Below, piece by piece: positions 1 through 64,000 of a DNA stretch of 64,000 nt (within the stretch, counting starts at the first letter, position 1; each line of letters starts with the position of its first letter). Under the pieces are notes generated by a model. That model was not told the DNA's origin. It saw nothing but the letters and a program-made list of their open reading frames with translations, and made no database searches. The translations under genes were made by a program, and so were the position numbers. This DNA is from Candidatus Saccharimonadota bacterium. GTDB lineage: Bacteria > Patescibacteriota > Saccharimonadia > Saccharimonadales > Saccharimonadaceae. The stretch lies in contig JAFWNB010000002.1 of NCBI GenBank assembly GCA_017545505.1, positions 1 through 64,000 of the forward strand, in the 5' to 3' direction.

Positions 1-1155
1 ATCTTGATTACAATTTGAATGTGGCTCAAATATACCTACATGCGTAGAATTTGCTGTCTTAGCACCTTTTACATCAAATGCTAATCCAGTCGTGGAATTA
101 ATAATACTATAATAACCATCTTCTTCGTATTTAATTGAGAAGAATTGATCACCTTCATTTGAAAATCCTTCTTTCATAAATAAATCACCTTTAGATCCTG
201 CCACAGTTTCCTTTGAACTAATTACCTTACCAGTAGCCTTAGAAACGAACCGGTAAGTACCATCCTCTATAGTATATCCATTGCTCTTTGCTTCCATAAC
301 ACCATCCGTTATTCCTCCAAACCAATCCTCAAAATACCTATAAAAATTCAAATTCCCATAAGCACTACAGCTATTACTTCCTCCAGCCAAAGTTACCGCA
401 TTTGGCTGGTATGGTGTATAACGATAAAGCGCAGAGGTAGCTAAGTTTCGGATATTTACTACTGACCCGCCACAAGCAGCCGAAGGATTATACTGCACAT
501 AATTTTCTCCCAGCGGATAATTTGTCCAACCACCATCTAATACCGTCCTAAATAGCGCCGCTGCGTTTCTAATTTGATTTTTTAATCCATAATACTTAGA
601 TGAACACGCCGCTGTATCCGGACACCCATACCCAGTTGCCGAACGATATTGTTGGCTATGCGGGAAAGTATCTCGCACCAGGCTCTGCTCTTTTTCTAGT
701 AATACCAATAAAACTTGCGGATTAATTTTATAATCCTGCGCCGCCTCATAAATAATATGTGCCGCCGTACCACCATCAAACTCTTCCTCGTCTGCCATAC
801 ACACAAAATGCCCATCTTTAATATGCCATGTTCTTGGTGGAGACATTTCTGAAAAATAATCAACTTTATCACCAGCAGTATATCGTCCTATATTTCTATC
901 ATTACAAGAATTCTTTGATTTTAAAAACGCCTGAATTTGTGATTCATTCATCGTGGTATAATTACTCATCTGATAATCTGAAATAATATACCCAGGATCA
1001 AATTTCGCAAGATTTGCCGCTCCCACATCTTCTTCTAACATCTTATCCCGCTGAATTAAAAACGTAAAAACAAAGACAGCCACAAAAATACCACCCAGAA
1101 GATACCAAATTCTCTTATCCCTTCTCCTGACTGTCTTATTTTCTATTACTATCAT
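1..1155 (-). CDS. Secreted lysozyme-like protein with ricin-type lectin repeats (3' end outside window)
   Basis: An open frame runs 385 codons from an ATG at 1155 off the left edge, so the C terminus is missing. Residues about 16-34 form one hydrophobic segment (signal anchor). The middle holds a lysozyme-like module: a helix with INPQVLLVLLEKEQSL (the Glu is a candidate catalytic residue), then ATGYGCPDT and a long Tyr/Asn/Cys-rich stretch ending YFEDWFGG. The last 100 residues read like ricin-type beta-trefoil repeats (GTYRFVSKATGKVISS, then a second repeat), suggesting carbohydrate binding. From memory, the middle module closely resembles secreted proteins annotated as hemagglutinin in Actinobacteria. 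Its start overlaps the stop of the upstream gene in an ATGA, so the two are translationally coupled. Function is inferred. Confidence 0.75.
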   Translation of the reverse strand, partial: MIVIENKTVRRRDKRIWYLLGGIFVAVFVFTFLIQRDKMLEEDVGAANLAKFDPGYIISDYQMSNYTTMNESQIQAFLKSKNSCNDRNIGRYTAGDKVDYFSEMSPPRTWHIKDGHFVCMADEEEFDGGTAAHIIYEAAQDYKINPQVLLVLLEKEQSLVRDTFPHSQQYRSATGYGCPDTAACSSKYYGLKNQIRNAAALFRTVLDGGWTNYPLGENYVQYNPSAACGGSVVNIRNLATSALYRYTPYQPNAVTLAGGSNSCSAYGNLNFYRYFEDWFGGITDGVMEAKSNGYTIEDGTYRFVSKATGKVISSKETVAGSKGDLFMKEGFSNEGDQFFSIKYEEDGYYSIINSTTGLAFDVKGAKTANSTHVGIFEPHSNCNQD

Positions 1156-1706
1156 TTTTCTAACACCCCACTAATCAAACCCGTCTTTTCACCAGACGTC
1201 ACTCTAATAACAATGCCATATTTACCAGGCGTAACTGCAGGAGAATAAAAATCAAATCCTTCACAAGTTGAAGTTGATGCAGAGTTTATTACTCTGGCAT
1301 TCTCGTTATAAACTACCTCATTATTTTTCACTATATTAAGCTCGCAATTTCCTTCATCCAAAAACTGATCAATATTAACCCTTATTGTTACATTGTTATT
1401 CAAGAATGCCGCGTAAGTTACTGAACCAGACAATTCTATTTGCTCATTCGGGTCTTCCCCCTCATATTGTTTTACTTTTTTGTCATCTTCCTCACTAGTT
1501 TTGACTTCTTCTTCCACCTCCGGCTCTCCCTCTTCTTCTGTCTTTTCCTCTTCTTCTACTTGGCTGGAATCTTCATCTTCTTTAGGTTTATTATCATTAA
1601 AATAATTATCCCAAACCAAATAGCATACTACCACGGCCGCAATTAACAGAATCAAAATCAAAAGCCATGAAATCCATTTTTTACTTCTTCTACGTCTTTT
1701 TACCAT
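1152..1706 (-). CDS. Membrane-anchored protein with acidic linker and small C-terminal beta domain
   Basis: 184 residues. A basic N terminus (KRRRRSKK) precedes a transmembrane segment at about 12-33. A very acidic Glu-rich linker follows (about 38-90), then a roughly 95-residue domain with alternating beta-type segments, two cysteines (GNCEL and STCEGF) that could form a disulphide, and a PGKYGIVIRV strand typical of Ig-like folds. The predicted topology is N-in, C-out. I do not recognise the family. It overlaps the downstream lysozyme-like gene by 4 bases (ATGA) and lies 61 bp after the CotH gene, so the three probably form one surface-protein operon. Confidence 0.7.
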   Translation of the reverse strand: MVKRRRRSKKWISWLLILILLIAAVVVCYLVWDNYFNDNKPKEDEDSSQVEEEEKTEEEGEPEVEEEVKTSEEDDKKVKQYEGEDPNEQIELSGSVTYAAFLNNNVTIRVNIDQFLDEGNCELNIVKNNEVVYNENARVINSASTSTCEGFDFYSPAVTPGKYGIVIRVTSGEKTGLISGVLEK

Positions 1707-1767
1707 ATAGCTACAACACTCCTATCATAACTATACCATATAACAGAAAAAACTTAACCTTTTTAAT

Positions 1768-3057
1768 CTATCTCCCATATTTTTCTTCAAAAAAACTATA
1801 CCTGGCTTTTATCCATTCAACTAATCTCATATATTCTTCCTCATAATCATCTTTACCCCACCTTTCGTTATTAATTATTGCCGCATCATCTATAAAAGCT
1901 TTTTTATCAGATATTGCTTTTATCAATTCCTCTTCTCTCCCAGAAAGTTTATTGCGGAATAGTAATGATACTTTTTCTTTAAATTCTGGTATGTCCATTA
2001 AATAATAAAAAATTTTAGAAATATTTAAATCCTCTTCCAGCCCATCTAGCCCAAATGCCTCCCGCTTTTTTATCATATCTTCATAAGGAGAAAGTATTCT
2101 ATCATCAACTTGCCATATCCATTCTCTATTTGAGAACGCCAAATCAAAATCCCACACTGGGCCCGCGGCAATTTTGTCTTCTTTATTTCTGTATAAATAA
2201 AAGCTAGTAGAATAAGCATCTGGATTAACAGCAAATTCATTTATTAAAAAGTATTTAGCAAAAGAATCTATATCTAGTATTTTTATTAGTTTTTTATAAT
2301 CATTTGTTTCTATTGTTTTTTCTGCTTTATTAAAATCATTTATAAAACTAGTTATTGCCTTGTCCTCTTCATCCAAATCATTCTTTACTGAATCACTTAA
2401 TACTAAATGTTCACCAAAATAAGTCACATAATAATCCTTTTCTCCCTTATGATTCATATCTAGCTCAAACAGCACTCCGTCTTCTCCTTTTAAATCAACC
2501 GATCCCTTATTTATCTCCACTTTTTGTATCATATAATACAATCCTCTATATTCGTCATCCACGTATAATTCTATAAACTCCCCCCGATGGTTAAATTCCA
2601 TCCCGACCATTTCGGCAAGCATCATTGCAATATCGTTTCTTAAATGTGTGCTATCTAGGCTGTTAGCAAGCAATACCCATTTCTTTGACTTTCCGGTATT
2701 AAGAAGATCTACATTATGCGAAAGCTTAATTTGATAAGGTTTTTTCTCTTTTAACCAAGTTGTGTTTCCTCGCCCCTTTATTTCTACATTATTAAATACT
2801 TTTATTTGTTTATCTTTATATAAAACTAGCTTATTCCCTTCATATTTTGTTTCTTTAGAACCTTCGTCTATTTCTTTTAAACTGATACCGTCTAATACTA
2901 TATTTATTCTTGCTAAGCCTCTATCTGAAAATTTATTGTATTCCTTTTTAAATAAAGCTGCATCTGTACTTAGTTTTAATAAAAACACTAAACCAATAAT
3001 ACATATTAAAAGTATTGTTTCAGCAATTCTCCATCCTCTGTTTTTATTTTCGTTCAT
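1768..3057 (-). CDS. CotH-family protein kinase-like surface protein
   Basis: 429 residues with an N-terminal signal anchor (about 11-28). The CotH core is clear: RGNTTW near residue 96, YQIKL, KWVLLANSLDSTHLRN, GLYYMIQKVEI, then NEFAVNPDA and GPVWDFDLAF, the DFD standing where kinases have DFG. CotH proteins are atypical kinases; in Bacillus CotH phosphorylates spore-coat proteins, and fungal CotH proteins act as invasins. Here the domain would face outside the cell. The gene ends 61 bp before the acidic anchored protein on the same strand and starts 3 bp after the lexA-like gene stop, so it may be co-transcribed with all of them. The substrate is unknown. Confidence 0.85.
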   Translation of the reverse strand: MNENKNRGWRIAETILLICIIGLVFLLKLSTDAALFKKEYNKFSDRGLARINIVLDGISLKEIDEGSKETKYEGNKLVLYKDKQIKVFNNVEIKGRGNTTWLKEKKPYQIKLSHNVDLLNTGKSKKWVLLANSLDSTHLRNDIAMMLAEMVGMEFNHRGEFIELYVDDEYRGLYYMIQKVEINKGSVDLKGEDGVLFELDMNHKGEKDYYVTYFGEHLVLSDSVKNDLDEEDKAITSFINDFNKAEKTIETNDYKKLIKILDIDSFAKYFLINEFAVNPDAYSTSFYLYRNKEDKIAAGPVWDFDLAFSNREWIWQVDDRILSPYEDMIKKREAFGLDGLEEDLNISKIFYYLMDIPEFKEKVSLLFRNKLSGREEELIKAISDKKAFIDDAAIINNERWGKDDYEEEYMRLVEWIKARYSFFEEKYGR

Positions 3058-3060
3058 ATA

Positions 3061-3390
3061 TTAGTTTTCCAAATCTAAACCTAGTATATCACCCGCCTTT
3101 TCTAAAGCTTTTCTATCTTCTTCTGAGCACTCAGCCATTTTTATCTTAAATAGCTCCACAGTCTTCTCGTGTTTATAATCTAAAACTTCTAATGATCTTG
3201 CCGCACCGGGCACCTTCTTTAAGACGCCTTTGGAAACCAAATTATCAATATGTTCTGCCACGGCTGATACTGACGACAACCCTAGTCCTGCCTGTAATTC
3301 TCTATATGACGGCGAGTAACCATTTTCCTCTGTAAAATCCTCTAGGAAGTTTAAAAGCGCTAATTGTTTTTTCGTTAATTTCAGTGCCAT
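3061..3390 (-). CDS. LexA-type winged-helix DNA-binding protein lacking the protease domain
   Basis: 109 residues starting MALKLTKKQ. The first 70 match the LexA N-terminal domain (TKKQLALLNFLEDF, then GYSPSYRELQAGLGLSS and a recognition helix with EHIDNLVSKGVLKK). The last 40 residues are short and charged; the S24 self-cleavage domain (Ala-Gly site, Ser/Lys pair) is absent, so it cannot be a classical cleavable SOS repressor. I chose the ATG at 3390 because a TATAAT lies 9 nt upstream and upstream codons run into the divergent LCP gene. Only 19 bp separate the two start codons, so it may repress itself and that gene. Target genes are unknown. Confidence 0.8.
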   Translation of the reverse strand: MALKLTKKQLALLNFLEDFTEENGYSPSYRELQAGLGLSSVSAVAEHIDNLVSKGVLKKVPGAARSLEVLDYKHEKTVELFKIKMAECSEEDRKALEKAGDILGLDLEN

Positions 3391-3409
3391 TATGCTATAA
3401 TTATAAACA
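3391..3409. promoter_or_regulatory. Divergent promoter with a shared palindromic -10 (TATAATTATA)
   Basis: The 19-bp gap between the lexA-like and LCP start codons contains the self-complementary 10-mer TATAATTATA at 3396-3405. On plus it forms TGCTATAAT (3393-3401), 8 nt before ATG; on minus it forms TATAAT (3405-3400), 9 nt before ATG. Both transcripts would be leaderless or nearly so, and the polymerases must compete. Confidence 0.7.
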
Positions 3410-5062
3410 ATGGATAAGAATAAATCAATTGATGGGCTAGTTACCAAACGCTCTAAAAAAGCGTCTACCAAATCGTCTCCCAAAAAGCCCACCGCAAAAA
3501 AACCGGTCGCAAAAAAACCTACTACCAAGAAAACTACCCCTAAAATCGCCCCAAAAGCTAAAAAGGTTGTTAAAGTTTCCGCGCCAGAAGAAACACCCAA
3601 AAACCCAGTTGTTAGCCCCGTCGAAGATTTTCTCACCCCAGTTCAAGCCTTTAATTTTAATGAAGAAAGTGGCAAACTAGAAGCCGTGAGCGCCGATCAA
3701 ATTAAATCAACTAAAAAGCCCAAAAAAGAAAAGAAAAAACATAGCAAAAAATTTAAAATCACCTGGACCATCATCACAATTATTTTTGTACTCTTAATCG
3801 GCGCTGCTATCTGGTTTATTCTATGGGGTAACGATATTATTGCCAAAATCACTGGTGGCCAAGGTAATGTTTTTGACCTCATCTTTCAAGACGAAACCTA
3901 TGTAGATTTAAAAACCGACGAAAATGGTCGCACTAATATTCTTGCTTTCGGAACCAGCGGATATGATATGAATGGCGAAGAAGGAGGTGGGGTCCACGAC
4001 GGAGCACAACTAACCGACTCAATTATGGTTATTAGCCTAAACCAAGAAACTGGAGACGTAGCTATGCTATCTCTTCCAAGAGATCTCAAAGCCTCACCTA
4101 CCTGTACAGCTACCGGTAAAATTAATGAGGTTTATTGGTGTAATGGCGGAAATGGTAATGCTACGACAGAAGAAGAATCCGAAGCTGCAAACTCTCTAAT
4201 GGAGGAAGTTGGTAACATTCTTGGAATTGATTTTCAATATTTTGCCCATTTAAACTGGGGTTCCCTTTCACAAATTGTAGATACACTCGGTGGCGTTAAT
4301 ATTACTTTAGACGAAGATATCATGGACCATTACTATACCGGTGCCGTATTTGAAGCAGGTAAAGAATATACCATTAATGGAGCTCAAGCCGTAGGTCTAG
4401 CCAGAGCTCGCCATGGCACCACTAGTGGTGATTTTTCTCGTGGGGCTTCACAACAAAAAATACTGATTGGAATAAAAGACAAAATTCTTGAAAAAGGTTT
4501 ATCTATTACCGATATTATTAGTCTTGCCAGTACACTCGGAGATAATCTTCGCACGAATTTTTCAATAGACGAGATGAAATCTCTCGCCCACCTCTCCACT
4601 ACCTTTGACTTTAATAATATTCGTCAACTTTCACTCCTGGAGCCAGATCGCCTTATGACTACCTCCACTATCAACGGTATTTCATATGTCATTCCAGTTG
4701 GTGGAGCCAATTACTATACCAAAATTCAATCATATATCGATAAACAATTAGACAACGACCCACGCGTTTATGAAGATGCCTCTATATTAGTGCTAAATGC
4801 TACAGAAACCCCAGGTCTCGCCTCCGCCGAACAACAAAACCTCGAAGAAGAAGGCTATACCAATATAACTACTGGTGACACTCCAGCTGGAGACTATACC
4901 GAAGAGTACACTCTTTACACCCTAACCGACACTGCTCCTGGCACCAAAAAACTTCTGGAAGAAAAATACAATATCACTTCCTCTTCCACTGAAACCCTCC
5001 CAGAAGACATCTCCCGCGATTATGATTTTGTTATTGTAATTAGTAATTTGGAATTAAATTAA
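3410..5062 (+). CDS. LCP (LytR-CpsA-Psr) family cell-wall ligase with LytR C-terminal domain
   Basis: 550 residues. LCP enzymes move lipid-linked glycopolymers onto peptidoglycan at the outer face of the membrane. The N-terminal 115 residues are cytoplasmic and extremely Lys/Pro-rich with KKPxAKK-type repeats (about 25-50), resembling histone-H1 tails. A transmembrane helix spans about 117-139. The LCP domain (about 165-370) shows LTDSIMVISL, SLPRDLKA, the GGVNITLDED strand, NGAQAVGLARARH and DFSRGASQQ, including the arginines that bind pyrophosphate. A LytR_C domain occupies about 455-545. It is divergent from the lexA-like gene and its last codons form the left arm of a large palindrome with jag. 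The basic tail might bind DNA or anionic polymer; that is speculation. Confidence 0.9.
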   Translation: MDKNKSIDGLVTKRSKKASTKSSPKKPTAKKPVAKKPTTKKTTPKIAPKAKKVVKVSAPEETPKNPVVSPVEDFLTPVQAFNFNEESGKLEAVSADQIKSTKKPKKEKKKHSKKFKITWTIITIIFVLLIGAAIWFILWGNDIIAKITGGQGNVFDLIFQDETYVDLKTDENGRTNILAFGTSGYDMNGEEGGGVHDGAQLTDSIMVISLNQETGDVAMLSLPRDLKASPTCTATGKINEVYWCNGGNGNATTEEESEAANSLMEEVGNILGIDFQYFAHLNWGSLSQIVDTLGGVNITLDEDIMDHYYTGAVFEAGKEYTINGAQAVGLARARHGTTSGDFSRGASQQKILIGIKDKILEKGLSITDIISLASTLGDNLRTNFSIDEMKSLAHLSTTFDFNNIRQLSLLEPDRLMTTSTINGISYVIPVGGANYYTKIQSYIDKQLDNDPRVYEDASILVLNATETPGLASAEQQNLEEEGYTNITTGDTPAGDYTEEYTLYTLTDTAPGTKKLLEEKYNITSSSTETLPEDISRDYDFVIVISNLELN

Positions 5063-5213
5063 TACTATTTGAAGCATTTTTGAAATTGCCCAATAAAAAA
5101 TCACAACGGTCACGAGCTGAGCACGAAACTGAAATTTCGGCGCAAGCTCGCCTGATCCGTTGTAATTTTTATATGGCGCTATTTCAAAGCTGAAAATAGT
5201 ATTAATTTAATTC
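5051..5213. repeat. 163-bp imperfect palindrome joining two convergent genes
   Basis: The outer 20 bp are exact inverted copies (5051-5070 and 5194-5213) and contain the final codons and stops of both the LCP gene and jag. Imperfect pairing continues inwards (a CACAACGG-type segment at 5102-5109 against CCGTTGT at 5157-5163, then CGAGCT against AGCTCG) to a GC-richer centre near 5120-5145. It could act as a bidirectional terminator, but no long T run follows the stem, and the related elements inside valS and tsaD suggest a mobile palindrome. Confidence 0.8.
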
Positions 5214-5666
5214 TTTCTTGCTAATAATAAGCTTTCTATCTCGTCCTTCCCCCTCAGAATGAGTCTCAATATCCGAATAATCCTGTGCTGTTTTATGTAC
5301 AATTCTTCTGTCTGCAGCGTTTAAATTAATTTCCATTGGTTTTCCAGACTCGCGCACTTTCTTTATCCACCCCTCAGCCTTTTCTGCAATTCTACTAGCC
5401 CGCTGTTTTTTATAATTCGCTACATCCACATTAACTCTCACCACTTCAGCCTCCTTAGAAACTAAAGCCATTGAAACTATATGTTGTAACGCCCTCAAGT
5501 TATCGGCATTTTTACCGATTAAAAGCGAGTTTAAAGACGTCGAAGGAACAGACAATTGAATCACTTCATCATCAATCGTAGAAGAAACTGCCACGTTTAT
5601 CCCAAAGAAACTCAAAAGGTCCTCAAGATACCTTGCTGCAAATCGTATAGATTCATCTTTATTCAT
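5202..5666 (-). CDS. jag: Jag/KhpB RNA-binding protein (KH and R3H domains)
   Basis: 154 residues. A KH-type domain contains SLLIGKNADNLRALQHI (GxxG-like loop, about 46-62), followed by an R3H domain with NAADRRIVHKTAQDY near 116-130. The N-terminal Jag domain of longer homologues is missing. KhpB proteins bind many RNAs and affect cell elongation in Gram-positive bacteria. It follows yidC by 3 nt with GGAG just upstream, in the conserved order rpmH-rnpA-yidC-jag. Its final codons (KKELN then stop) are the mirror image of the last codons of the convergent LCP gene because of the palindrome. Confidence 0.88.
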   Translation of the reverse strand: MNKDESIRFAARYLEDLLSFFGINVAVSSTIDDEVIQLSVPSTSLNSLLIGKNADNLRALQHIVSMALVSKEAEVVRVNVDVANYKKQRASRIAEKAEGWIKKVRESGKPMEINLNAADRRIVHKTAQDYSDIETHSEGEGRDRKLIISKKELN

Positions 5667-5669
5667 TTA

Positions 5670-6779
5670 TTATCTCCTTTTCTTTTTAATATCTTTCGCG
5701 GAGATTCTAGTTATTTTTGTTCCTGTCTTTTTGTTTTCGACCACTTCGGCCTCTTGTATATTTTTAAGTTCTTTTAGCACAACTTTATCAGTCATGTCGT
5801 CAATTTTCTTATCAACTTTTTTAAGAACAATTCTTTGTTGTATAACCGTAATTATGTTACTCAGGAAATAATAAAACGCCAAAGCACCATTTAAATTAAA
5901 CATAATTATAAACATCATAATTGGCATCATCTTAGACATTTGGCCAGTAGTCATATTACTAATATCAGCGTCATCAATTTCTTTGCCATTCTTTGCCTCT
6001 CTTAGTATCTCGCGGAACTTCTTTTTATTCTCTGACTTACCAGAAGGCATCTGCTGCTTTGTGGCAAAATACTGTACCACCGACGCAGCAATTGCGCACA
6101 CTAAGATAAACAGAGCACTCCAAGAAAATCTACTAGACAAAACATCGCTCGCTCTTACATCTAAATTAATTAAACCAAATAACTGAGGATGAAAATCATA
6201 AGCAGCTTTTTCTTCTTTTGGTATTTCATCATTGGTTAAGTCACCTAAGTAAACTTTCTGCTTTTCTTCTAAAGCACTTATTTCGCTTCCTTCATAAGCT
6301 ACAATCTCATATGCCCTATTCATTAAATTATCTTGCGGCAACGGCGTAGCAATTACTCTAATTGCTGAAAAAATCGCAATAAAAATCGGTAATTGAATAA
6401 TTAAAGTAGCAATCGAAGCAAATGGTTTAACATTATACCTTTTATAAAGATCCATTGTCTGGAGAGACTCTAACTGTTTATTTCCCTTACAATTCTTCTT
6501 AATTTGCGTGAGTTCCGGTTGTAGCTTTCGCATTAATTTAGTTTGATTCAATTGCTTCTTAGTCAAAGGAAGCATACATAACTTTACAATAACTGTAAAG
6601 ATAATAATGGCTAACCCAAAATCGTGTACCAAATTAAATATTACAAACAATATATTTACAATCGGACGCACAATAATAATATCTATTAGATTAAACGGGC
6701 TTCCCGCAAGAATTGATCCAACTACGAATAAAATAAAAATCCCCCAATAGATATATTTTTTCACACTCTTTCTATCCAT
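5670..6779 (-). CDS. yidC: Membrane protein insertase YidC/OxaA
   Basis: 369 residues. YidC inserts membrane proteins alone or with SecYEG. The hydrophobic core matches the family: TVIVKLCMLPLTKKQLNQTKLM with the following charged cytoplasmic hairpin, FASIATLIIQLPIFIAIF, and the late FNLNGALAFYYFLSNI helix. The large periplasmic domain of proteobacterial YidC is absent, and the Cys lipobox of Gram-positive SpoIIIJ is not evident. A 70-residue hydrophilic segment splits helices near 170-215, and the C-terminal tail is Lys/Arg-rich, which may help ribosome contact. Its ATG overlaps the last 8 bases of rnpA and it has its own extended -10 inside rnpA. Confidence 0.93.
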   Translation of the reverse strand: MDRKSVKKYIYWGIFILFVVGSILAGSPFNLIDIIIVRPIVNILFVIFNLVHDFGLAIIIFTVIVKLCMLPLTKKQLNQTKLMRKLQPELTQIKKNCKGNKQLESLQTMDLYKRYNVKPFASIATLIIQLPIFIAIFSAIRVIATPLPQDNLMNRAYEIVAYEGSEISALEEKQKVYLGDLTNDEIPKEEKAAYDFHPQLFGLINLDVRASDVLSSRFSWSALFILVCAIAASVVQYFATKQQMPSGKSENKKKFREILREAKNGKEIDDADISNMTTGQMSKMMPIMMFIIMFNLNGALAFYYFLSNIITVIQQRIVLKKVDKKIDDMTDKVVLKELKNIQEAEVVENKKTGTKITRISAKDIKKKRR

Positions 6780-7131
6780 TTAATTTATTATAGCATACCT
6801 TGCTATCTTCTACTAGTTCACCGATTAATTTTTCAATCTCTTTATAATCCATCCAAAGTAAGTCTTTTGAAAAAACCACAAAAAGATAATCTCTCTCTTT
6901 TGGAATTTTATCTATATTTAATCTCAAAATCTCATATATACGACGTCTAATTCTGTTTCTTCCAACGGCCGACTTATCGATCTTTTTTGATACAACTACT
7001 GCAAAACGGGTACGTTTTTTTATGTTATCACAAAAAACAAGCGACATTTTGGGAGTACGTAATGTTTTTCCATGCTGATATACATATCTCACTCCACCAC
7101 GAGAATGAAATCTATATTGCTTGTTCAACAT
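6772..7131 (-). CDS. rnpA: Ribonuclease P protein component
   Basis: 119 residues, the usual size. RnpA is the protein cofactor of RNase P, which removes tRNA 5' leaders. The fingerprint is present: FHSRGGVRYVYQHG near the N terminus, then RFAVVVSKKIDKSAVGRNRIRRRIYEILR with the RNR motif at about 50-60. It lies 19 bp downstream of rpmH but has its own TGCTATAAT 7 nt before ATG, so it can be made from a leaderless transcript independent of rpmH. Confidence 0.95.
   Translation of the reverse strand: MLNKQYRFHSRGGVRYVYQHGKTLRTPKMSLVFCDNIKKRTRFAVVVSKKIDKSAVGRNRIRRRIYEILRLNIDKIPKERDYLFVVFSKDLLWMDYKEIEKLIGELVEDSKVCYNKLNG
6787..6795 (-). promoter_or_regulatory. Extended -10 of yidC, inside rnpA
   Basis: TGCTATAAT read on minus ends 7 nt before the yidC ATG. 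It is formed by the last codons of rnpA (Cys-Tyr-Asn), so coding and promoter signals overlap. Confidence 0.6.
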
Positions 7132-7138
7132 ATAATAT

Positions 7139-7147
7139 ATTATAGCA
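7139..7147 (-). promoter_or_regulatory. Extended -10 of rnpA
   Basis: TGCTATAAT on minus ends 7 nt before ATG, predicting a leaderless or 1-nt-leader mRNA. It sits between the rpmH stop and the rnpA start. Confidence 0.65.
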
Positions 7148-7150
7148 TTA

Positions 7151-7288
7151 TTAAGCGGTTAAACGAGCACGACCTTTAAGTCTGCGTCTCGCTAAAACCT
7201 TACGACCATTTTTAGTTGTATTTCGCTTCATGAAGCCATGTTCAACCTTACGTTGTTTTTTATGTGGCTGATATGTTCGCTTTGGCAT
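7151..7288 (-). CDS. rpmH: Ribosomal protein bL34
   Basis: 45 residues, the normal length. It starts [19 protein letters not shown] and ends in the typical basic tail ([18 protein letters not shown]). bL34 is a late-assembling protein of the large subunit. It leads the minus-strand set with rnpA, yidC and jag, divergent from dnaA, the arrangement normally found at bacterial origins. A weak AAGGA lies 11 nt before ATG and a TATAAT near 7330 would give a leader, unlike rnpA. Confidence 0.97.
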
Positions 7289-7304
7289 AAAATATTATTC
7301 CTTA

Positions 7305-7522
7305 AACTTTAAAATTTTTCAAAAATTTATTATAGTATAACTCACTTTTCCACATTTTTCAAGGAGTTTTCCACTATATATTTAGGGAATAAGTATAAAG
7401 TGTGGAAATAAATTACTCTGTTAAATATTTTACATATTAAAACATATTTTAAAACTCATCATTTCCTGTGGAAAACTCTCATTTTCTATGCTATAATATC
7501 CCCACAAAGGAGGTCAATTTAA
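7305..7522. other. Candidate oriC, left part (rpmH-dnaA intergenic)
   Basis: An AT-rich gap with several near-consensus DnaA boxes (TTATCCACA type): TTTTCCACA at about 7347-7355, TTTTCCACT at about 7368, and inverse copies TGTGGAAAT (about 7401) and TGTGGAAAA (about 7468). An AT-rich unwinding-like stretch lies at 7405-7465. It is flanked by rpmH and dnaA, the classical origin position. Confidence 0.7.
7489..7513 (+). promoter_or_regulatory. dnaA promoter -10 and Shine-Dalgarno
   Basis: TGCTATAAT at 7489-7497 is followed by a short leader with AAAGGAGG at 7506-7513, 9 nt before ATG. dnaA therefore belongs to the leadered class, unlike many neighbours. Confidence 0.7.
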
Positions 7523-8881
7523 ATGTATGATGTTTGGCAGAATGCCTTAGCGGAAATCGAACAACAGATTTCTCCTGCAAATTTTTCCACTTGGTTTCAA
7601 GATACATCTTTGATTTCCACCCAAGACGGTATGATTGTTATCGGTGTCAAAAATACCTTCTACGTCAAACAACTTCGCTCACGCTATTCTTCCCTCATAA
7701 CTACAGCCCTAAAGAATAACAATGTAGAAATTAAATCACTAGATTTTGAAGTAAAATCTCCAACCAAAAATAAGTCCCGCTCCCGCGAAATCACTACACC
7801 TGTCGATATTAAAAAGCGTATTAAAACCATAAAAGATAGCCGAAATACTTCTCTTACTACAAATACCGGGCTAAACAGTAAATATACTATAGATAATTTT
7901 GTTGTAGGTTCAAATAATGATCTAGCCGTATCGGCTGCTCGCAGTATTATAGATTCACCTGGTGACCGCTACAATCCATTCTTCTTATACGGAGGTTCCG
8001 GGCTCGGCAAAACGCATCTAGTTCAAGCTATAGGTAATGAGCTTTTAAAAAGAAACCCTAACCTTAAAGTATTCTACACCCCCATATCCCATTTCTATTC
8101 TGATTTTATAGATGCAGTCAGAGCTGGCAAAGGAAAAGAGTTTAATTTAAAATTTCGTAAATTAGATTGTCTTATTATAGATGATTTTCAATATATAGTT
8201 GGCAAAGAGAAGTCTCAAGAAGAATTCTTTAATATTTTTAATGATCTCTATCAATTAAATAAGCAAATAATTGTCACAAGCGATCGTCTTCCTAGTCAAA
8301 TTAAAACCGTAGACGAACGTCTAGCAAATCGCCTTACATGGGCCGGAGCTTTTGATCTTCAACTACCTAAATTTGAAGATAAATGCGCAATCCTGCGCGC
8401 TAAAGCAGAGCTCCTAGGAGCTGAAATCGAACCAGAAGCCATAGAATACATTGCTGAAAACGTTAATACTAATATTCGCGACCTAGAAGGAGAGTTTTCG
8501 ACTATTCTCTTAATGTCAGAAGTTCGTGGCTTAACCCCATTAGAACTTATTAATAAAGGAGCAGTCAATGTTAATCGCCCGACTAAACTTCCTTCAATAT
8601 CATCGAAACAAGTTATAGAAAAAGTAGCCAAATATTATCAGTTAAGTATTAAAGAAATGTGCGGTAAATCTCGTGTAGCTCACATAAAAACTGCTCGTCA
8701 AGTTGCAATGTTTCTTTTGTCTAAAGAATTAAAACTAAGTACCAATAAAATAGCAGCAGAAGTAGGAGTTAAAGATCACACCACAGTTATGCATGGAATT
8801 AAAAAAATCAGTACAGACCTTAAACTTAATTTTACCCTACGCGATCAAATAGAAGAAATCAAGGAGAGTATTTATGGCTAA
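7523..8881 (+). CDS. dnaA: Chromosomal replication initiator DnaA
   Basis: 452 residues, full length. DnaA binds DnaA boxes at oriC and opens the duplex. Domain I starts MYDVWQNALAEIEQQI with the conserved Trp; a Lys/Ser-rich linker covers about 78-115. The AAA+ domain has Walker A GGSGLGKTH at 157-165 and Walker B LDCLIIDDFQY. The C-terminal box-binding domain shows TARQVAMFLL and the signature VGVKDHTTVMHGIKKI. A strong Shine-Dalgarno fixes the ATG. Near-consensus DnaA boxes flank the gene on both sides. dnaN and recF follow. Confidence 0.98.
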   Translation: MYDVWQNALAEIEQQISPANFSTWFQDTSLISTQDGMIVIGVKNTFYVKQLRSRYSSLITTALKNNNVEIKSLDFEVKSPTKNKSRSREITTPVDIKKRIKTIKDSRNTSLTTNTGLNSKYTIDNFVVGSNNDLAVSAARSIIDSPGDRYNPFFLYGGSGLGKTHLVQAIGNELLKRNPNLKVFYTPISHFYSDFIDAVRAGKGKEFNLKFRKLDCLIIDDFQYIVGKEKSQEEFFNIFNDLYQLNKQIIVTSDRLPSQIKTVDERLANRLTWAGAFDLQLPKFEDKCAILRAKAELLGAEIEPEAIEYIAENVNTNIRDLEGEFSTILLMSEVRGLTPLELINKGAVNVNRPTKLPSISSKQVIEKVAKYYQLSIKEMCGKSRVAHIKTARQVAMFLLSKELKLSTNKIAAEVGVKDHTTVMHGIKKISTDLKLNFTLRDQIEEIKESIYG

Positions 8882-9095
8882 TATGTGTAAAATTATGTGT
8901 AAAAAAAAGTGTATTTCCAGTGTAAATTTAGTGAAAAAGAATTTAAATTTAAAAATTTATTCACATTTTAATTTTTTTCCCACATTTTTAACTCACTTTT
9001 TCCACTATTTTTCTCATCTGTTTTTAATCAATTTTATCCACTATTCCACAAGGTCTATTACTACTACTAAAATAATAAATAAAGAAAGGGTCTAA
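8882..9095. other. dnaA-dnaN intergenic DnaA-box cluster (candidate oriC, right part)
   Basis: 214 bp of very T-rich DNA with a run of DnaA-box-like sites on plus: TTTTCCCACA (about 8976), TTTTCCACT (about 8998), TTTATCCACT (about 9035) and TATTCCACA (about 9043). A 73-codon frame crosses it, but its composition is that of non-coding T-rich DNA. An AAAGGG Shine-Dalgarno precedes dnaN. Confidence 0.7.
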
Positions 9096-10196
9096 ATGAA
9101 AATTGAAGTTTCACAAGAAAAATTAAACAAAGCCTTAACCAATGTTAGTCGTATAGCAGTTGGAAAAGTAACACTTCCTATTCTAAATAATGCATTGATA
9201 AGAGTTGATGATAAAAAAGTATCCATTATAACCACCAATCTAGATATGGCAATTATTGATTTTTTACCCGTCTCTAGTTCTGAAAACGGAGTAATTACCT
9301 TACCAGCTAAATTATTAGCAGAGTTTATTTCTAATCTTCCAAAGGATGAAAAAGTTGAAATTACCTCAAAAAATAATAAAGCTACTATTAAAGCCGGTAA
9401 GTATTCATCAGTAATTAATGGTTCTTCAGCTGATGATTTTCCAGAGCTACCAGAGATTAATGAAAAAACCGCAGTTATTTACAAGATAGATATTAATGAT
9501 TTTAAAAATAGTATTAATGAAGTGATGATTGCTACTTCTAATGATTTAACTCGTCCCGCCCTAACTGGTGTTTATTTTAATACTATAAATAATTCCCTTC
9601 ATATTGCAGCTACCGATGGTTACCGTCTTGCAGAGAAACAAATCATCAATAAGGTAGAAAATGAAATTTCGGCCATTGTGCCAGCATCTTCTCTTCAAGA
9701 AGTATTAAGAGCTATAAATGATAGTATAGAAGAAATAGAAATTACCTTTAATGATGATTTGGTACGTTTTCGCCTTGGTGAGATTGAAATTATTTCTAAA
9801 TTAATTGATGCAAGTTTTCCAGATTATCAAAAACTCATACCAAAAGAAAACAATATTAAAGTTAGCCTAAATCGTGATGAACTATTAAGAGTTACAAAAC
9901 TTGCCGCTTTATTTTCTCGCTCAATTGGCGGATCAATTATTTGTGAAACTAAAAAACCAAATTTGTTCTCTGTTAAATCTATCACAAATGAATTTGGCGA
10001 GAATAATTCAGATATAGAAACCACAATTAAGGAAGAAGGTAAAATAAGTTTAAATTCTAGATTTTTAATTGATGCACTTAATTCTCTTGAAGAATCAGAA
10101 ATAGATTTAGAATTTTCTAATAGTCTTTCACCTATTCTTCTTAAAAATAAGAAAAATAATAAATATAATCACATTATAATGCCACTTAACTCATGA
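9096..10196 (+). CDS. dnaN: DNA polymerase III sliding clamp (beta subunit)
   Basis: 366 residues. The clamp encircles DNA and tethers polymerase III. The three-domain repeat begins MKIEVSQEKLNKALTNVSRIA; typical segments are TLPILNNALIRV, NDLTRPALTGVYFN, IAATDGYRLAEKQI and the C-terminal PILLKNKKNNKYNHIIMPL, close to the family ending. The start follows AAAGGG by 7 nt. It overlaps recF by 4 bases (ATGA), so the two are coupled in the usual dnaA-dnaN-recF order. Confidence 0.97.
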   Translation: MKIEVSQEKLNKALTNVSRIAVGKVTLPILNNALIRVDDKKVSIITTNLDMAIIDFLPVSSSENGVITLPAKLLAEFISNLPKDEKVEITSKNNKATIKAGKYSSVINGSSADDFPELPEINEKTAVIYKIDINDFKNSINEVMIATSNDLTRPALTGVYFNTINNSLHIAATDGYRLAEKQIINKVENEISAIVPASSLQEVLRAINDSIEEIEITFNDDLVRFRLGEIEIISKLIDASFPDYQKLIPKENNIKVSLNRDELLRVTKLAALFSRSIGGSIICETKKPNLFSVKSITNEFGENNSDIETTIKEEGKISLNSRFLIDALNSLEESEIDLEFSNSLSPILLKNKKNNKYNHIIMPLNS

Positions 10197-11188
10197 TTAT
10201 AAAGTCTGTTAAACTTACAAATTTTAGAAATCACACCAGTTATTCTTTAAACTGTAAAAACCAAACCACGATTATTTTTGGTGAAAATGGCTGCGGCAAA
10301 ACATCGGTTTTAGAAGCAATATATATATTAACTCGTGGAAAGAGTTTTCGAGCAACAGACTCAGAGATATTAAAACGCGGAAAAGAGTATTATAGAGCTG
10401 AAATAGAATTTGAAAATGGTATTAAAACAACTGTTACTTATGATGGAAAAAATAAAAATTATATTGTTCAAGATAAAAAAACCAAACGTTTACCAAAAAA
10501 ACAAAAATATCCGGTTATTTTATTTTTACCATCCGACCTAAATTTAATATCTCATTCCCCAGGTTCTCGTCGAAAGTATTTTGATCAAATCTTTAGTCAA
10601 TTTAATGAAAAATATAATGAAGCTCTTTTAAAATATGAAAAAGCACTAAAGCAAAGGAATGAATTATTAAAAAATAAAGATCTAACTTCATCTCAGTTGT
10701 TTTCCTGGAATATTCTTCTCGCAAAATATGGCACTATTCTTTTTGGTTATCGTAAGGAATACATTGAAGAAATAAATAAATATTTTACAGAAATATATCA
10801 ATCAATTATGAATAATAAGGATAGAATAGATATAGAATATACCACTGAGATATTAAATAATTCAGAAAATGATTATTATAGTAAACTTGAGAATAATTAC
10901 CAAAAAGATCTTATTTTAGGTCATACCAGTTTTGGTGTGCATCGAGATGATTATTTATTTAAATTAAACCAGGAATTAGCAAATGGCTCAGCTTCACGTG
11001 GCGAAACACGATCAATTATTTTGGCTTTGAAATTTATTGAAGCAAATCTCGTTTACCAAAAAACCCATATAAAACCACTTGTTTTATTAGATGATGTGTT
11101 TTCAGAATTAGATGAACAAAGAAGAAAACATTTAGTTAATAATTTTAAAGAAAATCAGATAATCATTACTAGTGTTGAGAATATTTAG
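10193..11188 (+). CDS. recF: DNA replication and repair protein RecF
   Basis: 331 residues, somewhat shorter than the usual 360. RecF is an SMC-like ATPase that loads RecA at gaps with RecO and RecR. It opens MIIKSVKLTNFRNH, has Walker A GENGCGKTS (31-39), a signature region ASRGETRSIILALKFIEA and Walker B LVLLDDVFSELDEQRR. The start overlaps dnaN. The last 20 bp overlap the 3' end of the convergent 747-residue surface protein, so no terminator separates them. Confidence 0.95.
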   Translation: MIIKSVKLTNFRNHTSYSLNCKNQTTIIFGENGCGKTSVLEAIYILTRGKSFRATDSEILKRGKEYYRAEIEFENGIKTTVTYDGKNKNYIVQDKKTKRLPKKQKYPVILFLPSDLNLISHSPGSRRKYFDQIFSQFNEKYNEALLKYEKALKQRNELLKNKDLTSSQLFSWNILLAKYGTILFGYRKEYIEEINKYFTEIYQSIMNNKDRIDIEYTTEILNNSENDYYSKLENNYQKDLILGHTSFGVHRDDYLFKLNQELANGSASRGETRSIILALKFIEANLVYQKTHIKPLVLLDDVFSELDEQRRKHLVNNFKENQIIITSVENI

Positions 11189-13412
11189 CAATATTATAAT
11201 ATTCATCTATAAATGCTATTACTGGATTATTAGTTCCCTCAAAATACTTAATACTATTATATGCAGTACTATCGTTACTATATTTTTTAAGAGCTGCAGT
11301 CGCTCGAGCTAAAGAAACATATCTTTGTGCATATTTATAAGTATCCCACTCGGGGTTATTGTTAGAGTTTACAAAAGATGCACCAGAAGCAATTCTTTTA
11401 TTGTTTTCAGATGAATTAGCAAATCCAGTTATCATAGTTAGAATATCTGGCATAAATCCAATAGAAGAAGAACGATTAGATATAGTATTAAGTATTCCAC
11501 CATCCATTACACCAATTGGTGTAATTCTTTCGTTATTATAAATAATAAAGTCGGCTAGTTTAGAATTTTTATTAATAGTTCTTGTTCCAGAAGCATCTAA
11601 ACTGGTATTATTCTCTATAAAACTAATAAAGCCAGGGTCATTAAAAGGATTATTAAGCGTTGTTGTGTCAAAAGTAACAATTTCCGAACATTGCGATGAA
11701 CCAACTGCCCCAATCGAACCTATAGTTTCACAATCACCAAATGATGTTAAATAGCCCTTATCTCCTTCTGCAAAACTTGAAGGAAGTAAAGAACTAAACG
11801 CTCTTCCAACGCTTGATGAAAATACCTTCGCACTAGATATTATAGAATCTCCCCCAAAATCCCTAATACTTAAAGCAAAATTATAAAAGATAGATCCAAG
11901 AAAAGTATTTTTAGAAGTTATATCAAAAGGACTCCTATTTAATCTATCAGCTTTTGCATCCATTGCTAAGATATTGGAGTTAAGTCTTGCGTATTCAGAT
12001 ATAGTTTCTGCATCTCCTGCTGTACCGCCACTTGCTTTTGCTAACTCTTTTCCAACGTTGATTGCTCCTTCAACCAAGAATTCACCAGCGTTAATACCAT
12101 TAATTGAGTCATAAGAATTATTAATTAATGAATTAGAGATAGTAGGAGTGACTTTATTAAGAATATCTACAGACGCTACGTTATTTCCGTTGTTTATTAA
12201 TCTACCAATTGACCCCTTAATATTAGAAGAAGTAGAAGCAACAGTTGTTGAGACCGAACCACTATCACTTATTCCTATTTGATTTTCTACGGTTTTTAAA
12301 ACTCTGTCAGAAGAATAATTTTTTACCGCTTCAGTATTTACTTTATTTCCAGATAATAAAGCATATAAACTTGGTGAATCAAGAGCTGTACCTGAAACTT
12401 TAACTATTTCCCCAGTCTCAACATCTACAACTTCACTTTCACTAGTTTTATACAAATAGTTCATCGCCTCATTAATTTTTGAATCGTTTCCGTCGCCCGC
12501 CTTCATTTTACTTATATTTTCCATAAATAGTAAATAAAACAAACTAGAACGTTGTTCTTTTGAAATTGTATCTGCCACTTTAAGTGAATCCGCCGCATTT
12601 AAAGTTGCTACTTCAGAAGTAGTAGCAGAATTTTTATTTGCAACATTACTTATAAAACTTTCTGCACCACTACTAGTATTAGTAGCCTCTCCACGCGTTT
12701 CGTAATCATAATATGTTTCTACTTCAAGGGTATTTTCATTTATTTTTGTTTTTTCTACAATTTCTGCATTATTAACATTAATATTATTTCCATTTCCGAT
12801 TTTTTCCATCATTACGTCATTAAAATCCGATTTATCAGTATAGTTATTTCTATTAGTACCAATTTTTCTAAAAACATCCATTGCGGCATCATCGTAATAA
12901 TAAGCTGCCCTAGAATAAGTTGCATTATTAAATGCATTGTAGAGTTCGATATTAGAGTTAATTTCACTTATAAAATTATCAGCCGTGATAATTTGGTCAT
13001 TTATCTTTAAAACTAATTGTCCATCCGTTTGATTACTTTCAATAAATTCATCGCCATCAATATAACCCACTAAAACTCCATTTTTAGATAATATTTTAGC
13101 GGTATCCTCTGGAATTTCACCGTTATACAAAGCCTGCTGAAAAACTATTTTTTTACTTTCCACAGCGTCAGCATATTGTACGTCAGTTTCCTCAACTAAT
13201 CTTTCCGAAATTGTTGAGGGAATTAGATTACCAAGGCCAAAAAATAAAGCAAAAAACAAAATAGCAATCGTTAAAAATGCCATTGCGCCAAAAGAGGCAA
13301 TTTTTTTAGTAATTCCCTTCTTTTTATTTTTAGTTTTAGAAATATTAGCAACAAATTCATTTCCAGAAGTTGCCGATAGCTCACTGTTTCTCAATAATTC
13401 CTCTGCGCTCAT
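11169..13412 (-). CDS. Large membrane-anchored extracellular protein, unknown function
   Basis: 747 residues. A cytoplasmic head of about 38 residues ends in a basic patch (KTKNKKKGITKKI), followed by a transmembrane helix at about 39-62; the rest should be outside. The ectodomain is rich in Asn, Ser and Ala with few cysteines (a pair near FGDCETIG and SSQCSEIV), and contains Ala-rich helical stretches and an acidic first third. I see no catalytic motif. It is convergent with and overlaps recF by 20 bp. A TATAAT on minus (13441-13436) and AAGGT before ATG give a leadered mRNA. It could be a large cell-surface or secretion-apparatus component; I cannot assign it. Confidence 0.8.
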   Translation of the reverse strand: MSAEELLRNSELSATSGNEFVANISKTKNKKKGITKKIASFGAMAFLTIAILFFALFFGLGNLIPSTISERLVEETDVQYADAVESKKIVFQQALYNGEIPEDTAKILSKNGVLVGYIDGDEFIESNQTDGQLVLKINDQIITADNFISEINSNIELYNAFNNATYSRAAYYYDDAAMDVFRKIGTNRNNYTDKSDFNDVMMEKIGNGNNINVNNAEIVEKTKINENTLEVETYYDYETRGEATNTSSGAESFISNVANKNSATTSEVATLNAADSLKVADTISKEQRSSLFYLLFMENISKMKAGDGNDSKINEAMNYLYKTSESEVVDVETGEIVKVSGTALDSPSLYALLSGNKVNTEAVKNYSSDRVLKTVENQIGISDSGSVSTTVASTSSNIKGSIGRLINNGNNVASVDILNKVTPTISNSLINNSYDSINGINAGEFLVEGAINVGKELAKASGGTAGDAETISEYARLNSNILAMDAKADRLNRSPFDITSKNTFLGSIFYNFALSIRDFGGDSIISSAKVFSSSVGRAFSSLLPSSFAEGDKGYLTSFGDCETIGSIGAVGSSQCSEIVTFDTTTLNNPFNDPGFISFIENNTSLDASGTRTINKNSKLADFIIYNNERITPIGVMDGGILNTISNRSSSIGFMPDILTMITGFANSSENNKRIASGASFVNSNNNPEWDTYKYAQRYVSLARATAALKKYSNDSTAYNSIKYFEGTNNPVIAFIDEYYNIAKYSQH

Positions 13413-13449
13413 AGTTTTGACCTTATAATGTTTAAATTATAACATATTT

Positions 13450-13458
13450 TGGTATAAT
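13450..13458 (+). promoter_or_regulatory. Extended -10 of the RNA methyltransferase gene
   Basis: TGGTATAAT ends 8 nt before ATG at 13467, predicting a leaderless or near-leaderless mRNA. Confidence 0.6.
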
Positions 13459-13466
13459 TAAAAGTA

Positions 13467-14639
13467 ATGGAAAAAGAGCCAATATACGTAGAAAAGATCA
13501 TTCCCGGAGGCGAAGCTTTGGGCCAGCTTAAGAATGGTAAAAAAATATTTTTTTGGAATGCGTTACCGAAAGAAACAGTTATAAATTATCAAATCATAAA
13601 GAACAAATCTAACTACACAGAAGCCATAGCTACCGAAATTGCGGATATATCTAAATATCGTATTAAACCAAAAGATAATTGTTTTCTTTCCACTTCACCG
13701 TGGCAGATTTTTGATTATTCATATGAATTAAAAACCAAACAAGAATTAGTAAAAGAAATATTTCGTGAGCACGAAATAGATATAATAGAGCCAATTATTA
13801 TCACCGACAAGAGGGATTATTATTATCGTAACAAGATGGAATATGCTCTGTATTGGAATAATAGTATTAATAAAATTGAACTCTCCTTCCATGAGCGTGG
13901 CTCTCATCGTAAAATACCTATTAAAAAATCATCCATAGAACGTTCAGAGATTTTTGATTATGCTTTAAAAGTTGTTCAAGAATTAAATTCAAAACATGAA
14001 GAAGCGCGCGAATATCAGTCCCTACTCCTTCGCTGTAACCAGAAGGGAGAAATATCGGGCGGTTTATACGAAAACAAAAAACCACATCCTTCTTTTAATA
14101 ATCTTACCGATAGAATTTTAGAAAAAAAGTACTTTTATTCTCCGAATGGTTTTTTTCAAATTAATTTACCTGTATATGAAATGGCACTAAATGAAATAAA
14201 AAAATATATCACCACCGAAAAAGTCTTAGATCTTTATGCTGGCGTAGGAACCATTGGTCTTTCGGTTGCTTCCGATAAAAAGCTTACTTTGGTTGAATGT
14301 GATAAATTTGCCTATAAAGAACTAGCTAATAATTATAAGAATACATTAAAGAAAGAGCATCTCGACATAGTTTTATCTAAATCAGAAGAAGCGTTAAATT
14401 ATATTCAGCCAAGTCAAACGGTTATTTTAGATCCGCCTCGTGCGGGATGTGACCGGAAATTGATTGATAAGATTAATGAGATTAAACCGCAAACAATAGT
14501 TTATTTATCATGTAATCCTTCTACTCAAGCTCGAGATATTAAACTATTATTAGATAATTACAAAATTATTAACATTAAAACATTTAATTTTTTTCCACAC
14601 ACGCCACATATCGAAAATCTAGTTGTTTTATCTCTTTAA
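13467..14639 (+). CDS. RNA m5U methyltransferase, RumA/TrmA family
   Basis: 390 residues. The N terminus is a TRAM-like RNA-binding domain (VEKIIPGGEALGQLKNGKKIFFWNALP). The catalytic half is a class I SAM methyltransferase: VLDLYAGVGTIGLSVA binds SAM, ILDPPRAGCDRKLID is the family signature, and the Cys in VYLSCNPST is the nucleophile. The four-cysteine iron-sulfur motif of E. coli RumA is not seen, only DNCF. The substrate could be 23S rRNA uridine 1939, uridine 747 or tRNA uridine 54; the sequence alone does not decide. tRNA-Ser(GGA) follows 35 bp downstream. Confidence 0.9.
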   Translation: MEKEPIYVEKIIPGGEALGQLKNGKKIFFWNALPKETVINYQIIKNKSNYTEAIATEIADISKYRIKPKDNCFLSTSPWQIFDYSYELKTKQELVKEIFREHEIDIIEPIIITDKRDYYYRNKMEYALYWNNSINKIELSFHERGSHRKIPIKKSSIERSEIFDYALKVVQELNSKHEEAREYQSLLLRCNQKGEISGGLYENKKPHPSFNNLTDRILEKKYFYSPNGFFQINLPVYEMALNEIKKYITTEKVLDLYAGVGTIGLSVASDKKLTLVECDKFAYKELANNYKNTLKKEHLDIVLSKSEEALNYIQPSQTVILDPPRAGCDRKLIDKINEIKPQTIVYLSCNPSTQARDIKLLLDNYKIINIKTFNFFPHTPHIENLVVLSL

Positions 14640-14674
14640 TAATTTAGAAAATCATGCTAAACTATTTTAAAGAC

Positions 14675-14764
14675 GGAAAGGTGGCCGAGTGGTTGAAGGC
14701 GCACGCTTGGAAAGCGTGTGTGCGGGCAACCGTACCGCAGGTTCGAATCCTGTCCTTTCCGCCA
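14675..14764 (+). tRNA. tRNA-Ser(GGA)
   Basis: Type II tRNA with long variable arm. Acceptor GGAAAGG (14675-14681) pairs with CCTTTCC; the anticodon loop TTGGAAA gives GGA, reading UCC and UCU. The discriminator G is at 14761 and CCA is encoded (14762-14764). The ABC-transporter gene begins 21 nt later, so the two may share a transcript. Confidence 0.97.
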
Positions 14765-14785
14765 CGCCAAAAATGGAGAAAAAAG

Positions 14786-15598
14786 GTGAGCGAAAATATC
14801 ATAATAGAATTAAAAGGACTAACAAAGCGCTATGGCTACGGAGACACCGAGTCATTCGCTCTTAATAATTTCGACCTAACGATTAAACGCGGCGAATTTA
14901 TTATGATTATGGGGCCAAGTGGCTGCGGTAAAACTACCTTATTAAACATAATTGGTTTACTAGATCGTGCCACAAAAGGAGAATATATTTTAAATGGCGA
15001 GAATGTTGCTAGTATTTCTGCTAGACGCCAAGCTCGCCTGCGTGCCAAAAAAATCGGTTTTATCTTCCAAAATTTTAATTTAATAGAAGATTTGCCAGTT
15101 CTAGAAAATGTTGCTCTTCCCTTAATCTATACCGGCTATTCAAAAACCGCAAGATTAAAAAATGCCTCAAACGCCCTAAAACGCTTTCATCTTCAAGAAC
15201 GTGAATACTATTTACCATATCAACTTTCTGGCGGTCAGCAACAGCGCGTTGCTATAGCTCGTGCGATTGTTAGTGATCCAGAAATCATCCTTGCTGACGA
15301 ACCAACAGGCAATCTTGATTCTCGCTCCTCACGTATAGTTATGGATGAATTAAAAGCTATTCATGAGGAAGGTAACACTATTATCATGGTAACACATAAT
15401 CCGGCCCTCACAGTATATGCTACACGCGTAATAAATATGTTAGATGGAGCTATTGATACCGACGTCAAGACTGTATCTGATCAAAACCTCCCTCAACCTA
15501 TAAGTGTTAAGATAAAAAAGAAATCAGACATGAAAGAACCATCAGAATCAGAAGCGTCAGACTCTCATAAAAGTCATAAATCAAGGAGAAAAAAATAA
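14786..15598 (+). CDS. ABC transporter ATP-binding protein, MacB/LolD type
   Basis: 270 residues from a GTG at 14786. I chose this start because GGAG lies 7 nt upstream and an earlier in-frame ATG would place coding sequence across the tRNA. Walker A is GPSGCGKTT, the signature [15 protein letters not shown], Walker [12 protein letters not shown] and the switch His is in MVTHN. Family members power the MacB/FtsX-type permeases that push substrates or mechanical force across the envelope. The C-terminal tail is Ser/Lys-rich (about 230-270) and unusual for the family. Its stop and the permease start overlap by 1 base (TAATG). Confidence 0.93.
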
Positions 15599-16830
15599 TG
15601 GCAACTCTTCTTCGAACGCATTTTAGGCTCGCACGTACTTCTATTAAAGAAAATCGTACACGTTCTTTTTTAACTTGCCTTGGAATAGCAATTGGTGTAG
15701 CGAGTATTGTTTTAATATTGTCTCTGATGGGTGGTATCTCTAATCTCGTAAGAAATGAAATTAATGAAATTGGTTCTGATTTAATTGTAGTAAGACCTAA
15801 GTCAACTAAGGATACCCTAGATAATATCATTAATGAACTTACCTCTGCAAATACTTTTGAAAAAAGTAGTCTTACTCTGTCCGATGTTACGGCGATTTCA
15901 AAAGTTGAAGGCGTTTCCGCTGTTGCTCCAATTGCTATTTCTACCAACACAATTGCTTCAGAGAAAAACACCTTGTCTTCCGTTTCAGTTCTTGGCACCA
16001 ACCTAGATTTTATCAAAATTGAACCATTAGCTCTTCGCTACGGAGCATTTTTAACAGACAATAATGAAGAAAATTCAGTTGTGCTTGGCCACACTTTATC
16101 TTTAGCACTCTTTAATACAATTAATTCAACAGTTGGAAAGACGGTTAGTATCATGGGTGAAAAATTCATGATAGTTGGTGTTTTAGATGAAATTGATCAG
16201 TCGATTAGTTTTGATAATATAGATTTTGATAATGCCCTTATTATGGACGCCAAAAGCCTAGATAAAATTACTGGCTCTACTCAAATTCAGCAAATCAATA
16301 TAAAAGCCGCTAATACTGATAGTTTAAATAAAATATCTGACGATATTAGAAATACACTTTCTAGTCAAAAATTAGGTGACCAAAATTTTACAGTTGCACA
16401 CGGTGAAGAAATCACGCATCCAGCCAGTTCCCTATTTTCTATAGTTTCAGGCATGCTAACGACGGTAGCGGCAATTTCTCTCATAGTTGGCGGTATTGGT
16501 GTTATGAATATTATGCTCGTATCCGTGGCAGAACGATCTCATGAGATAGGCGTACGTAAAGCTGTAGGCGCTTCTTCGCGCAATATTTTGATGCAATTTT
16601 TATTTGAAGCCTTAATTCTATCTATTCTAGGAGGTATTTTTGGTCTCATTCTTGGCTATATTTTAGCTTTTATTATTTCTATTATTACTCCGTTTTCACC
16701 GTATATCAGTTGGGAAATTATTCTCGTCACTTTCCTTACGACGATTGTTGTGGGTATTCTCTTCGGTATTTATCCAGCTATTAAAGCTGCTTCCAAAAAT
16801 CCAATCGATTCTCTCAAGCATTATCGTTAG
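15598..16830 (+). CDS. MacB-type ABC transporter permease
   Basis: 410 residues. A transmembrane helix near the N terminus (FLTCLGIAIGVASIVLILSLMGG) is followed by a large extracellular MacB core domain (about 50-270) and three C-terminal helices. The FtsX-type region SLIVGGIGVMNIMLVSVAERSHEIGVRKA is diagnostic; the sequence ends YPAIKAASKNPIDSLKHYR as usual. It is coupled to the ATPase gene. Substrates in the family include antimicrobial peptides, lipoproteins and toxins. No periplasmic adaptor gene (MacA type) lies nearby. Confidence 0.93.
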   Translation: MATLLRTHFRLARTSIKENRTRSFLTCLGIAIGVASIVLILSLMGGISNLVRNEINEIGSDLIVVRPKSTKDTLDNIINELTSANTFEKSSLTLSDVTAISKVEGVSAVAPIAISTNTIASEKNTLSSVSVLGTNLDFIKIEPLALRYGAFLTDNNEENSVVLGHTLSLALFNTINSTVGKTVSIMGEKFMIVGVLDEIDQSISFDNIDFDNALIMDAKSLDKITGSTQIQQINIKAANTDSLNKISDDIRNTLSSQKLGDQNFTVAHGEEITHPASSLFSIVSGMLTTVAAISLIVGGIGVMNIMLVSVAERSHEIGVRKAVGASSRNILMQFLFEALILSILGGIFGLILGYILAFIISIITPFSPYISWEIILVTFLTTIVVGILFGIYPAIKAASKNPIDSLKHYR

Positions 16831-16839
16831 TGATATAAT
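16831..16839 (+). promoter_or_regulatory. Extended -10 of murE
   Basis: TGATATAAT ends 6 nt before ATG at 16846, placing the predicted start of transcription on the A of the start codon. It begins just after the stop of the permease gene. Confidence 0.7.
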
Positions 16840-16845
16840 AGATTT

Positions 16846-18090
16846 ATGAAAAAGATTCTAGAAAAGCTCCCCTTTTATAATCAGGCTGTTCTTCCATATC
16901 ATTGGCTTCAGGCTGCGATTTCTAGCGCCAAATATGGTTATCCTGCAAAAAAACTGCGAGTCATAGGAGTAACCGGCACAAATGGCAAAACCACAACTTG
17001 TTTTATGATTTGGCAAATGCTTCGAAACGCTGGTTATAAAACTGGCATTATGACGACAGTAGCCTACGGTGTAGATAAATTAAAACCAGAATTAAATCAC
17101 ATGACAACCGTAGATGCTTTAACCTTAAATAAACGCATCGCAGACATCAAAAATCAGGGTATAGAATTTCTTGTTTTAGAAGTTACATCGCATGCCCTTG
17201 CAGAATTTCGTACCCTAAATATTCCTTTTGAAATAGCTGTTTTTACAAATCTTACTCACGAACACTTAGACTATCATAAGACCATCGCAAATTATCGCGC
17301 CGCAAAAGGAAGATTATTCAAAAAAGCTAAGTATAGTATTTTAAATGCCGATGACCCATCTACTAAATATTACAAGAAATTAACAAAGAATTATTTAACA
17401 TATGGCATAAATAATGGCAATTTTCGCGCAAATTCCATTAAATTAACCACGAATGGCGTAAAATATTCATGTGGTGATATAAATATAGAGACTAATATTC
17501 CCGGGGAATTCAACGTTTACAATTCCCTAGCAGCTGTCTTAGTTGGGAAAAAACTTGGGCTGTCAAATGAGCAAATAGAATCCGGCATTAGCTCACTAAA
17601 AGAAGTTGAAGGACGTATGAACATAATAGATGAAGGTCAGCCATTTACGGTTATCGTAGACTATGCGCATGCTCCAGATGCTATAGAAAAAGTGTTTGAT
17701 TCCGTCAAAAGCCATCAAGGAAGAATTATATCAGTTCATGGTGGAGCTGGTCGTCGAGACCCTTCTACTCGCCCAATCCGTGGTGAAATTCTTGGTCGTC
17801 ATTCGGATATCGTTATTATCACCGAAGATGATTCCCGTGACGAGGATCCAGAAGAAATTGCGGCAGGATTTATTAAAGGGGCAGAAAAAGTAGGAAAAAT
17901 CCTCAACAAAGATTTATTTAAAGAATTAAATCGAGAAAAAGCTATAAAAATGGCTCTACGGTTAGCTAAAAAAGGAGATCTAGTATTGATTCTTGGGAAA
18001 GGTCACGAAAAAACCATCCTCCGCGCCGACGGCCCCCACGACTTCGAAGACATTAAAGTCGTGAAAAAGATACTAAAAAACCAAAAATAA
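16846..18090 (+). CDS. murE: MurE-type UDP-MurNAc-tripeptide ligase, shortened
   Basis: 414 residues against about 490 in typical MurE. The missing part is most of the N-terminal uridine-binding domain; only about 35 residues precede the P-loop GTNGKTT (44-50). The central domain shows TSHALAEFR and the FTNLTHEHLDYH motif, and the C-terminal domain VVDYAHAPDAIEKV, GGAGRRDPSTRP and LGKGHEKT. At the position of the DNPR motif that selects diaminopimelate the sequence reads DDSR, so the amino acid added in the third position is uncertain. The gene has a leaderless promoter and is convergent with a Mur-ligase relative 8 bp away. Confidence 0.88.
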   Translation: MKKILEKLPFYNQAVLPYHWLQAAISSAKYGYPAKKLRVIGVTGTNGKTTTCFMIWQMLRNAGYKTGIMTTVAYGVDKLKPELNHMTTVDALTLNKRIADIKNQGIEFLVLEVTSHALAEFRTLNIPFEIAVFTNLTHEHLDYHKTIANYRAAKGRLFKKAKYSILNADDPSTKYYKKLTKNYLTYGINNGNFRANSIKLTTNGVKYSCGDINIETNIPGEFNVYNSLAAVLVGKKLGLSNEQIESGISSLKEVEGRMNIIDEGQPFTVIVDYAHAPDAIEKVFDSVKSHQGRIISVHGGAGRRDPSTRPIRGEILGRHSDIVIITEDDSRDEDPEEIAAGFIKGAEKVGKILNKDLFKELNREKAIKMALRLAKKGDLVLILGKGHEKTILRADGPHDFEDIKVVKKILKNQK

Positions 18091-18098
18091 GTTTTGTG

Positions 18099-18848
18099 TT
18101 ATTCAGGGATATATTCTGCTAACCCATCAATTATTTTTTCGTTATCAATTCCAAGGGCCGTAGCAATTGCCGTCGCGCACGCCATATAAGAAACTGCGGT
18201 TTCACCCGGTACAAAAGAAGCAACAGAAATAATCTCTGATTTTATTACAAATGTAGCCTCTACGCCCTTATTATATAGTTTAGAATTAAGTATTTTAATG
18301 TCAGGACTAGACTGACCAAAAGTAATTGTTTTATCTTTTCCCTTAAACTCTTCGAACACTTCATAATTGATATCATCATGATTCAAAACTACTATCTCTG
18401 GATTCATATCAAAAAGAGTTTTTTCATTATCCAAGAATTCTTCCGGTTGCATGTCGGATAAATTAGCTGTCACGAAATTAGTCATTGCAGCAACATTTAC
18501 TGGTAATCCATAAAATACATTATCTCTCAACCCTTCAGCTGGCACAGTTACGACCACATAATTAGCCCCAGCCTTCCATGCATCCGATAAAAACTTATGC
18601 AACATTCCAACCTTAAAAGGTTGATCGGATGCCAATACCGCAACTTGCTCACCTGCTGCACGCAATATCTCGTGCACAAAATGAGCCACCTTAGTTTTAC
18701 CGGTCGTCCCAGTAATTGCAATTAATTTCATATCACGCATCGGATTGCCGTAATATGTTTTTAATGCCTTCGCTTTGATTTTTTGAGCGCTTGCCTTCAA
18801 TCCACCTTTTTTGTTTTTACCTCGATTATCTTTTGACCTCTCTGTCAT
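18099..18848 (-). CDS. Truncated Mur-ligase-family protein
   Basis: 249 residues. After a basic N terminus (KDNRGKNKKGG), the Mur-ligase P-loop appears as ITGTTGKTKVAHFVHEIL (45-62), then MTNFVTANLSDM, which aligns with the TNLTHEHLD region of MurE, and VVLNHDDINYEVF with the NADD region. The C-terminal amino-acid-binding domain is missing and the sequence stops at the end of the central domain. It may be a paralogue of the adjacent MurE that lost catalysis of amide formation, or one half of a split enzyme. The -10 TGATATAAT lies 9 nt before ATG. Confidence 0.75.
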   Translation of the reverse strand: MTERSKDNRGKNKKGGLKASAQKIKAKALKTYYGNPMRDMKLIAITGTTGKTKVAHFVHEILRAAGEQVAVLASDQPFKVGMLHKFLSDAWKAGANYVVVTVPAEGLRDNVFYGLPVNVAAMTNFVTANLSDMQPEEFLDNEKTLFDMNPEIVVLNHDDINYEVFEEFKGKDKTITFGQSSPDIKILNSKLYNKGVEATFVIKSEIISVASFVPGETAVSYMACATAIATALGIDNEKIIDGLAEYIPE

Positions 18849-18857
18849 AATAGTTTA

Positions 18858-18866
18858 ATTATATCA
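18858..18866 (-). promoter_or_regulatory. Extended -10 of the Mur-ligase-like gene
   Basis: TGATATAAT on minus ends 9 nt before ATG at 18848; the mRNA would have at most about 3 untranslated bases. Confidence 0.55.
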
Positions 18867-18886
18867 CCATTCTCTTGTATAGTAAA

Positions 18887-19921
18887 TTACTCCAATAATT
18901 TACAAACCAAACTTACTATTAATTCTTTCTCGCTTGGCTTACTTTCTGCAATTAATAATGTGATAGCCGTTAGAGCTCGATCGGAGATTTTTGTTTCACC
19001 ATTTTTAGTTAAATGATAATCATTTAAAGTTAGAAACAAAATAAATAAGAGTGCGCCAATTCTTTTATTCCCGTCATAAAAAGGATGGTCCTTAATTATA
19101 AAATACAGTAAGTTGGCTGCTTTTTCCGGTATACTCTGGTAAAGTTCTTTATCATCAAAGCTTTGAAAGATTGCTGCTATACTCCCACTAAATAACTCGC
19201 CTCTTTCTTTACCAAATAAATCCGATCCCTTCACATTCTTTTTCAAATTATTAACGGCAGATCTACAAATATTAATAGTTAATTCTTTTATATGTTTTTT
19301 TGGAGACATAAAGGATAAATCAATAAATCCATCATCGTATTCTTCTAATGTCTGAAAGCTACCAGTATATTTTGAGATAACCTCTAATATTCCATTTGCT
19401 TCTCCAGCGTCAAGTTCATTCTGAGCAGTGAGTCTTCTAACTAAAAACATCATGTTTTCTACATCATGAAGTTTTTTTAATTCCTTTCTTTCTCTAATTG
19501 CCTTTAATCTGCGCTCATTTACCACTACACCATTAATCAGGTATTTTCGTAATGTGTTTGTGGCCCATACTCTAAATTGTGTTGCTTTCTTAGAATTTAC
19601 CCGATACCCAACCGAAATAATTGCATCCAAATTGTATACCCTAATTTCTCGTCGCACCGTTCTGTTGCCTTCTTTTCGAACCACGAAAGTTTTTTTCGCG
19701 GTTCGTTTATGCTCTTTATCATTAGGGATGGAATTTTCTGATAATTCCCCTTCCGCATAAATGTTTTTAAGATGAATTTCAATACTACGTCTAGATACTC
19801 CAAAAACCTGCGCAATCTGGTCAATGCTAGCCCATAAAGTTTCACCCTCAGTATCTACGTCAAAAACGACCTCGCCCGAAAGACCTTTAAAAATTTCGAT
19901 TCTATTTTCTTGACCTTCCAT
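18887..19921 (-). CDS. RhuM-Fic/Doc fusion protein
   Basis: 344 residues. The N-terminal 150 match the RhuM virulence-protein family (DQIAQVFGVSRRSIEIHLKNI, then RREIRVYNLDAIISVGYRVNSKKATQFR), probably DNA- or nucleic-acid-associated. The C-terminal part is a Fic/Doc domain with the motif HPFYDGNKRIG (279-289), complete for AMP or phosphate transfer: His, acidic residue and Arg are present. Doc-type proteins modify targets such as EF-Tu. No antitoxin gene is adjacent and I see no clear inhibitory (S/T)xxxE(G/N) helix. The -10 TGGTATAAT lies 8 nt before ATG. Similar fusions are common in bacteria; their targets are mostly unknown. Confidence 0.88.
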   Translation of the reverse strand: MEGQENRIEIFKGLSGEVVFDVDTEGETLWASIDQIAQVFGVSRRSIEIHLKNIYAEGELSENSIPNDKEHKRTAKKTFVVRKEGNRTVRREIRVYNLDAIISVGYRVNSKKATQFRVWATNTLRKYLINGVVVNERRLKAIRERKELKKLHDVENMMFLVRRLTAQNELDAGEANGILEVISKYTGSFQTLEEYDDGFIDLSFMSPKKHIKELTINICRSAVNNLKKNVKGSDLFGKERGELFSGSIAAIFQSFDDKELYQSIPEKAANLLYFIIKDHPFYDGNKRIGALLFILFLTLNDYHLTKNGETKISDRALTAITLLIAESKPSEKELIVSLVCKLLE

Positions 19922-19929
19922 TCCTCTAA

Positions 19930-19938
19930 ATTATACCA
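19930..19938 (-). promoter_or_regulatory. Extended -10 of the RhuM-Fic gene
   Basis: TGGTATAAT on minus ends 8 nt before ATG. The 8 nt include GAGGA, so a very short leader with ribosome-binding capacity is possible. Confidence 0.5.
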
Positions 19939-19950
19939 AATAAACAAAAA

Positions 19951-20032
19951 ACACCAAAAATGGTGGAAGCGAAAGGATTCGCATCGAGCGAAGCGAGATT
20001 CAACGAACCCATCTATGGTTTTTTAAAAAAAA
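19951..20032 (-). repeat. Copy of the tRNA-Ser 3' end with terminator hairpin
   Basis: Bases 19956-19981 repeat 25 of 26 bases of 20028-20053, the 3' end of tRNA-Ser(CGA) from the T-loop TTCG through CCA plus 5 flanking bases. Between the two lies a GC-rich palindromic patch (CGAGCGAAGCGAG, 19984-19996). Read on minus, the copy's end forms CACCATTTTTGGTG followed by TTTTTTGTTT, which looks like the tRNA's intrinsic terminator. Confidence 0.75.
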
Positions 20033-20122
20033 TGGCGGAAGCGAAAGGATTCGAACCTTCGAGACTGTTGCCAGCCCACACGATTTCGAGTCGTGCGCCT
20101 TCAACCACTCGGCCACGCTTCC
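20033..20122 (-). tRNA. tRNA-Ser(CGA)
   Basis: Type II tRNA. Acceptor GGAAGCG pairs with CGCTTCC; the anticodon loop CTCGAAA gives CGA, reading UCG. Discriminator G at 20036 and an encoded CCA at 20033-20035. The long variable arm is present. A partial copy of its 3' end lies immediately downstream. Confidence 0.97.
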
Positions 20123-20174
20123 ACCTAACATTCTACTATAAAAATGTAATTTTTACCACATTTCCCCAAAAATA

Positions 20175-20259
20175 TGTTATAATAAAAATGTCACCTGCAA
20201 GGGTGATGCTCATTTAATTTCTAGGTGGATGTAAAGATTTTTTCTATGCATCCACATAT
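20175..20259 (+). promoter_or_regulatory. Promoter and hairpin-rich leader of tRNA-Arg(GCG)
   Basis: TGTTATAAT at 20175-20183 is followed by about 70 nt before the tRNA. The leader can form two hairpins: TCACC/GGGTGA (20190-20205) and TGGATG...GCATCCA (20225-20253). It could be a trimmed tRNA leader or a small RNA of its own. Confidence 0.5.
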
Positions 20260-20336
20260 GCGCCCGTAGCTCAGCTGGATAGAGCGTTTGCTTGCGGAGC
20301 AAAAGGTCGTAGGTTCAAATCCTGTCGGGCGTACCA
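20260..20336 (+). tRNA. tRNA-Arg(GCG)
   Basis: Acceptor GCGCCCG pairs with CGGGCGT (one G-U). D-arm GCTC/GAGC, anticodon stem TTTGC/GCAAA with loop TTGCGGA giving anticodon GCG, reading CGC and CGU. Discriminator A at 20333, CCA encoded at 20334-20336. Most bacteria use ACG (inosine-modified) for these codons, so G34 is notable. Confidence 0.93.
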
Positions 20337-20346
20337 AAATCAAAAG

Positions 20347-20372
20347 AAGACTCCTAAGGGGTCTTTATTTGT
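20347..20372 (+). terminator. Intrinsic terminator after tRNA-Arg(GCG)
   Basis: Stem AGACTCC / GGGGTCT with a 3-nt loop followed by TTATTTGTTT. Confidence 0.65.
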
Positions 20373-20375
20373 TTA

Positions 20376-20406
20376 TAAAAAAACAACGCCGAGATTGCTC
20401 TCGGCG
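20376..20406 (-). terminator. Intrinsic terminator of the coiled-coil gene
   Basis: On minus, ACGCCGAGA and TCTCGGCGT form a strong stem with a GCAA loop, followed by TGTTTTTTT. Confidence 0.85.
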
Positions 20407-20420
20407 TATCATTGGTTTGG

Positions 20421-21074
20421 TCACAGGTCAGGATTATTCCCGACTTTTTTTAATCTTTTTAGCCTGACGACATCGATATAGGCGTCGTCATATTTTTCGC
20501 GACAGCGGAACATCTCATCTTTTGCTTTTCTGTATAAAGCTAAAGCCTCCTCGTAGTCTTTTTTAGCCTTTTCAAAAGCTTCCTTTTTTTTAAAGAGGCG
20601 AGTTTTATCTACTACCGGGGCTGTTCTTTCAGCCTTTTTTCTGGCAGTTTGAGTCTCCTCAATAATTTTTTTTACCTCATCGTTAATAAGGTTGCGTTCT
20701 TTAAGTGCAGCGTGAGCTTTCGCAAATTCCAGCTCTGCATCGGCCGAACCAGCTTCAAACAGCTGATTCCCTCTCTCAAAGATTTTTTTCATTCGCTGAT
20801 GTTCAGCGTTGGCTTTTTCGAGAAGAAACTTGATTTTGACATCATTGTCGTCTCGAACCTGGTTATATTCGTCCCAAATTCGATTAGATTCTGAGGCTAG
20901 TTCGGAGACGGAGTTTGCTTCAGCCGTCATCGCGGCATAAGCTTCCTGTTTAATCCGAAAAAAATGATCCAAGAGGTTTTTAGCCTCATCCTTTTTTCTG
21001 CGAGCGGCCAAAAATTCATCAAACCTGGCATCTCTAATTCTAACTGAGTTTTTTAGTCTAACATCAAATTCCAA
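20421..21074 (-). CDS. Coiled-coil protein, paralogue of the protein at 33894-34571
   Basis: 217 residues from a TTG at 21074, chosen because AGGAGG lies 8 nt upstream; further upstream codons overlap that Shine-Dalgarno. The protein is almost wholly helical, charged and without membrane segments or enzymatic motifs. The segment WDEYNQVRDDNDVKIKFLLE aligns with WDYYEQVRSKNDPLIEKIRA of the protein at 33894-34571, and the same order of heptad-rich blocks follows in both, so they are paralogues. A cytoplasmic structural or scaffold role is possible. It has a strong terminator and a conventional leader. I do not recognise the family. Confidence 0.75.
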   Translation of the reverse strand: MEFDVRLKNSVRIRDARFDEFLAARRKKDEAKNLLDHFFRIKQEAYAAMTAEANSVSELASESNRIWDEYNQVRDDNDVKIKFLLEKANAEHQRMKKIFERGNQLFEAGSADAELEFAKAHAALKERNLINDEVKKIIEETQTARKKAERTAPVVDKTRLFKKKEAFEKAKKDYEEALALYRKAKDEMFRCREKYDDAYIDVVRLKRLKKVGNNPDL

Positions 21075-21205
21075 ATGTTTCACCTCCTTCACCAAACCAA
21101 TTTTTAAATTACGAGCTCAAAAAACAAACTCTTTAAATATTATATCATACTTTACCGAAAAAATCAAGCATTATTATTAAAATTATACATTTATTAAAAA
21201 ACTTA

Positions 21206-21214
21206 TGTTACAAT
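21206..21214 (+). promoter_or_regulatory. Extended -10 of the PAP2 gene
   Basis: TGTTACAAT ends 6 nt before ATG at 21221, matching the leaderless pattern with one base off the hexamer consensus. Confidence 0.6.
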
Positions 21215-21220
21215 GAAAAC

Positions 21221-21727
21221 ATGTGGGAATTAATTACAAATATTATACTTATACTATCAATCATTACTTTAGCATTTTTTGCGTGTCTTGGTCTATACCA
21301 ATGGATTACGCGAAAGTCATTTAAAAGAATAGATAAACAAATCCGTTGGATGATTTTACCTGTTATCTTGGTAGTTATTACATATTTAATTTTCGATAAA
21401 CTACTCCCCGTAATTTTTCCAAACACTATGCCTACGCGCCCAAATGGATCTGGTGAGCCGTCATTCCCTTCCACTCACGTGCTAGTTGTTACGACGATTT
21501 TCTTTCTTGCCACCATTGTGCTGCCAAAATACATCAAAAATCGTACAGCCCGCATTATCCTAGAAATTCTTATGATTGTACTAATATCCCTAAACTGTAT
21601 CGGTAGAGTATATGCCAATCTCCATACCCCAGTAGACGTAATCGGCGCCCTCATTTTTGCCTTTGTTTATAGCGAAATCTTTTATCAAATTATCAAAAAA
21701 CGTAAAGCCAAATCTAAAGATGAGTAG
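21221..21727 (+). CDS. PAP2-superfamily membrane phosphatase
   Basis: 168 residues with about five hydrophobic helices. The PAP2 active-site motifs are seen in shortened form: PTRPNGSGEPSFPSTHV (Arg-Pro of motif 1, Ser-Thr-His of motif 2) and GRVYANLHTPVDVIGA (Arg, His and Asp of motif 3). Such enzymes remove phosphate from lipid pyrophosphates, for example undecaprenyl-PP recycling in cell-wall synthesis, or from phosphatidic acid. Its stop overlaps the HIT gene start. The role in wall lipid recycling is inferred. Confidence 0.85.
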   Translation: MWELITNIILILSIITLAFFACLGLYQWITRKSFKRIDKQIRWMILPVILVVITYLIFDKLLPVIFPNTMPTRPNGSGEPSFPSTHVLVVTTIFFLATIVLPKYIKNRTARIILEILMIVLISLNCIGRVYANLHTPVDVIGALIFAFVYSEIFYQIIKKRKAKSKDE

Positions 21728-22094
21728 TATTTTTACTAAAATTATCAACGGCGAAATTCCCTGTTATAAGATTTACGAAGATGACAAAACATTTGCGTTT
21801 CTTGATATTCACCCAGAAACTAAGGGCCACACTTTAGTTGTTCCCAAAAAAGAAGTTGATAAGATTTATGATCTCCCAGATGAAGATTATATTGCGTTGA
21901 TGTCTACGGTTAAAAAAATCAGCAAACATATGGAGGAAGTACTAAACTCTCGTACACTGTTAAAAGTAATTGGTACAGATGTGCCACATGCGCATGTCCA
22001 TCTTCTTCCCTACGATGAAGAATGGACTCATGGTCGCACTCTTGACCTTTCTAAGGAAGAATTTGAGGAAATCCGCGCCAAACTCGCTTTGTGA
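21720..22094 (+). CDS. HIT-family nucleotide hydrolase
   Basis: 124 residues starting MSSIFTKIINGEIPCYKIYE, the typical HinT opening; the ATG at 21720 overlaps the PAP2 stop by 8 bases. The histidine triad appears as HAHVHLLPY near 97-105, with the middle His nucleophile. HIT proteins hydrolyse purine nucleoside phosphoramidates or related AMP adducts in the cytoplasm. It lies 12 bp before valS, whose promoter occupies the gap. Confidence 0.93.
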   Translation: MSSIFTKIINGEIPCYKIYEDDKTFAFLDIHPETKGHTLVVPKKEVDKIYDLPDEDYIALMSTVKKISKHMEEVLNSRTLLKVIGTDVPHAHVHLLPYDEEWTHGRTLDLSKEEFEEIRAKLAL

Positions 22095-22100
22095 TATAAT
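22092..22100 (+). promoter_or_regulatory. Extended -10 of valS
   Basis: TGATATAAT overlaps the HIT stop codon and ends 6 nt before the valS ATG: leaderless. Confidence 0.7.
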
Positions 22101-22106
22101 TAAATC

Positions 22107-24824
22107 ATGAAGTTTTCTAGTAGTTATGAACCGGGGGAATATGAATCAGAGATTTATGCCGCTTGGGAGGCCAGTGGTATTTTTAATCCTGCAGTCCCTA
22201 CTATACCAATAGATAATGATGGCGATGGTATAGACGATCGTAGTAAAACTAACACTTATAGCATCGTCATGCCTCCACCAAATGCTAACGGAAATCTACA
22301 TATTGGCCATGGGCTCACTGTTGCACTAGAAGACTCTCTCACCCGTTATTATCGTTTAAGAGGTAAATCTACATGGTATATTCCAGGTGCCGACCACGCT
22401 GGTTTTGAAACCTGGGTTGTATATGAACGTGAGCTAGAAAAACATGGACATACGCGTTTTGAATATGATCGCGATGAGCTATACTCTCGTGTTTGGAATT
22501 TTGTCGCCGAACAGCGCGGCAACATGGAGCTTCAACTTCGCGCTCTTGGTGCATCTTGCGCTTGGGATGATTTAACTTTCACTCTTGATGAAAATGTTAT
22601 TGATCGTGTCTATACGACATTTGAAAAAATGTGGAATGATGGTCTCGTTTACAGAGGTGAAAAATTAGTTAACTATTGTCCAAAACATCAAACAGCTTTT
22701 GCTGATATAGAAGTAGAACACCAAGACGAAAAAGGTACACTTTGGGATATTGAATACAGATTAGCGGAAAATACCGATTTAGATGCTGTAATTGTAAGTA
22801 CTACTCGTCCAGAAACTCTTTTCGGCGATACGGCCGTAGCTGTCAATCCTGCAGATCCGCGCTACAAAGAATTGATTGGTAAATATGTAGAATTACCACT
22901 CACGGATCGCAAAATTCCAATTATTGCCGATGAACACGCCGATCCAGAGTTTGGTACCGGAGTTGTTAAAATTACCCCGGCACACGATTTTGATGATTTT
23001 GAGGTCGGAAATCGCCATAATCTCGAACGAATCCAGGTAATTTCCGAAGATGGACACATGGTAAATGTTCCAGAAAAATATTTTGGTCTTACCACCTCCG
23101 ATTGTCGCAAAGAAGTCCTAAAAGACCTCAAAGAGCAAGGACTTTTAAAAGACGAGAAAAAAATTGTTCATTCTGTCGCGCATTGTTATAAATGTGGCAC
23201 CATTTTGGAGCCGATGTTAAAAGAGCAATGGTTTATTGACGTAGAAAAACTCGCAAGCGTTGCAATTTCACATCTTGAAGCAAACGAAATTAAGTTCTAT
23301 CCAGAAAACAAGCAAAAAGTCCTTATTAATTATTTAAAAGGTCTTAAAGATTGGAATATTTCTCGTCAAATTCCTTGGGGTATTGCTATCCCGATGTTTA
23401 GAAAAGTCGATGTCTCAGCCACCGATGAGCCAGATTGGATCTTTGACCGTCGCACCAATCTAAAAGAAATCGAAAAAGCCGGCGTTAAATATGTTCGTGA
23501 TGAAGATACTTTTGATACTTGGTTTTCAAGCTCTCATTGGCCAATCGTTTGTACAAATTGGACTGCAGAAAACAATAATCCATACTATCCATTAAATGTG
23601 ATGGAAACCGGTGCCGATATCTTATTTGCCTGGGTGGCTCGCATGATTATGATGGGAATCTATGTTACCGGCGAAGTGCCATTTAAAGCAGTCTATTTGC
23701 ATGGTCTCGTTCTGGACGCCGAAGGTAAAAAGATGAGTAAATCTAAAGGTAACGTTATTAATCCTATGGATCTTGTTGCAAAATACGGTTCTGACGCTTT
23801 TCGTCTTGGTATTCTTCGTGGCCGCTCCGCCGGCATGAATCAAGCTTTCTCTGAAAATTCTGTCATCGCAGGCCGCAATCTCACCAACAAACTCTGGAAC
23901 ATCTCCCGCCTCATCCAAAGTATTATAGATGAGGAATTCGAGGATAATACCATTGAGGGGCTTCCGGAGGCTGCTGCCGAGGATGAGCGCCCGAACCCCG
24001 TGAAGACGGGAGTGAGGGACGCGACCCGAAATGGTATTATCTCGAATTCTTATACTACAAACAATATGGGTGAAGACTGGATTTGCCGCGAAATAAACAA
24101 TTGTCTAGAGCAAGTCGAAAAATCTATGAGAGGATATCGTTTTGCCGAAGCAGTTGAAACTTTATATCAGACGATTTGGGACAAATATGCCGATTGGTTT
24201 ATCGAAAGTCAAAAAATATTTAAAAATACCTCACTCTTGAAGAAAACTCTCGAAACCTTATTAATAGCGCTACATCCTTTCGCTCCTTTTGTCACTGAGG
24301 CGATTTGGCAAAATCTTAGCTGGACGGATGGTTTTATTGCTACCGCTAATTGGCCAGCAAAGCTTAAATATGACCCAATTTCAGCCGAAAACTTTGAAAA
24401 CATAAGAATTATCGTGTCTGAAGTCAGAGCCACCTTACAGGCCCTTCCAGGCACCAATAACGCGAAATATCCATTATTATATGACAACGATAGCCTGGTT
24501 GCAGAAAATGAGCTCTTAATTAAAACACTTACGAAAGCTCCGACCATCAATTCTCTTAATGGTTCCCCGCGTGGACTACGACTAGCCCTTGCTAATCACG
24601 AAGTATATCTTGATGTGTCTGAATCAGTTGTAAATAATTATAAAGAAGCTCTCACAGAAAAAATACTTGCCGTAGGCCGTGAACTGGATGCTCTTAATGC
24701 TCGCATGATGAACCCAAATTACGTAGAAAAAGCCCCAGCTCACCTCGTCAAAGAAACCACCGACCAAATCAAAGAAAAAGAATCTCTCATCTCCCGCCTA
24801 AAACAACAATTAGAGATTGTTTAG
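22107..24824 (+). CDS. valS: Valyl-tRNA synthetase with palindromic in-frame insertion
   Basis: 905 residues. Class I synthetase charging tRNA-Val. The HIGH motif is within PPPNANGNLHIGHGL (about 52-66), the CP1 editing domain shows STTRPETLFGDTAV, and KMSKSKGN carries the second ATP motif. The anticodon-binding domain and a C-terminal coiled coil (KEKESLISRLKQQLEI) follow. Residues about 610-648 (EFEDNTIEGLPEAAAEDE onwards) are encoded by a 116-bp GC-rich palindrome at the junction of the catalytic and anticodon domains and look foreign to the family. The frame stays open, so the enzyme should be active with a surface loop. Transcription is predicted to be leaderless. Confidence 0.97.
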   Translation: MKFSSSYEPGEYESEIYAAWEASGIFNPAVPTIPIDNDGDGIDDRSKTNTYSIVMPPPNANGNLHIGHGLTVALEDSLTRYYRLRGKSTWYIPGADHAGFETWVVYERELEKHGHTRFEYDRDELYSRVWNFVAEQRGNMELQLRALGASCAWDDLTFTLDENVIDRVYTTFEKMWNDGLVYRGEKLVNYCPKHQTAFADIEVEHQDEKGTLWDIEYRLAENTDLDAVIVSTTRPETLFGDTAVAVNPADPRYKELIGKYVELPLTDRKIPIIADEHADPEFGTGVVKITPAHDFDDFEVGNRHNLERIQVISEDGHMVNVPEKYFGLTTSDCRKEVLKDLKEQGLLKDEKKIVHSVAHCYKCGTILEPMLKEQWFIDVEKLASVAISHLEANEIKFYPENKQKVLINYLKGLKDWNISRQIPWGIAIPMFRKVDVSATDEPDWIFDRRTNLKEIEKAGVKYVRDEDTFDTWFSSSHWPIVCTNWTAENNNPYYPLNVMETGADILFAWVARMIMMGIYVTGEVPFKAVYLHGLVLDAEGKKMSKSKGNVINPMDLVAKYGSDAFRLGILRGRSAGMNQAFSENSVIAGRNLTNKLWNISRLIQSIIDEEFEDNTIEGLPEAAAEDERPNPVKTGVRDATRNGIISNSYTTNNMGEDWICREINNCLEQVEKSMRGYRFAEAVETLYQTIWDKYADWFIESQKIFKNTSLLKKTLETLLIALHPFAPFVTEAIWQNLSWTDGFIATANWPAKLKYDPISAENFENIRIIVSEVRATLQALPGTNNAKYPLLYDNDSLVAENELLIKTLTKAPTINSLNGSPRGLRLALANHEVYLDVSESVVNNYKEALTEKILAVGRELDALNARMMNPNYVEKAPAHLVKETTDQIKEKESLISRLKQQLEIV
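23934..24049. repeat. 116-bp GC-rich palindromic element inside valS
   Basis: Arms GAATTCGAGGATAATACCATT (23934-23954, written here as 21 bases of pairing with one bulge) and its inverse at 24030-24049 enclose a GC-rich core. The core segment 23992-24021 matches 22 of 30 positions of the tsaD element core (33370-33399). No stop codon is introduced in the valS frame. Confidence 0.8.
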
Positions 24825-24856
24825 TTTAAAATACAACGGATAATTGATTAAAATAT

Positions 24857-25591
24857 TTATTTTACAAGCAAATGTTTAGTATCCCAAGCCACTCTTTGTA
24901 GATCTTGTAAACTAGTATTTGGGTCATCCCAAGACTTCGGCATAGAAAGTCCGCTTGCTTTTATGGCCCTCTTAAAACCGCGTCTATCAGCTTTCATCGC
25001 CTCCTGTGCTTCACGGTACGCCTTCTCTTTACGCCTACCATAGTCTTCCTTATTGCCAAATGCACGTATTTCCTCCATTTCTCTAAAATGCTTTCTTTCT
25101 TCTGCCGTGGTAGATTCACCCTTCTTTTGGCGTTTCATTTCAGCTTTGGCTTGGTCTTTTGCTGAAAGATCTTTTTCCTTCTCTTGTGCCCGTTTTTCAT
25201 GGTTAATTTTTCTCTGCAGTTGAAAGAACTCAGCATCAAATGCTGCGCGTGCAGCTGCGGCTGGGATATTAGCCCCATAAGTTTCGACGTTGTAATCACG
25301 CTCAGCCTGTTGACGAAATCTTTCATCATTTTCTCTTTGAGCTTCAAGAAAATCTTGACTAACGCTAGATTCTCTATTTGTCAATCCGTTATCTTTTTGT
25401 GAGTTGAAAAAAGTATTAATTTTTGCGCGTTGTTCGCTTAACATCCTATCTCGAGCGGCTTGGTCGTAGTCGATTGGTGAACTAAATTCTTTTTTGCCAG
25501 CAAATTCAACATCGCCGGTGCTATCCCATTCAATCCCATTAGACTCGCCAAACTCACCAGAACTATTGCCACCCAACTCATGATTTTTCAT
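24857..25591 (-). CDS. Hydrophilic charged protein, unknown function
   Basis: 244 residues with no membrane segment. The first 45 residues are Gly/Ser/Glu-rich and probably disordered (GGNSSGEFGESNG); the middle is Gln/Arg/Glu-rich and predicted helical (REN-DERFRQQAERD, KRAQEKEKDLSAKDQAKAEM); the end is a short folded-looking segment (ASGLSMPKSWDDPNTSLQDL). GGAGG is found 13 nt before ATG. It is convergent with valS, 32 bp apart. No family recognised. Confidence 0.65.
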   Translation of the reverse strand: MKNHELGGNSSGEFGESNGIEWDSTGDVEFAGKKEFSSPIDYDQAARDRMLSEQRAKINTFFNSQKDNGLTNRESSVSQDFLEAQRENDERFRQQAERDYNVETYGANIPAAAARAAFDAEFFQLQRKINHEKRAQEKEKDLSAKDQAKAEMKRQKKGESTTAEERKHFREMEEIRAFGNKEDYGRRKEKAYREAQEAMKADRRGFKRAIKASGLSMPKSWDDPNTSLQDLQRVAWDTKHLLVK

Positions 25592-25657
25592 AATTAATTA
25601 ATAACCTCCAACTTATACTTAAATTATATATCATTCAAACAAAAATACCTAAAAATA

Positions 25658-25736
25658 TGCTAAAATATTTCTATGAGCTTCTAGCTCCGCAACTTAAGTT
25701 TGAGTGTTTTTTGTTTACGTAAGGAGGGGTGTTAAT
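25658..25736 (+). promoter_or_regulatory. Promoter and leader of the beta-helix gene
   Basis: TGCTAAAAT at 25658-25666 gives a leader of about 64 nt ending in AGGAGG (25722-25727). GTTTGAGTGTTTTTTGTTT at 25698-25716 is the inverse of 26246-26265 just after the gene. Confidence 0.5.
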
Positions 25737-26246
25737 TTGGGAGTTAAGCTAACCAAAAGATTACAGAAAGTCAAAACTCCTTCTGAAAGGCTCGTAACAG
25801 TCTATCAGATCAAAGCAACTCAAGATTTTACCATTGTAATCTACAACGGTATAGATTACCAAACCGAAAAGATTAAAAAAGGCGACCTGGGCGGCTATGT
25901 CGAAGAAGGCGTTATTCTAGGGGAAAACTCTTGGCTACACGCTGATTCTATAATTTTCGGCAAAAGTAGGTTTGATGGCGTAACTTGTGGCTATGTTAGG
26001 ATCGAGGATTCCATGGTTGACGAAGGATCCATTATTGGAGGAAGGACTATAATTACAAATTCCACTATCGGCAAGTCTACCACCGTGGCAGGAACCACAT
26101 CAATTAAGGATTCCAAAGTTCAAAATAAAGCCTTGATTATCGGCACAATTATTCGCGAGTCAAGAGTTCGTGAAGGAGCAGTAATTAAGTGTGCTGGTAC
26201 TATCGTTAAAGACGATGTTAAAGGAAATCGTTTTAGCAAAAAATAA
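25737..26246 (+). CDS. Left-handed beta-helix (hexapeptide-like) protein
   Basis: 169 residues from a TTG at 25737 placed 9 nt after a perfect AGGAGG; an in-frame ATG at 25704 would lie upstream of it. After about 35 residues the sequence becomes a run of short imperfect repeats (GDLGGYVEEGVILGENSWLH, SIIFGKSRFDGVTCGYVRI, SMVDEGSIIGGRTIITNS, STIGKSTTVAG) typical of parallel beta-helices, with a family opening like phage-associated hexapeptide proteins (KKGDLGGYVEE). No acyltransferase His is obvious. It is followed by a strong terminator and bordered by a 20-bp inverted repeat. The function is unknown; a phage origin is possible. Confidence 0.75.
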   Translation: MGVKLTKRLQKVKTPSERLVTVYQIKATQDFTIVIYNGIDYQTEKIKKGDLGGYVEEGVILGENSWLHADSIIFGKSRFDGVTCGYVRIEDSMVDEGSIIGGRTIITNSTIGKSTTVAGTTSIKDSKVQNKALIIGTIIRESRVREGAVIKCAGTIVKDDVKGNRFSKK

Positions 26247-26266
26247 AACAACAAAACACTCAAACA

Positions 26267-26296
26267 GAGGTCACATTAGCGTGGCCTCATTTTTTA
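26267..26296 (+). terminator. Intrinsic terminator after the beta-helix gene
   Basis: GAGGTCAC / GTGGCCTC stem with a 6-nt loop and a run of six T. It overlaps the 3' end of the convergent transposase fragment. Confidence 0.85.
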
Positions 26297-26493
26297 TTGA
26301 ACTTATCAAGATTAAACAACGGTTTTTTATCACCGTTTATAATTCCCTGCGCCTTCCGTAAAAGTTTTTCAAGCGCAACCTCCGAAGAAGCCGACCCCAC
26401 ATGTACAGTTTTCACCACCTTCGTTCCCTCTTTGTAGCATACCTGAACGCCAGTCGCACCGGAAGTCGTCTTGAATTTTCTTATATAAGCCAT
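26287..26493 (-). pseudogene. N-terminal remnant of an IS1634/IS4-type transposase
   Basis: 68 residues. MAYIRKFKTTSGATGVQVCY and the following VVKTVHVGSASSEVALEKLL match, from memory, the conserved start of IS1634-type transposases (xxRKVKTASGATAVQ, HIGSAHTEEEL). The catalytic DDE domain is absent: the frame stops inside the terminator of the convergent gene, and no transposase-like codons follow downstream. No terminal inverted repeats were found. It may be a dead fragment or a domesticated small protein; an open frame of this length with no internal stop leaves both possible. Confidence 0.6.
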
Positions 26494-26568
26494 AAGCTAA
26501 TTATACACCACAATTCCCCAATCTTTTCCACAGAAATAAAACGAAAAAATCTAATTCTATCTAATATC

Positions 26569-26593
26569 TAGCAACCACGAAGGCTAGCAACCA
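26569..26593 (+). promoter_or_regulatory. Two TAGCAACCA direct repeats upstream of a -35 box
   Basis: TAGCAACCA occurs at 26569-26577 and 26585-26593, 16 bp apart and ending 2 bp before TTGACA; a third copy lies at 26664-26672. The spacing suggests binding sites for a regulator. Confidence 0.4.
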
Positions 26594-26595
26594 GC

Positions 26596-26624
26596 TTGAC
26601 AAATCAAAACGAAGACACTAAAAT
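26596..26624 (+). promoter_or_regulatory. Sigma-A-type promoter of a possible structured RNA
   Basis: TTGACA (26596-26601), 17 bp, TAAAAT (26619-26624). The next good start codon is at 26830, about 200 nt downstream, and that gene has its own promoter. Confidence 0.6.
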
Positions 26625-26630
26625 CAAGTC

Positions 26631-26800
26631 AACAGCTGCGGAAAACGCAGTTGGGAGTAACTTTAGCAACCAAGCACGAAAAAAGACCATAGTACGATTA
26701 TTGCTAAAGACAAAATTTATAAGAAAAAACGACCAGGGAAGTATCCCAGAGCCGAAAATTTTGATATGCAATAAAAAACATAAGCAGTCAATAAAAAGCA
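26631..26800 (+). ncRNA. Possible structured non-coding RNA or long leader
   Basis: Downstream of a near-consensus promoter the sequence folds well by eye: CAGCTGCG-GAAAA-CGCAGTTG (26632-26652), then a perfect 9-bp stem CTTTAGCAA / TTGCTAAAG (26661-26669 with 26700-26708) enclosing about 30 nt, then GGGA-AGTA-TCCC near 26740. It matches none of tmRNA, SRP RNA or RNase P RNA in what I can recall. The frame is open through the region, so an N-terminal extension of the next gene is the alternative. Confidence 0.35.
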
Positions 26801-26814
26801 CGTGTTTATATGTG

Positions 26815-26823
26815 TGCTATAAT
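26815..26823 (+). promoter_or_regulatory. Extended -10 of the first FemAB gene
   Basis: TGCTATAAT ends 6 nt before ATG at 26830. This leaderless promoter decides the start codon in favour of 26830. Confidence 0.65.
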
Positions 26824-26829
26824 GAATAC

Positions 26830-27753
26830 ATGGAAATTCCATTATTACAGTCACAAGATTGGGCGGGTTTACAAGATAGTCTTGGCGAAAAATATTTTAT
26901 TAAAAAGGGAAGTAATTTTCGTTATTTGGCTATCTTAAAAGATACCCCACTTGGTAATTATCTTTATCTTCCATATGGCCCAGTTTCGTCTGATGTTTCT
27001 GGATTTAAAGAGGCCATCAAATCATTATTTAATCTCGCAACAGAAAATAATTCGATATTTATCAGAATAGAACCCCAAGATCAACGTTTTATAAAATACT
27101 TTCCTAAAAATACCAAAAAAACCAAAGATTTAAATCCAAAAGAAACTTGGGTTTTAGATTTAAAAAACGAATTAGATGATAAACTACCTCAAAGATTAGT
27201 CCGATATCATAAAAATGCTGCGAAAAATGGAATAAAAATTATAAAAAGCAATGATCCAAATGATATAGAAAAACTAATAACTCTTCAGAAAAATTTAGCT
27301 AAGAAAAAGGGAATCAATACTTTTTCGGAAGAATATCTAAAGACCGAATTAGCGCAACCATTTGCAACCTTATATTTGGTAGAATATGACAATCAGGAAA
27401 CCGGTAAAAACGAAATAATAGCAGCTGGTTTAGTTTTTGACGATAAAACTACCCGCTATAACCTTCAAGGCGCCCAGAGTGATAAGGGAAGAAGATTACA
27501 TGCTACAGGGATTCTCACTATTCAACTCATAAAAGACGCTAAAGAAATAGGCCTAAAATCTTTCGACTTTTGGGGAATTGCTCCAGAAGGCGCCCCCAAA
27601 AATCATCCATGGATGGGATTTACTGAGTTTAAAAAAACATTCAAAGGAGAACAGATTAATTACGCCGGAACTTACGACATTGTTTTAAGGCCAGCAAAAT
27701 ATCGCTTCTATCAACTAATCAGAAAAATAAATCGTCTTAGGAGAAAAGTTTAA
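26830..27753 (+). CDS. FemAB/FemX-family aminoacyltransferase (first copy)
   Basis: 307 residues starting MEIPLLQSQDWAGLQDSLGE. FemAB enzymes use aminoacyl-tRNA to add amino acids to the peptidoglycan stem peptide, building the interpeptide bridge. Family features are the opening with W..LQ, LYLPYGPV, the double GNAT-like fold, LVRYHKNAAKNG (usually LRKNTRKNIRRA-like), GIAPEGAPKNHPWMGFTEFKKTFKG near 250-280 and a short helical end. The classical inter-domain coiled coil of FemA is absent. The start follows a leaderless promoter. The second family member begins 1 bp after its stop. Confidence 0.9.
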   Translation: MEIPLLQSQDWAGLQDSLGEKYFIKKGSNFRYLAILKDTPLGNYLYLPYGPVSSDVSGFKEAIKSLFNLATENNSIFIRIEPQDQRFIKYFPKNTKKTKDLNPKETWVLDLKNELDDKLPQRLVRYHKNAAKNGIKIIKSNDPNDIEKLITLQKNLAKKKGINTFSEEYLKTELAQPFATLYLVEYDNQETGKNEIIAAGLVFDDKTTRYNLQGAQSDKGRRLHATGILTIQLIKDAKEIGLKSFDFWGIAPEGAPKNHPWMGFTEFKKTFKGEQINYAGTYDIVLRPAKYRFYQLIRKINRLRRKV

Positions 27754-27754
27754 T

Positions 27755-28840
27755 ATGAAATTTATAACTTTAGAGCCGGAAGTATTTCAAAAATATGCCG
27801 AAAAGTCTCCATACAAATCGTTCTATCAAACTCTAGAAATTGCCAAACTCCGCGAAAAAGCCGGTTGGACGCCATATTATTTTGGTGTTGAAGAAAACCA
27901 AAAAATAGTTGCGGCAACGATGCTAATTGCAAAACCTAGTTTTTTGGGAAAATCAACTTATTTTGCCCCTGGCGGCCCCCTGCTAGATTTTGAAAACACC
28001 GCCCTCTTAAATTTTTTTGTTAAACATCTAAAAACATACATCAAATCACATAACGGGTACATCTTAAATATTGATCCAAATTATGAACTTATTGAGAGAA
28101 ATCGCAGCGGAGAAGCAGTTGAAGCTGGTTATAATCATCAAAAAGCCCTCAAAAATCTCATAAAACTTGGGTTTAAACCCACAAATTCAACGCAGCCAAA
28201 GTATCACTTTGTTATGGAAATAAAAAACCGCACACCAGAAGAAATTATGGCCGATTTTAAACGAAATACCAGAAATCATGTTCGTAAAGCCGAAAAACAA
28301 GGCGTCACAATAAGGGAATTAAAAAGGGAAGAATTAAGTGAATTTAAAAGAATTACCGAATCAACCTCAAAGCGTCGCCATTTTGAAGATAAATCCCTAA
28401 ATTACTACGAACAAATGTATGATTTATTCCACGAAAAAGGAGAAGTGAAGTTTATCGTCGCAGAAGTTAAACCAGAAAACAGCAAAAAAGAAGGCCCTAT
28501 CGCCATATCAGCTGCGATGTTTATCCTTTATGGAGATGAAATTATCTATTTGTTCTCTGGTAGTGATGAAAAATATATGCGAGAATACAATGCACAGTAT
28601 CTAATTCAATGGCACATGATAAAATACGCCGCGGAACATGGTTTTAAGAAGTATAATTTTTATGGAATTAATGGTTTACCTAATCCAAATTCAAAAGATT
28701 ATGGCATCTATGACTTTAAAAAAGGATTTACTTCTGAACAGACAGGCCGTGTCATCGAGTTACTAGGGGCATATGAATTACCGGTTAATAAACCATTCTA
28801 TTATCTTCACGAATTATTAAGTAAAATCAAGCATCACTAA
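27755..28840 (+). CDS. FemAB/MurM-family aminoacyltransferase (second copy)
   Basis: 361 residues. It shows the family core more clearly than its neighbour: KSFYQTLEIAKLREKAGW, TYFAPGGPLLDF, a central KRNTRNHVRKAEKQGVTIRE near 165-185, and FYGINGLPNPNSKDYGIYDFKKGFTSE near 305-330. Two adjacent paralogues usually add successive bridge residues, as MurM and MurN do. Serine, alanine and glycine are the usual donors; tRNA-Ser genes occur in this window, but the substrate cannot be told from sequence. It is co-transcribed with the first copy and the P-type ATPase (gap 1 bp each side). Confidence 0.92.
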   Translation: MKFITLEPEVFQKYAEKSPYKSFYQTLEIAKLREKAGWTPYYFGVEENQKIVAATMLIAKPSFLGKSTYFAPGGPLLDFENTALLNFFVKHLKTYIKSHNGYILNIDPNYELIERNRSGEAVEAGYNHQKALKNLIKLGFKPTNSTQPKYHFVMEIKNRTPEEIMADFKRNTRNHVRKAEKQGVTIRELKREELSEFKRITESTSKRRHFEDKSLNYYEQMYDLFHEKGEVKFIVAEVKPENSKKEGPIAISAAMFILYGDEIIYLFSGSDEKYMREYNAQYLIQWHMIKYAAEHGFKKYNFYGINGLPNPNSKDYGIYDFKKGFTSEQTGRVIELLGAYELPVNKPFYYLHELLSKIKHH

Positions 28841-28841
28841 T

Positions 28842-31130
28842 ATGAATTTAGAAGGTCTCACAGAAAAACAAGTTAGCGAAAGGATAAAACAGGGAAAAAC
28901 CAATCAAATTCCTCGTCAAAATCGCACTACAATCACTAAAATAGTCTTAAAAAATACTCTAACAATTTTCAATATTGTAAATTTGATTCTGGCGTGCATG
29001 ATTATAGCAGTGGGCGCGTACAAAAATCTCTTATTTATCATTATTGCAATCGCTAATACATTAATTAGTATTATTAACGAAGTAAGAGCAAAAAAAACTG
29101 TAGACAAGATGCGTCTTATTTCGGAGCAACGACCAACAGTTATAAGGGGAGGAAAGACTCTTCAGATAAATCAATCTGATTTAGTAGAAGGAGATCTTAT
29201 TGTTAATTCATTAGGAGATCAGATATTGGTTGACAGCGAAATCAAACAGGGGGTAGTAGAAGTAAATGAGGCGTTTGTTACTGGCGAACAGGATAATATA
29301 GAAAAACATCCAGGGGACAAACTCATATCGGGTTCATTTATAGTTTCTGGTTCATGTAAAGCAGAAGCGACGGCGGTCGGAAAGGAAAGCAACCTTAACA
29401 AAATTGAATCTTCAGCTCACACCATCAAAACAGCCGATTCTGAATTATTTAAATTGATGAATAATATCGTAAAATATATTTCTTTCGCCCTAATACCAAT
29501 CGGAATATTGCTTCTATGGAGTAGATTTCGTGTAGACAATTCAGATACTACAACGGCAGTCACTAGTACGGTCGCCTCATTAATCAATATGATACCGGAA
29601 GGATTAATTCTATTAACGAGCTCTGTCTTGGCCCTTGCTACAATTAGGCTTAGCAAAAAACAAGTTTTAGTTCAAGATTTATATTCAATTGAAACACTTG
29701 CCCGGGTAGATACAATTTGTTTAGATAAGACTGGCACCCTAACGACCGGCAAAATGACGGTTCATGATTATGTAGTAGAAGAAAAATCCTTTGAGAAGGT
29801 CCTGACATCGATTCTAAGCCATCAAAACACAGAAAACGCCACTATTATAGCCCTTAAACAAAAGTTTCTAAAAAAGCCCGAAAATGATGAAATAAAGGGG
29901 ATTACCGAAATAATAGATTTTTCTTCCGAACGAAAGCACTCTGGCATTAAGACAAATAAACATACCTATCTACTTGGTGCTATAGAGTTTATCACTAAAA
30001 ATAATGATTTGATTAAAAAAATAAAATCCGCCTCTGAAGGATATCGGACTTTGGCTGTAGTAAAAGACAGCACTTTGCTTGGTTATATTCGTCTTGAGGA
30101 CGAGATACGGTCCGATGCCAAAGATATTATCAATTATTTCTATGATAATGATATAGCTATCAAAATTATATCCGGAGATGATTCTGAAGCGGTAAAATCC
30201 ATTGCGTCACGTGTAGGCATCAGAGAATTACAAACCTTCAATCTTTCACTAGAAAAAAACCACAATTACGATCTTCTTACTAAAGACTATTCAATCTTCA
30301 CGCGTGTCACACCGAACGAAAAGAAAAACCTGATAAAATCACTAAAAAAACAAGGCAGAACTGTTGCCATGACTGGAGATGGTGTTAACGATATATTAGC
30401 CATGAAAGAGGCAGATGTTAGTCTTGCAATCGGGGAAGGATCCGATGCTGCTCGTCGCAGCGCTAAGCTTGTTTTGCTAAATTCTGGTTTTGAGTCAATC
30501 CCGTCTATTATAGATGAAGGACGCCAATCTATTAACAATCTAGAGCGTTCTACTGCTCTATTTCTTGCTAAAACAGTCTACGCGAGCATTTTAGCTCTGA
30601 TATTCATTTTTATTCCCATTAAATATCCATTTTCCTCTCCCGTAGAAATGTCGCTCTTAAATTTTGCTTGCATCGGTTTTCCTGGTCTTATCCTCGCATT
30701 AGAGCATAATACAGAAAGAATCAGAAATCGATTCATTCGCAATATTCTCGAATATTCCACCCCGATCGGCCTCACCATTTCTATCGCCATGCTTATTCTC
30801 TCACTTCTGGCCCATTTTGGCGTATTTCCACATTACGATCTCGCCACCACTGCCGTTTTTGTCACTTTTACCATCGATCTCATCCTTATTTATTGGATTT
30901 CGCGCCCATTAAATCTGCTCCGCGCCGGACTTCTCCTTACTATTATTAGCATCATGGTTGCCGCCTTTATTATTCCCTTTGCTCACAATTTCTTTGATTT
31001 TGTCTTTCTCAATCAAACCAGCCTCATTGTTACCCTTATCACCATCGTTGGCGCAATTATCCTCTTTGAAATCCTTCGGCGCCTCATGCAAAGAATCAGC
31101 TCTCGCCTTTTTGACCAAACTAGAATATAG
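28842..31130 (+). CDS. P-type cation-transporting ATPase (CtpE/Exp7-like)
   Basis: 762 residues. The phosphorylation motif DKTGTLTTGKM has its Asp at about 295; MTGDGVNDILAMKEADVSLAIG carries the hinge motif. The actuator loop reads VTGEQDNIEK in place of TGES, keeping the Glu. There are two helices before the actuator domain, two before the P-domain and six at the C terminus; heavy-metal-binding CxxC domains are absent. The nearest subgroup from memory is the CtpE/Exp7 type linked to calcium uptake and wall integrity in Gram-positive bacteria. The tight operon with FemAB genes supports a wall-related role; ion specificity is unproven. Confidence 0.9.
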   Translation: MNLEGLTEKQVSERIKQGKTNQIPRQNRTTITKIVLKNTLTIFNIVNLILACMIIAVGAYKNLLFIIIAIANTLISIINEVRAKKTVDKMRLISEQRPTVIRGGKTLQINQSDLVEGDLIVNSLGDQILVDSEIKQGVVEVNEAFVTGEQDNIEKHPGDKLISGSFIVSGSCKAEATAVGKESNLNKIESSAHTIKTADSELFKLMNNIVKYISFALIPIGILLLWSRFRVDNSDTTTAVTSTVASLINMIPEGLILLTSSVLALATIRLSKKQVLVQDLYSIETLARVDTICLDKTGTLTTGKMTVHDYVVEEKSFEKVLTSILSHQNTENATIIALKQKFLKKPENDEIKGITEIIDFSSERKHSGIKTNKHTYLLGAIEFITKNNDLIKKIKSASEGYRTLAVVKDSTLLGYIRLEDEIRSDAKDIINYFYDNDIAIKIISGDDSEAVKSIASRVGIRELQTFNLSLEKNHNYDLLTKDYSIFTRVTPNEKKNLIKSLKKQGRTVAMTGDGVNDILAMKEADVSLAIGEGSDAARRSAKLVLLNSGFESIPSIIDEGRQSINNLERSTALFLAKTVYASILALIFIFIPIKYPFSSPVEMSLLNFACIGFPGLILALEHNTERIRNRFIRNILEYSTPIGLTISIAMLILSLLAHFGVFPHYDLATTAVFVTFTIDLILIYWISRPLNLLRAGLLLTIISIMVAAFIIPFAHNFFDFVFLNQTSLIVTLITIVGAIILFEILRRLMQRISSRLFDQTRI

Positions 31131-31135
31131 TGTAA

Positions 31136-31164
31136 TTGACAGATACAAGCAGAAATGCTATAAA
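31136..31164 (+). promoter_or_regulatory. Consensus sigma-A promoter of the small HTH gene
   Basis: TTGACA, 17 bp, TATAAA with TGC before the -10. The leader of about 28 nt carries AAAGGGGG before ATG at 31199. Confidence 0.8.
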
Positions 31165-31198
31165 TTCAGCAAGGTTCTTTTAAAAAGGGGGTGTAAGA

Positions 31199-31576
31199 AT
31201 GAAAGAACTAAATCTAGAAGGATGCACACGTTTGGCTTGTGAAATTGCCAAACTACGCGGCGAAGAATATCGGCGCGTTTATTACAGGCACATTATTGAT
31301 CCGAAGCATAATCCTTATAATAATGTAGATTATAATGAGAAATGCCTCAAGAGTCCTCCAACATGTTTAGACGACGGATATATAAGGTCGCTCCAGATGG
31401 AGGTAGAAAAAAGAAGTAAAGTCATCCTTTTAAAAAGAAAGATAATAAGATACTACTGGAATCTCGGCCAAACCCCAGATGAAATTAGTAAATACACTGG
31501 TATATCCAAAATAATAATTAAAACTTGGATAAAAGAGTTTAACCGGAATAGATCAAAGTATCTCTATCTTTCATAA
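31199..31576 (+). CDS. Small helix-turn-helix protein
   Basis: 125 residues. The N-terminal half contains four cysteines-free charged helices plus CTRLACEIAKLRGEEYRRVYY and CLKSPPTCLDDGYI; the C-terminal 50 residues form a clear HTH: RKIIRYYWNLGQTPDEISKYTGISKIIIKTWIKEF, resembling sigma-70 region 4 or transposase-type HTH. It is likely a DNA-binding regulator. It has a textbook promoter, a Shine-Dalgarno leader and its own terminator, so it is a single-gene unit. The target is unknown. Confidence 0.7.
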   Translation: MKELNLEGCTRLACEIAKLRGEEYRRVYYRHIIDPKHNPYNNVDYNEKCLKSPPTCLDDGYIRSLQMEVEKRSKVILLKRKIIRYYWNLGQTPDEISKYTGISKIIIKTWIKEFNRNRSKYLYLS

Positions 31577-31580
31577 TGCT

Positions 31581-31604
31581 AGCCCGATTTATTCGGGCTT
31601 TTTT
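31581..31604 (+). terminator. Intrinsic terminator after the small HTH gene
   Basis: AGCCCGA-tttat-TCGGGCT followed by TTTTT. Confidence 0.85.
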
Positions 31605-31663
31605 ATGTTGCTCCAGCAATAATTAATGATATAATAACAACCATAAGTATAAAGGAGTTTTTT

Positions 31664-32641
31664 ATGGAACCAAATAATAGCCCGGCCCCAACCGAAGCCC
31701 CAACTTCCACAGCGGAGCCGGTATCGCCAACTCAACCAATTAAATCCGAACCGATAAAACCAAATCCCATCACCTCCTCCAAAACTCTCATTTGGTGTCT
31801 CTCTATTTTGGCAATTATCGGCATCGTAGCAGCTGTAGTATTCGCTTATCTCTATTTTACAGTTCCAACCGCTCTACCAGCTTCCCCGACTTCAGATAAC
31901 CAAAGCTCCACTTCTACCGAATCAGAAACAGACGAAGAAGTCGCCATCACCGACCCACTAGTTAAAAAAGATCTAGATGAAAAAGTAGCCATTCTTCACG
32001 GCGTACTTTCAACCGAGCCGACATTCGCTTCTCAATTTCCTAATTATGGTGGTTTATTACTTGGTAGCGGTAATCTTCCTGAAGATGTAAGAATTAGTAA
32101 TGTGGCATATTGGCTATCCAATTATTTTTCAAGTCCTACAGACGATGAAATAAAAGCCATCATGGCCGATGGAGTATATACTGAAGAAGAAATAAACCAA
32201 GGACGTAAGTATATTGAGAGGATTGACGGTGAGCTAATGCGAGAAAAGTATCTAGAGGTTTTTGGCGAGGATATTAAACCTAATCCGCAAGGAGGTAACG
32301 GCTGCCCAGTCCATTACAACGACAAATATGATATATTCTACCGAGGATTAGATGGTTGCGGTGGTACTAGTGGCATCATCACCCATTATTATAAAAATGC
32401 TTACACCACAAAAGACGACAACGCCTACGTCTATGTCTCTGTAGCCGATTACAATTTAGAAGACAATAATATATATTGTGATTTCTATACAGAAAACAAT
32501 ACTAAGATCTGCGGTACGGCCACAGACCGAGACGATGTTGTATTAAATGAATCCAATTATAAAGATTATGCCCAGTACCGAATTGTCTTCAAAAAATCAG
32601 ATAAAGGGACTTATTACTTCGTTAAAGCCGAAAAACTCTAG
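31664..32641 (+). CDS. Membrane-anchored extracellular protein with proline-rich head
   Basis: 325 residues. A Pro/Thr/Ser/Glu-rich cytoplasmic head (1-40) precedes a transmembrane helix at about 44-67, a Ser/Thr-rich linker and an extracellular domain. The last third has four cysteines (GGNGCPVHY, LDGCGGT, YCDFY, KICGTA) likely to form disulphides, and ends with beta-type strands (YRIVFKKSDKGTYYFVKAEKL). The leader carries AAAGGAG. Its final 4 bases overlap the end of the convergent tsaD gene. No family recognised; the architecture resembles other anchored proteins in this window. Confidence 0.7.
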   Translation: MEPNNSPAPTEAPTSTAEPVSPTQPIKSEPIKPNPITSSKTLIWCLSILAIIGIVAAVVFAYLYFTVPTALPASPTSDNQSSTSTESETDEEVAITDPLVKKDLDEKVAILHGVLSTEPTFASQFPNYGGLLLGSGNLPEDVRISNVAYWLSNYFSSPTDDEIKAIMADGVYTEEEINQGRKYIERIDGELMREKYLEVFGEDIKPNPQGGNGCPVHYNDKYDIFYRGLDGCGGTSGIITHYYKNAYTTKDDNAYVYVSVADYNLEDNNIYCDFYTENNTKICGTATDRDDVVLNESNYKDYAQYRIVFKKSDKGTYYFVKAEKL

Positions 32642-33798
32642 TTTTCAATTGATATTCTAGGATAAATATTTAGTTTAAAAGGGTCCACTGGTTTTATTCC
32701 AGTTTGAATTTCATAATAACATGCTGCCGCTACCATTGCTCCATTATCTCCAGACAACGAAGGAGTAGGAAAAAATACAGAATAAGCAGAAAAATGCTTT
32801 TCAGCCTCTTCTCTAAGCAGTTTATTTGCGCTCACTCCTCCTGCCACTACTACTGACTTTGTATCTGGGTGCTCCCCTAATGCCGTCTCAACCTTTTCAC
32901 ACAAAATATCTACCGCAGTTTTTTGGAAAGAAGCTGCAAAATCAGTAATCTGTCGAGGCGTCAACAACTCAGCTAGTTTATGCGAAGGATAAGAAATTGG
33001 TACTCCCACCTCTTTTTGGACGGTTCTTAATACGGCAGTCTTAAGTCCTGAAAAGGAAAAATCTAATCCCTCCACCTTTGGATGTGGAAACTTGTATTTC
33101 TCGGCATCCCCGTCGGAAGCAGCTGAAGCAATTGATGGTCCACCTGGATATGGCAAACCTAAAATTTTCGCTACTTTATCAAAACACTCCCCCACCGCAT
33201 CATCTCTCGTCGTCCCGACAATCTTAAATTGATTATGACCCGCCATATAAAGAATTTGCGTATGCCCACCTGACACCACTAATGCCAGCAAAGGGAATGA
33301 CGGCGTAGAAGAATCTGAAAGATACTCATCTGAGGAGCATAATCGCCGACGGTGCGATTGCGAAGCGACCGAAGCCTGTAACGACGGGCCTGAGGGAGCG
33401 TTCCGAAGAGGAGTATTTTCAGATTCGTGCGAATCAAGCCAATTCGCATACACATGTGACTTCAGGTGGTGTACCGCATATAACGGTTTTTTTTGCAAAA
33501 TAGCCAACGTTCTCGCTGTTAGTGTTCCAATTAAAAGCGACCCCAGAAGCCCAGGCGCAAAAGTAACTGCAACCGCATCTATATCATCCCAAGAACAGGA
33601 AGCATCTTTTAGGGCTTTATCTATCACCGGCATCATCGCTTCCAAGTGGCTTCTTGCTGCCACCTCTGGTATTACACCGCCATATTCTGCAAAAATATCG
33701 ATCTGGCTCACCACTACATTCGACAAGATTTCTGCTCCATCGCGAACCACGGCTGCAGCCGTCTCATCGCAACTTGTCTCTATCCCTAAAATATTCAT
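32638..33798 (-). CDS. tsaD: tRNA threonylcarbamoyladenosine synthesis protein TsaD with palindromic insertion
   Basis: 386 residues against about 340 normally. TsaD transfers threonylcarbamoyl to A37 of ANN-decoding tRNAs. It begins MNILGIETSCDETAAAV; metal-binding histidines are in HLKSHVYAN; LALVVSGGHTQI and VVVAGGVSANKLLREE are diagnostic. Between HVYANWL and LLALVV lies an extra stretch of about 40 residues (125-163, Ser/Arg/Pro-rich), encoded by a 116-bp GC-rich palindrome; ordinary TsaD has only a few residues there. The promoter is leaderless. The partners TsaB, TsaC and TsaE are not in this window. Confidence 0.96.
   Translation of the reverse strand: MNILGIETSCDETAAAVVRDGAEILSNVVVSQIDIFAEYGGVIPEVAARSHLEAMMPVIDKALKDASCSWDDIDAVAVTFAPGLLGSLLIGTLTARTLAILQKKPLYAVHHLKSHVYANWLDSHESENTPLRNAPSGPSLQASVASQSHRRRLCSSDEYLSDSSTPSFPLLALVVSGGHTQILYMAGHNQFKIVGTTRDDAVGECFDKVAKILGLPYPGGPSIASAASDGDAEKYKFPHPKVEGLDFSFSGLKTAVLRTVQKEVGVPISYPSHKLAELLTPRQITDFAASFQKTAVDILCEKVETALGEHPDTKSVVVAGGVSANKLLREEAEKHFSAYSVFFPTPSLSGDNGAMVAAACYYEIQTGIKPVDPFKLNIYPRISIEN
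33311..33426. repeat. 116-bp GC-rich palindromic element inside tsaD
   Basis: Arms GAATCTGAAAGATACTC (33311-33327) and the inverse at 33411-33426 enclose a core related to the valS element at 33370-33399 and to the element at 44748-44827 near its right end (GGAGCGTTCCGAAGAGGAG against GGAGCGCTCCCGAGGAGGAG). It lies in opposite orientation relative to its host gene compared with valS, yet keeps the frame open. Confidence 0.8.
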
Positions 33799-33804
33799 CT
33801 ATTA

Positions 33805-33813
33805 ATTATACCA
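33805..33813 (-). promoter_or_regulatory. Extended -10 of tsaD
   Basis: TGGTATAAT on minus ends 6 nt before ATG at 33798: leaderless. Confidence 0.7.
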
Positions 33814-33893
33814 CCTTTTACAAAATAAAGAAAATATGTTATAATAAATATAGAGGATTTAATAAAATCTAGAACTTTAAAAAGGAGAACGAG

Positions 33894-34571
33894 ATGGAAG
33901 AAAAATTTGATTTATGGCGACAAGAAAAAGAAGCATATGAGAGTTTCAAAGAAGCTAGATACCGGCAAAAAAAAGCCAAAATAGCTCTCCAGAGAGCATA
34001 CGAAAAAAAGGAGGAGTGCTCAAATAAGGTAGATCTCTACAGGGAGATAGTCAAACACGAGAAAGAAATCTTGAAGTTTAATATGAGTAAAAATCAGGTT
34101 TTTTGGGATTATTACGAGCAGGTTCGTTCAAAAAATGATCCCCTTATCGAAAAAATAAGGGCAGAAGCGAGCCAAGAACACTTTAAAGCTCAAAGGTTGA
34201 TTAAAAGCGTCAATCGTCTTAACTCAAATAGGGGTAAAGATGATTTGGAGTTAGTCAAGAATCACGAGCAACGCCGCGACGAACTTAATGAACAGGTTAA
34301 AAATCTGAAAAATGAGATTAAAGAGGCAAAACGCGTGGCGAAAGAGGCAGATTCCAAAATAGACAGAAGTGCCTGTAAAGATGCCGAAATTCACCTCAAA
34401 AAAGCCGAAATTGAGTACAGAGAGTCCGTAAGGGATTTAGATGAAAAGAAGAGGGTGAAGACAATTAGTAATAAAGAGAGAGACGAGGCCGAGGCAAGAT
34501 ATAAGAGGATCAAAAAAGAGCTTCAAGAGTTCATCGATTTTCTTCAGTCAGATAATCGAAAATCTTCCTAA
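33894..34571 (+). CDS. Coiled-coil protein, paralogue of the protein at 20421-21074
   Basis: 225 residues, nearly all helical and strongly charged, without membrane segments. The block VFWDYYEQVRSKNDPLIEKI corresponds to IWDEYNQVRDDNDVKIKFLL in the minus-strand protein at 20421-21074, and later Lys/Glu-rich heptads align in order, so the two are diverged paralogues. Start: AAAAGGAG 7 nt before ATG, downstream of a TGTTATAAT near 33836. It is followed by a strong terminator. Function unknown; filament or scaffold is possible. Confidence 0.75.
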   Translation: MEEKFDLWRQEKEAYESFKEARYRQKKAKIALQRAYEKKEECSNKVDLYREIVKHEKEILKFNMSKNQVFWDYYEQVRSKNDPLIEKIRAEASQEHFKAQRLIKSVNRLNSNRGKDDLELVKNHEQRRDELNEQVKNLKNEIKEAKRVAKEADSKIDRSACKDAEIHLKKAEIEYRESVRDLDEKKRVKTISNKERDEAEARYKRIKKELQEFIDFLQSDNRKSS

Positions 34572-34587
34572 CTTCGTTTTTCCTTTC

Positions 34588-34615
34588 AAAGAGCCAGCCT
34601 AAACTGGCTCTTTTT
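34588..34615 (+). terminator. Intrinsic terminator after the coiled-coil gene
   Basis: AAAGAGCCAG-cctaaa-CTGGCTCTTTTT. Confidence 0.9.
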
Positions 34616-34624
34616 AACTATACA

Positions 34625-34653
34625 TTGACAAACAACATCATTTGTGATATAAT
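34625..34653 (+). promoter_or_regulatory. Perfect consensus sigma-A promoter
   Basis: TTGACA, 17 bp, TATAAT with TGA just before the -10. It drives the HTH coiled-coil gene at 34698, whose leader has GGAGG. Confidence 0.9.
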
Positions 34654-34697
34654 TAAACAGTTCATTTGATCATAAATTGTAAATTGGAGGTGGGGAA

Positions 34698-35525
34698 ATG
34701 ATTAAAGATGAAAGCAAATTGAAAGAAGTAAAAGAATGGCTTGCAAGTCGCGGAAAAAAGAAGGTCCGGCAAAAGACAGCAGTCATGTTTGCAGGTTTCG
34801 ATGAATACTTCCAAGAAGGCTATAGTATAGCCGAAATTGGAAAGCATTTTGGAATTTCCGATATAACAATCAGGCAGGACTACCTTCAGCTCTTAGCCGA
34901 GTACTACGGCAGACCCAATACGACTAACCCCAGCAGGACCTATTATTTAGATCAAGATTATAGGCCGAATGTTAGGGTAGAGAAAAAGGTTATGGCTGAA
35001 CCCGCTGCGTCTGTTGTAGAGTCTGAATTAGATCAACTGCAGCAACGGAAAAATGCCCTATCGGATGATTATGCGCGTCAGGAAGAAAATTTTGCTGAGC
35101 TGCAAAAACAAAGATCGACAAAAGAAGATCTTTTGCATACTCTAGAAGCTGAGCTTGAACAGCTCAATAATGAGTGTGAAGCAGCTAGTCGGGAAATCAG
35201 TATTCTCGAGGATGAACTAAAGAGAGTTGAAAAAGAAATAAATCGCCGTCTCATATTTAACGTGTTTATCTATGACACCGGTGAACTAGTTATTGAGCCT
35301 ACCCCGCAAAACGTGGAGGATGGTTATAAAACGCTTCAACTCCAGCTTCATCGGGAATATTCAACGACGGGAATTGGCGAAAATCTGTCGTTTAAAGAGT
35401 TTGAGATTGTCGCCAAAATGATAATGCTCTTAAAGGGTATTAACCCAGAAAGGGTCACATTAACGACCGATAACAAGTCACTCGATAATTTCTTTTTCTT
35501 CCTTAAAAAGGAAAAGAACATGTAA
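34698..35525 (+). CDS. HTH and coiled-coil regulator-like protein
   Basis: 275 residues. An HTH lies at about 38-65 (EGYSIAEIGKHFGISDITIRQDYLQLL), similar to DeoR/sigma-type HTHs. A long coiled coil covers about 108-185 (Glu/Gln/Leu-rich heptads), and a C-terminal folded domain (LIFNVFIYDTGELVIEPTPQ to the end) is of unknown type. The ATG follows GGAGG by 8 nt. The protein is probably a dimeric DNA-binding factor. It stands alone between a perfect promoter and a strong terminator, suggesting high expression. Confidence 0.7.
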   Translation: MIKDESKLKEVKEWLASRGKKKVRQKTAVMFAGFDEYFQEGYSIAEIGKHFGISDITIRQDYLQLLAEYYGRPNTTNPSRTYYLDQDYRPNVRVEKKVMAEPAASVVESELDQLQQRKNALSDDYARQEENFAELQKQRSTKEDLLHTLEAELEQLNNECEAASREISILEDELKRVEKEINRRLIFNVFIYDTGELVIEPTPQNVEDGYKTLQLQLHREYSTTGIGENLSFKEFEIVAKMIMLLKGINPERVTLTTDNKSLDNFFFFLKKEKNM

Positions 35526-35530
35526 TGATA

Positions 35531-35558
35531 GGCGCCCTATTTAGGGCGCCGTTTTTTT
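35531..35558 (+). terminator. Intrinsic terminator after the HTH coiled-coil gene
   Basis: GGCGCCCTA-TT-TAGGGCGCC followed by GTTTTTTT. Confidence 0.9.
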
Positions 35559-35566
35559 ATGCGCAG

Positions 35567-35998
35567 CTAGGCGTGATGATAATGGCTACCCCTATTTATT
35601 TCCCACGCTCTATAAATCTGCTCAACCACCATTAGCCTAAAAAGCCGGTGCGGAAACACTAGTTTTGAAAAACTCCATACAAAATCCGCCTTCTCTCTAA
35701 TTTCTGGTGTAAACCCAAACGCCCCGCCAATCAAAATTACTACGTCTCTATTATCTAAAAAGGCATTTGAAATCAAGAGAGAATATTCATCTGATGATAT
35801 ATTTTTACCGCGTTCATCGCAACAAATCACAAATTCCCGCCCCGTGTATGGCCATTTATCGAGTCGCTCAAGTAGCCTCTCTTCCTCAACAAATTCCCAA
35901 GAAATATCAAAAGGCTTTCTAAGCCTCTTCTCGTATTCATTAATTAGCGAAAGATATTCATCCTGGTTTTTCTTGCCACCACAAATTATTCTAATCAT
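35567..35998 (-). CDS. rlmH: 23S rRNA pseudouridine-1915 N3-methyltransferase
   Basis: 143 residues. RlmH is a SPOUT methyltransferase acting on the 70S ribosome at pseudouridine 1915. The knot region shows FVICCDERGKNISSDEYSLL, VILIGGAFGFTPEI and the C-terminal FRLMVVEQIYRAWEINRGSHYHH, the family ending. It starts with a leaderless promoter (TGATATAAT, 6 nt) formed at the edge of the tRNA-Gln-derived repeat array. Confidence 0.95.
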   Translation of the reverse strand: MIRIICGGKKNQDEYLSLINEYEKRLRKPFDISWEFVEEERLLERLDKWPYTGREFVICCDERGKNISSDEYSLLISNAFLDNRDVVILIGGAFGFTPEIREKADFVWSFSKLVFPHRLFRLMVVEQIYRAWEINRGSHYHHA

Positions 35999-36004
35999 AG
36001 CTAT

Positions 36005-36013
36005 ATTATATCA
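36005..36013 (-). promoter_or_regulatory. Extended -10 of rlmH
   Basis: TGATATAAT on minus ends 6 nt before ATG at 35998. The TG comes from the last base pairs of the repeat array. Confidence 0.7.
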
Positions 36014-36357
36014 AAAATGACTAGGCCTTCAGGATTCGATTCGAAGAACGAATCCTCACTTTTTGTGTTTTTGTGAAACAAAAATGACTAGGCCTTCAGG
36101 ATTCGATTCGAAGAACGAATCCTCACTTTTTGTGTTTTTGTGAAACAAAAATGGCTAGGCCTTCAGGATTCGATTCGAAGAACGAATCCTCACTTTTTGT
36201 GTTTTCGTGAAACAAAAATGGCTAGGCCTTCAGGATTCGATTCGAAGAACGAATCCTCACTTTTTGTGTTTTCGTGAAACAAAAATGGCTAGGCCTTCAG
36301 GATTCGATTCGAGCGCCAGCGACAACGATATCCTCGCATTTTTAAGTTTTGTGAAAC
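36013..36357 (-). repeat. Five tandem copies of a tRNA-Gln-tail-derived unit
   Basis: Units of 67 bp at 36013, 36080, 36147 and 36214 and one of 77 bp at 36281, directly abutting the tRNA-Gln 3' end. Each begins AAAAATGGCTAGGC (GACTAGGC in the two farthest), matching the tRNA tail, and holds a perfect hairpin AGGATTCG...CGAATCCT with a T-loop-like TTCGAAT on minus. The fifth unit has a different GC-rich hairpin. Units are 97-100 percent identical except the fifth. There are no spacers, so it is not a CRISPR array. Confidence 0.95.
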
Positions 36358-36362
36358 AAAAA

Positions 36363-36437
36363 TGGCTAGGCTGGCAGGATTCGAACCTGCGAATGACGGG
36401 ACCAAAACCCGTTGCCTTACCACTTGGCGACAGCCTA
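36363..36437 (-). tRNA. tRNA-Gln(TTG)
   Basis: Acceptor TAGGCTG pairs with CAGCCTA; the anticodon loop TTTTGGT gives TTG, reading CAA and CAG by wobble. Discriminator G at 36366, encoded CCA at 36363-36365. The tandem tail repeats follow directly downstream. Confidence 0.97.
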
Positions 36438-36551
36438 ACGCTTCAATCATTCTATCACAACCCCCAGTTGCTGTCAAAGAATTGCTTTTTTATGTCAACT
36501 GTTGTATAATTACAAAACATCTGTTTTTTTCTGAAAAAAGGAGGGGTGAAC

Positions 36552-36818
36552 ATGACAGATAGTACATTATCAATTATCACTAACAAAGTCGTAGATATTA
36601 CCAATATCTATGCAGGTTACGTAAAAAAAGCTGAATGCAGAGGTATTTCTGTTCTGCAGGCAGCCGGCAAAGAAAATCTCAAGGATCTGGAAAATGAAAT
36701 CGACGATGTTCTTACTATCCTCCTCAATGATTTTAGCCAGGACAAAAGAACCAATCTCTACAACCAGATGGTCGTAGTGATGAACGCCGTAAATTCCGCC
36801 CTCCTTGACGATTTTTAA
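36552..36818 (+). CDS. Small helical protein, unknown function
   Basis: 88 residues from ATG at 36552, which is 7 nt after AGGAGG; a GTG at 36546 is too close to it. The sequence is mostly amphipathic helix (VVDITNIYAGYVKKAECRG, LENEIDDVLTILLNDF, MVVVMNAVNSALLDDF) without membrane segments or cofactors. TATAAT at about 36505 and the leader make it a conventional single-gene unit ending in a strong terminator. No family recognised. Confidence 0.7.
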   Translation: MTDSTLSIITNKVVDITNIYAGYVKKAECRGISVLQAAGKENLKDLENEIDDVLTILLNDFSQDKRTNLYNQMVVVMNAVNSALLDDF

Positions 36819-36822
36819 TTAT

Positions 36823-36859
36823 AAACCCCGCCATTTTTTATCCTGGCGGGGCTTTTTAT
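36823..36859 (+). terminator. Intrinsic terminator before ftsK
   Basis: CCCCGCCA / TGGCGGGG stem with a 10-nt loop, then CTTTTTATT. Confidence 0.88.
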
Positions 36860-36884
36860 TCCTCTTGTGCTTTTCTTAAAAGTG

Positions 36885-36893
36885 TGATATAAT
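36885..36893 (+). promoter_or_regulatory. Extended -10 of ftsK
   Basis: TGATATAAT ends 6 nt before ATG at 36900: leaderless. Confidence 0.7.
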
Positions 36894-36899
36894 AAATAT

Positions 36900-39077
36900 A
36901 TGTCCGCATCAAGACGAAAATCAACACGTAAACGCTCCGCCAAAAAGCGTAGCACTAAAAAAGAAGCTCCAATCGAGCATGAATTACCTGGTGGTTTTTG
37001 GCGTCAAATTGTTGCAGTTCTTATGATTGCCTTAGCCTTGTTTTTCGTCATTACTTGGTTCGGCCAGGGCGGTACAGTTCTCAATGAAATTCATAAATTT
37101 ATTTTGCAGGGCCTCGGTTTTGCTACTTACTTTATTCCTCTTCTTCTCGTTTATCTTGCCGTTCGCATTTTCCGTAGCGAAACCAATCGTGTCGCTACGC
37201 CAGTTTATATTGCGAGCATTCTCATTATTTTATGGCTTTCCGGTATAGCTGCCATTTGGCAAAATGGTGGAGTTGTTGGCTCCTGGCTCAACTCCCTTTT
37301 TACGAATGTTCTCAGTCAAGGCGTTGTAATCTTTATTTATATTGTTCTTATATTTGTTACTACCCTCTTTATCCTCCAGCTTTCACCAGTTACCTTATTT
37401 AAAGGCACTAAAAATATCACTCACCGCGTCAAAAACACTGAGCCAAAAGACGCCAAAAAAGACAAAAAGCTTGGTCAGCTAGAAATAAAAGTCAATTCTG
37501 GTCTCGGCAATATAGAATCTACCGAAACTAAACCTCAATATAAATCCCCCGCAAAAATAGCTTCCGAGCCAGCTAAAGAGCCCACTGCACTTGTCGCTGT
37601 CTCTGACCCAAATTGGAAAATGCCTACTACAGATTTGCTAGAAAAAAAGCAATCTCCAGCCGATGCAGGCAACATTCAGCAGAACGCTTATATCATCAAA
37701 TCAACTTTAGCTGAATTTGGTATTGATGTTGAAATGGAGGGTGCCAACGTTGGTCCACGCGTCACGCAGTACACTATGAAACCACCTGCCGGTGTCAATC
37801 TATCTAAAATCCTAGCTCGCGACAAAGAGCTTGCCTTAAACCTAGCAGTCGATAAAATTCGTATCGAAGCTCCTATTCCCGGCACGCGCTCTGTTGGCGT
37901 GGAAATACCAAATGCGCGTTCGGCGGATGTTAGACTAAGAGGCGTCCTAGAGTCCAGCGAGTGGAAAAAGACTACTGATCCTCTCGCCTTTGCCGTAGGT
38001 AAAGATATCTCAGGCAAATCGGTTGTTGCTAATCTCGCTAAAATGCCACACCTTCTTATTGCCGGTACTACTGGTTCAGGTAAATCAGTTATGACTAACA
38101 CTCTCATTAGCTCATTGTTATATCGCAACGCCCCTTCAGACATGAAACTCATTATTGTCGACCCAAAGCAAGTTGAAATGGCTCAATATCAGGACATTCC
38201 TCATTTATTAACGCCAATTATTACCGAGACCGAAAAAGCTCTTTCTGCTATGAAATGGGCAGTCGGTGAAATGGAACGCCGTTATAGTTCTATGGCTAAG
38301 GAAAAAGTTAAAAATATCGCTGACTATAATGCCAAAGTTGCAGAATCATCGGGTGATGACGAAACTAAAAGTAAAATGCCATATATCGTTATTGTCATTG
38401 ATGAGATGGCCGATCTCATGATGATGGCAGGTAAAGATCTAGAAATGCTCATTGTTCGTATCGCCCAAAAAGGTCGTGCCGCCGGTATCCATCTAGTTCT
38501 TGCCACTCAACGTCCAGAAGTTAAGGTTATTACTGGTCTAATTAAGGCAAATATACCTGGTCGTATTGCTTTTGCAGTGGGCTCGCAAATGGATTCTCGT
38601 ATCATGCTAGACCAAGGTGGCGCCGAAAAACTTCTCGGTAAAGGCGACATGCTCCTTCTTACCACCGAAATGATGGGCAAGCCTCGTCGTATTCAGGGTG
38701 CCTGGGCCTCAGATAAAGATATCAATGCCATTACTGATTTTCTCCGTGAACAGCGCCCGCCAGAGTATAATGACGAAGTGGTTTCTCAACCGGTTGCAAT
38801 AAAAGGCATGGTTGGCGGTGCCGGCGATCTTGGCGATCTCGGTCGTCGCTTTGATCCAAATGACCCGCTAGTTAGAAAAGCCGTCGAAATTTCATTATCT
38901 AAAGGTAAATTCTCTACTGCTATGCTTCAGACCTACCTCGGCAAAGGTCACGGCTTTGTATCGGGTCTTGCCATCTGGTTTGAAGAAATCGGGGTTATTG
39001 GCCCACAAAACGGCAACAAACCTCGCGATCTTCTTATCACTTCTATGGAAGAGTTTGATTCTTTAGCGAACGTATAG
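36900..39077 (+). CDS. ftsK: DNA translocase FtsK/SpoIIIE
   Basis: 725 residues. FtsK pumps chromosomal DNA through the closing septum. A basic N terminus precedes four membrane helices (about 33-165). The motor has Walker A GTTGSGKSV (about 390), Walker B IVIVIDEMADLMM and VLATQRPEVKVITGLIKANIP. The C-terminal winged-helix gamma domain (DPLVRKAVEISLSKGKFSTAMLQTYLGKGH) reads KOPS-type sites in other species. The linker is short. Leaderless promoter; followed 12 bp later by the surface operon. Confidence 0.97.
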   Translation: MSASRRKSTRKRSAKKRSTKKEAPIEHELPGGFWRQIVAVLMIALALFFVITWFGQGGTVLNEIHKFILQGLGFATYFIPLLLVYLAVRIFRSETNRVATPVYIASILIILWLSGIAAIWQNGGVVGSWLNSLFTNVLSQGVVIFIYIVLIFVTTLFILQLSPVTLFKGTKNITHRVKNTEPKDAKKDKKLGQLEIKVNSGLGNIESTETKPQYKSPAKIASEPAKEPTALVAVSDPNWKMPTTDLLEKKQSPADAGNIQQNAYIIKSTLAEFGIDVEMEGANVGPRVTQYTMKPPAGVNLSKILARDKELALNLAVDKIRIEAPIPGTRSVGVEIPNARSADVRLRGVLESSEWKKTTDPLAFAVGKDISGKSVVANLAKMPHLLIAGTTGSGKSVMTNTLISSLLYRNAPSDMKLIIVDPKQVEMAQYQDIPHLLTPIITETEKALSAMKWAVGEMERRYSSMAKEKVKNIADYNAKVAESSGDDETKSKMPYIVIVIDEMADLMMMAGKDLEMLIVRIAQKGRAAGIHLVLATQRPEVKVITGLIKANIPGRIAFAVGSQMDSRIMLDQGGAEKLLGKGDMLLLTTEMMGKPRRIQGAWASDKDINAITDFLREQRPPEYNDEVVSQPVAIKGMVGGAGDLGDLGRRFDPNDPLVRKAVEISLSKGKFSTAMLQTYLGKGHGFVSGLAIWFEEIGVIGPQNGNKPRDLLITSMEEFDSLANV

Positions 39078-39083
39078 TACAAT
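39078..39083 (+). promoter_or_regulatory. -10 of the PEGA-domain gene
   Basis: TACAAT ends 6 nt before ATG at 39090; the TG extension is TA here. Confidence 0.5.
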
Positions 39084-39089
39084 AAACAT

Positions 39090-39812
39090 ATGCAATATGA
39101 GGATGGGGACGTCTCGCCACTTAAGGCTTTCTTTCGCAAAAAATGGGTGCGTCTTGTTTTGATTCTAGATGTTGTCGCTATTATCGCTGTAATAGTGATT
39201 GTTATTATCAATTCTACAAGAGTCTCTACCTTAGTTTTAAACATCACCCCAATAGATGCCACAATCTCAGTTAACGGCGATACTCATTACGAAAATGGAG
39301 CTTATGCAATTACCCCAGGCACATACGAAATAATTATTTCGCATGACGGCTTACAGCCAAAAACTTTTTCCGTAGACATAGCTCCTCGCTATGTTTCAAC
39401 AATTTCTACGTTTTTATCGGACGATAATAGTAATTATGAATTTTATAAATTAAAAGAAAACTATCTTTCTCTCCAAAAACTCATCGAAATCGCCTCCGAA
39501 AATCACAATACTACGACAGACCACGACTCCTCCGCTGCAGATTTCATTAAAAAATATCAAAACAAATTAAATATAATACAGAATGTTTTGCCAATCAAAT
39601 ATTCTGAATATGAGGAAAACTCCAGCTCGCAAAGTGGCGAAAAACTTAGCAAAGATATTACAATTCGGATAGGAAGCACCAATAAATGTAAAACTTCACT
39701 ATGTATTGAGGCTCTGATGTTATTTACAAGAGACAAAAAAAATGTCGAAGACTTATTAGTAAAAAAAGGAATAGAATATAAAGATTATGAAATTGTTTAC
39801 ACGATATATTAA
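39090..39812 (+). CDS. Membrane-anchored protein with PEGA-like domain
   Basis: 240 residues. One transmembrane helix at about 17-40 (VRLVLILDVVAIIAVIVIVI) and an extracellular PEGA-like beta domain (TLVLNITPIDATISVNGDTH to YEIIISHDGLQP, about 50-100); PEGA domains are small surface modules that bind or stack on the cell wall. The remaining 130 residues are Ser/Asn/Lys-rich with one Cys pair (NKCKTSLC). It overlaps the hydrolase gene by 26 bp, so they are co-translated. Confidence 0.75.
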   Translation: MQYEDGDVSPLKAFFRKKWVRLVLILDVVAIIAVIVIVIINSTRVSTLVLNITPIDATISVNGDTHYENGAYAITPGTYEIIISHDGLQPKTFSVDIAPRYVSTISTFLSDDNSNYEFYKLKENYLSLQKLIEIASENHNTTTDHDSSAADFIKKYQNKLNIIQNVLPIKYSEYEENSSSQSGEKLSKDITIRIGSTNKCKTSLCIEALMLFTRDKKNVEDLLVKKGIEYKDYEIVYTIY

Positions 39813-42288
39813 AAAATATCTAGGAATAATTTTAATATTTTTATTTGTATTTTTTATTAACAATCTTCCTGTCAATGCTATAAGCAATTCCCGTAGTTTA
39901 ACTCCAAATCAACTAAATATTTATTCAAAAAACAACATCATGTTTTATGATCCAGTTAACTGCGTTAGTAGCGGTGGTCTTTCTTCGTTTATTTGCGGTT
40001 CAACTGCAAAAGAAAAATATATCTCTGCCCTAAATAAACATTTTGACATGGTACACGTTGCCGGCATTATGGGTAATATTGCTAATGAGGGCGGTTTTAA
40101 TCCTGTTATGTGGCAAGGCAATGCTGTCGATAGAAGTGGAAGTTGGAAAAACAATCGTAATTTTGACTATTATATGAATACATGTGGGTCATGTAGCGTA
40201 GGCGTTGGCGCTTTTCAAATTACATCGAATTTATCTGGCTACCTTCAATATATTAATAGTAACGCACCAGATCTAATTAAATACTTCCAAAGTCCGCAAG
40301 AATATGGATTTAGCTATTATTATCATCCGGCAGGAGATTATGAAACATATGGCGATATTTTGCTGGAAAAAATCGGTGACGCGGATTTTGATAGATTGGT
40401 TGATTTAGAAATCAATTATTTTCTTGAAAACTTCGTTGGTTCCAAAATTGCGGCTTTCGAAAGTACTACCACTCCATACGACGCCGGTTGGCACTGGGCC
40501 AATAAAATCGAGATCTGTGCAGCGTGTGGTTATAACGAGGGAGATTCAGAACTTTATGAACGTGGTGAAGCTTCAGACTATTATTATGAACAAATAAAAG
40601 ATTTTTCTTGCAGTAGTGGAACCTCGTTTTATTCCACTTCATTATCTACGAGCGGTTCAGATACGTCTTCCGCAGATAATGCGAGTGCTTCCACCCAAGA
40701 CATCGTAAATAAAGCTCGCGAACTCGCTTGGCCAGAAAGCGATAGTGGCAATTCGACTACAAACCCTACTGAAGCTTTTATTGCCGCTGCAAATGAATCC
40801 GGTACTAATCCAGAAAGCGATGATTGTCTCAATTTTGTCCAAACCGTAATAAAAGCATCCGGCGCAGATACAAGTATTCCAATTGGCGAGTACCCTAACC
40901 CGGACGAATATAAAACCGTAGAATATATGAATAGTTCCAGCAAGTGGGAAAAAATAGAAGTAAATTCAGAAACAGGTCTAGAGCCAGGAGACGTCTTAAT
41001 ATCGGCAGTACCACCAAATTCAGACGGCTCTCATGGCGTTGGAAAAAACCATATTTTTATATACCTAGGAAATGGTAAAGTTGCAGCTGCAAATCAAGGT
41101 AAATACTTCGCTAGAATCAGCAACTTATCGAGCGAATGGGACCCGAATAGTAACAATGACGCGCCATTTAAGTACGGCAACATCGATTATCAAGTATTTC
41201 GATTAGGCTCCGGCGGCGGTTGCACCACCTATGAGGGCGAATATCCGGAATACCTTCAAAGCGCAGAGCCTTGGGGCAGCATGCCATATGGTCCAGGATG
41301 TACATATGGAGGTTGCTCTTGCGGAGCATCTTCCCTAGCGATGCTGGCTACATATCTCACCGGTCAAGATATTTTTCCAAATGACGTCGGAGATCTTTTA
41401 GGCAATTCAGTCTACTGGAAGACGACCGGAATCGGGGCGGCGGCCCTAGATAAGAGAGTCGGCGAAGTATACGGTTTTGAAGCCGAAGGTGTTACGTATA
41501 GTTCATTAGCCGAGGCGGAGCAAAAAATGAGACAGTATTTAGATAACGGATATTTGCTTCATTTTTCCGGCGCCGGAAGCTATCCGTACTCATCTGGAGG
41601 ACATTATATTGGTATATTTGGATGGACGGGCAATGGTGATAATGTAATGGTCGCCAACTCGGCGTTTAACGGAAATGCAGAAATGAGTCTTCATGAAGTA
41701 GTATATGCGGGGGCTCACGGTGGTGGTTTTTCCGCTATTAAGGGGAGTAGCAATAGTAGCAGAAGATCATGCAATATTGACGTCTGCTCATCCAAGAATC
41801 AAAACAACTCAAATACCGGCGACAACGACATTTTACAATCAGTTCAAGAAATCATTGACCTAGCTAATCAAAACGGCAGTACATATATATACGGCGGTAA
41901 TCGCTCAATTGGTGCATTTGACTCAATGTTAAACAATAATACTCCAATCAACACAGATTGTACCGGTTTCGCCAGTCTAGTGATATATAAAACATATGGT
42001 ACAACAAGTATTTTTAGCTCAAGCAGTATATTTGGTGATTCTCATTATGAGGAAATTCCACGCTCTGACGTCCAGCCAGGTGACATTTTTGCCTACACAT
42101 CGCCACAAGGCCACGGCGGCATTGTAATAGAAGCAAGTAACGGTGTAGTCACTAAGATTGCAGAAACTGGTGGCACAGAAGGGCGTAGCGGAAGCAATAA
42201 TAATATTGGCTATTCTGGCTCAGACAGTTTTTCGGTAAAAAACATGAATAGTTCAAATGGACACTTCTTCCGCTGGAAAGGAAACTAA
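39787..42288 (+). CDS. Secreted multidomain peptidoglycan hydrolase (lysozyme plus three cysteine-peptidase-like domains)
   Basis: 833 residues with a signal peptide (about 1-31, PVNA cut). Domain 1 (about 73-265) resembles phage tail lysozymes: HVAGIMGNIANEGGFNP with Glu101, then GVGAFQIT. Domain 2 (about 305-475) is CHAP/NlpC-like: DDCLNFVQT (Cys about 346), then LEPGDVLIS and KNHIFIYLGNGKV with the His. Domain 3 (about 490-640) is peptidase-C39-like: GGCSCGASSLAMLATYL (Cys about 512) and GGHYIGIFGW (His about 605). Domain 4 (about 685-833) is NlpC/P60: NTDCTGFASLV (Cys about 725), VQPGDIFAYT and GHGGIVIE (His about 775). All catalytic residues appear intact. The target wall, own or host, is unknown. 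Confidence 0.85.
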   Translation: MKLFTRYIKKYLGIILIFLFVFFINNLPVNAISNSRSLTPNQLNIYSKNNIMFYDPVNCVSSGGLSSFICGSTAKEKYISALNKHFDMVHVAGIMGNIANEGGFNPVMWQGNAVDRSGSWKNNRNFDYYMNTCGSCSVGVGAFQITSNLSGYLQYINSNAPDLIKYFQSPQEYGFSYYYHPAGDYETYGDILLEKIGDADFDRLVDLEINYFLENFVGSKIAAFESTTTPYDAGWHWANKIEICAACGYNEGDSELYERGEASDYYYEQIKDFSCSSGTSFYSTSLSTSGSDTSSADNASASTQDIVNKARELAWPESDSGNSTTNPTEAFIAAANESGTNPESDDCLNFVQTVIKASGADTSIPIGEYPNPDEYKTVEYMNSSSKWEKIEVNSETGLEPGDVLISAVPPNSDGSHGVGKNHIFIYLGNGKVAAANQGKYFARISNLSSEWDPNSNNDAPFKYGNIDYQVFRLGSGGGCTTYEGEYPEYLQSAEPWGSMPYGPGCTYGGCSCGASSLAMLATYLTGQDIFPNDVGDLLGNSVYWKTTGIGAAALDKRVGEVYGFEAEGVTYSSLAEAEQKMRQYLDNGYLLHFSGAGSYPYSSGGHYIGIFGWTGNGDNVMVANSAFNGNAEMSLHEVVYAGAHGGGFSAIKGSSNSSRRSCNIDVCSSKNQNNSNTGDNDILQSVQEIIDLANQNGSTYIYGGNRSIGAFDSMLNNNTPINTDCTGFASLVIYKTYGTTSIFSSSSIFGDSHYEEIPRSDVQPGDIFAYTSPQGHGGIVIEASNGVVTKIAETGGTEGRSGSNNNIGYSGSDSFSVKNMNSSNGHFFRWKGN

Positions 42289-43038
42289 ATGCAAGAAAAA
42301 GAACAGCCAAAAATATCACTCGCTACATTAGTTTTTATAATCATTCAAATAATATTTGTAGTTTTCTTAGCTATATCTATTCCTAACTTATTAAAGGGGA
42401 ACACTACGCTCAAACGGGAAGAACAACCAAAAGTAACAATTAATAATCTAAGGACATTAGTCCCAAATTTATCGGATGAATACACAAATGATATTCAGCA
42501 TAGTCTTACAGAAATTGTTGAATTGAACACGACAAATTTAGATATTGCTAATTTAGATGCCACTATTCGCGATAATTCATTAAGCTCTATTACATTTGAC
42601 TACTATGGTTCTAAAGCTATTAATTTTATTGTTGATATTCCAAATCTTCATCAATCATACCAAATGTTTTATGCGTACCCTATTGACGTCAACCTTGACG
42701 CACCATATACCAATAATTATCGCACTATTCTTTGTCTAGAAGATGAGAAACAAATCATCTATCCAGATTTTAAATGCCATTCATCTTTCTCGCCTGAAAC
42801 GCGCCAAGAAATTGTAAGTGAATATTTAAAAGATTTTGAATTTGATTATTTTACAGTATCTCTTGATAGAGATAATACTACCGTCATGATTTCTCCAATC
42901 AGTGAATCGCTTACTGAAACCGCTAAAAGTTCCTACATCCAAAAAACCAAAGATGCTATTGAATCTCTTGGGGCACCATCAAACCTTTTCACTTACAAAG
43001 TCCTTACCCAAGCCGATATGACTTACCGCCTAGATTAG
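42289..43038 (+). CDS. Membrane-anchored protein downstream of the hydrolase
   Basis: 249 residues starting on the base after the hydrolase stop. A transmembrane helix at about 10-35 is followed by a helical then beta-type extracellular region with one Cys pair (ILCLEDE and FKCHSS). No motif recognised. The tight coupling suggests it helps anchor, fold or inhibit the hydrolase; an immunity or partner role is possible but unproven. Confidence 0.65.
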   Translation: MQEKEQPKISLATLVFIIIQIIFVVFLAISIPNLLKGNTTLKREEQPKVTINNLRTLVPNLSDEYTNDIQHSLTEIVELNTTNLDIANLDATIRDNSLSSITFDYYGSKAINFIVDIPNLHQSYQMFYAYPIDVNLDAPYTNNYRTILCLEDEKQIIYPDFKCHSSFSPETRQEIVSEYLKDFEFDYFTVSLDRDNTTVMISPISESLTETAKSSYIQKTKDAIESLGAPSNLFTYKVLTQADMTYRLD

Positions 43039-43061
43039 CTCTTCCCAAAACCCCAAATCTA

Positions 43062-43132
43062 TGCTATAATTACCCCAATATCAGCTCAGCAAACAAGTAA
43101 TGATCTGTGTTTGCTTTAACCAAAGGAGTTTT
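43062..43132 (+). promoter_or_regulatory. rpsF promoter and hairpin leader
   Basis: TGCTATAAT (43062-43070) with a leader of about 55 nt. AGCAAACA (43088-43095) pairs perfectly with TGTTTGCT (43108-43115); AAAGGAG precedes ATG. rpsF leaders are autoregulated by S6:S18 in many bacteria; I could not match the full motif. Confidence 0.55.
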
Positions 43133-43498
43133 ATGAAAGACTACGAACTCACAGTCTTGTTTCATCCTGACCTAGAGATGAATCTAGACCCCGCTCTCGA
43201 TAAAGTCAAAAAACTTATCGAAGCAAACAAAGGCAAAATTAAAAGCGAAGAAGACGATGGTAAAAAGCGCCTCGCCTACTCAATTAATGGCCAAACATTC
43301 GCCATTTATCGCTTTTATAATTTAGAGCTTCCAGCTGAAGCCCCAGCTAAAATTTCATCCACTCTCAATATTTCAGATGAAGTTTTGCGCTATCTCTTAG
43401 TTCACACTGATGAAAGAAGAGTTAAGCTCCAAGCCGAAAAAGCCAACAAGGCCGACGAAGCCGAATCATCAAATGACAAAGAAGAAAAAGGAGAATAA
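43133..43498 (+). CDS. rpsF: Ribosomal protein bS6
   Basis: 121 residues starting MKDYELTVLFHPDLE, 6 nt after AAAGGAG; further upstream codons fall in the leader hairpin. It shows the S6 fold signatures (LAYSINGQTFAIYRFYNLELP, LNISDEVLRYLLVHTDE) and an acidic/basic C-terminal tail longer than E. coli mature S6. S6 pairs with S18 on the platform of the small subunit. Operon with ssb (gap 2 bp) and rpsR, the classical order. Confidence 0.96.
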   Translation: MKDYELTVLFHPDLEMNLDPALDKVKKLIEANKGKIKSEEDDGKKRLAYSINGQTFAIYRFYNLELPAEAPAKISSTLNISDEVLRYLLVHTDERRVKLQAEKANKADEAESSNDKEEKGE

Positions 43499-43500
43499 TC

Positions 43501-43950
43501 ATGCGCGGATTTTCCAAAGCTATCATTGCAGGTAATTTAACTCGCGATCCAGAGCTTCGCACTACGCCAAACGGCTCTAATGTCTGTAGTTTTACGGTTG
43601 CCGTAAATCGTACTTTTCGCGATGCCAGTGGCGAGCAAAAAGAATCAGTATCTTTTATTGATTGTTCTGCCTGGGGTAAGCTTTCTGAAGTTATTGGCCA
43701 ATATGCCAAAAAAGGTTCTGGCGTTCTCGTTTCCGGTCGTCTAGACCAACGCAGCTGGGAGGACAAAACCACCGGCAATAAACGTTCGCGTGTTGAAATT
43801 GTGGTCGAAGATTTCAATTTTACTGGAGGCGCTCGTGCTGGAGAAGGTGGCTCAAGCAGCTACGATAATGGTTCGCAAGAACCAGCTCCATCCGATATTC
43901 CAGACGATATTCCAGAAGAAGAAATTGATTTAAGTGACGTACCATTCTAA
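43501..43950 (+). CDS. ssb: Single-stranded DNA-binding protein
   Basis: 149 residues. The OB fold shows [51 protein letters not shown] and [13 protein letters not shown] short Gly/Ser-rich linker leads to the acidic tip DLSDVPF, the partner-binding peptide. Located between rpsF and rpsR as in most bacteria. Confidence 0.97.
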
Positions 43951-43975
43951 TAAAATTAAAGCGAAGGAGAATTAC

Positions 43976-44170
43976 ATGAAAAGGATAAAAAGCGATCCAA
44001 ATCTATACTTTGATTATCGTGACACTAAGACTCTACAACGCTACATTGACGCGTATGGCCGTATTGAGCCTATCGCAAAAACCGGTCTTTCGGTCAAGCA
44101 ACAACGCCAATTAGCTGTTGCAGTCAAGCGTGCTCGTCATCTAGCATTACTACCTTTTGTGACTAAATAA
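43976..44170 (+). CDS. rpsR: Ribosomal protein bS18
   Basis: 64 residues from the ATG at 43976 with GAAGGAG upstream. Signature [13 protein letters not shown]-like region ([19 protein letters not shown]) and [21 protein letters not shown]. The zinc-type N terminus is absent. It forms a heterodimer with S6; final gene of the rpsF-ssb-rpsR set. Confidence 0.97.
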
Positions 44171-44183
44171 TTTTAGGAGGAAA

Positions 44184-44744
44184 ATGTACGGACCAACTGA
44201 TTTAAAGAAAAATACCCTCATCACTTTAGACGGCCAACCATACAAAGTGATTGAGTATTCTCAAAAAGTTATGGGCCGGGGTGGTTCCATCGTTAATGTT
44301 AAGGTTAAGAATCTTATTACCGGCGCCCTTCTTCCTAAAACTTTTAAAGGCCAAGAAAAAATTGAGCCAGCCGAAGTCACGACTCGTAAAGTACAGTACC
44401 TATATAAAGACGATGAAAAGTTTTATTTTATGGACCCAGAGTCTTTTGAGCAATACGAGCTATCTAGTGATATGGTCGGCGAGTCTAGTGACTTCATGAA
44501 AGACGGTGACGAAATGGAAATTCAATTCTATAACGGCACACCAATCAATTTACAATTGCCCAAAAACATTTGGCTAGAAGTTACATATACCGAAAATGCC
44601 GTCAAAGGTGATACTACTAGCTCTGTCATGAAGGATGCTACTCTAGAAACTGGCGTAGTCATCAAAGTTCCTGCTTTCATTAAAGAAGGCGATATCGTCT
44701 CAGTAGACACAGAAACTTACGCCTACAGGGAAAGACGTAAATAA
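44184..44744 (+). CDS. efp: Elongation factor P with arginine at the tip
   Basis: 186 residues. EF-P relieves ribosome stalling at proline runs. The domain I tip loop reads VMGRGGS, so the residue that is Lys34 in E. coli is Arg; Lys34-type enzymes (EpmA/B) would not fit, and rhamnosylating EarP-type modification or no modification is possible. Domains II and III are normal (YLYKDDEKFYFMDPESFEQYEL, GVVIKVPAFIKEGDIVSVDTETYAYRER). AGGAGG lies 6 nt before ATG. It shares one base with the next gene. Confidence 0.95.
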   Translation: MYGPTDLKKNTLITLDGQPYKVIEYSQKVMGRGGSIVNVKVKNLITGALLPKTFKGQEKIEPAEVTTRKVQYLYKDDEKFYFMDPESFEQYELSSDMVGESSDFMKDGDEMEIQFYNGTPINLQLPKNIWLEVTYTENAVKGDTTSSVMKDATLETGVVIKVPAFIKEGDIVSVDTETYAYRERRK

Positions 44745-45370
44745 TGAGAGACCAAAAAATCTCATCCGAGGGAGTAAGACTCGGCCTAGCGGCCCGGAGC
44801 GCTCCCGAGGAGGAGATTTTTAGTCTCCGTGGTTACAGAAAAATCGCAGGAGCCGCTCGGGCATTTAATTTTAATTTTAAAAATAAGGTCGTGCTAGATA
44901 TTGGCTCCTCGACCGGTGGTTTTACAAAGTATGCTCTAGATCACGGCGCAAAAAAAGTAATTGCCGTAGAAAAGGGTACTAATCAAATGATGTCACCTCT
45001 GCGACACGATCCACGTATTGATCTTCGTGAAAAGACCGATATTTTTGATTGTAAAATTGAGGGAATAGATGTCGTCGTCGCAGATGTCTCGTTTATCTCG
45101 CTGACAAAAGTTTTAGCACACGCTAAAAAGCGTCTAGCTGGTAAAAATACAGATTTTTTAGTTATGTTAAAGCCTCAATTTGAGGCTAAGTCGTATCAAT
45201 TGGTTAATGGCATTATTAAAAATGAAAAAATACGTCGCGAAATCATCAAAAGCTTTGAAATGTGGTTAAAAAATAATAATTTTGTAATCATAGATAAGCG
45301 CGACAATCAACTAAAAGGCAAAAATGGCAACCAAGAAAGATTTTACTGGTTAAAACAACCAATAAAATAA
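44744..45370 (+). CDS. TlyA-type rRNA 2'-O-methyltransferase lacking the S4 domain
   Basis: 208 residues. The catalytic part matches FtsJ/TlyA enzymes: FKNKVVLDIGSSTGGFTKYALDHGAKKVIAVEKG (SAM site about 47-80), VVVADVSFISLTKVL and FLVMLKPQFEA. TlyA enzymes methylate 16S and 23S rRNA and normally carry an N-terminal S4 domain, absent here. The first 28 codons consist of an 80-bp palindromic element that begins right after the ATG and keeps the frame open, so the true original start may have been altered. The ATG overlaps the efp stop (TAATG). Confidence 0.85.
   Translation: MRDQKISSEGVRLGLAARSAPEEEIFSLRGYRKIAGAARAFNFNFKNKVVLDIGSSTGGFTKYALDHGAKKVIAVEKGTNQMMSPLRHDPRIDLREKTDIFDCKIEGIDVVVADVSFISLTKVLAHAKKRLAGKNTDFLVMLKPQFEAKSYQLVNGIIKNEKIRREIIKSFEMWLKNNNFVIIDKRDNQLKGKNGNQERFYWLKQPIK
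44748..44827. repeat. 80-bp GC-rich palindromic element at the 5' end of the tlyA-like gene
   Basis: Arms GAGACCAAAAAATCTC (44748-44763) and inverse GAGATTTTTAGTCTC (44813-44827) enclose a GC-rich core whose right part (GGAGCGCTCCCGAGGAGGAG) matches the tsaD element. It encodes residues 3-28. Confidence 0.75.
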
Positions 45371-45381
45371 CCATTTTTTTC

Positions 45382-45410
45382 TTGCATTTTTAAACGTAAC
45401 CACTTATAAT
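45382..45410 (+). promoter_or_regulatory. Promoter of the pilM operon
   Basis: TTGCAT, 17 bp, TATAAT; the -10 ends 6 nt before the pilM ATG, so the pilus operon mRNA should start on the start codon. Confidence 0.75.
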
Positions 45411-45416
45411 TAATCT

Positions 45417-46463
45417 ATGAACTTATTGCATGGCGTGGGCGATTTCTTCTCGTTAGATATAGGGACGAATTCGATGCGGATCGTGCAACTTTCTGGCAGT
45501 AACCAACGTGGTTGGTCGCTTCAGAAGTTTGCTTATGTTCCAATTACCCAACAATTAACTCAAGATTCTTCAGACCTCGGCAAGAAACGTCTCGGCGAGG
45601 CAATTCTTGGTGCCGTTAATCAGGCTGGTATTAAAACAAAAAACATAGCAATTGGTCTTCCAGCTAATAAAACCTTCACGTCTATCGTTGAAACTGAAAC
45701 CTTACCAGAAAAAGAGCTTAGCAAAACATTTAAATATGAAATAGATAAATATGTACCTATGGCTATGAGTGATGCTAAGGCAGATTATATTGTACTCGGC
45801 CCTAGCCCCAATGACCCAGCTAAAACCGAAATATTAGTCAGTTCTGTTGCAAAGGATTATGCCGAAAATGTTATGGAGATGATAGAAAAAACCGGTCTTA
45901 ATATTGTCGCTATGGAACCAGAACCTCTTGCGATGGCAAGATCCTTAAACATTCCTGGGGCTATCGATGCCACGATGATTGTTGATTTTGGTCAAAATTC
46001 TACAGATCTAGTAATTACCTATAAAGACCAGCCAAGGCTTGTTCGTTCTGTGCCTGGCGGTCTTACGGTGCTTATTAAAGCTGTAGCCAACGGTCTAAAT
46101 ATTCGCGAGGATCAGGCCAGGCAGTTTATCTTAAAATTTGGTCTTGATCAAAATCAAGTTGATGGCCAAGTTTTCAAAATACTAAATACCCACTTGGATA
46201 ATTTCGCCTCTGAGCTAACAAAATCCGTTCGCTTTTTCCAAACCAAATATATCAACGGTAAAGTTGGTGGTATTGTTTTGTCTGGTTATGCCAGTATGAT
46301 TCCTCTTCTTACGGAATTTATCGAAGCCAAAACCAATGTTTCTACCATGAAAGGTAACCCATGGCAGCTAGTCCGCACCACAGCAGAACAACAACGTGTA
46401 TTAATGAATGTAGCCAGCGAATTTGCTGTTGCAATTGGTTTATCGGAAAGGAGTAATGATTAA
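45417..46463 (+). CDS. pilM: Type IV pilus assembly protein PilM
   Basis: 348 residues. PilM is an actin-like cytoplasmic protein that binds the PilN tail. FSLDIGTNSMRIVQL is the phosphate-1 motif, MIVDFGQNSTDLVI phosphate-2, and IVLSGYASMIPLL the adenosine region. It opens the pilus operon; its stop overlaps pilN by 1 base (TAATG). Confidence 0.94.
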   Translation: MNLLHGVGDFFSLDIGTNSMRIVQLSGSNQRGWSLQKFAYVPITQQLTQDSSDLGKKRLGEAILGAVNQAGIKTKNIAIGLPANKTFTSIVETETLPEKELSKTFKYEIDKYVPMAMSDAKADYIVLGPSPNDPAKTEILVSSVAKDYAENVMEMIEKTGLNIVAMEPEPLAMARSLNIPGAIDATMIVDFGQNSTDLVITYKDQPRLVRSVPGGLTVLIKAVANGLNIREDQARQFILKFGLDQNQVDGQVFKILNTHLDNFASELTKSVRFFQTKYINGKVGGIVLSGYASMIPLLTEFIEAKTNVSTMKGNPWQLVRTTAEQQRVLMNVASEFAVAIGLSERSND

Positions 46464-47662
46464 TGGCGCGCGAAATTAATCTAGTTCCAGACATTAAAGG
46501 CGAAATGATAAAGGCCTTAAAGCTCCGCAATTATATCTTTTTCCTCTGTATCGCAGTTGCTGTAGCTAGCGCCGTAATCACTCTCATCTTTGGCTTAATA
46601 ATGGGCGGCCAGCAACTTGCTCTAACTAGCAAACAAGATGCTCTAAAAAGTTTATCTGCTAAATTAAATTCCTACAGCGATCTTAACGATTTTCTTACTA
46701 TCAAAGACCAATTGGGTAACGTCTCTACCTTATCGAACAACAAGCAAGTCCTTTCTCGCACCTTTAATATTCTTTCGGCGCTTCTTCCAACCGGTTCCGA
46801 CACTATTACAATTTCAGAATTAAATGTTAATTTGGCGGGCGAACAACCGACATTTACCTTCGACGCCCAAGCCAACGCTGGTCAAGAACCATTTATTGAC
46901 TATAATGTCTTAGATTCTTTCAAGAAAAGTATGCAATACATGCGTTACGATTATGGCCATTATATTGATAAACTCGGTAATACAATCCCAGCTTATTGCA
47001 TGATAGAATACGGCAGCGATGGCGCAATGTTCTCTGAGGGTTCCAGGGGTCTTTATGCATATTGGACCATAGATGCCGAGGGTTGCAATCCTGCTAAAGC
47101 AAGCGACACTTCAAACGATGACAATTCCGATGAATCAAAAGAATCAAATTCTGTAAGCTACAATTACGAGGAATATGAAGGCCAAAAAGTTGTTCGTATT
47201 TGGCGCACTCCTCAATTCTCCGATTGGTATAAGGAAACTGAAACCGCGGGGAAACCATATATGAGCCTAGATGGCACTATCTCAAATGTTGAACATTTCC
47301 AAAGTTCATGCATCACCTATTCGGGTGACAAAAGCCAAAACAGCGCCAATCCAAAATGGACTGAAAGCAACGAAACCTGTCAACTTATACCAGCTGGGAC
47401 AGAGGGAATCAGAATTACTGAATCCTCTAACGGCAAAGGCGCATCTGACGAATTAGTTCTACGTTTTTCCGCCACAATTAATCTTGCGCCAGAAGTATAT
47501 AAATTCAATAATCATCACGTCATAGCAATCGCTCCATCTGGCCGCCGCAATGTTACTGATTCTTATGTCCAAATTCAAGCTATGTTCGGCGAACGAGCGA
47601 CTGATTGTGCAGAAGATGACACATCGTGCAAAGATAACGCAGCAAATAGAGGAGAAGAATAA
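46463..47662 (+). CDS. pilN: PilN-like pilus assembly protein, enlarged
   Basis: 399 residues, about twice the usual PilN. The cytoplasmic N terminus MAREINLVPDIKGEMIKA carries the INLLP-like motif that binds PilM; one membrane helix spans about 27-50. A coiled-coil and ferredoxin-like region follows, then a long Ser/Asp/Asn-rich insertion around 210-240 and Cys-containing segments that ordinary PilN lacks. Coupled to pilM and the next gene by single-base overlaps. Confidence 0.82.
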   Translation: MAREINLVPDIKGEMIKALKLRNYIFFLCIAVAVASAVITLIFGLIMGGQQLALTSKQDALKSLSAKLNSYSDLNDFLTIKDQLGNVSTLSNNKQVLSRTFNILSALLPTGSDTITISELNVNLAGEQPTFTFDAQANAGQEPFIDYNVLDSFKKSMQYMRYDYGHYIDKLGNTIPAYCMIEYGSDGAMFSEGSRGLYAYWTIDAEGCNPAKASDTSNDDNSDESKESNSVSYNYEEYEGQKVVRIWRTPQFSDWYKETETAGKPYMSLDGTISNVEHFQSSCITYSGDKSQNSANPKWTESNETCQLIPAGTEGIRITESSNGKGASDELVLRFSATINLAPEVYKFNNHHVIAIAPSGRRNVTDSYVQIQAMFGERATDCAEDDTSCKDNAANRGEE

Positions 47663-48528
47663 TGGCAAAAGAAGTAGCGGTCGGCAAAAGAGCAAAAATA
47701 TCAGAAGCTCAACAATATATGATTCTATCAGTTCTCGTCGCTTCAATTATTCTGGGTGTCGCATTATCTCTAACTTTTCACTTCATCCAACAAATATCAT
47801 TTAATGCCAAAGTTATTATGGCCGAAGATGAAGCTATCGTGGCTTATTCGAATGTGATAAAAAACACCGGCATTTGCAAGAGTCCAAGCGGTAATGTTTA
47901 TTCAGGCGAAGAACTTGCTAAATGTGATCCAGAAAGCATTGAAGTATCTGAAATTCCTGGTACGCTAAGAGCAAATATTCTTACTAACCTTGCTGCTAAT
48001 GAGGCTCTAAATTCCGTTCAAAAGGAAACTGACTCAAATTGTAATAATCCTAGCACGGGTAAAAATTACACTTACAAGGAATTAAATAAAATATATAATA
48101 GCGCTAATGGCGCTGAAGAATTGCAAGCCGCCAGCCAGCTAATTAGAAGTTGCTCGGCACTCCGTATTATCCCAGACGCCTTACCGGCCTTCAAAAATGA
48201 AGAAGCACTTTTAGCTAGCCTTAATAAATTGTTTAATATCTCTAATTGGCAGCCAGAATCAATCAGCCCAAGTGGTAATACTGCAGTTTCCGAACTGGCA
48301 CCAGGCCTTAATACTATTTCACTTAATCTGTCTGTAGAAGCCGACGCCGGTACCACCATGAATGTGTTAAACAATATAGAACGATCAATCCGTGATTTTA
48401 ACATAGAGCGTGCCACAATCGGTTGGGATAACGGTGGTCTTTCTCTCCGAGCTTCGGCAGCAGCCTACTATATGGATGAATCTAAAATCACTGAAACCGT
48501 AAAAACTATATCAGCGGAGGGTAAATAA
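47662..48528 (+). CDS. pilO: PilO-like pilus assembly protein
   Basis: 288 residues with a short cytoplasmic tail, a membrane helix at about 20-46 and an extracytoplasmic domain with Cys pairs (TGICKSPSG with AKCDPE, SNCNN). The C-terminal 90 residues show a ferredoxin-like pattern (LNTISLNLSVEADAGTTMNV, FNIERATIGWD). The assignment rests on position after PilN and topology; sequence similarity to model PilO is weak. Confidence 0.72.
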   Translation: MAKEVAVGKRAKISEAQQYMILSVLVASIILGVALSLTFHFIQQISFNAKVIMAEDEAIVAYSNVIKNTGICKSPSGNVYSGEELAKCDPESIEVSEIPGTLRANILTNLAANEALNSVQKETDSNCNNPSTGKNYTYKELNKIYNSANGAEELQAASQLIRSCSALRIIPDALPAFKNEEALLASLNKLFNISNWQPESISPSGNTAVSELAPGLNTISLNLSVEADAGTTMNVLNNIERSIRDFNIERATIGWDNGGLSLRASAAAYYMDESKITETVKTISAEGK

Positions 48529-48529
48529 A

Positions 48530-48796
48530 ATGATGAAAAAAGATTTAGCAACCTCAATCGGTGTCGCAATTTTAGGAATTCTAATATCGTATTTTGTTTG
48601 CAATCTCTTTATTGGCCCTATCGAAGATGTTTCGTTCAATACCATCAGCTCTAATCTAGATAATACTCTAGTTAATCCAGACGTCGAAGTGTTTAACTAT
48701 AAAGCCATCAACCCAACTGTTGAAGTGTATGTAGGCGACGACTGCACACTTTATAATGAGGTTGGTCAATGCGTTGACAACCAAGGGGGCGAATAA
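48530..48796 (+). CDS. Small membrane protein in the pilus operon (PilP position)
   Basis: 88 residues: a membrane helix at about 8-29 and a short extracytoplasmic tail with two cysteines (DDCTLYNEVGQC). It occupies the place of PilP but has no PilP lipobox or beta domain. It overlaps pilB by 1 base. Confidence 0.65.
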   Translation: MMKKDLATSIGVAILGILISYFVCNLFIGPIEDVSFNTISSNLDNTLVNPDVEVFNYKAINPTVEVYVGDDCTLYNEVGQCVDNQGGE

Positions 48797-50559
48797 TGGC
48801 ACTTTTAACCAAAGATGCCGAAGAGAAAATCGTAAATCTCCTCTTAAGCGAGGGGCTCGCTGATTATAATTTAGTTAGTGCGATAAAACAACAAACGGAC
48901 CCAGAGAACAAATCCGCCCTTAACGAGCTCGTCAATCGTAAACTGATTAGCGATGATATGGTAGCTCGCGCGACTGCAGCTATTATTGGTGTCCCCTATG
49001 TAGAGCTTAAGAATATTACTCTAGATCAAGATACACTTTCTAAGATTCCAGCCGAAGCGTCATCGAGGGTGATGGCCGTACCGCTCGGAGAAAAAGATGG
49101 CATGTTAAATATTGCTATGGTAGATGTCACTAACGTTCAAGCCACCGATTACCTGTCTAGTTTAGTCAATCAACCAATTCGTGTTTGGATGTCAAGCGAG
49201 CGTGGTATTCGCGAAGCACTTGAGCAATATCATGGTGATTTTTCTGGTGTCAAAGAAGCAGTTCGTGAAACCGGCGAAGAAGCTGACACGGATAATCGTT
49301 CGAACGTTAAAACTATAGTTCAGGATTCACCAATTTCAAAAGCACTCACCACTATTTTAAGTTACGCCGCCAAAACCAAAGCTTCTGACATACATATCGA
49401 ACCGTTGGAAAATTCCTTAATTATACGTTGCCGTATCGATGGTGTACTGCGAAAAATTATGGAATTACCCAAAACTGTAGCTCCCGCTCTAGTGTCTCGC
49501 GTTAAAATTCTCGCCAATCTCAAAATCGACGAGCACCGTATTCCTCAAGACGGTCAATTCACGGTGTTGGTTGATGATCAAGAAATTGACTTACGTATTG
49601 CAATTTCCCCAGTCACTTGGGGCGAGCAGGTTGTTATCCGTCTTCTCGATAAAACCGGTGTTTCTATGGAGATTGAAAAAATGGGCATGAGTGGCCGCGC
49701 CCTACGTGATGTGTTGGAAGGTATTAAAAAGCCTAATGGCATGATACTAACCTCTGGTCCTACTGGTTCCGGTAAATCCACTACTCTTTATGCCTTAATT
49801 CAACGAATCAAATCTGAAGCAATTAATATCGTAACATTGGAAGACCCAGTTGAATACAAAATGGATGGCATTAATCAAATTCAGGTAAATGTTGATGCCG
49901 GGCTTACCTTTGCTAGTGGTCTTCGCTCTATTCTTCGTCAAGATCCAGATGTTGTGATGGTTGGCGAGATCCGCGATTCCGAAACTGCCAGTCTTGCTGT
50001 TCAAGCAGCCTTAACTGGTCACTTAGTATTTAGTACCCTCCACACTAATTCGGCTGCGGGCATCTTACCGCGTCTACTAGATATGGGTATCGAACCATTC
50101 CTTCTAGCTTCCACTTTGAACGTTGTTATTGGCCAGCGCCTCGTACGCCGTATTACAGAAAAACGCGAGACCTACAAGTCTTCCGAAATTGAAACCGAGG
50201 GTATAAATTCTATCGTTGGCAATTTATTGCCAAAGGATAAAGAATCTGTTGCAAAAATTAGTGAAGATCTCGGCTATCCAGGTTTACCAATCAAAAACGA
50301 CAATTATTACTTATTATCTAAAGGCATGGATTCTAAAGAAACTCCAGGCGGATACTCCGGCCGTGCCGGCCTTTATGAAACAATTGTTGTAGACGAAGAT
50401 ATTCAAAAAACAATTATTTCTCATTCTACCGCCAACGAAATTATGCGTCTAGCCAAAAGCAAAGGTACTATTACTATGCGTCAAGATGGAGTATTAAAAG
50501 CCCTTTCGGGAATAACATCATTAGAGGAGGTCAACCGCGTGGCAAGTGATTTATCATAA
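48796..50559 (+). CDS. pilB: Type IV pilus extension ATPase PilB
   Basis: 587 residues. The N-terminal MshE-type domain (LLSEGLADYNLVSAIKQQ, then ATAAIIGVPYVELKNI) precedes the motor: KASDIHIEPLENSLIIRCRIDG, Walker A GPTGSGKSTTLYA (about 320), the Asp box LEDPVEYKMDGINQIQV, Walker B DPDVVMVGEIRDSETA and the His box. The zinc-binding tetracysteine found in many PilB is absent: the C terminus goes LVRRITEKRETYKSS. It powers pilus extension from the cytoplasm. Confidence 0.95.
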   Translation: MALLTKDAEEKIVNLLLSEGLADYNLVSAIKQQTDPENKSALNELVNRKLISDDMVARATAAIIGVPYVELKNITLDQDTLSKIPAEASSRVMAVPLGEKDGMLNIAMVDVTNVQATDYLSSLVNQPIRVWMSSERGIREALEQYHGDFSGVKEAVRETGEEADTDNRSNVKTIVQDSPISKALTTILSYAAKTKASDIHIEPLENSLIIRCRIDGVLRKIMELPKTVAPALVSRVKILANLKIDEHRIPQDGQFTVLVDDQEIDLRIAISPVTWGEQVVIRLLDKTGVSMEIEKMGMSGRALRDVLEGIKKPNGMILTSGPTGSGKSTTLYALIQRIKSEAINIVTLEDPVEYKMDGINQIQVNVDAGLTFASGLRSILRQDPDVVMVGEIRDSETASLAVQAALTGHLVFSTLHTNSAAGILPRLLDMGIEPFLLASTLNVVIGQRLVRRITEKRETYKSSEIETEGINSIVGNLLPKDKESVAKISEDLGYPGLPIKNDNYYLLSKGMDSKETPGGYSGRAGLYETIVVDEDIQKTIISHSTANEIMRLAKSKGTITMRQDGVLKALSGITSLEEVNRVASDLS

Positions 50560-50578
50560 TTCATGTGGGAAAAGTATT

Positions 50579-51664
50579 ATGGAAAACAACGTACAACTAA
50601 ACAATACACTGAAAATTGAAAATCTACTAGAGGAATGCGTCCGTCGCAATGCATCCGATTTGCACTTACAATATGGCCTTCCACCGATTTTGCGCATAGA
50701 CGGTGCACTCACTCCAGTCGCTGGCACCACAGCCTTAAACGAAGAAACTGTCCGCAACCTTATTTTTGCAACATTGGACGAAGAACAGCAAAAAATTCTC
50801 ATGAAAGACAAAGAATTTGACTATTCATTTGCTTTTGGTGATATAGCTCGTTTTCGTGTTAATGCCTTTCATGAACGCGGTAAACTTGCCGCCGCATTTC
50901 GTTTAATTCCAAATCAAATTAAAAATATCAATGACCTCGGCATGCCAGCCATTGTAGAAACGTTTGCTGATTTTCCACGCGGCCTTGTTTTAGTCACTGG
51001 TCCTACTGGTTCTGGTAAATCTACTACTCTGGCCGCTCTAGTAGATAAAATTAATCGCGAAAAATCCACCCATATCATTACCATTGAAGATCCGATTGAA
51101 TTTACCCATAAATCGCAACGCTCCGTTATTGCTCAGCGTGAAGTACACTACGATACTTTTAGCTTCGCCGCAGCTTTGCGCTCGGTATTGCGCGAAGATC
51201 CCGATGTGGTATTAATTGGCGAGATGCGCGATCTTGAAACCATCCAAGCTGCCATCACGATTGCCGAAACAGGTCATTTAGTTTTTGCAACGCTTCATAC
51301 TAATTCTGCTGCACAATCTATTGATCGTATGATCGATGTTTTCCCGTCTCACCAGCAACCTCAAGTTCGTTCGCAGCTATCAAATATGTTAATGGCTGTC
51401 TGCGCTCAACGTCTTGTCCCAGCCATTGGTGGCGGGCGTGTTGTAGCTGCCGAAATCATGGTCGCAAATTCTGCAATTCGTTCACTTATTCGTGATGGCA
51501 AAACACACCAAATTGATACTGCTATCCAAACTGGTGCCGATCAGGGAATGCAAACTATGGATCGTACACTAGCCAAGCTCGTACAGACTGGCGTAATTAC
51601 CTATGACTCCGCTCGCGAATACGCCGTAGATATTAACGAATTAAACAGGTTAGTAAAGGGCTAA
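50579..51664 (+). CDS. pilT: Pilus retraction ATPase PilT
   Basis: 361 residues from ATG at 50579 (an in-frame GTG at 50546 inside pilB is an alternative start). Motifs: ECVRRNASDLHLQYGLPPIL, Walker A GPTGSGKST at about 141, ITIEDPIEFTH, Walker B DPDVVLIGEMRDLETI, and ATLHTNSAAQSIDRMIDVF. The C terminus keeps the AIRSLIRDGKTHQI region used in retraction. Its presence implies twitching motility. Confidence 0.95.
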   Translation: MENNVQLNNTLKIENLLEECVRRNASDLHLQYGLPPILRIDGALTPVAGTTALNEETVRNLIFATLDEEQQKILMKDKEFDYSFAFGDIARFRVNAFHERGKLAAAFRLIPNQIKNINDLGMPAIVETFADFPRGLVLVTGPTGSGKSTTLAALVDKINREKSTHIITIEDPIEFTHKSQRSVIAQREVHYDTFSFAAALRSVLREDPDVVLIGEMRDLETIQAAITIAETGHLVFATLHTNSAAQSIDRMIDVFPSHQQPQVRSQLSNMLMAVCAQRLVPAIGGGRVVAAEIMVANSAIRSLIRDGKTHQIDTAIQTGADQGMQTMDRTLAKLVQTGVITYDSAREYAVDINELNRLVKG

Positions 51665-51665
51665 C

Positions 51666-52871
51666 ATGAAACGTTTCAATTACAAAGCCAAAGAAAAGGA
51701 AACCGGCAAAATTCTAAAGGGCACTATTCAGGCCGAAAACGAACAAACCGCCGGTAGGCTTTTAATTGAACAAGGTTATATTCCTCAAAGCGTCGTCGAA
51801 GAGGGAACTGGCCTATTCGGCGGTAAAGGTCATGTTACCGGCAAAGACCGCATTATGTTTACGAGGCAACTTTCAACATTAATTGGTGCAGGCTTGCCAC
51901 TTGCTACCTCGCTTCGCACTGTTGCCGAACAAACTCAAGGCAAGGCCATGAAAATTGTAGTTGAAGAAATCCTCGTCAATGTAGAATCTGGTAAAACACT
52001 ATTCGATTCTTTCTCACAGTATCCAGATATTTTCAATGGCGTATATTTAGCGCTCATTAAAGCCGGCGAAACTTCCGGTACCCTAGATCTAGCCTTAAAA
52101 CGTCTCGCCGATCAAGAGGAAAAGGATGCTGCCATGATGAGTAAAATTAAAGGTGCTCTAGTTTATCCGGCTATTATCCTTGTGGTTATTATTGCAGTTT
52201 TGGCCTTTATGATGATTATGGTAGTTCCACAAGTCAAAGATCTTTACGAGGATATGGGCGAAGAGCTTCCTGGCCTCACGCAATTCTTGGTCAATCTTTC
52301 TGACTTCTTTGGTAATTTCTGGTGGTTAGTTGCATTGGTTATAGCTGCATTTGTGGGTGCAATTTGGTATGCCGTCAAAAAGACCCCGATCGGCCGCAGA
52401 ATCGCCGATAGCTTTAAATTGTCGGTCCCAATCTTTGGTGGACTATTCCGTAAACTCTACGTTTCACGTTTTGCCAGAACCGCTGAAATGATGCTAGCTA
52501 CCGGCGTCCCAATGCTAGACTCAGTCAAAATTGCTATCGACGCCACAAACAATGTCGTAGTAGAGGATGAATATTCAAAGTCGCTAGACACTATTAAAGG
52601 CGGCAAACCACTTTCCGAAGCCCTAAAAGATCGTAATTACATGTTGCCACTAGTGCCACAAATGGCGAGCATCGGTGAAGAATCTGGTAAAATAGATGAG
52701 ATGCTTGGTAAGGCTGCCCAGGTTTACGAAAATGAGCTAGATGAACAAATCAATAATATTTCCACTATGATTGAACCAATCCTAATGGTTATTATGGCCG
52801 GCCTCATTGGTGTGGTAGTGGGTGGTACTTTGCTCCCGATCTACTCTCTCGTTAATTCTGTCGCTACATAA
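51666..52871 (+). CDS. pilC: Pilus platform protein PilC
   Basis: 401 residues. FNYKAKEKETGKILKGTIQA opens the protein as usual; two T2SSF cytoplasmic domains (about 65-190 and 270-390) surround three membrane helices, and GESSGTLD-type motifs appear as KAGETSGTLDLALKRL and IGEESGKIDEML. PilC is the inner-membrane base on which PilB and PilT act. Confidence 0.96.
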   Translation: MKRFNYKAKEKETGKILKGTIQAENEQTAGRLLIEQGYIPQSVVEEGTGLFGGKGHVTGKDRIMFTRQLSTLIGAGLPLATSLRTVAEQTQGKAMKIVVEEILVNVESGKTLFDSFSQYPDIFNGVYLALIKAGETSGTLDLALKRLADQEEKDAAMMSKIKGALVYPAIILVVIIAVLAFMMIMVVPQVKDLYEDMGEELPGLTQFLVNLSDFFGNFWWLVALVIAAFVGAIWYAVKKTPIGRRIADSFKLSVPIFGGLFRKLYVSRFARTAEMMLATGVPMLDSVKIAIDATNNVVVEDEYSKSLDTIKGGKPLSEALKDRNYMLPLVPQMASIGEESGKIDEMLGKAAQVYENELDEQINNISTMIEPILMVIMAGLIGVVVGGTLLPIYSLVNSVAT

Positions 52872-52940
52872 ACTATTGCATTTTGGTTTTTTTTACGATA
52901 TTATAAGCATAAGGATAAAAATTCTAGAAAGGAATTATTT

Positions 52941-53522
52941 ATGGCAAAAGAAAATATCAAATCTAAAAAGGGCTTCACTATCATCGAGGTCGTACTTGTA
53001 CTTGCTATCGCAGGTCTTATCTTCCTCATGGTATTCGTAGCGCTCCCAGCCTTGCAGCGCTCTCAGCGTGATACTGCTCGCCGTAACGACATGAGCCGTG
53101 TCGATACTTCGCTTATTCAATATCAAACCAACAACCAAAATACCGGTAATGGCGATTTGCCTGCGGCAGAAAAATGGGAATGGGGAGGCGCTAATGGTGA
53201 AGGGGATACTTTCCCAACTAACTGTTCGAGTAACTCCGCATGTAGTTTTCTCCAAAGATACATGAATTCTGGTACAGACTCTACAACAAATACATTTAAG
53301 GATGCTGATGGCACCTATTATAATCTAGACATACAATCCGCTTCCTCTTGGGGCAATAATGAATCAAGAGATATTGCGCCGGCCGGGGATATGAACTATA
53401 CTATTTATATAGTAACTTCAGCTAGATGTAATGGCGAGAAAGCTCAAAGAGATGCGTCTCGTCACTTTGCCGTTCTTTATCGTCTAGAAGGCGCTGGTAT
53501 TTATTGTATCGACGATCAGTAG
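52941..53522 (+). CDS. Type IV pilin (plus-strand copy)
   Basis: 193 residues. The prepilin leader SKKG is cut before FTIIEVVLVLAIAGLIFLMV, with Glu5 in place; the C-terminal globular domain has cysteines (TNCSSNSACSF, ARCNG, YCIDD). AAAGGAAT precedes ATG. It follows pilC by 69 bp and is likely the major or one of two main pilins. Confidence 0.92.
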   Translation: MAKENIKSKKGFTIIEVVLVLAIAGLIFLMVFVALPALQRSQRDTARRNDMSRVDTSLIQYQTNNQNTGNGDLPAAEKWEWGGANGEGDTFPTNCSSNSACSFLQRYMNSGTDSTTNTFKDADGTYYNLDIQSASSWGNNESRDIAPAGDMNYTIYIVTSARCNGEKAQRDASRHFAVLYRLEGAGIYCIDDQ

Positions 53523-53533
53523 AATACCTAACA

Positions 53534-53566
53534 AAAAATATTCCCCTCAAAAGGGGAATATTTTTT
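53534..53566. terminator. Bidirectional terminator between the convergent pilin genes
   Basis: AAAAATATTCCCC and GGGGAATATTTTTT with a 6-nt loop; A and T runs on both sides serve both strands. Confidence 0.9.
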
Positions 53567-53575
53567 ATGGCTCTA

Positions 53576-54181
53576 TTAAGTATTATTACAATAAACCCCG
53601 GCCCCTTCAAGTTTGTATAGAACTGCTAGTTTACGTGGATTTGATGTTGAAACAGCTTCGGATCCATGACACGTTGCCTGTAATACTACCACCATAGTAT
53701 ATTCTATATCAGTTCCATTTTCACCTTTAAAGGGGAATCCTCCCGTATTATACAGATCATTCAATGTACTGTTATCGCCCACACACTTAGAATCTACCGA
53801 TGAGACCCCGCATGACATAATATTTAAAGTGTAGTTCACCCCATCTGGATCTATAAAATCTTCTCCAAGATATTCCTTATAAAAACCCGCCCATTTTGCA
53901 TTATTTGTCTCATCTTTTGCTTTATTCCAATTTACGGACAAGCTCTTACTTCCAGAAATGTTTTCAATATCAGATGATCCAGGTATAGCTCCTCGATTAT
54001 TTGTCTGGTAATCCTTTACTTTTTCAAGAAAACTCATAATATCCTCGCGTCTTTCAGTGTCTCGTTGCGAAGCCCTTAGCCCAGGTAAAGCCACAAATAC
54101 CATCAAAAAAATCAAACCAGCAATCGCGAGCACAAGCGAAACTTCAATAATCGTAAAACCATTCCTATAAATTGTTTTCAT
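53576..54181 (-). CDS. Type IV pilin (minus-strand copy)
   Basis: 201 residues. YRNG is followed by FTIIEVSLVLAIAGLIFLMV, nearly the same helix as the plus-strand pilin (VFVALPxL then SQRDTxRR in both), and the endings also agree (KLAVLYKLEGAGVYC against HFAVLYRLEGAGIYC), but the middle differs. DNA of the shared helix differs at most third positions, so duplication is old. It has its own promoter (TATAAT plus AAGGAG leader). Confidence 0.9.
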   Translation of the reverse strand: MKTIYRNGFTIIEVSLVLAIAGLIFLMVFVALPGLRASQRDTERREDIMSFLEKVKDYQTNNRGAIPGSSDIENISGSKSLSVNWNKAKDETNNAKWAGFYKEYLGEDFIDPDGVNYTLNIMSCGVSSVDSKCVGDNSTLNDLYNTGGFPFKGENGTDIEYTMVVVLQATCHGSEAVSTSNPRKLAVLYKLEGAGVYCNNT

Positions 54182-54233
54182 ATTACTCCTTATGCTTATT
54201 ATAAATTATTTCCACTAAAAAACAAGTTCCACA

Positions 54234-54242
54234 TGTTAAAAT
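54234..54242 (+). promoter_or_regulatory. Extended -10 of pilD
   Basis: TGTTAAAAT ends 6 nt before ATG at 54249. Confidence 0.6.
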
Positions 54243-54248
54243 AAAGAT

Positions 54249-55055
54249 ATGCAAATCGCTTTCTTGATTTTATTATTTATTATCGGGGCCTGTCTTGGTT
54301 CTTTTGTTTGCTGTCAAGCCCGTCGCCTTCATTACGGTACGAGCGGAAAAGGAAAAACCAAAAAACTTGGCTCTCGCTCAGTCTGTCTGCACTGCGGGCA
54401 TCAACTCAAATGGTACGACAATATCCCGATTGTTTCTTGGTTAGTTCTTCGCGGCAAGTGTCGTAAATGTCATAAAAAAATCGGTGTTGCAGAGATTATC
54501 GCCGAAATTAGTTTGGCACTAGCTTTCTTGTTACTAGGAACTACGATCAGGGTAGATGCAATTTCGACGCTTTCTTGGCTAGCTTTTGTTATTACGCTAA
54601 TGCTCGCCACTATTCTAGCCTTTCTTGCAATCTATGATGGTTTATATGGCGAGCTTCCTACGCCATTTTTAGTCATTGCTATTTTTTGCGCCTTCGCCTT
54701 ATTATTCTTTAAGGAATGGGCTATTCTTGCCACTACTTCCTTTACTCCAGATCTTATTTGGAAACCTCTTCTTTCTGTTGTAATTCTTGGTGGGTTATAT
54801 TTAGTTTTATATCTCGTCTCTAAAGGTAAATGGGTCGGTGATGGTGATTGGCTCCTTGGCACTGCAATTGGGCTTGCATTATTTGAACCATGGCTAGCTC
54901 TCATTACGCTCTTTTTAGCAAATTTTATAGCTTGCCTCATTATGTATCCATTTGTCCGCAAAAAGAAACAATCAAAAGTTTATTTTGGGCCGTTCATGGT
55001 TGTCGCCTTTGTCGTCACCTTAACTTTTGCAAGCTTTTTTGAAAGCATGATATAA
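54249..55055 (+). CDS. pilD: Prepilin peptidase and N-methyltransferase PilD
   Basis: 268 residues with about seven helices. The zinc motif CLHCGHQLKWYDNIPIVSWL with CRKCHKKIG is intact. The catalytic aspartates of A24 peptidases are in IYDGLYGELP and KWVGDGDWLLG. PilD cuts pilin leaders and N-methylates the new first residue. It is next to three pilin-like genes. Confidence 0.95.
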   Translation: MQIAFLILLFIIGACLGSFVCCQARRLHYGTSGKGKTKKLGSRSVCLHCGHQLKWYDNIPIVSWLVLRGKCRKCHKKIGVAEIIAEISLALAFLLLGTTIRVDAISTLSWLAFVITLMLATILAFLAIYDGLYGELPTPFLVIAIFCAFALLFFKEWAILATTSFTPDLIWKPLLSVVILGGLYLVLYLVSKGKWVGDGDWLLGTAIGLALFEPWLALITLFLANFIACLIMYPFVRKKKQSKVYFGPFMVVAFVVTLTFASFFESMI

Positions 55056-55056
55056 T
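55048..55056 (+). promoter_or_regulatory. Extended -10 of the minor pilin gene
   Basis: TGATATAAT overlaps the pilD stop and ends 6 nt before ATG at 55063. Confidence 0.65.
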
Positions 55057-55062
55057 AAACTT

Positions 55063-55869
55063 ATGGTAAAAAAGGGTGACACATTAATCGAGGTTATGCT
55101 CGCTGTGGGTATTTTCTCAATGATAGCCATTGCGGTAGTAGCCGTAATGAGTGGCGGCACTTCAAGTGCCCAAACCGCCCTCGAAACCACTCTCGCCAGG
55201 GAAGAAATTGATGCCCAGGCCGAAGCTCTCCGTTTCATTCAAAGTTCCTATCTTACCGGTGGTCGAGACAACGAAAACAATCCTTATGCTACGCTTTGGA
55301 AAGCCATTACAAATAATGCCAACGATCAAAACAATGTCAGCGATGAATTGCTTAAATATACTCCATCGTCCTGTTCAGAATTATATAATCCGAGCAAAGC
55401 AAATAACATTTTTAGTCAAAAAGCCTTTATTCTTAATACGCGTATGCTTGGTAGTCTTTCGTCTGATGCCGACAAAAAAGAGCAAAACAAGGAAGCTATC
55501 AAAAAAATTTTCTACTCTGCTGACGAAAATAATCAAAAAGAGGTTTTTAACGAAGCTCAAATCTATCCTCGCCTTATCTATGGAGCAAACCAAGAAGAAG
55601 CAAATCAAAACAATAGTCTCATTGATGATTCCAGCAATAATTTAATCAGCGCTGAAGGCATCTATATTATCGCTGTCAAAGATCAAAAAACTACCCAAAT
55701 TGTTGACATAAAAGAAACAACCCCAGCTAATACGGCTGCATTTTATGATTTTTATATCCGCACTTGTTGGTACGGTTCAGATGCCGATAGGCCTTCGACT
55801 ATTTCTACAGTTATTCGTCTTTATGACCCAGACGCTACGTCCACAACGCCAAAGCCAACGGAGCCCTAA
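55063..55869 (+). CDS. Minor pilin, PilV-like
   Basis: 268 residues. KKG precedes DTLIEVMLAVGIFSMIAIAV, a prepilin cleavage site with Asp at +1 instead of Phe, typical of minor pilins or PilV-type tip proteins. The ectodomain has cysteines (SSCSEL, RTCWYG). It likely primes or tips the pilus. Confidence 0.8.
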   Translation: MVKKGDTLIEVMLAVGIFSMIAIAVVAVMSGGTSSAQTALETTLAREEIDAQAEALRFIQSSYLTGGRDNENNPYATLWKAITNNANDQNNVSDELLKYTPSSCSELYNPSKANNIFSQKAFILNTRMLGSLSSDADKKEQNKEAIKKIFYSADENNQKEVFNEAQIYPRLIYGANQEEANQNNSLIDDSSNNLISAEGIYIIAVKDQKTTQIVDIKETTPANTAAFYDFYIRTCWYGSDADRPSTISTVIRLYDPDATSTTPKPTEP

Positions 55870-55882
55870 AAAGCGCAACTAA

Positions 55883-56821
55883 TTATTTTGTATCAGAATG
55901 AAATTTTTCGTGCACTTCTTTTAAATGTGCATCAGTAACATGCGTATAGATTTGAGTCGTAGAAATATCTGCGTGTCCTAACATTGATTGCACGGAACGC
56001 AGGTCCGCACCATTCATTAAAAGATCCGTCGCAAAAGAATGCCTTAATGTATGTGGCGAAACATGTTTAGTAATGCCGGCGAGGCGTGCGTATTTTTCTA
56101 CAATTCTTTCCACGCTACGCGCCGTCATCCGACGATAATCGCCGGATGTATCCACCGCTTGAGTGTTACGCGAATTGTTTAAAAATAGTGCTGGCAGAGA
56201 ATCAGTCCGTGCATCCAAATAGTCTTGTACTCTTTCCGCCGCTGACTTGCTAATAAAAATTGGTCGGTCTTTGCTACCTTTGCCTCGTACCATAAATTCA
56301 CGTCGCTCTAAGTTAATTGAGTCGCGATTTAGCCCAACTAATTCCGACACGCGCAAACCGCCAGAGTACAAAAGCTCAATTATGGCCCGATCCCTTAAGC
56401 CAGATTCTGTGGATAAATCAATTTGTTCTAGCATGTCTTCCACTTCGTCGAAATGTAGGAAAGTGACTTGTTTTCTCACTACCCTAGGAAGATCAATAAG
56501 GGAAGGATCCAGGGATTTTATTTCTCGCCTGGCTAGGTATTTTAAAAACCCTCTTAGCGCAATTAAATGGTAAGCCTGCGTAATTGTTTTTAAGTCATCA
56601 CTACCCATTTCAGAACCGTAACGATTTAATTTAATACGATACTTTCTCAGTAGTTCTTTCGTGATATCAGACGGTTTCATTTCGTCCTTATTCATAATCT
56701 CTAATGATATTTCTACGAATCTTTCAAGATATAAACGGTAATTATCTATCGTTTTTTTACTTCTGCCAGCCTCAATTTCTAAATGCTCCAAAAAATCATT
56801 TATTAGATCATAAATATCCAT
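55883..56821 (-). CDS. Tyrosine recombinase of the XerC/XerD type
   Basis: 312 residues. The N-terminal SAM-like domain (DFLEHLEIEAGRSKKTIDNY) and the catalytic set are complete: Arg in GLRVSELVGL, Lys in RGKGSKDR, HTLRHSF, GHADISTTQIYTH with the Tyr nucleophile. Xer enzymes resolve chromosome dimers at dif near the terminus; in one-Xer genomes a single protein does this. It could also serve tRNA-linked integration events. Leaderless promoter. Confidence 0.93.
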   Translation of the reverse strand: MDIYDLINDFLEHLEIEAGRSKKTIDNYRLYLERFVEISLEIMNKDEMKPSDITKELLRKYRIKLNRYGSEMGSDDLKTITQAYHLIALRGFLKYLARREIKSLDPSLIDLPRVVRKQVTFLHFDEVEDMLEQIDLSTESGLRDRAIIELLYSGGLRVSELVGLNRDSINLERREFMVRGKGSKDRPIFISKSAAERVQDYLDARTDSLPALFLNNSRNTQAVDTSGDYRRMTARSVERIVEKYARLAGITKHVSPHTLRHSFATDLLMNGADLRSVQSMLGHADISTTQIYTHVTDAHLKEVHEKFHSDTK

Positions 56822-56827
56822 GCATTA

Positions 56828-56836
56828 ATTATATCA
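56828..56836 (-). promoter_or_regulatory. Extended -10 of the xer gene
   Basis: TGATATAAT on minus ends 6 nt before ATG at 56821. Only 18 bp separate it from the divergent gene at 56840. Confidence 0.7.
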
Positions 56837-56839
56837 AAG

Positions 56840-57244
56840 ATGATACGGGAAAAAAACTCTGCTAGTCTCTATGCTGTAGGCACTGATGGAGTCAAATGGT
56901 ATGACGGTCCTCTCTCCGTCGACGAAATTCCAATTGGTGTGGTCTATAAAATTCACAATTCAAATAATCATTTAGAGGCAGAACCAACCTATGATGAACC
57001 CGAACAAGACGGACCCTTTCCGGGCAAGATTCGCGAATTTATCACAGATAGCATTCCTCCGGAAGATTACGAAATTTCACATTTTTATATTATGAATGAT
57101 TTTTTACAACCAAATGGTCATAAGCGCTCCGACATGAGGCAACCGATAGAGGTTATTAAGATTCTTGATCAAAAGAAAATTCCTGAAGCCATCAAAGCCA
57201 TCAAAAACCGCATGTTAGAATTAGACCAACAGAGAAACAAATGA
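56840..57244 (+). CDS. Small hypothetical protein
   Basis: 134 residues, soluble, with mixed beta (SLYAVGTDGVKWYDGPLSV) and helical C-terminal part (KIPEAIKAIKNRMLELDQQ). No motif recognised. It is divergent from xer with an 18-bp gap and its end touches the convergent ackA gene (1 bp gap). Confidence 0.65.
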   Translation: MIREKNSASLYAVGTDGVKWYDGPLSVDEIPIGVVYKIHNSNNHLEAEPTYDEPEQDGPFPGKIREFITDSIPPEDYEISHFYIMNDFLQPNGHKRSDMRQPIEVIKILDQKKIPEAIKAIKNRMLELDQQRNK

Positions 57245-57245
57245 A

Positions 57246-58439
57246 TTATCTACATAATTTATACGCATCGCGTATAATCATTACTTCTTCATTAGTCGGC
57301 TCAACATACACTGGCACGGTTGAATCTTCCGCAGTTATAATACCACTTGTAATTTCTTTGTAACTTGCAATTGCATCATTTACTTCTTCATTAATCTTAA
57401 TTCCAAGTGGAGATAGACCTTTTATAATTGACGCACGAGTTTCGGCGCCATTTTCAAGTACACCGGCCGTAAACACAATGGCATCTACTTCGCCATTAAG
57501 CTCCAAATAGTATTCTGCGATATAGCGGTCAATACGGTCAACATACATATCTAGTGCTAAGCGTGCATTTTCGTCGCCGTCGGCGATTGCCTTTTCTACA
57601 TCGCGATTATCATTAAATCCGCAAACTCCAAGAAGTCCAGATTTTTTATTTAAAGCATCATCAACTTCTTTATAGGTCATTCCAGCCTCATCAATCATAT
57701 ATTTAATAATTGATGGGTCGATTGAACCAGACCTTGTTCCCATCATTAATCCATCAAGTGGCGTCAGGCCCATTGTTGTATCATAACTTTTACCTTCTTT
57801 TACAGCTGTAATACTCGCGCCAGATCCCACATGGCAAACAATCAAATTAACATCCTCTTTGCCAAGCTTTTTCTGCATTACCTCGGTGATATATTTATGG
57901 CTTGTACCATGAAAACCATATTTTCTGACACCATACTTTTTGTACCATTCCATCGGCACGGGATACATAAATTGGATTTTTGGAATTGTTTGATGAAATG
58001 CCGTATCGAAAACAGCCACTTGCGTTGCGTCCGGCAAAGCTTTTTGCATAGCTTTAATCCCGGCAATGTTTCCAGGATGATGTAGAGGTGCAAATTTCGT
58101 AAACTCTTTAATATCTTTTATAGCTTTGTCATCAATCACCACTGATTTAGCATATTTTTCGCCACCATGTACTACGCGGTGCCCAACTCCACGAATTTCT
58201 TCTAGGTTTTTTACCGCTCCATAATTCACCAACTCTTCAAGCATAACTGCCACAGCTTCAGAATGGTCTTTAATTAATTTTTTGGTTTCAGTTTTTTTGC
58301 CTTCGTATTTAATCGTATAAAAACTATCGCGTGCTCCAATTTTTTCAACGTAACCACTAATAATTGCAATTTCTGCTGGCATGTCATAAAGTTGAAACTT
58401 TAGAGACGAAGAACCAGCATTAACACATAATACTTTCAT
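57246..58439 (-). CDS. ackA: Acetate kinase
   Basis: 397 residues. AckA makes ATP from acetyl phosphate and ADP, a main energy step in fermenters. MKVLCVNAGSSSLKFQLYD opens the protein; further motifs are GHRVVHGGEKY, FDTAFHQTIP, GFHGTSHKYI and CHVGSGASITAV. Start after AAGGAG with a TATAAT leader. No phosphotransacetylase gene is nearby. Confidence 0.97.
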   Translation of the reverse strand: MKVLCVNAGSSSLKFQLYDMPAEIAIISGYVEKIGARDSFYTIKYEGKKTETKKLIKDHSEAVAVMLEELVNYGAVKNLEEIRGVGHRVVHGGEKYAKSVVIDDKAIKDIKEFTKFAPLHHPGNIAGIKAMQKALPDATQVAVFDTAFHQTIPKIQFMYPVPMEWYKKYGVRKYGFHGTSHKYITEVMQKKLGKEDVNLIVCHVGSGASITAVKEGKSYDTTMGLTPLDGLMMGTRSGSIDPSIIKYMIDEAGMTYKEVDDALNKKSGLLGVCGFNDNRDVEKAIADGDENARLALDMYVDRIDRYIAEYYLELNGEVDAIVFTAGVLENGAETRASIIKGLSPLGIKINEEVNDAIASYKEITSGIITAEDSTVPVYVEPTNEEVMIIRDAYKLCR

Positions 58440-58485
58440 TTTTTCTCCTTTTAGTTATTATACCACAGAAAGCAGTCGATAAAAC

Positions 58486-59217
58486 CTATAGCACCTTCTT
58501 TAAGAACTCCTGCACTCTAGGAGTTTTAGGATGCTCAAAGAATTCAACTGGCGTTCCTTCTTCAATTATTTTGCCTTTATCAATAAACACAATTCTAGTT
58601 GCAATTTCTTTCGCAAAACTCATTTCATGTGTCACAATTACGATGGTCATTCCTCTCCCGGCTAGTTCACGAATTAACGATAAAACATCGCCGATTGATT
58701 CCGGATCCAATGCTGAAGTCGGTTCATCAAACAATAACACTTCTGGAGACAACATCATTGCTCGTACTATTGCTACCCGTTGTTTTTGTCCGCCAGATAA
58801 AGAGGCTGGGTATGCGTCCGCTTTGCTGAGTAGGCCTATGTGGCGAAGCAACTCTTTAGCTCGCTTTTCCGCCTCGTCTCTTTTCGTAATTTTAAGTTTA
58901 ATTGGCGCCAAAGTCATATTTTCCATGACAGTTAAGTTGGAAATCAAATTAAAATGTTGAAAAACCATACCGATATTTCTTCTAATTCGTCGAATATTTT
59001 TTTCCGTCACCAGTTCGCCATCAAAATACATTTCGCCCGAGGTGGGCTCCTCCATCCAATTTAGGCATCGCAAAAATGTGGATTTGCCAGAACCAGAAGG
59101 CCCCAAAATTACAACTCGTTCGCCTTCAATTAGTTTAAAATCGATTCCTTTTAACACTTTGTTTTCACCAAAGTTTTTATGTAGATTTTTAACTATTAGT
59201 TCTGTGTTATTATTCAT
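58486..59217 (-). CDS. Polar amino-acid ABC transporter ATP-binding protein
   Basis: 243 residues from ATG at 59217, which overlaps the permease stop by 8 bases; longer forms would extend into that gene. Walker A GPSGSGKST, signature LSGGQKQRVAIVRAM, Walker B VLLFDEPTSALDPE and switch VTHEM match the GlnQ/HisP family. It energises uptake through the adjacent permease. Confidence 0.95.
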   Translation of the reverse strand: MNNNTELIVKNLHKNFGENKVLKGIDFKLIEGERVVILGPSGSGKSTFLRCLNWMEEPTSGEMYFDGELVTEKNIRRIRRNIGMVFQHFNLISNLTVMENMTLAPIKLKITKRDEAEKRAKELLRHIGLLSKADAYPASLSGGQKQRVAIVRAMMLSPEVLLFDEPTSALDPESIGDVLSLIRELAGRGMTIVIVTHEMSFAKEIATRIVFIDKGKIIEEGTPVEFFEHPKTPRVQEFLKKVL

Positions 59218-59917
59218 TAGCCATCCTTGAATCGCTTTTACGTAAACTCTTTTCAATTTGTTTAACAATAAAGGAAATCAAATATATCAACGTCAAGTAA
59301 AATAGCGCCGCGACAAACATTGGTACAATATAGCTTGCCATATTTTGCCCTGAACCAATATCTTTTGCTGCCATATTTAAATCATACATACCCACCATAC
59401 TGACGATTGCAGTTTCTTTTATTACAGTTATTATTTCATTCCCAAGCGCCGGAATAATATTTTTAATTGCTTGTGGTGTCACAATTTTAAAGAAAATAGT
59501 TCTTCTTTTTAGCCCTAGCGCCAAACCAGCTTCAACTTGGCCTTGATCAACTGATAGAATTCCGCCTCGTATTACTTCCGCAGTATATGCCGCCGAATTC
59601 AGGCCAAATGCAATGATGGCAGTAATAATGCTTGGGAAACCTTTAATTGCAAAAATAATAAAGAACATAATAAAAAGCTGCAAGGCCATCGGCGTGCCAC
59701 GAATAATTGTGGTATAAACCTTACAAATAAATTTTGGCACCGTTAACCATTTCGATGGTTTTGCTGTATCAATTAACGCAATAATTGTTCCAAGCAAAAT
59801 GCCAATAATAATTGCAAAATAAGCAATTTGAATTGTTAACAAAAATCCATGCAGTAGAGAATCAATGTACTCTGGTGTGCCAAACAATTCTACAATCTTA
59901 TTTATAAAATCATTCAT
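59210..59917 (-). CDS. Polar amino-acid ABC transporter permease
   Basis: 235 residues with five helices and the HisM-type EAA loop (AGLALGLKRRTIFFKIVTPQAIKNIIPALGNE). The family signature GTPMALQLFIMFF is present. It overlaps both the SBP gene (8 bases) and the ATPase gene. A homodimeric permease is expected because only one permease gene is seen. Confidence 0.94.
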   Translation of the reverse strand: MNDFINKIVELFGTPEYIDSLLHGFLLTIQIAYFAIIIGILLGTIIALIDTAKPSKWLTVPKFICKVYTTIIRGTPMALQLFIMFFIIFAIKGFPSIITAIIAFGLNSAAYTAEVIRGGILSVDQGQVEAGLALGLKRRTIFFKIVTPQAIKNIIPALGNEIITVIKETAIVSMVGMYDLNMAAKDIGSGQNMASYIVPMFVAALFYLTLIYLISFIVKQIEKSLRKSDSRMANE

Positions 59918-60761
59918 TAGAAAATCCCATATATTTTAATACTAGTTGATCAATTTCGGTTTTGCCATTTTCATTTTCGGTCAACATTTCCGCTAATACT
60001 TCATTGAACGCCTCAAGCAATTCGGTCTTATTCTTGTTCACAGCAATGGCATAAGATTCTTCCACCGGATAATCCTCTTCGCGTGTTGCGCCAGAATAAT
60101 ACAAGGGCAATGCGTTTAATTCGGGGTTTTTTTCTATAATAAACTTTGCTGCTAATTCATCCGCAATTGCGTAGTCCACGATATGGGAATTAATTGCGTC
60201 CGCTGCGAGCTGATGTGAATCTATTCCTTTTATAATTGTATTAGTTCCAGCTAGTATGCCGTTTTCTATTTCATCCTCTACAAAAATATAACCAGTGCTA
60301 CCAATTTGCGACCCAAGTTTAGCACCTTCAAGTGCCTCCCATACTACATGGTCACCTCTTAGAGACGGCGGCATTTCTCGATTAAAAATTACATATTGTA
60401 CCGAATCATAATAGGGGATTGTAAAATTCACCTTCTCGGCGCGTGCTGACGTAATAGTCAAGCCAGCTGCGCCAGCATCAGCAATCCTCCCGGCCTCCAC
60501 ATTATCGATAATTACATCAAATTCTACGTTTTTTATTTGGATAGTTTTATTTAGCTTTTCTGCAACTCTATTTACAATTTCTACATCCACGCCAACAATC
60601 TGTCTATTTTCGTAAAATTCAAACGGAGCAAAGAAAGCATTAGTTTCTACTGTATAATCTGCTTGTTCGTCACCTCTTATTGAAAAAAACACACTAAAAC
60701 CCATTCCTATCGTTATGGCAACAAATAACACCACCCAAAAAACGCCTTTAAGCTTATGCAT
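59910..60761 (-). CDS. Polar amino-acid ABC transporter substrate-binding protein
   Basis: 283 residues. An N-terminal hydrophobic segment (about 7-28) serves as a signal anchor; no lipobox cysteine is present, so it is held by the helix. The SBP family 3 core shows FAPFEFYENRQIVGVDVEIVNRVAEKLNK and GLTITSARAEKVNFTIPYYDS. Substrate probably a polar amino acid such as glutamine or arginine. Leaderless promoter. Such uptake fits an organism lacking amino-acid synthesis. Confidence 0.92.
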   Translation of the reverse strand: MHKLKGVFWVVLFVAITIGMGFSVFFSIRGDEQADYTVETNAFFAPFEFYENRQIVGVDVEIVNRVAEKLNKTIQIKNVEFDVIIDNVEAGRIADAGAAGLTITSARAEKVNFTIPYYDSVQYVIFNREMPPSLRGDHVVWEALEGAKLGSQIGSTGYIFVEDEIENGILAGTNTIIKGIDSHQLAADAINSHIVDYAIADELAAKFIIEKNPELNALPLYYSGATREEDYPVEESYAIAVNKNKTELLEAFNEVLAEMLTENENGKTEIDQLVLKYMGFSNE

Positions 60762-60767
60762 ATTTAT

Positions 60768-60776
60768 ATTATAGCA
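60768..60776 (-). promoter_or_regulatory. Extended -10 of the amino-acid transporter operon
   Basis: TGCTATAAT on minus ends 6 nt before ATG at 60761. Confidence 0.7.
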
Positions 60777-60787
60777 CGAGCAGAGAA

Positions 60788-61807
60788 TTAATTATTATCT
60801 TCGCTCGGGCTATTTATTTCGATAAATTCGCTAATTTTATCTTCCAGCCTCAATCCATCAAATTGCTTGTTGAATACTGTAAACGGAATTCCAATTGATA
60901 CAAAGTTTACTTCGTTGTCAGTCTTTTTAATTAGTTTTACAAAGTAATATCCATCACCATTTAACGAAACAAACTTATCACTACTTTGGCCGGGTTCTAA
61001 TTTCATTGCTTCGGTTGCGCGCCCCCCATCGATGTTTTTGTTATCCACTAAACCACCAGTTTCCTGATAATTAATTTTTTCGCCTAATTCATCAGCTACC
61101 GCTTTATAATCATGATTATTTGAAGAAAGCAAAGATTCGACTTTTTGCGCCAACGAATTAGCATTTTCATCTATTTGCATTTCGACTTTTGCTTTTAATA
61201 GTGATAGATATAACATTCTCTCATATTCACTTTTGTCCAGACCAAAATTATCTTGAATAATTTTCACAAATCCTTCTTCACTACGATCTACCCCGCCAAT
61301 TTTTAAATGTCGATTAAATTCTTCGGCGATTTCTTCATTCGAAACTTCAATGTTTAGTTCTTTAGCAAGTTTTGCGGCATAAGTATATTTTTCCGATTCA
61401 AGTAATGCCGAGCGTTTATATTCTGCGCGCAATTCGTCCATTGACCCTTCCTCAAACCTATCGCTCGATTGTCGCTCAATCGAAGTAACACTACTTCTGT
61501 AAAGCATCAAATAGTCCGAAAATGGCACATTATCTCCATCAACTGATGCAACCGGAACGGGAAATATTTTTGTAACTTTAAACAAAAATTCATCAGTCCT
61601 ACCTAAACGGTAAAGCGCAAGCCATCCACTAATAACCAGCATCGCAATTATAATAAAAGCGATTAGAATTGTACTTATAACTACTCTATGATTTGTCCAT
61701 TGTAAAGGATACTTAAACTTCCTACCTGCTGCCAAGACCTCTTCGCGACGCTCTTCGACCTTCTCTTGTTCGGTTTTTTTATCTTCTTTCTTCCTTCGTA
61801 TAGACAT
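60788..61807 (-). CDS. SurA/PrsA-like membrane-anchored foldase
   Basis: 339 residues from ATG at 61807 (MSIRRKKEDKK), chosen because the extended -10 lies 6 nt upstream; a longer form would run into the tRNA-Arg region. One membrane helix at about 45-69. The SurA-N-like helical domain (VASVDGDNVPFSDYLMLYRS onwards) and a parvulin-like region (NIDGGRATEAMKLEPGQSSD, GDGYYFVKLIKKTD) suggest a peptidyl-prolyl isomerase or chaperone for secreted proteins. Catalytic residues of the parvulin domain are not clear. Confidence 0.8.
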   Translation of the reverse strand: MSIRRKKEDKKTEQEKVEERREEVLAAGRKFKYPLQWTNHRVVISTILIAFIIIAMLVISGWLALYRLGRTDEFLFKVTKIFPVPVASVDGDNVPFSDYLMLYRSSVTSIERQSSDRFEEGSMDELRAEYKRSALLESEKYTYAAKLAKELNIEVSNEEIAEEFNRHLKIGGVDRSEEGFVKIIQDNFGLDKSEYERMLYLSLLKAKVEMQIDENANSLAQKVESLLSSNNHDYKAVADELGEKINYQETGGLVDNKNIDGGRATEAMKLEPGQSSDKFVSLNGDGYYFVKLIKKTDNEVNFVSIGIPFTVFNKQFDGLRLEDKISEFIEINSPSEDNN

Positions 61808-61822
61808 GGTATAATTATAGCA
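61807..61822. promoter_or_regulatory. Divergent promoter with palindromic -10 (TATAATTATA), foldase and tRNA-Arg(CCT)
   Basis: TATAATTATA at 61810-61819 serves both strands: TGGTATAAT on plus, 13 nt before the tRNA, and TGCTATAAT on minus (61822-61814), 6 nt before the foldase ATG. It repeats the arrangement at 3391-3409. Confidence 0.7.
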
Positions 61823-61828
61823 TAGTTT

Positions 61829-61904
61829 GGCCTGGTAGCTCAATGGATAGAGCGGCTCCGTCCTAAGGAGAAGGTTGTGCGTTCGACTCGCGCCCAGGCT
61901 ACCA
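61829..61904 (+). tRNA. tRNA-Arg(CCT)
   Basis: Acceptor GGCCTGG pairs with CCAGGCT (one G-U). The anticodon loop GTCCTAA gives CCT, reading AGG. The first anticodon-stem pair is G-A. Discriminator A at 61901, encoded CCA. Confidence 0.93.
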
Positions 61905-61916
61905 ATAGAATAAATT

Positions 61917-61940
61917 AAACCCCAGAGGGGTTTTATTTAT
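61917..61940. terminator. Terminator between convergent tRNA-Arg(CCT) and tRNA-Gly(CCC)
   Basis: AAACCCC-aga-GGGGTTTT followed by ATTTATTTT on plus; the inverse reading has a weaker T run (TTTAATTTATT). Confidence 0.75.
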
Positions 61941-61955
61941 TTTATGCTAATCTTC

Positions 61956-62030
61956 TGGTGCGGGTACAGGGAGTCGGACCCTGATCTCATCCTTGGGAAG
62001 GATGCATAATAGCCGCTATACGATACCCGC
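61956..62030 (-). tRNA. tRNA-Gly(CCC)
   Basis: Acceptor GCGGGTA pairs with TACCCGC; the anticodon loop TTCCCAA gives CCC, reading GGG. Discriminator A at 61959, CCA encoded at 61956-61958. Promoter TGTTATAAT on minus (62048-62040) lies 9 nt upstream. Confidence 0.95.
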
Positions 62031-62063
62031 GACTTTTCCATTATAACATACCCCTTAGAATTA

Positions 62064-62072
62064 TGTTATAAT
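62064..62072 (+). promoter_or_regulatory. Extended -10 of argS
   Basis: TGTTATAAT ends 6 nt before ATG at 62079. Confidence 0.7.
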
Positions 62073-62078
62073 TAACTC

Positions 62079-63728
62079 ATGCAAGAAATCAAGGAAAACT
62101 TAAAGCAAGCCATTAAAGAATTATATAATCTTGATTTTGATCCAGAAATTTCTCCTTCGCCAGAGAATATAGATGCCGACTATTCCTCCAACGCCTCTCT
62201 AAAACTCGCCAAAGAAATCCACAAATCTCCAATGCAAATAGCCGAAGAATTAAAACAAAACATTAAACAAGAAGCATCGGTGACTCCACCCGGCTTTCTA
62301 AACTTTGTTTTATCAAACAATTATTTAAAAGAAAGTATTAATAGTTTAAATCAGGATTTCAATACTGTTGTTTCGTCAAACTCTTTTAAAGACAAAACCA
62401 TTATTTGTGAATTTAGTGACCCCAATCCTTTTAAAGTACTACACGTCGGCCATCTATACACCAGCATTGTTGGTGATTCTATTGCTCGCCTTTTTGAATA
62501 TGCCGGCGCCAAAGTTATCCGTGCTAATTTCGGAGGTGATGTTGGCTTGCATGTTGCTAAAACCATGTACGCTTTACGAAAAAAAGACATTAATGAAATA
62601 ACTATCGAAGATATTGCTAAGTGCTACGTCGATGGCACTGCTCTCTATGAGGATGACGAAGAAGCAAAAAATGAAATCACCAAACTAAACAAAGAAATCT
62701 ATCAAATTAATACTAATGATTTGCATGATTCTAAGTTAGCCAAATTATACTGGCGAGGTAGAGAATTATCTTATAAATATTTTAACGAGTTTTATAATTC
62801 TATAGGCGTGAAATTTGATAAATATTATCCCGAATCTACCGTCGCAAATCTCGGCCTAGAAAAAGTTAAAGAGCAATTAAAAAATGGCGTGTATGAATTA
62901 TCCGATGGTGCAGTTATATTTAATGGTGATAAATATGGTCTTCATACTCGGGTATTCATTAATAAAGAAGGCGTGCCAACTTATGAGACCAAAGATGTTG
63001 GGTTGATCTTTACTAAGTGGCGAGACTATCATTTTGATAAATCTGTTGTGATTACTGGCTCCGAGCAGTTAGATTATATGAAAGTTGTCCTAAAGTCCGT
63101 AGAGCAATACGCTCCAGAACTAGTAGAAAAAACCACTCACTTAATTCATGGTCTTGTTAAGCTTCCGGGCAATGTTAAGATGTCATCTCGAAAAGGAAAC
63201 TTTCTAAAAGCAGTCGATGTTATTGAAATGGTAAAAAAAGAACTAAAAGACGAATATAATTCTACAGACGAAAAAGTCTCATTAGCATCGATAAAGTATG
63301 CTTTTCTTAAATATAAAATGGGTGGCGATATAATATTTGATCCGAAAGAATCCGTTAAAATGACCGGCAACTCTGGACCTTATCTCCTCTATTCCGCTGT
63401 TCGCGCTAAAAAAATTATTCAAAAATCATCCAATAATTATCAAGATAATAAATTGAGCGAGCATGTCTTAAGCCCGTCAGAACGTAGCTTAATGAAGAAA
63501 CTAATTGAGTATAAAGACGTGCTACTTGAATCCGTCAATGAAATGGCGCCTTATAAAATTGCTAATTATTTGTTCGAATTAGCTCAATCATTTAGTCGTT
63601 TTTATGAAAACTGTGAAGTTATTGGCAGTGAGCAGGAAAAAGAACGTATTCAAATGGTCGAAGTATATTTGGAGGTTATGACTCATGGTCTAAATCTCTT
63701 AGGTATTAAAATCCCGGAGGAAATGTAA
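62079..63728 (+). CDS. argS: Arginyl-tRNA synthetase
   Basis: 549 residues. Class I synthetase that needs tRNA for amino-acid activation. The N-terminal add-1 domain is present (about 1-90), then [17 protein letters not shown] (HIGH as HVGH), [24 protein letters not shown] and the KMSKS-like MSSRKGN. The C-terminal DALR helical domain ends the protein. Two tRNA-Arg genes, GCG and CCT, lie in this window. Leaderless promoter. Confidence 0.97.
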
Positions 63729-63729
63729 T

Positions 63730-64000
63730 ATGAAAAAAGCAAAACTATTATGGATTGACCTAGAAATGACAGGGTTGGATCCCAAAGAAGACAGAATTCT
63801 TGAAGTTGCTGCAATTGCTACCGATATGGATTTAAACCAAATTGCAACTTTTCAGGCAATAATTAGGGTTGACGATGAATTAATCAAGACTCGTATGGTT
63901 GGTAAATTTTGGGAAGAAAACCATGAATCACGCGACGCGTTAATCGCTCAAAATTCAACTGGTCAACCAGTAGAAATTGTCGAAAAACAACTATTAGATT
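63730..64000 (+). CDS. orn: Oligoribonuclease (3' end outside window)
   Basis: The frame is open from ATG at 63730 to the window edge, 90 codons. [27 protein letters not shown] carries the DEDD exonuclease motif I (Asp-Leu-Glu), followed by [13 protein letters not shown] as in the family. Orn degrades 2-5-nt RNA. GGAGG lies 10 nt upstream; it follows argS by 1 bp, so they form an operon. Confidence 0.93.

Follow-up and report, generated by a model that had tools for sequence, protein, structure and literature searches.

The palindromic segment within the valyl-tRNA synthetase gene (valS) is probably a member of a family of small mobile hairpins that is confined to one genus and would spread and be renewed through replication template switching with no dedicated transposase. 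Copies of the family are dispersed and restricted to the genus, their cores are independent of the arms that enclose them, the reading frame is retained, pairing is apparent at the level of DNA, cores are exchanged and inverted, and empty as well as scar alleles exist.

The palindrome in valS

The window, here meaning the complete stretch of 64,000 nucleotides that was analyzed, contains valS with a reading frame that stays open across the entire palindrome, as recovered in the ORF list (Table 1). In the encoded ValRS, Pfam assigns residues 44-570 to the catalytic tRNA-synt_1 domain and 657-777 to Anticodon_1, locating the palindrome between the catalytic and anticodon-binding domains. Alignment with the T. 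thermophilus enzyme (1GAX) opens a gap at the very same site, the query jumping from 603 to 654 versus 589 to 605 in the chain, where the 1GAX linker comprises 15 residues. The ORF, the Pfam domains, the 1GAX alignment and the fold are congruent with the initial annotation, which had described a 116-bp palindrome in frame between the two domains. Its figure of about 39 added residues is however reduced to a net gain of about 30-33, considering that the shortest empty valS linkers in the genus span 69-78 nt (L083, L084, L110 and L113) versus 168 nt here. The linker is variable in all orthologues compared, and the ValRS peptides encoded across the core include EGLPEAAAEDERPNPVK.

Table 1. Coordinates of valS, the parts of its palindrome and related elements in the window
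Feature	Position	Strand	Basis or remark
valS (valyl-tRNA synthetase, 905 aa), host gene	22107..24824	+	ORF; Pfam tRNA-synt_1 and Anticodon_1; 1GAX alignment
Left arm GAATTCGAGGATAATACCATT, locus-specific	23934..23954	+	Gapped inverted-repeat scan; absent from other copies
Core, 75 nt, shared and probably the mobile unit: base helix, side hairpin GGAGGCTGCTGCCGAG, long hairpin with CCCGTGAAGACGGG, GA/GA junctions	23955..24029	+	
Right arm AATGGTATTATCTCGAATTC, reverse complement of the left arm bar a one-base bulge	24030..24049	+	
Related palindromic element inside tsaD (gene 32638-33798), in frame	33311..33426	-	R1 31 bits; inverted-repeat scan
Third element, smaller core family (GGGAGTAAGACTCGGCCTAGCGGCCCGGAGCGCTCCC)	44748..44827	+	Forms the N-terminus of ORF 44744-45370

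The element at 23934-24049 consists of 116 bases, with arms of 20-21 nt flanking a 75-nt core whose G+C content is 71%, versus 37.7% across the window. As RNA, positions 23925-24062 reach a minimum free energy of -65.6 kcal/mol (z = -9.0), and none of 200 shuffled sequences folded equally low. Inverted repeats scoring at least 15 number 17 in the window, versus at most one in third-order Markov sequences of the same length; because of the one-base bulge, the valS hairpin is missed by an ungapped scan and detected by a gapped one. Covariation within the core amounts to 0.327, versus 0.110 when shuffled (none of 500 as high) and 0.016-0.079 when slid, and compensatory change has altered both sides in 11 of the 22 core pairs. 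Judged by these substitutions, the core is a covarying branched hairpin with GA/GA junctions. Its extent, initially given as 23992-24032, is corrected to 23955-24029. An Rfam scan of the element returned nothing at the gathering score, the best hit attaining 15.6 bits versus a cut-off of 41.2.

Related copies in the genome and the genus

Searching the 707-kb genome with blastn and with R1, a covariance model derived from 32 copies, we recovered 11 core copies, and the further copies foreseen by the initial annotation thus do exist. The genic copies, residing in valS, leuS, polA, der, truB, recX, tsaD, a methyltransferase and a Wzy-type gene, are all in frame, and two of the 11 lie outside clear ORFs, upstream of ruvB in one case and close to an rplL-like gene in the other. 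The core in tsaD, early on thought to be related to that of valS, is identical to it at 35 of 45 bases, has the opposite orientation relative to its gene, and is part of a palindrome in its own right. The smaller core family of the third element is also present in recX of related species; the later part of the ORF that begins with this element resembles a SAM-dependent methyltransferase (DIGSSTGGF). Elsewhere in the window, a hairpin of 163 bp at 5051-5213, possibly representing another family, is bounded by 20-bp outer arms that pair perfectly (GAATTAAATTAATACTATTT) and has a CGAAACTGAAATTTCGG stem at its center; an ORF ending at 5062 shares its final bases with the left arm, and most of the hairpin falls between two convergent genes.

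That the valS segment is an ordinary fast-evolving protein linker, palindromic by chance, would fit the variability of this site in all orthologues, but the core DNA is also present in unrelated genes, where it takes three phases and either orientation and shows compensatory changes, and z is -9. The multi-copy core refutes this option, to which we attach practically no weight.

Across the genus, 155 of 174 genomes contain R1 matches (E <= 1e-6), many with at least 20 copies, and none were detected in 237 genomes from other genera of the phylum; the family is genus-specific and abundant. The exact pattern GAGCCCCGTNANGACGGGCGCGAG, queried against 84,980 species genomes, recovered exclusively Candidatus Saccharibacteria among the matches listed, many of these records being labelled ruminant gut. 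Scanning IMG/VR for the shared hairpin yielded no match, thus no phage carrier was found, and phage was set aside as a vehicle. One locus (L031, G053:C22) holds four element copies within about 2.2 kb, in both orientations, at approximately 496-593, 1488-1583, 1989-2087 and 2570-2667. In the upstream flank of another (L051), less than about 270 nt from the core, a second palindrome of a different family (GTTTGGTTTGGGACC...GTGTGTCCCAAACCAAAC) is found beside a type-A element in a Wzy_C-type gene region. Titles, abstracts and term counts from the literature on palindromic, inverted-repeat or hairpin elements of Saccharibacteria or Patescibacteria revealed no description of such a family, in agreement with the original remark that none was known for this lineage, and the hairpin family is apparently undescribed so far.

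A common core in local arms

Copies at unrelated loci have the core in common and differ in their arms. In two close species, 64-84 nt are shared at 95-98% identity between non-orthologous copies that differ in their arms (L144/L145, L144/L147 and L148/L151), and these blocks of identity stop at or near the core boundary. No terminal repeats are common to the copies compared, and the arms are unique to each locus, congruent with the early proposal that they represent local sequence. Several core families with related hairpin modules can be distinguished (A, B, C and D, with others at valS and recX). As one part of the explanation that we consider probable when taken as a whole, the moving unit would be the core of about 75 nt, the arms of 15-25 nt being host sequence at each site.

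Reading frame and pairing

Palindromic copies were counted on both strands and the count halved, giving about 215 distinct copies; about 143 of them are flanked by a long ORF on either side. As many as 120 of these (about 84%) are in frame and stop-free, versus one third expected in frame by chance (p ~1e-36, for frame alone and ignoring relatedness), and the exceptions mostly appear to sit between two genes. The core of the in-frame copies occupies all three codon phases (about 55/42/23) and both orientations, no peptide being conserved as a result, and the strong bias for in-frame, stop-free copies suggests that the insert is translated, very probably without being spliced or bypassed. Removal or skipping at the RNA level, via splicing or byps-like ribosomal bypassing, such that the segment is missing from the protein, appears very unlikely; the hairpin is indeed very stable, and bypassed palindromes exist in yeast mitochondria according to work cited in PMC6649704, yet the strong frame bias would then be needless, and no Rfam intron or ribozyme match was obtained.

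Mismatches in the sense-oriented arms of in-gene copies are G-U in 72 and A-C in 85 cases (p = 0.34, relatedness ignored), with core mismatches at 13 versus 13 and 13 versus 8. Considering that a structure selected as RNA should favor G-U, this lack of an excess points to pairing made or kept at the DNA level; a G-U/A-C symmetry would also follow if pairs only decayed neutrally after insertion. Selection on DNA pairing would give the same pattern as arm renewal, in the symmetry as well as in the arm-templated residues. The mismatch data also bear on the idea that the hairpins serve a function as mRNA structures where domains meet, selected for pairing and involved in pausing for co-translational folding or in mRNA processing. 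Sites are often interdomain linkers (ValRS and Der), folding is strong and pairing is kept across species; however, besides the missing G-U excess over A-C, many copies are non-coding, many orthologues have no hairpin, and core family and orientation vary freely, rendering such a role improbable.

Orthologous sites

In related species, the same sites hold a different core family, the core in inverted orientation, a scar from which the core is missing, or native empty sequence. Empty orthologous sites, which the initial annotation had proposed to look for, are thus available as the 69-78-nt valS linkers and as 60-nt recX sites, and many orthologues lack the hairpin instead of all close relatives carrying the same conserved segment. 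Hairpins with similar outer arms occupy most orthologous sites in both genomes of the close pairs G146/G047 and G056/G156. The same arms enclose different core families in L155/L180 and an inverted core in L148/L163, both comparisons being between close species. Such swapping and inversion of cores inside persisting arms was not part of the initial annotation, nor was pairing devoid of an RNA-level signature.

No clean empty site was present between close genome pairs, most orthologous sites holding another hairpin, and of the sites inspected the L164/L178 pair is the single case with an empty counterpart, which falls in a variable N-terminus. The sampling of one genome per species, with the closest pairs at 92-94%, captured no recent insertion between near-identical genomes, and insertion junctions and the template-switch path were consequently not seen. 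Between G056 and G156, hairpins differ at several sites (L146, L154 and L164 versus L150, L152 and L178) while the flanking genes are 92-97% identical, hence these sites evolve much faster than their surroundings.

In recX, empty alleles are mostly 60 nt and contain a native helix (RDYLYKKIFEKKLDKNYI-II), and filled alleles are mostly 126-144 nt. Core families, as assigned by eye, occur in both orientations (A 3+/6-, C 4+/5-, D 3+/2-), and in L353 the arms are kept and the core is gone, leaving a scar. On a weakly supported recX tree, at least 7 filled/empty changes and at least 8 orientation changes are required; the several inversions at this one locus could represent separate insertions rather than flips. 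The conserved host codons of RKLR make up the left arm; their reverse complement forms the right arm, in place of native residues. A left K codon AAA is matched by TTT (Phe) on the right in 15 of 15 arm pairs, and AAG by CTT (Leu) in 7 of 7 (Fisher p 6e-6, read from the sequences with relatedness ignored), i.e. which of two synonymous codons stands in one arm is linked to the amino acid encoded by the other. As filled recX exceeds empty recX by approximately the core alone, the second flank looks rewritten, not added, and comparison of the two states uncovered no direct duplication; the gain in valS is nearer to the core plus one arm. The original idea of an inverted target duplication arising on insertion is borne out only in part.

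Mobilization and proposed mechanism

The transposase survey covered the Y1 (HUH) family. Y1_Tnp was identified in 8 of 170 genomes and is missing from the present one, and being nearly absent from carriers it was dismissed as the mobilizer. The RVT_1 reverse transcriptase is encoded in 95 of 170 genomes, often as several proteins of 350-450 aa, but is absent from the present genome and from carriers with 14-18 copies (e.g. G003, G004, G025 and G026); there is thus no clear link to the hairpins, and this candidate was also rejected. With the enzyme in 95 genomes, an RNA route is possible in some lineages, and the RVT_1 proteins of the genus might be diversity-generating retroelements.

A non-autonomous MITE-like or REP-like element, mobilized in trans by a transposase or some other protein and with arms made complementary later by repair, would account for the multi-copy dispersal, the conserved structured core and the use of both orientations, and HUH enzymes act on hairpin DNA. 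We nevertheless find this unlikely, as conserved terminal repeats and target duplications were not seen, the arms are locus-specific and Y1_Tnp is scarce.

The near absence of Y1/HUH enzymes and the lack of visible terminal repeats and target duplications, together with the lack of reverse transcriptase in the present genome and several rich carriers, leave template switching as the best-supported reading. During replication, the nascent strand would switch template to another hairpin and copy its core, then fold back onto its own arm, overwriting the flank across from it, and rejoin, a route for which no dedicated transposase would be needed. One flank would thereby match, or have come to match, the other in reverse complement, and core inversion and continual arm correction would arise by intrastrand switching from one arm to the other. 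Copies would persist in domain linkers, where the protein can accommodate them, and in short non-coding gaps, and would be kept only with an open frame, the peptide being made as a spacer. Most likely the hairpins have no host function and are selfish or mutation-driven DNA. A mobilizing protein of an unrecognized kind is possible, and filled alleles could spread by exchange between species. More tentatively, the family may exemplify transposase-free mobile DNA, whose cores propagate by polymerase template switching, rewrite a flank and are exchanged and inverted within arms, with synonymous changes dictating amino acids elsewhere in an essential protein.

Relation to known elements

Rickettsia palindromic elements (RPE) are palindromes of about 100-150 bp that form several families, are dispersed in frame in housekeeping ORFs and are translated (PMC10969869), and their repeat identity is lost with time (PMC6649704). 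The Saccharibacteria hairpins likewise measure about 100-150 bp and are scattered through unrelated genes with the frame kept, and the RPE-like nature initially proposed is upheld to the extent that this is an in-frame multi-copy element. They differ in that the arms are host-derived and locus-specific, with complementarity apparently renewed across species, and in that cores are swapped and inverted between the same arms. In RPE the whole palindrome, arms included, is conserved between copies, unlike the arms here, which differ from locus to locus. Considering the host-derived, apparently renewed arms and the exchanged, inverted cores, we do not claim RPE membership; compared by description, RPE appear to be the nearest known system in behavior.

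MITEs, REP/RAYT and IS200/IS605-derived hairpins are also non-autonomous dispersed palindromes; however, the Saccharibacteria hairpins lie inside essential genes, their carriers are almost without Y1 (8/170) in contrast to REP/RAYT or IS200/IS605 systems, and unlike MITEs the copies have no conserved termini or target duplication. The byps of Magnusiomyces and the GC clusters of yeast mitochondria are GC-rich hairpins dispersed in a compact genome, genes included. Byps remain untranslated by bypassing, whereas here the frame is kept open (120 of about 143). Coding palindromes of nematomorph mitochondria are perfect inverted repeats in translated genes with dynamic gain and loss, and their upkeep was proposed to reflect template-switch conversion, not function (PMC6649704), which the putative arm correction by intrastrand switching parallels. 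There, however, no shared mobile core exists, both arms encode conserved protein, and the setting is mitochondrial. Aggregated, the family is apparently a variant of in-frame palindromic parasite with an unusual mode of upkeep.

In-frame selfish palindromes were previously known mainly from Rickettsia and mitochondria. The Saccharibacteria, mostly uncultured and with reduced genomes, add a family that 155 of the 174 species sampled from one genus carry, and its host genes include essential ones for aminoacyl-tRNA synthetases, GTPases and DNA polymerase I. With alleles that are filled, empty, swapped, inverted or reduced to a scar, both the movement of the elements and the upkeep of perfect palindromes become directly testable. 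The findings point to DNA structure, and not selection on the protein, as what sets amino acids in essential enzymes, and insertions annotated in such proteins may turn out to be DNA parasites.
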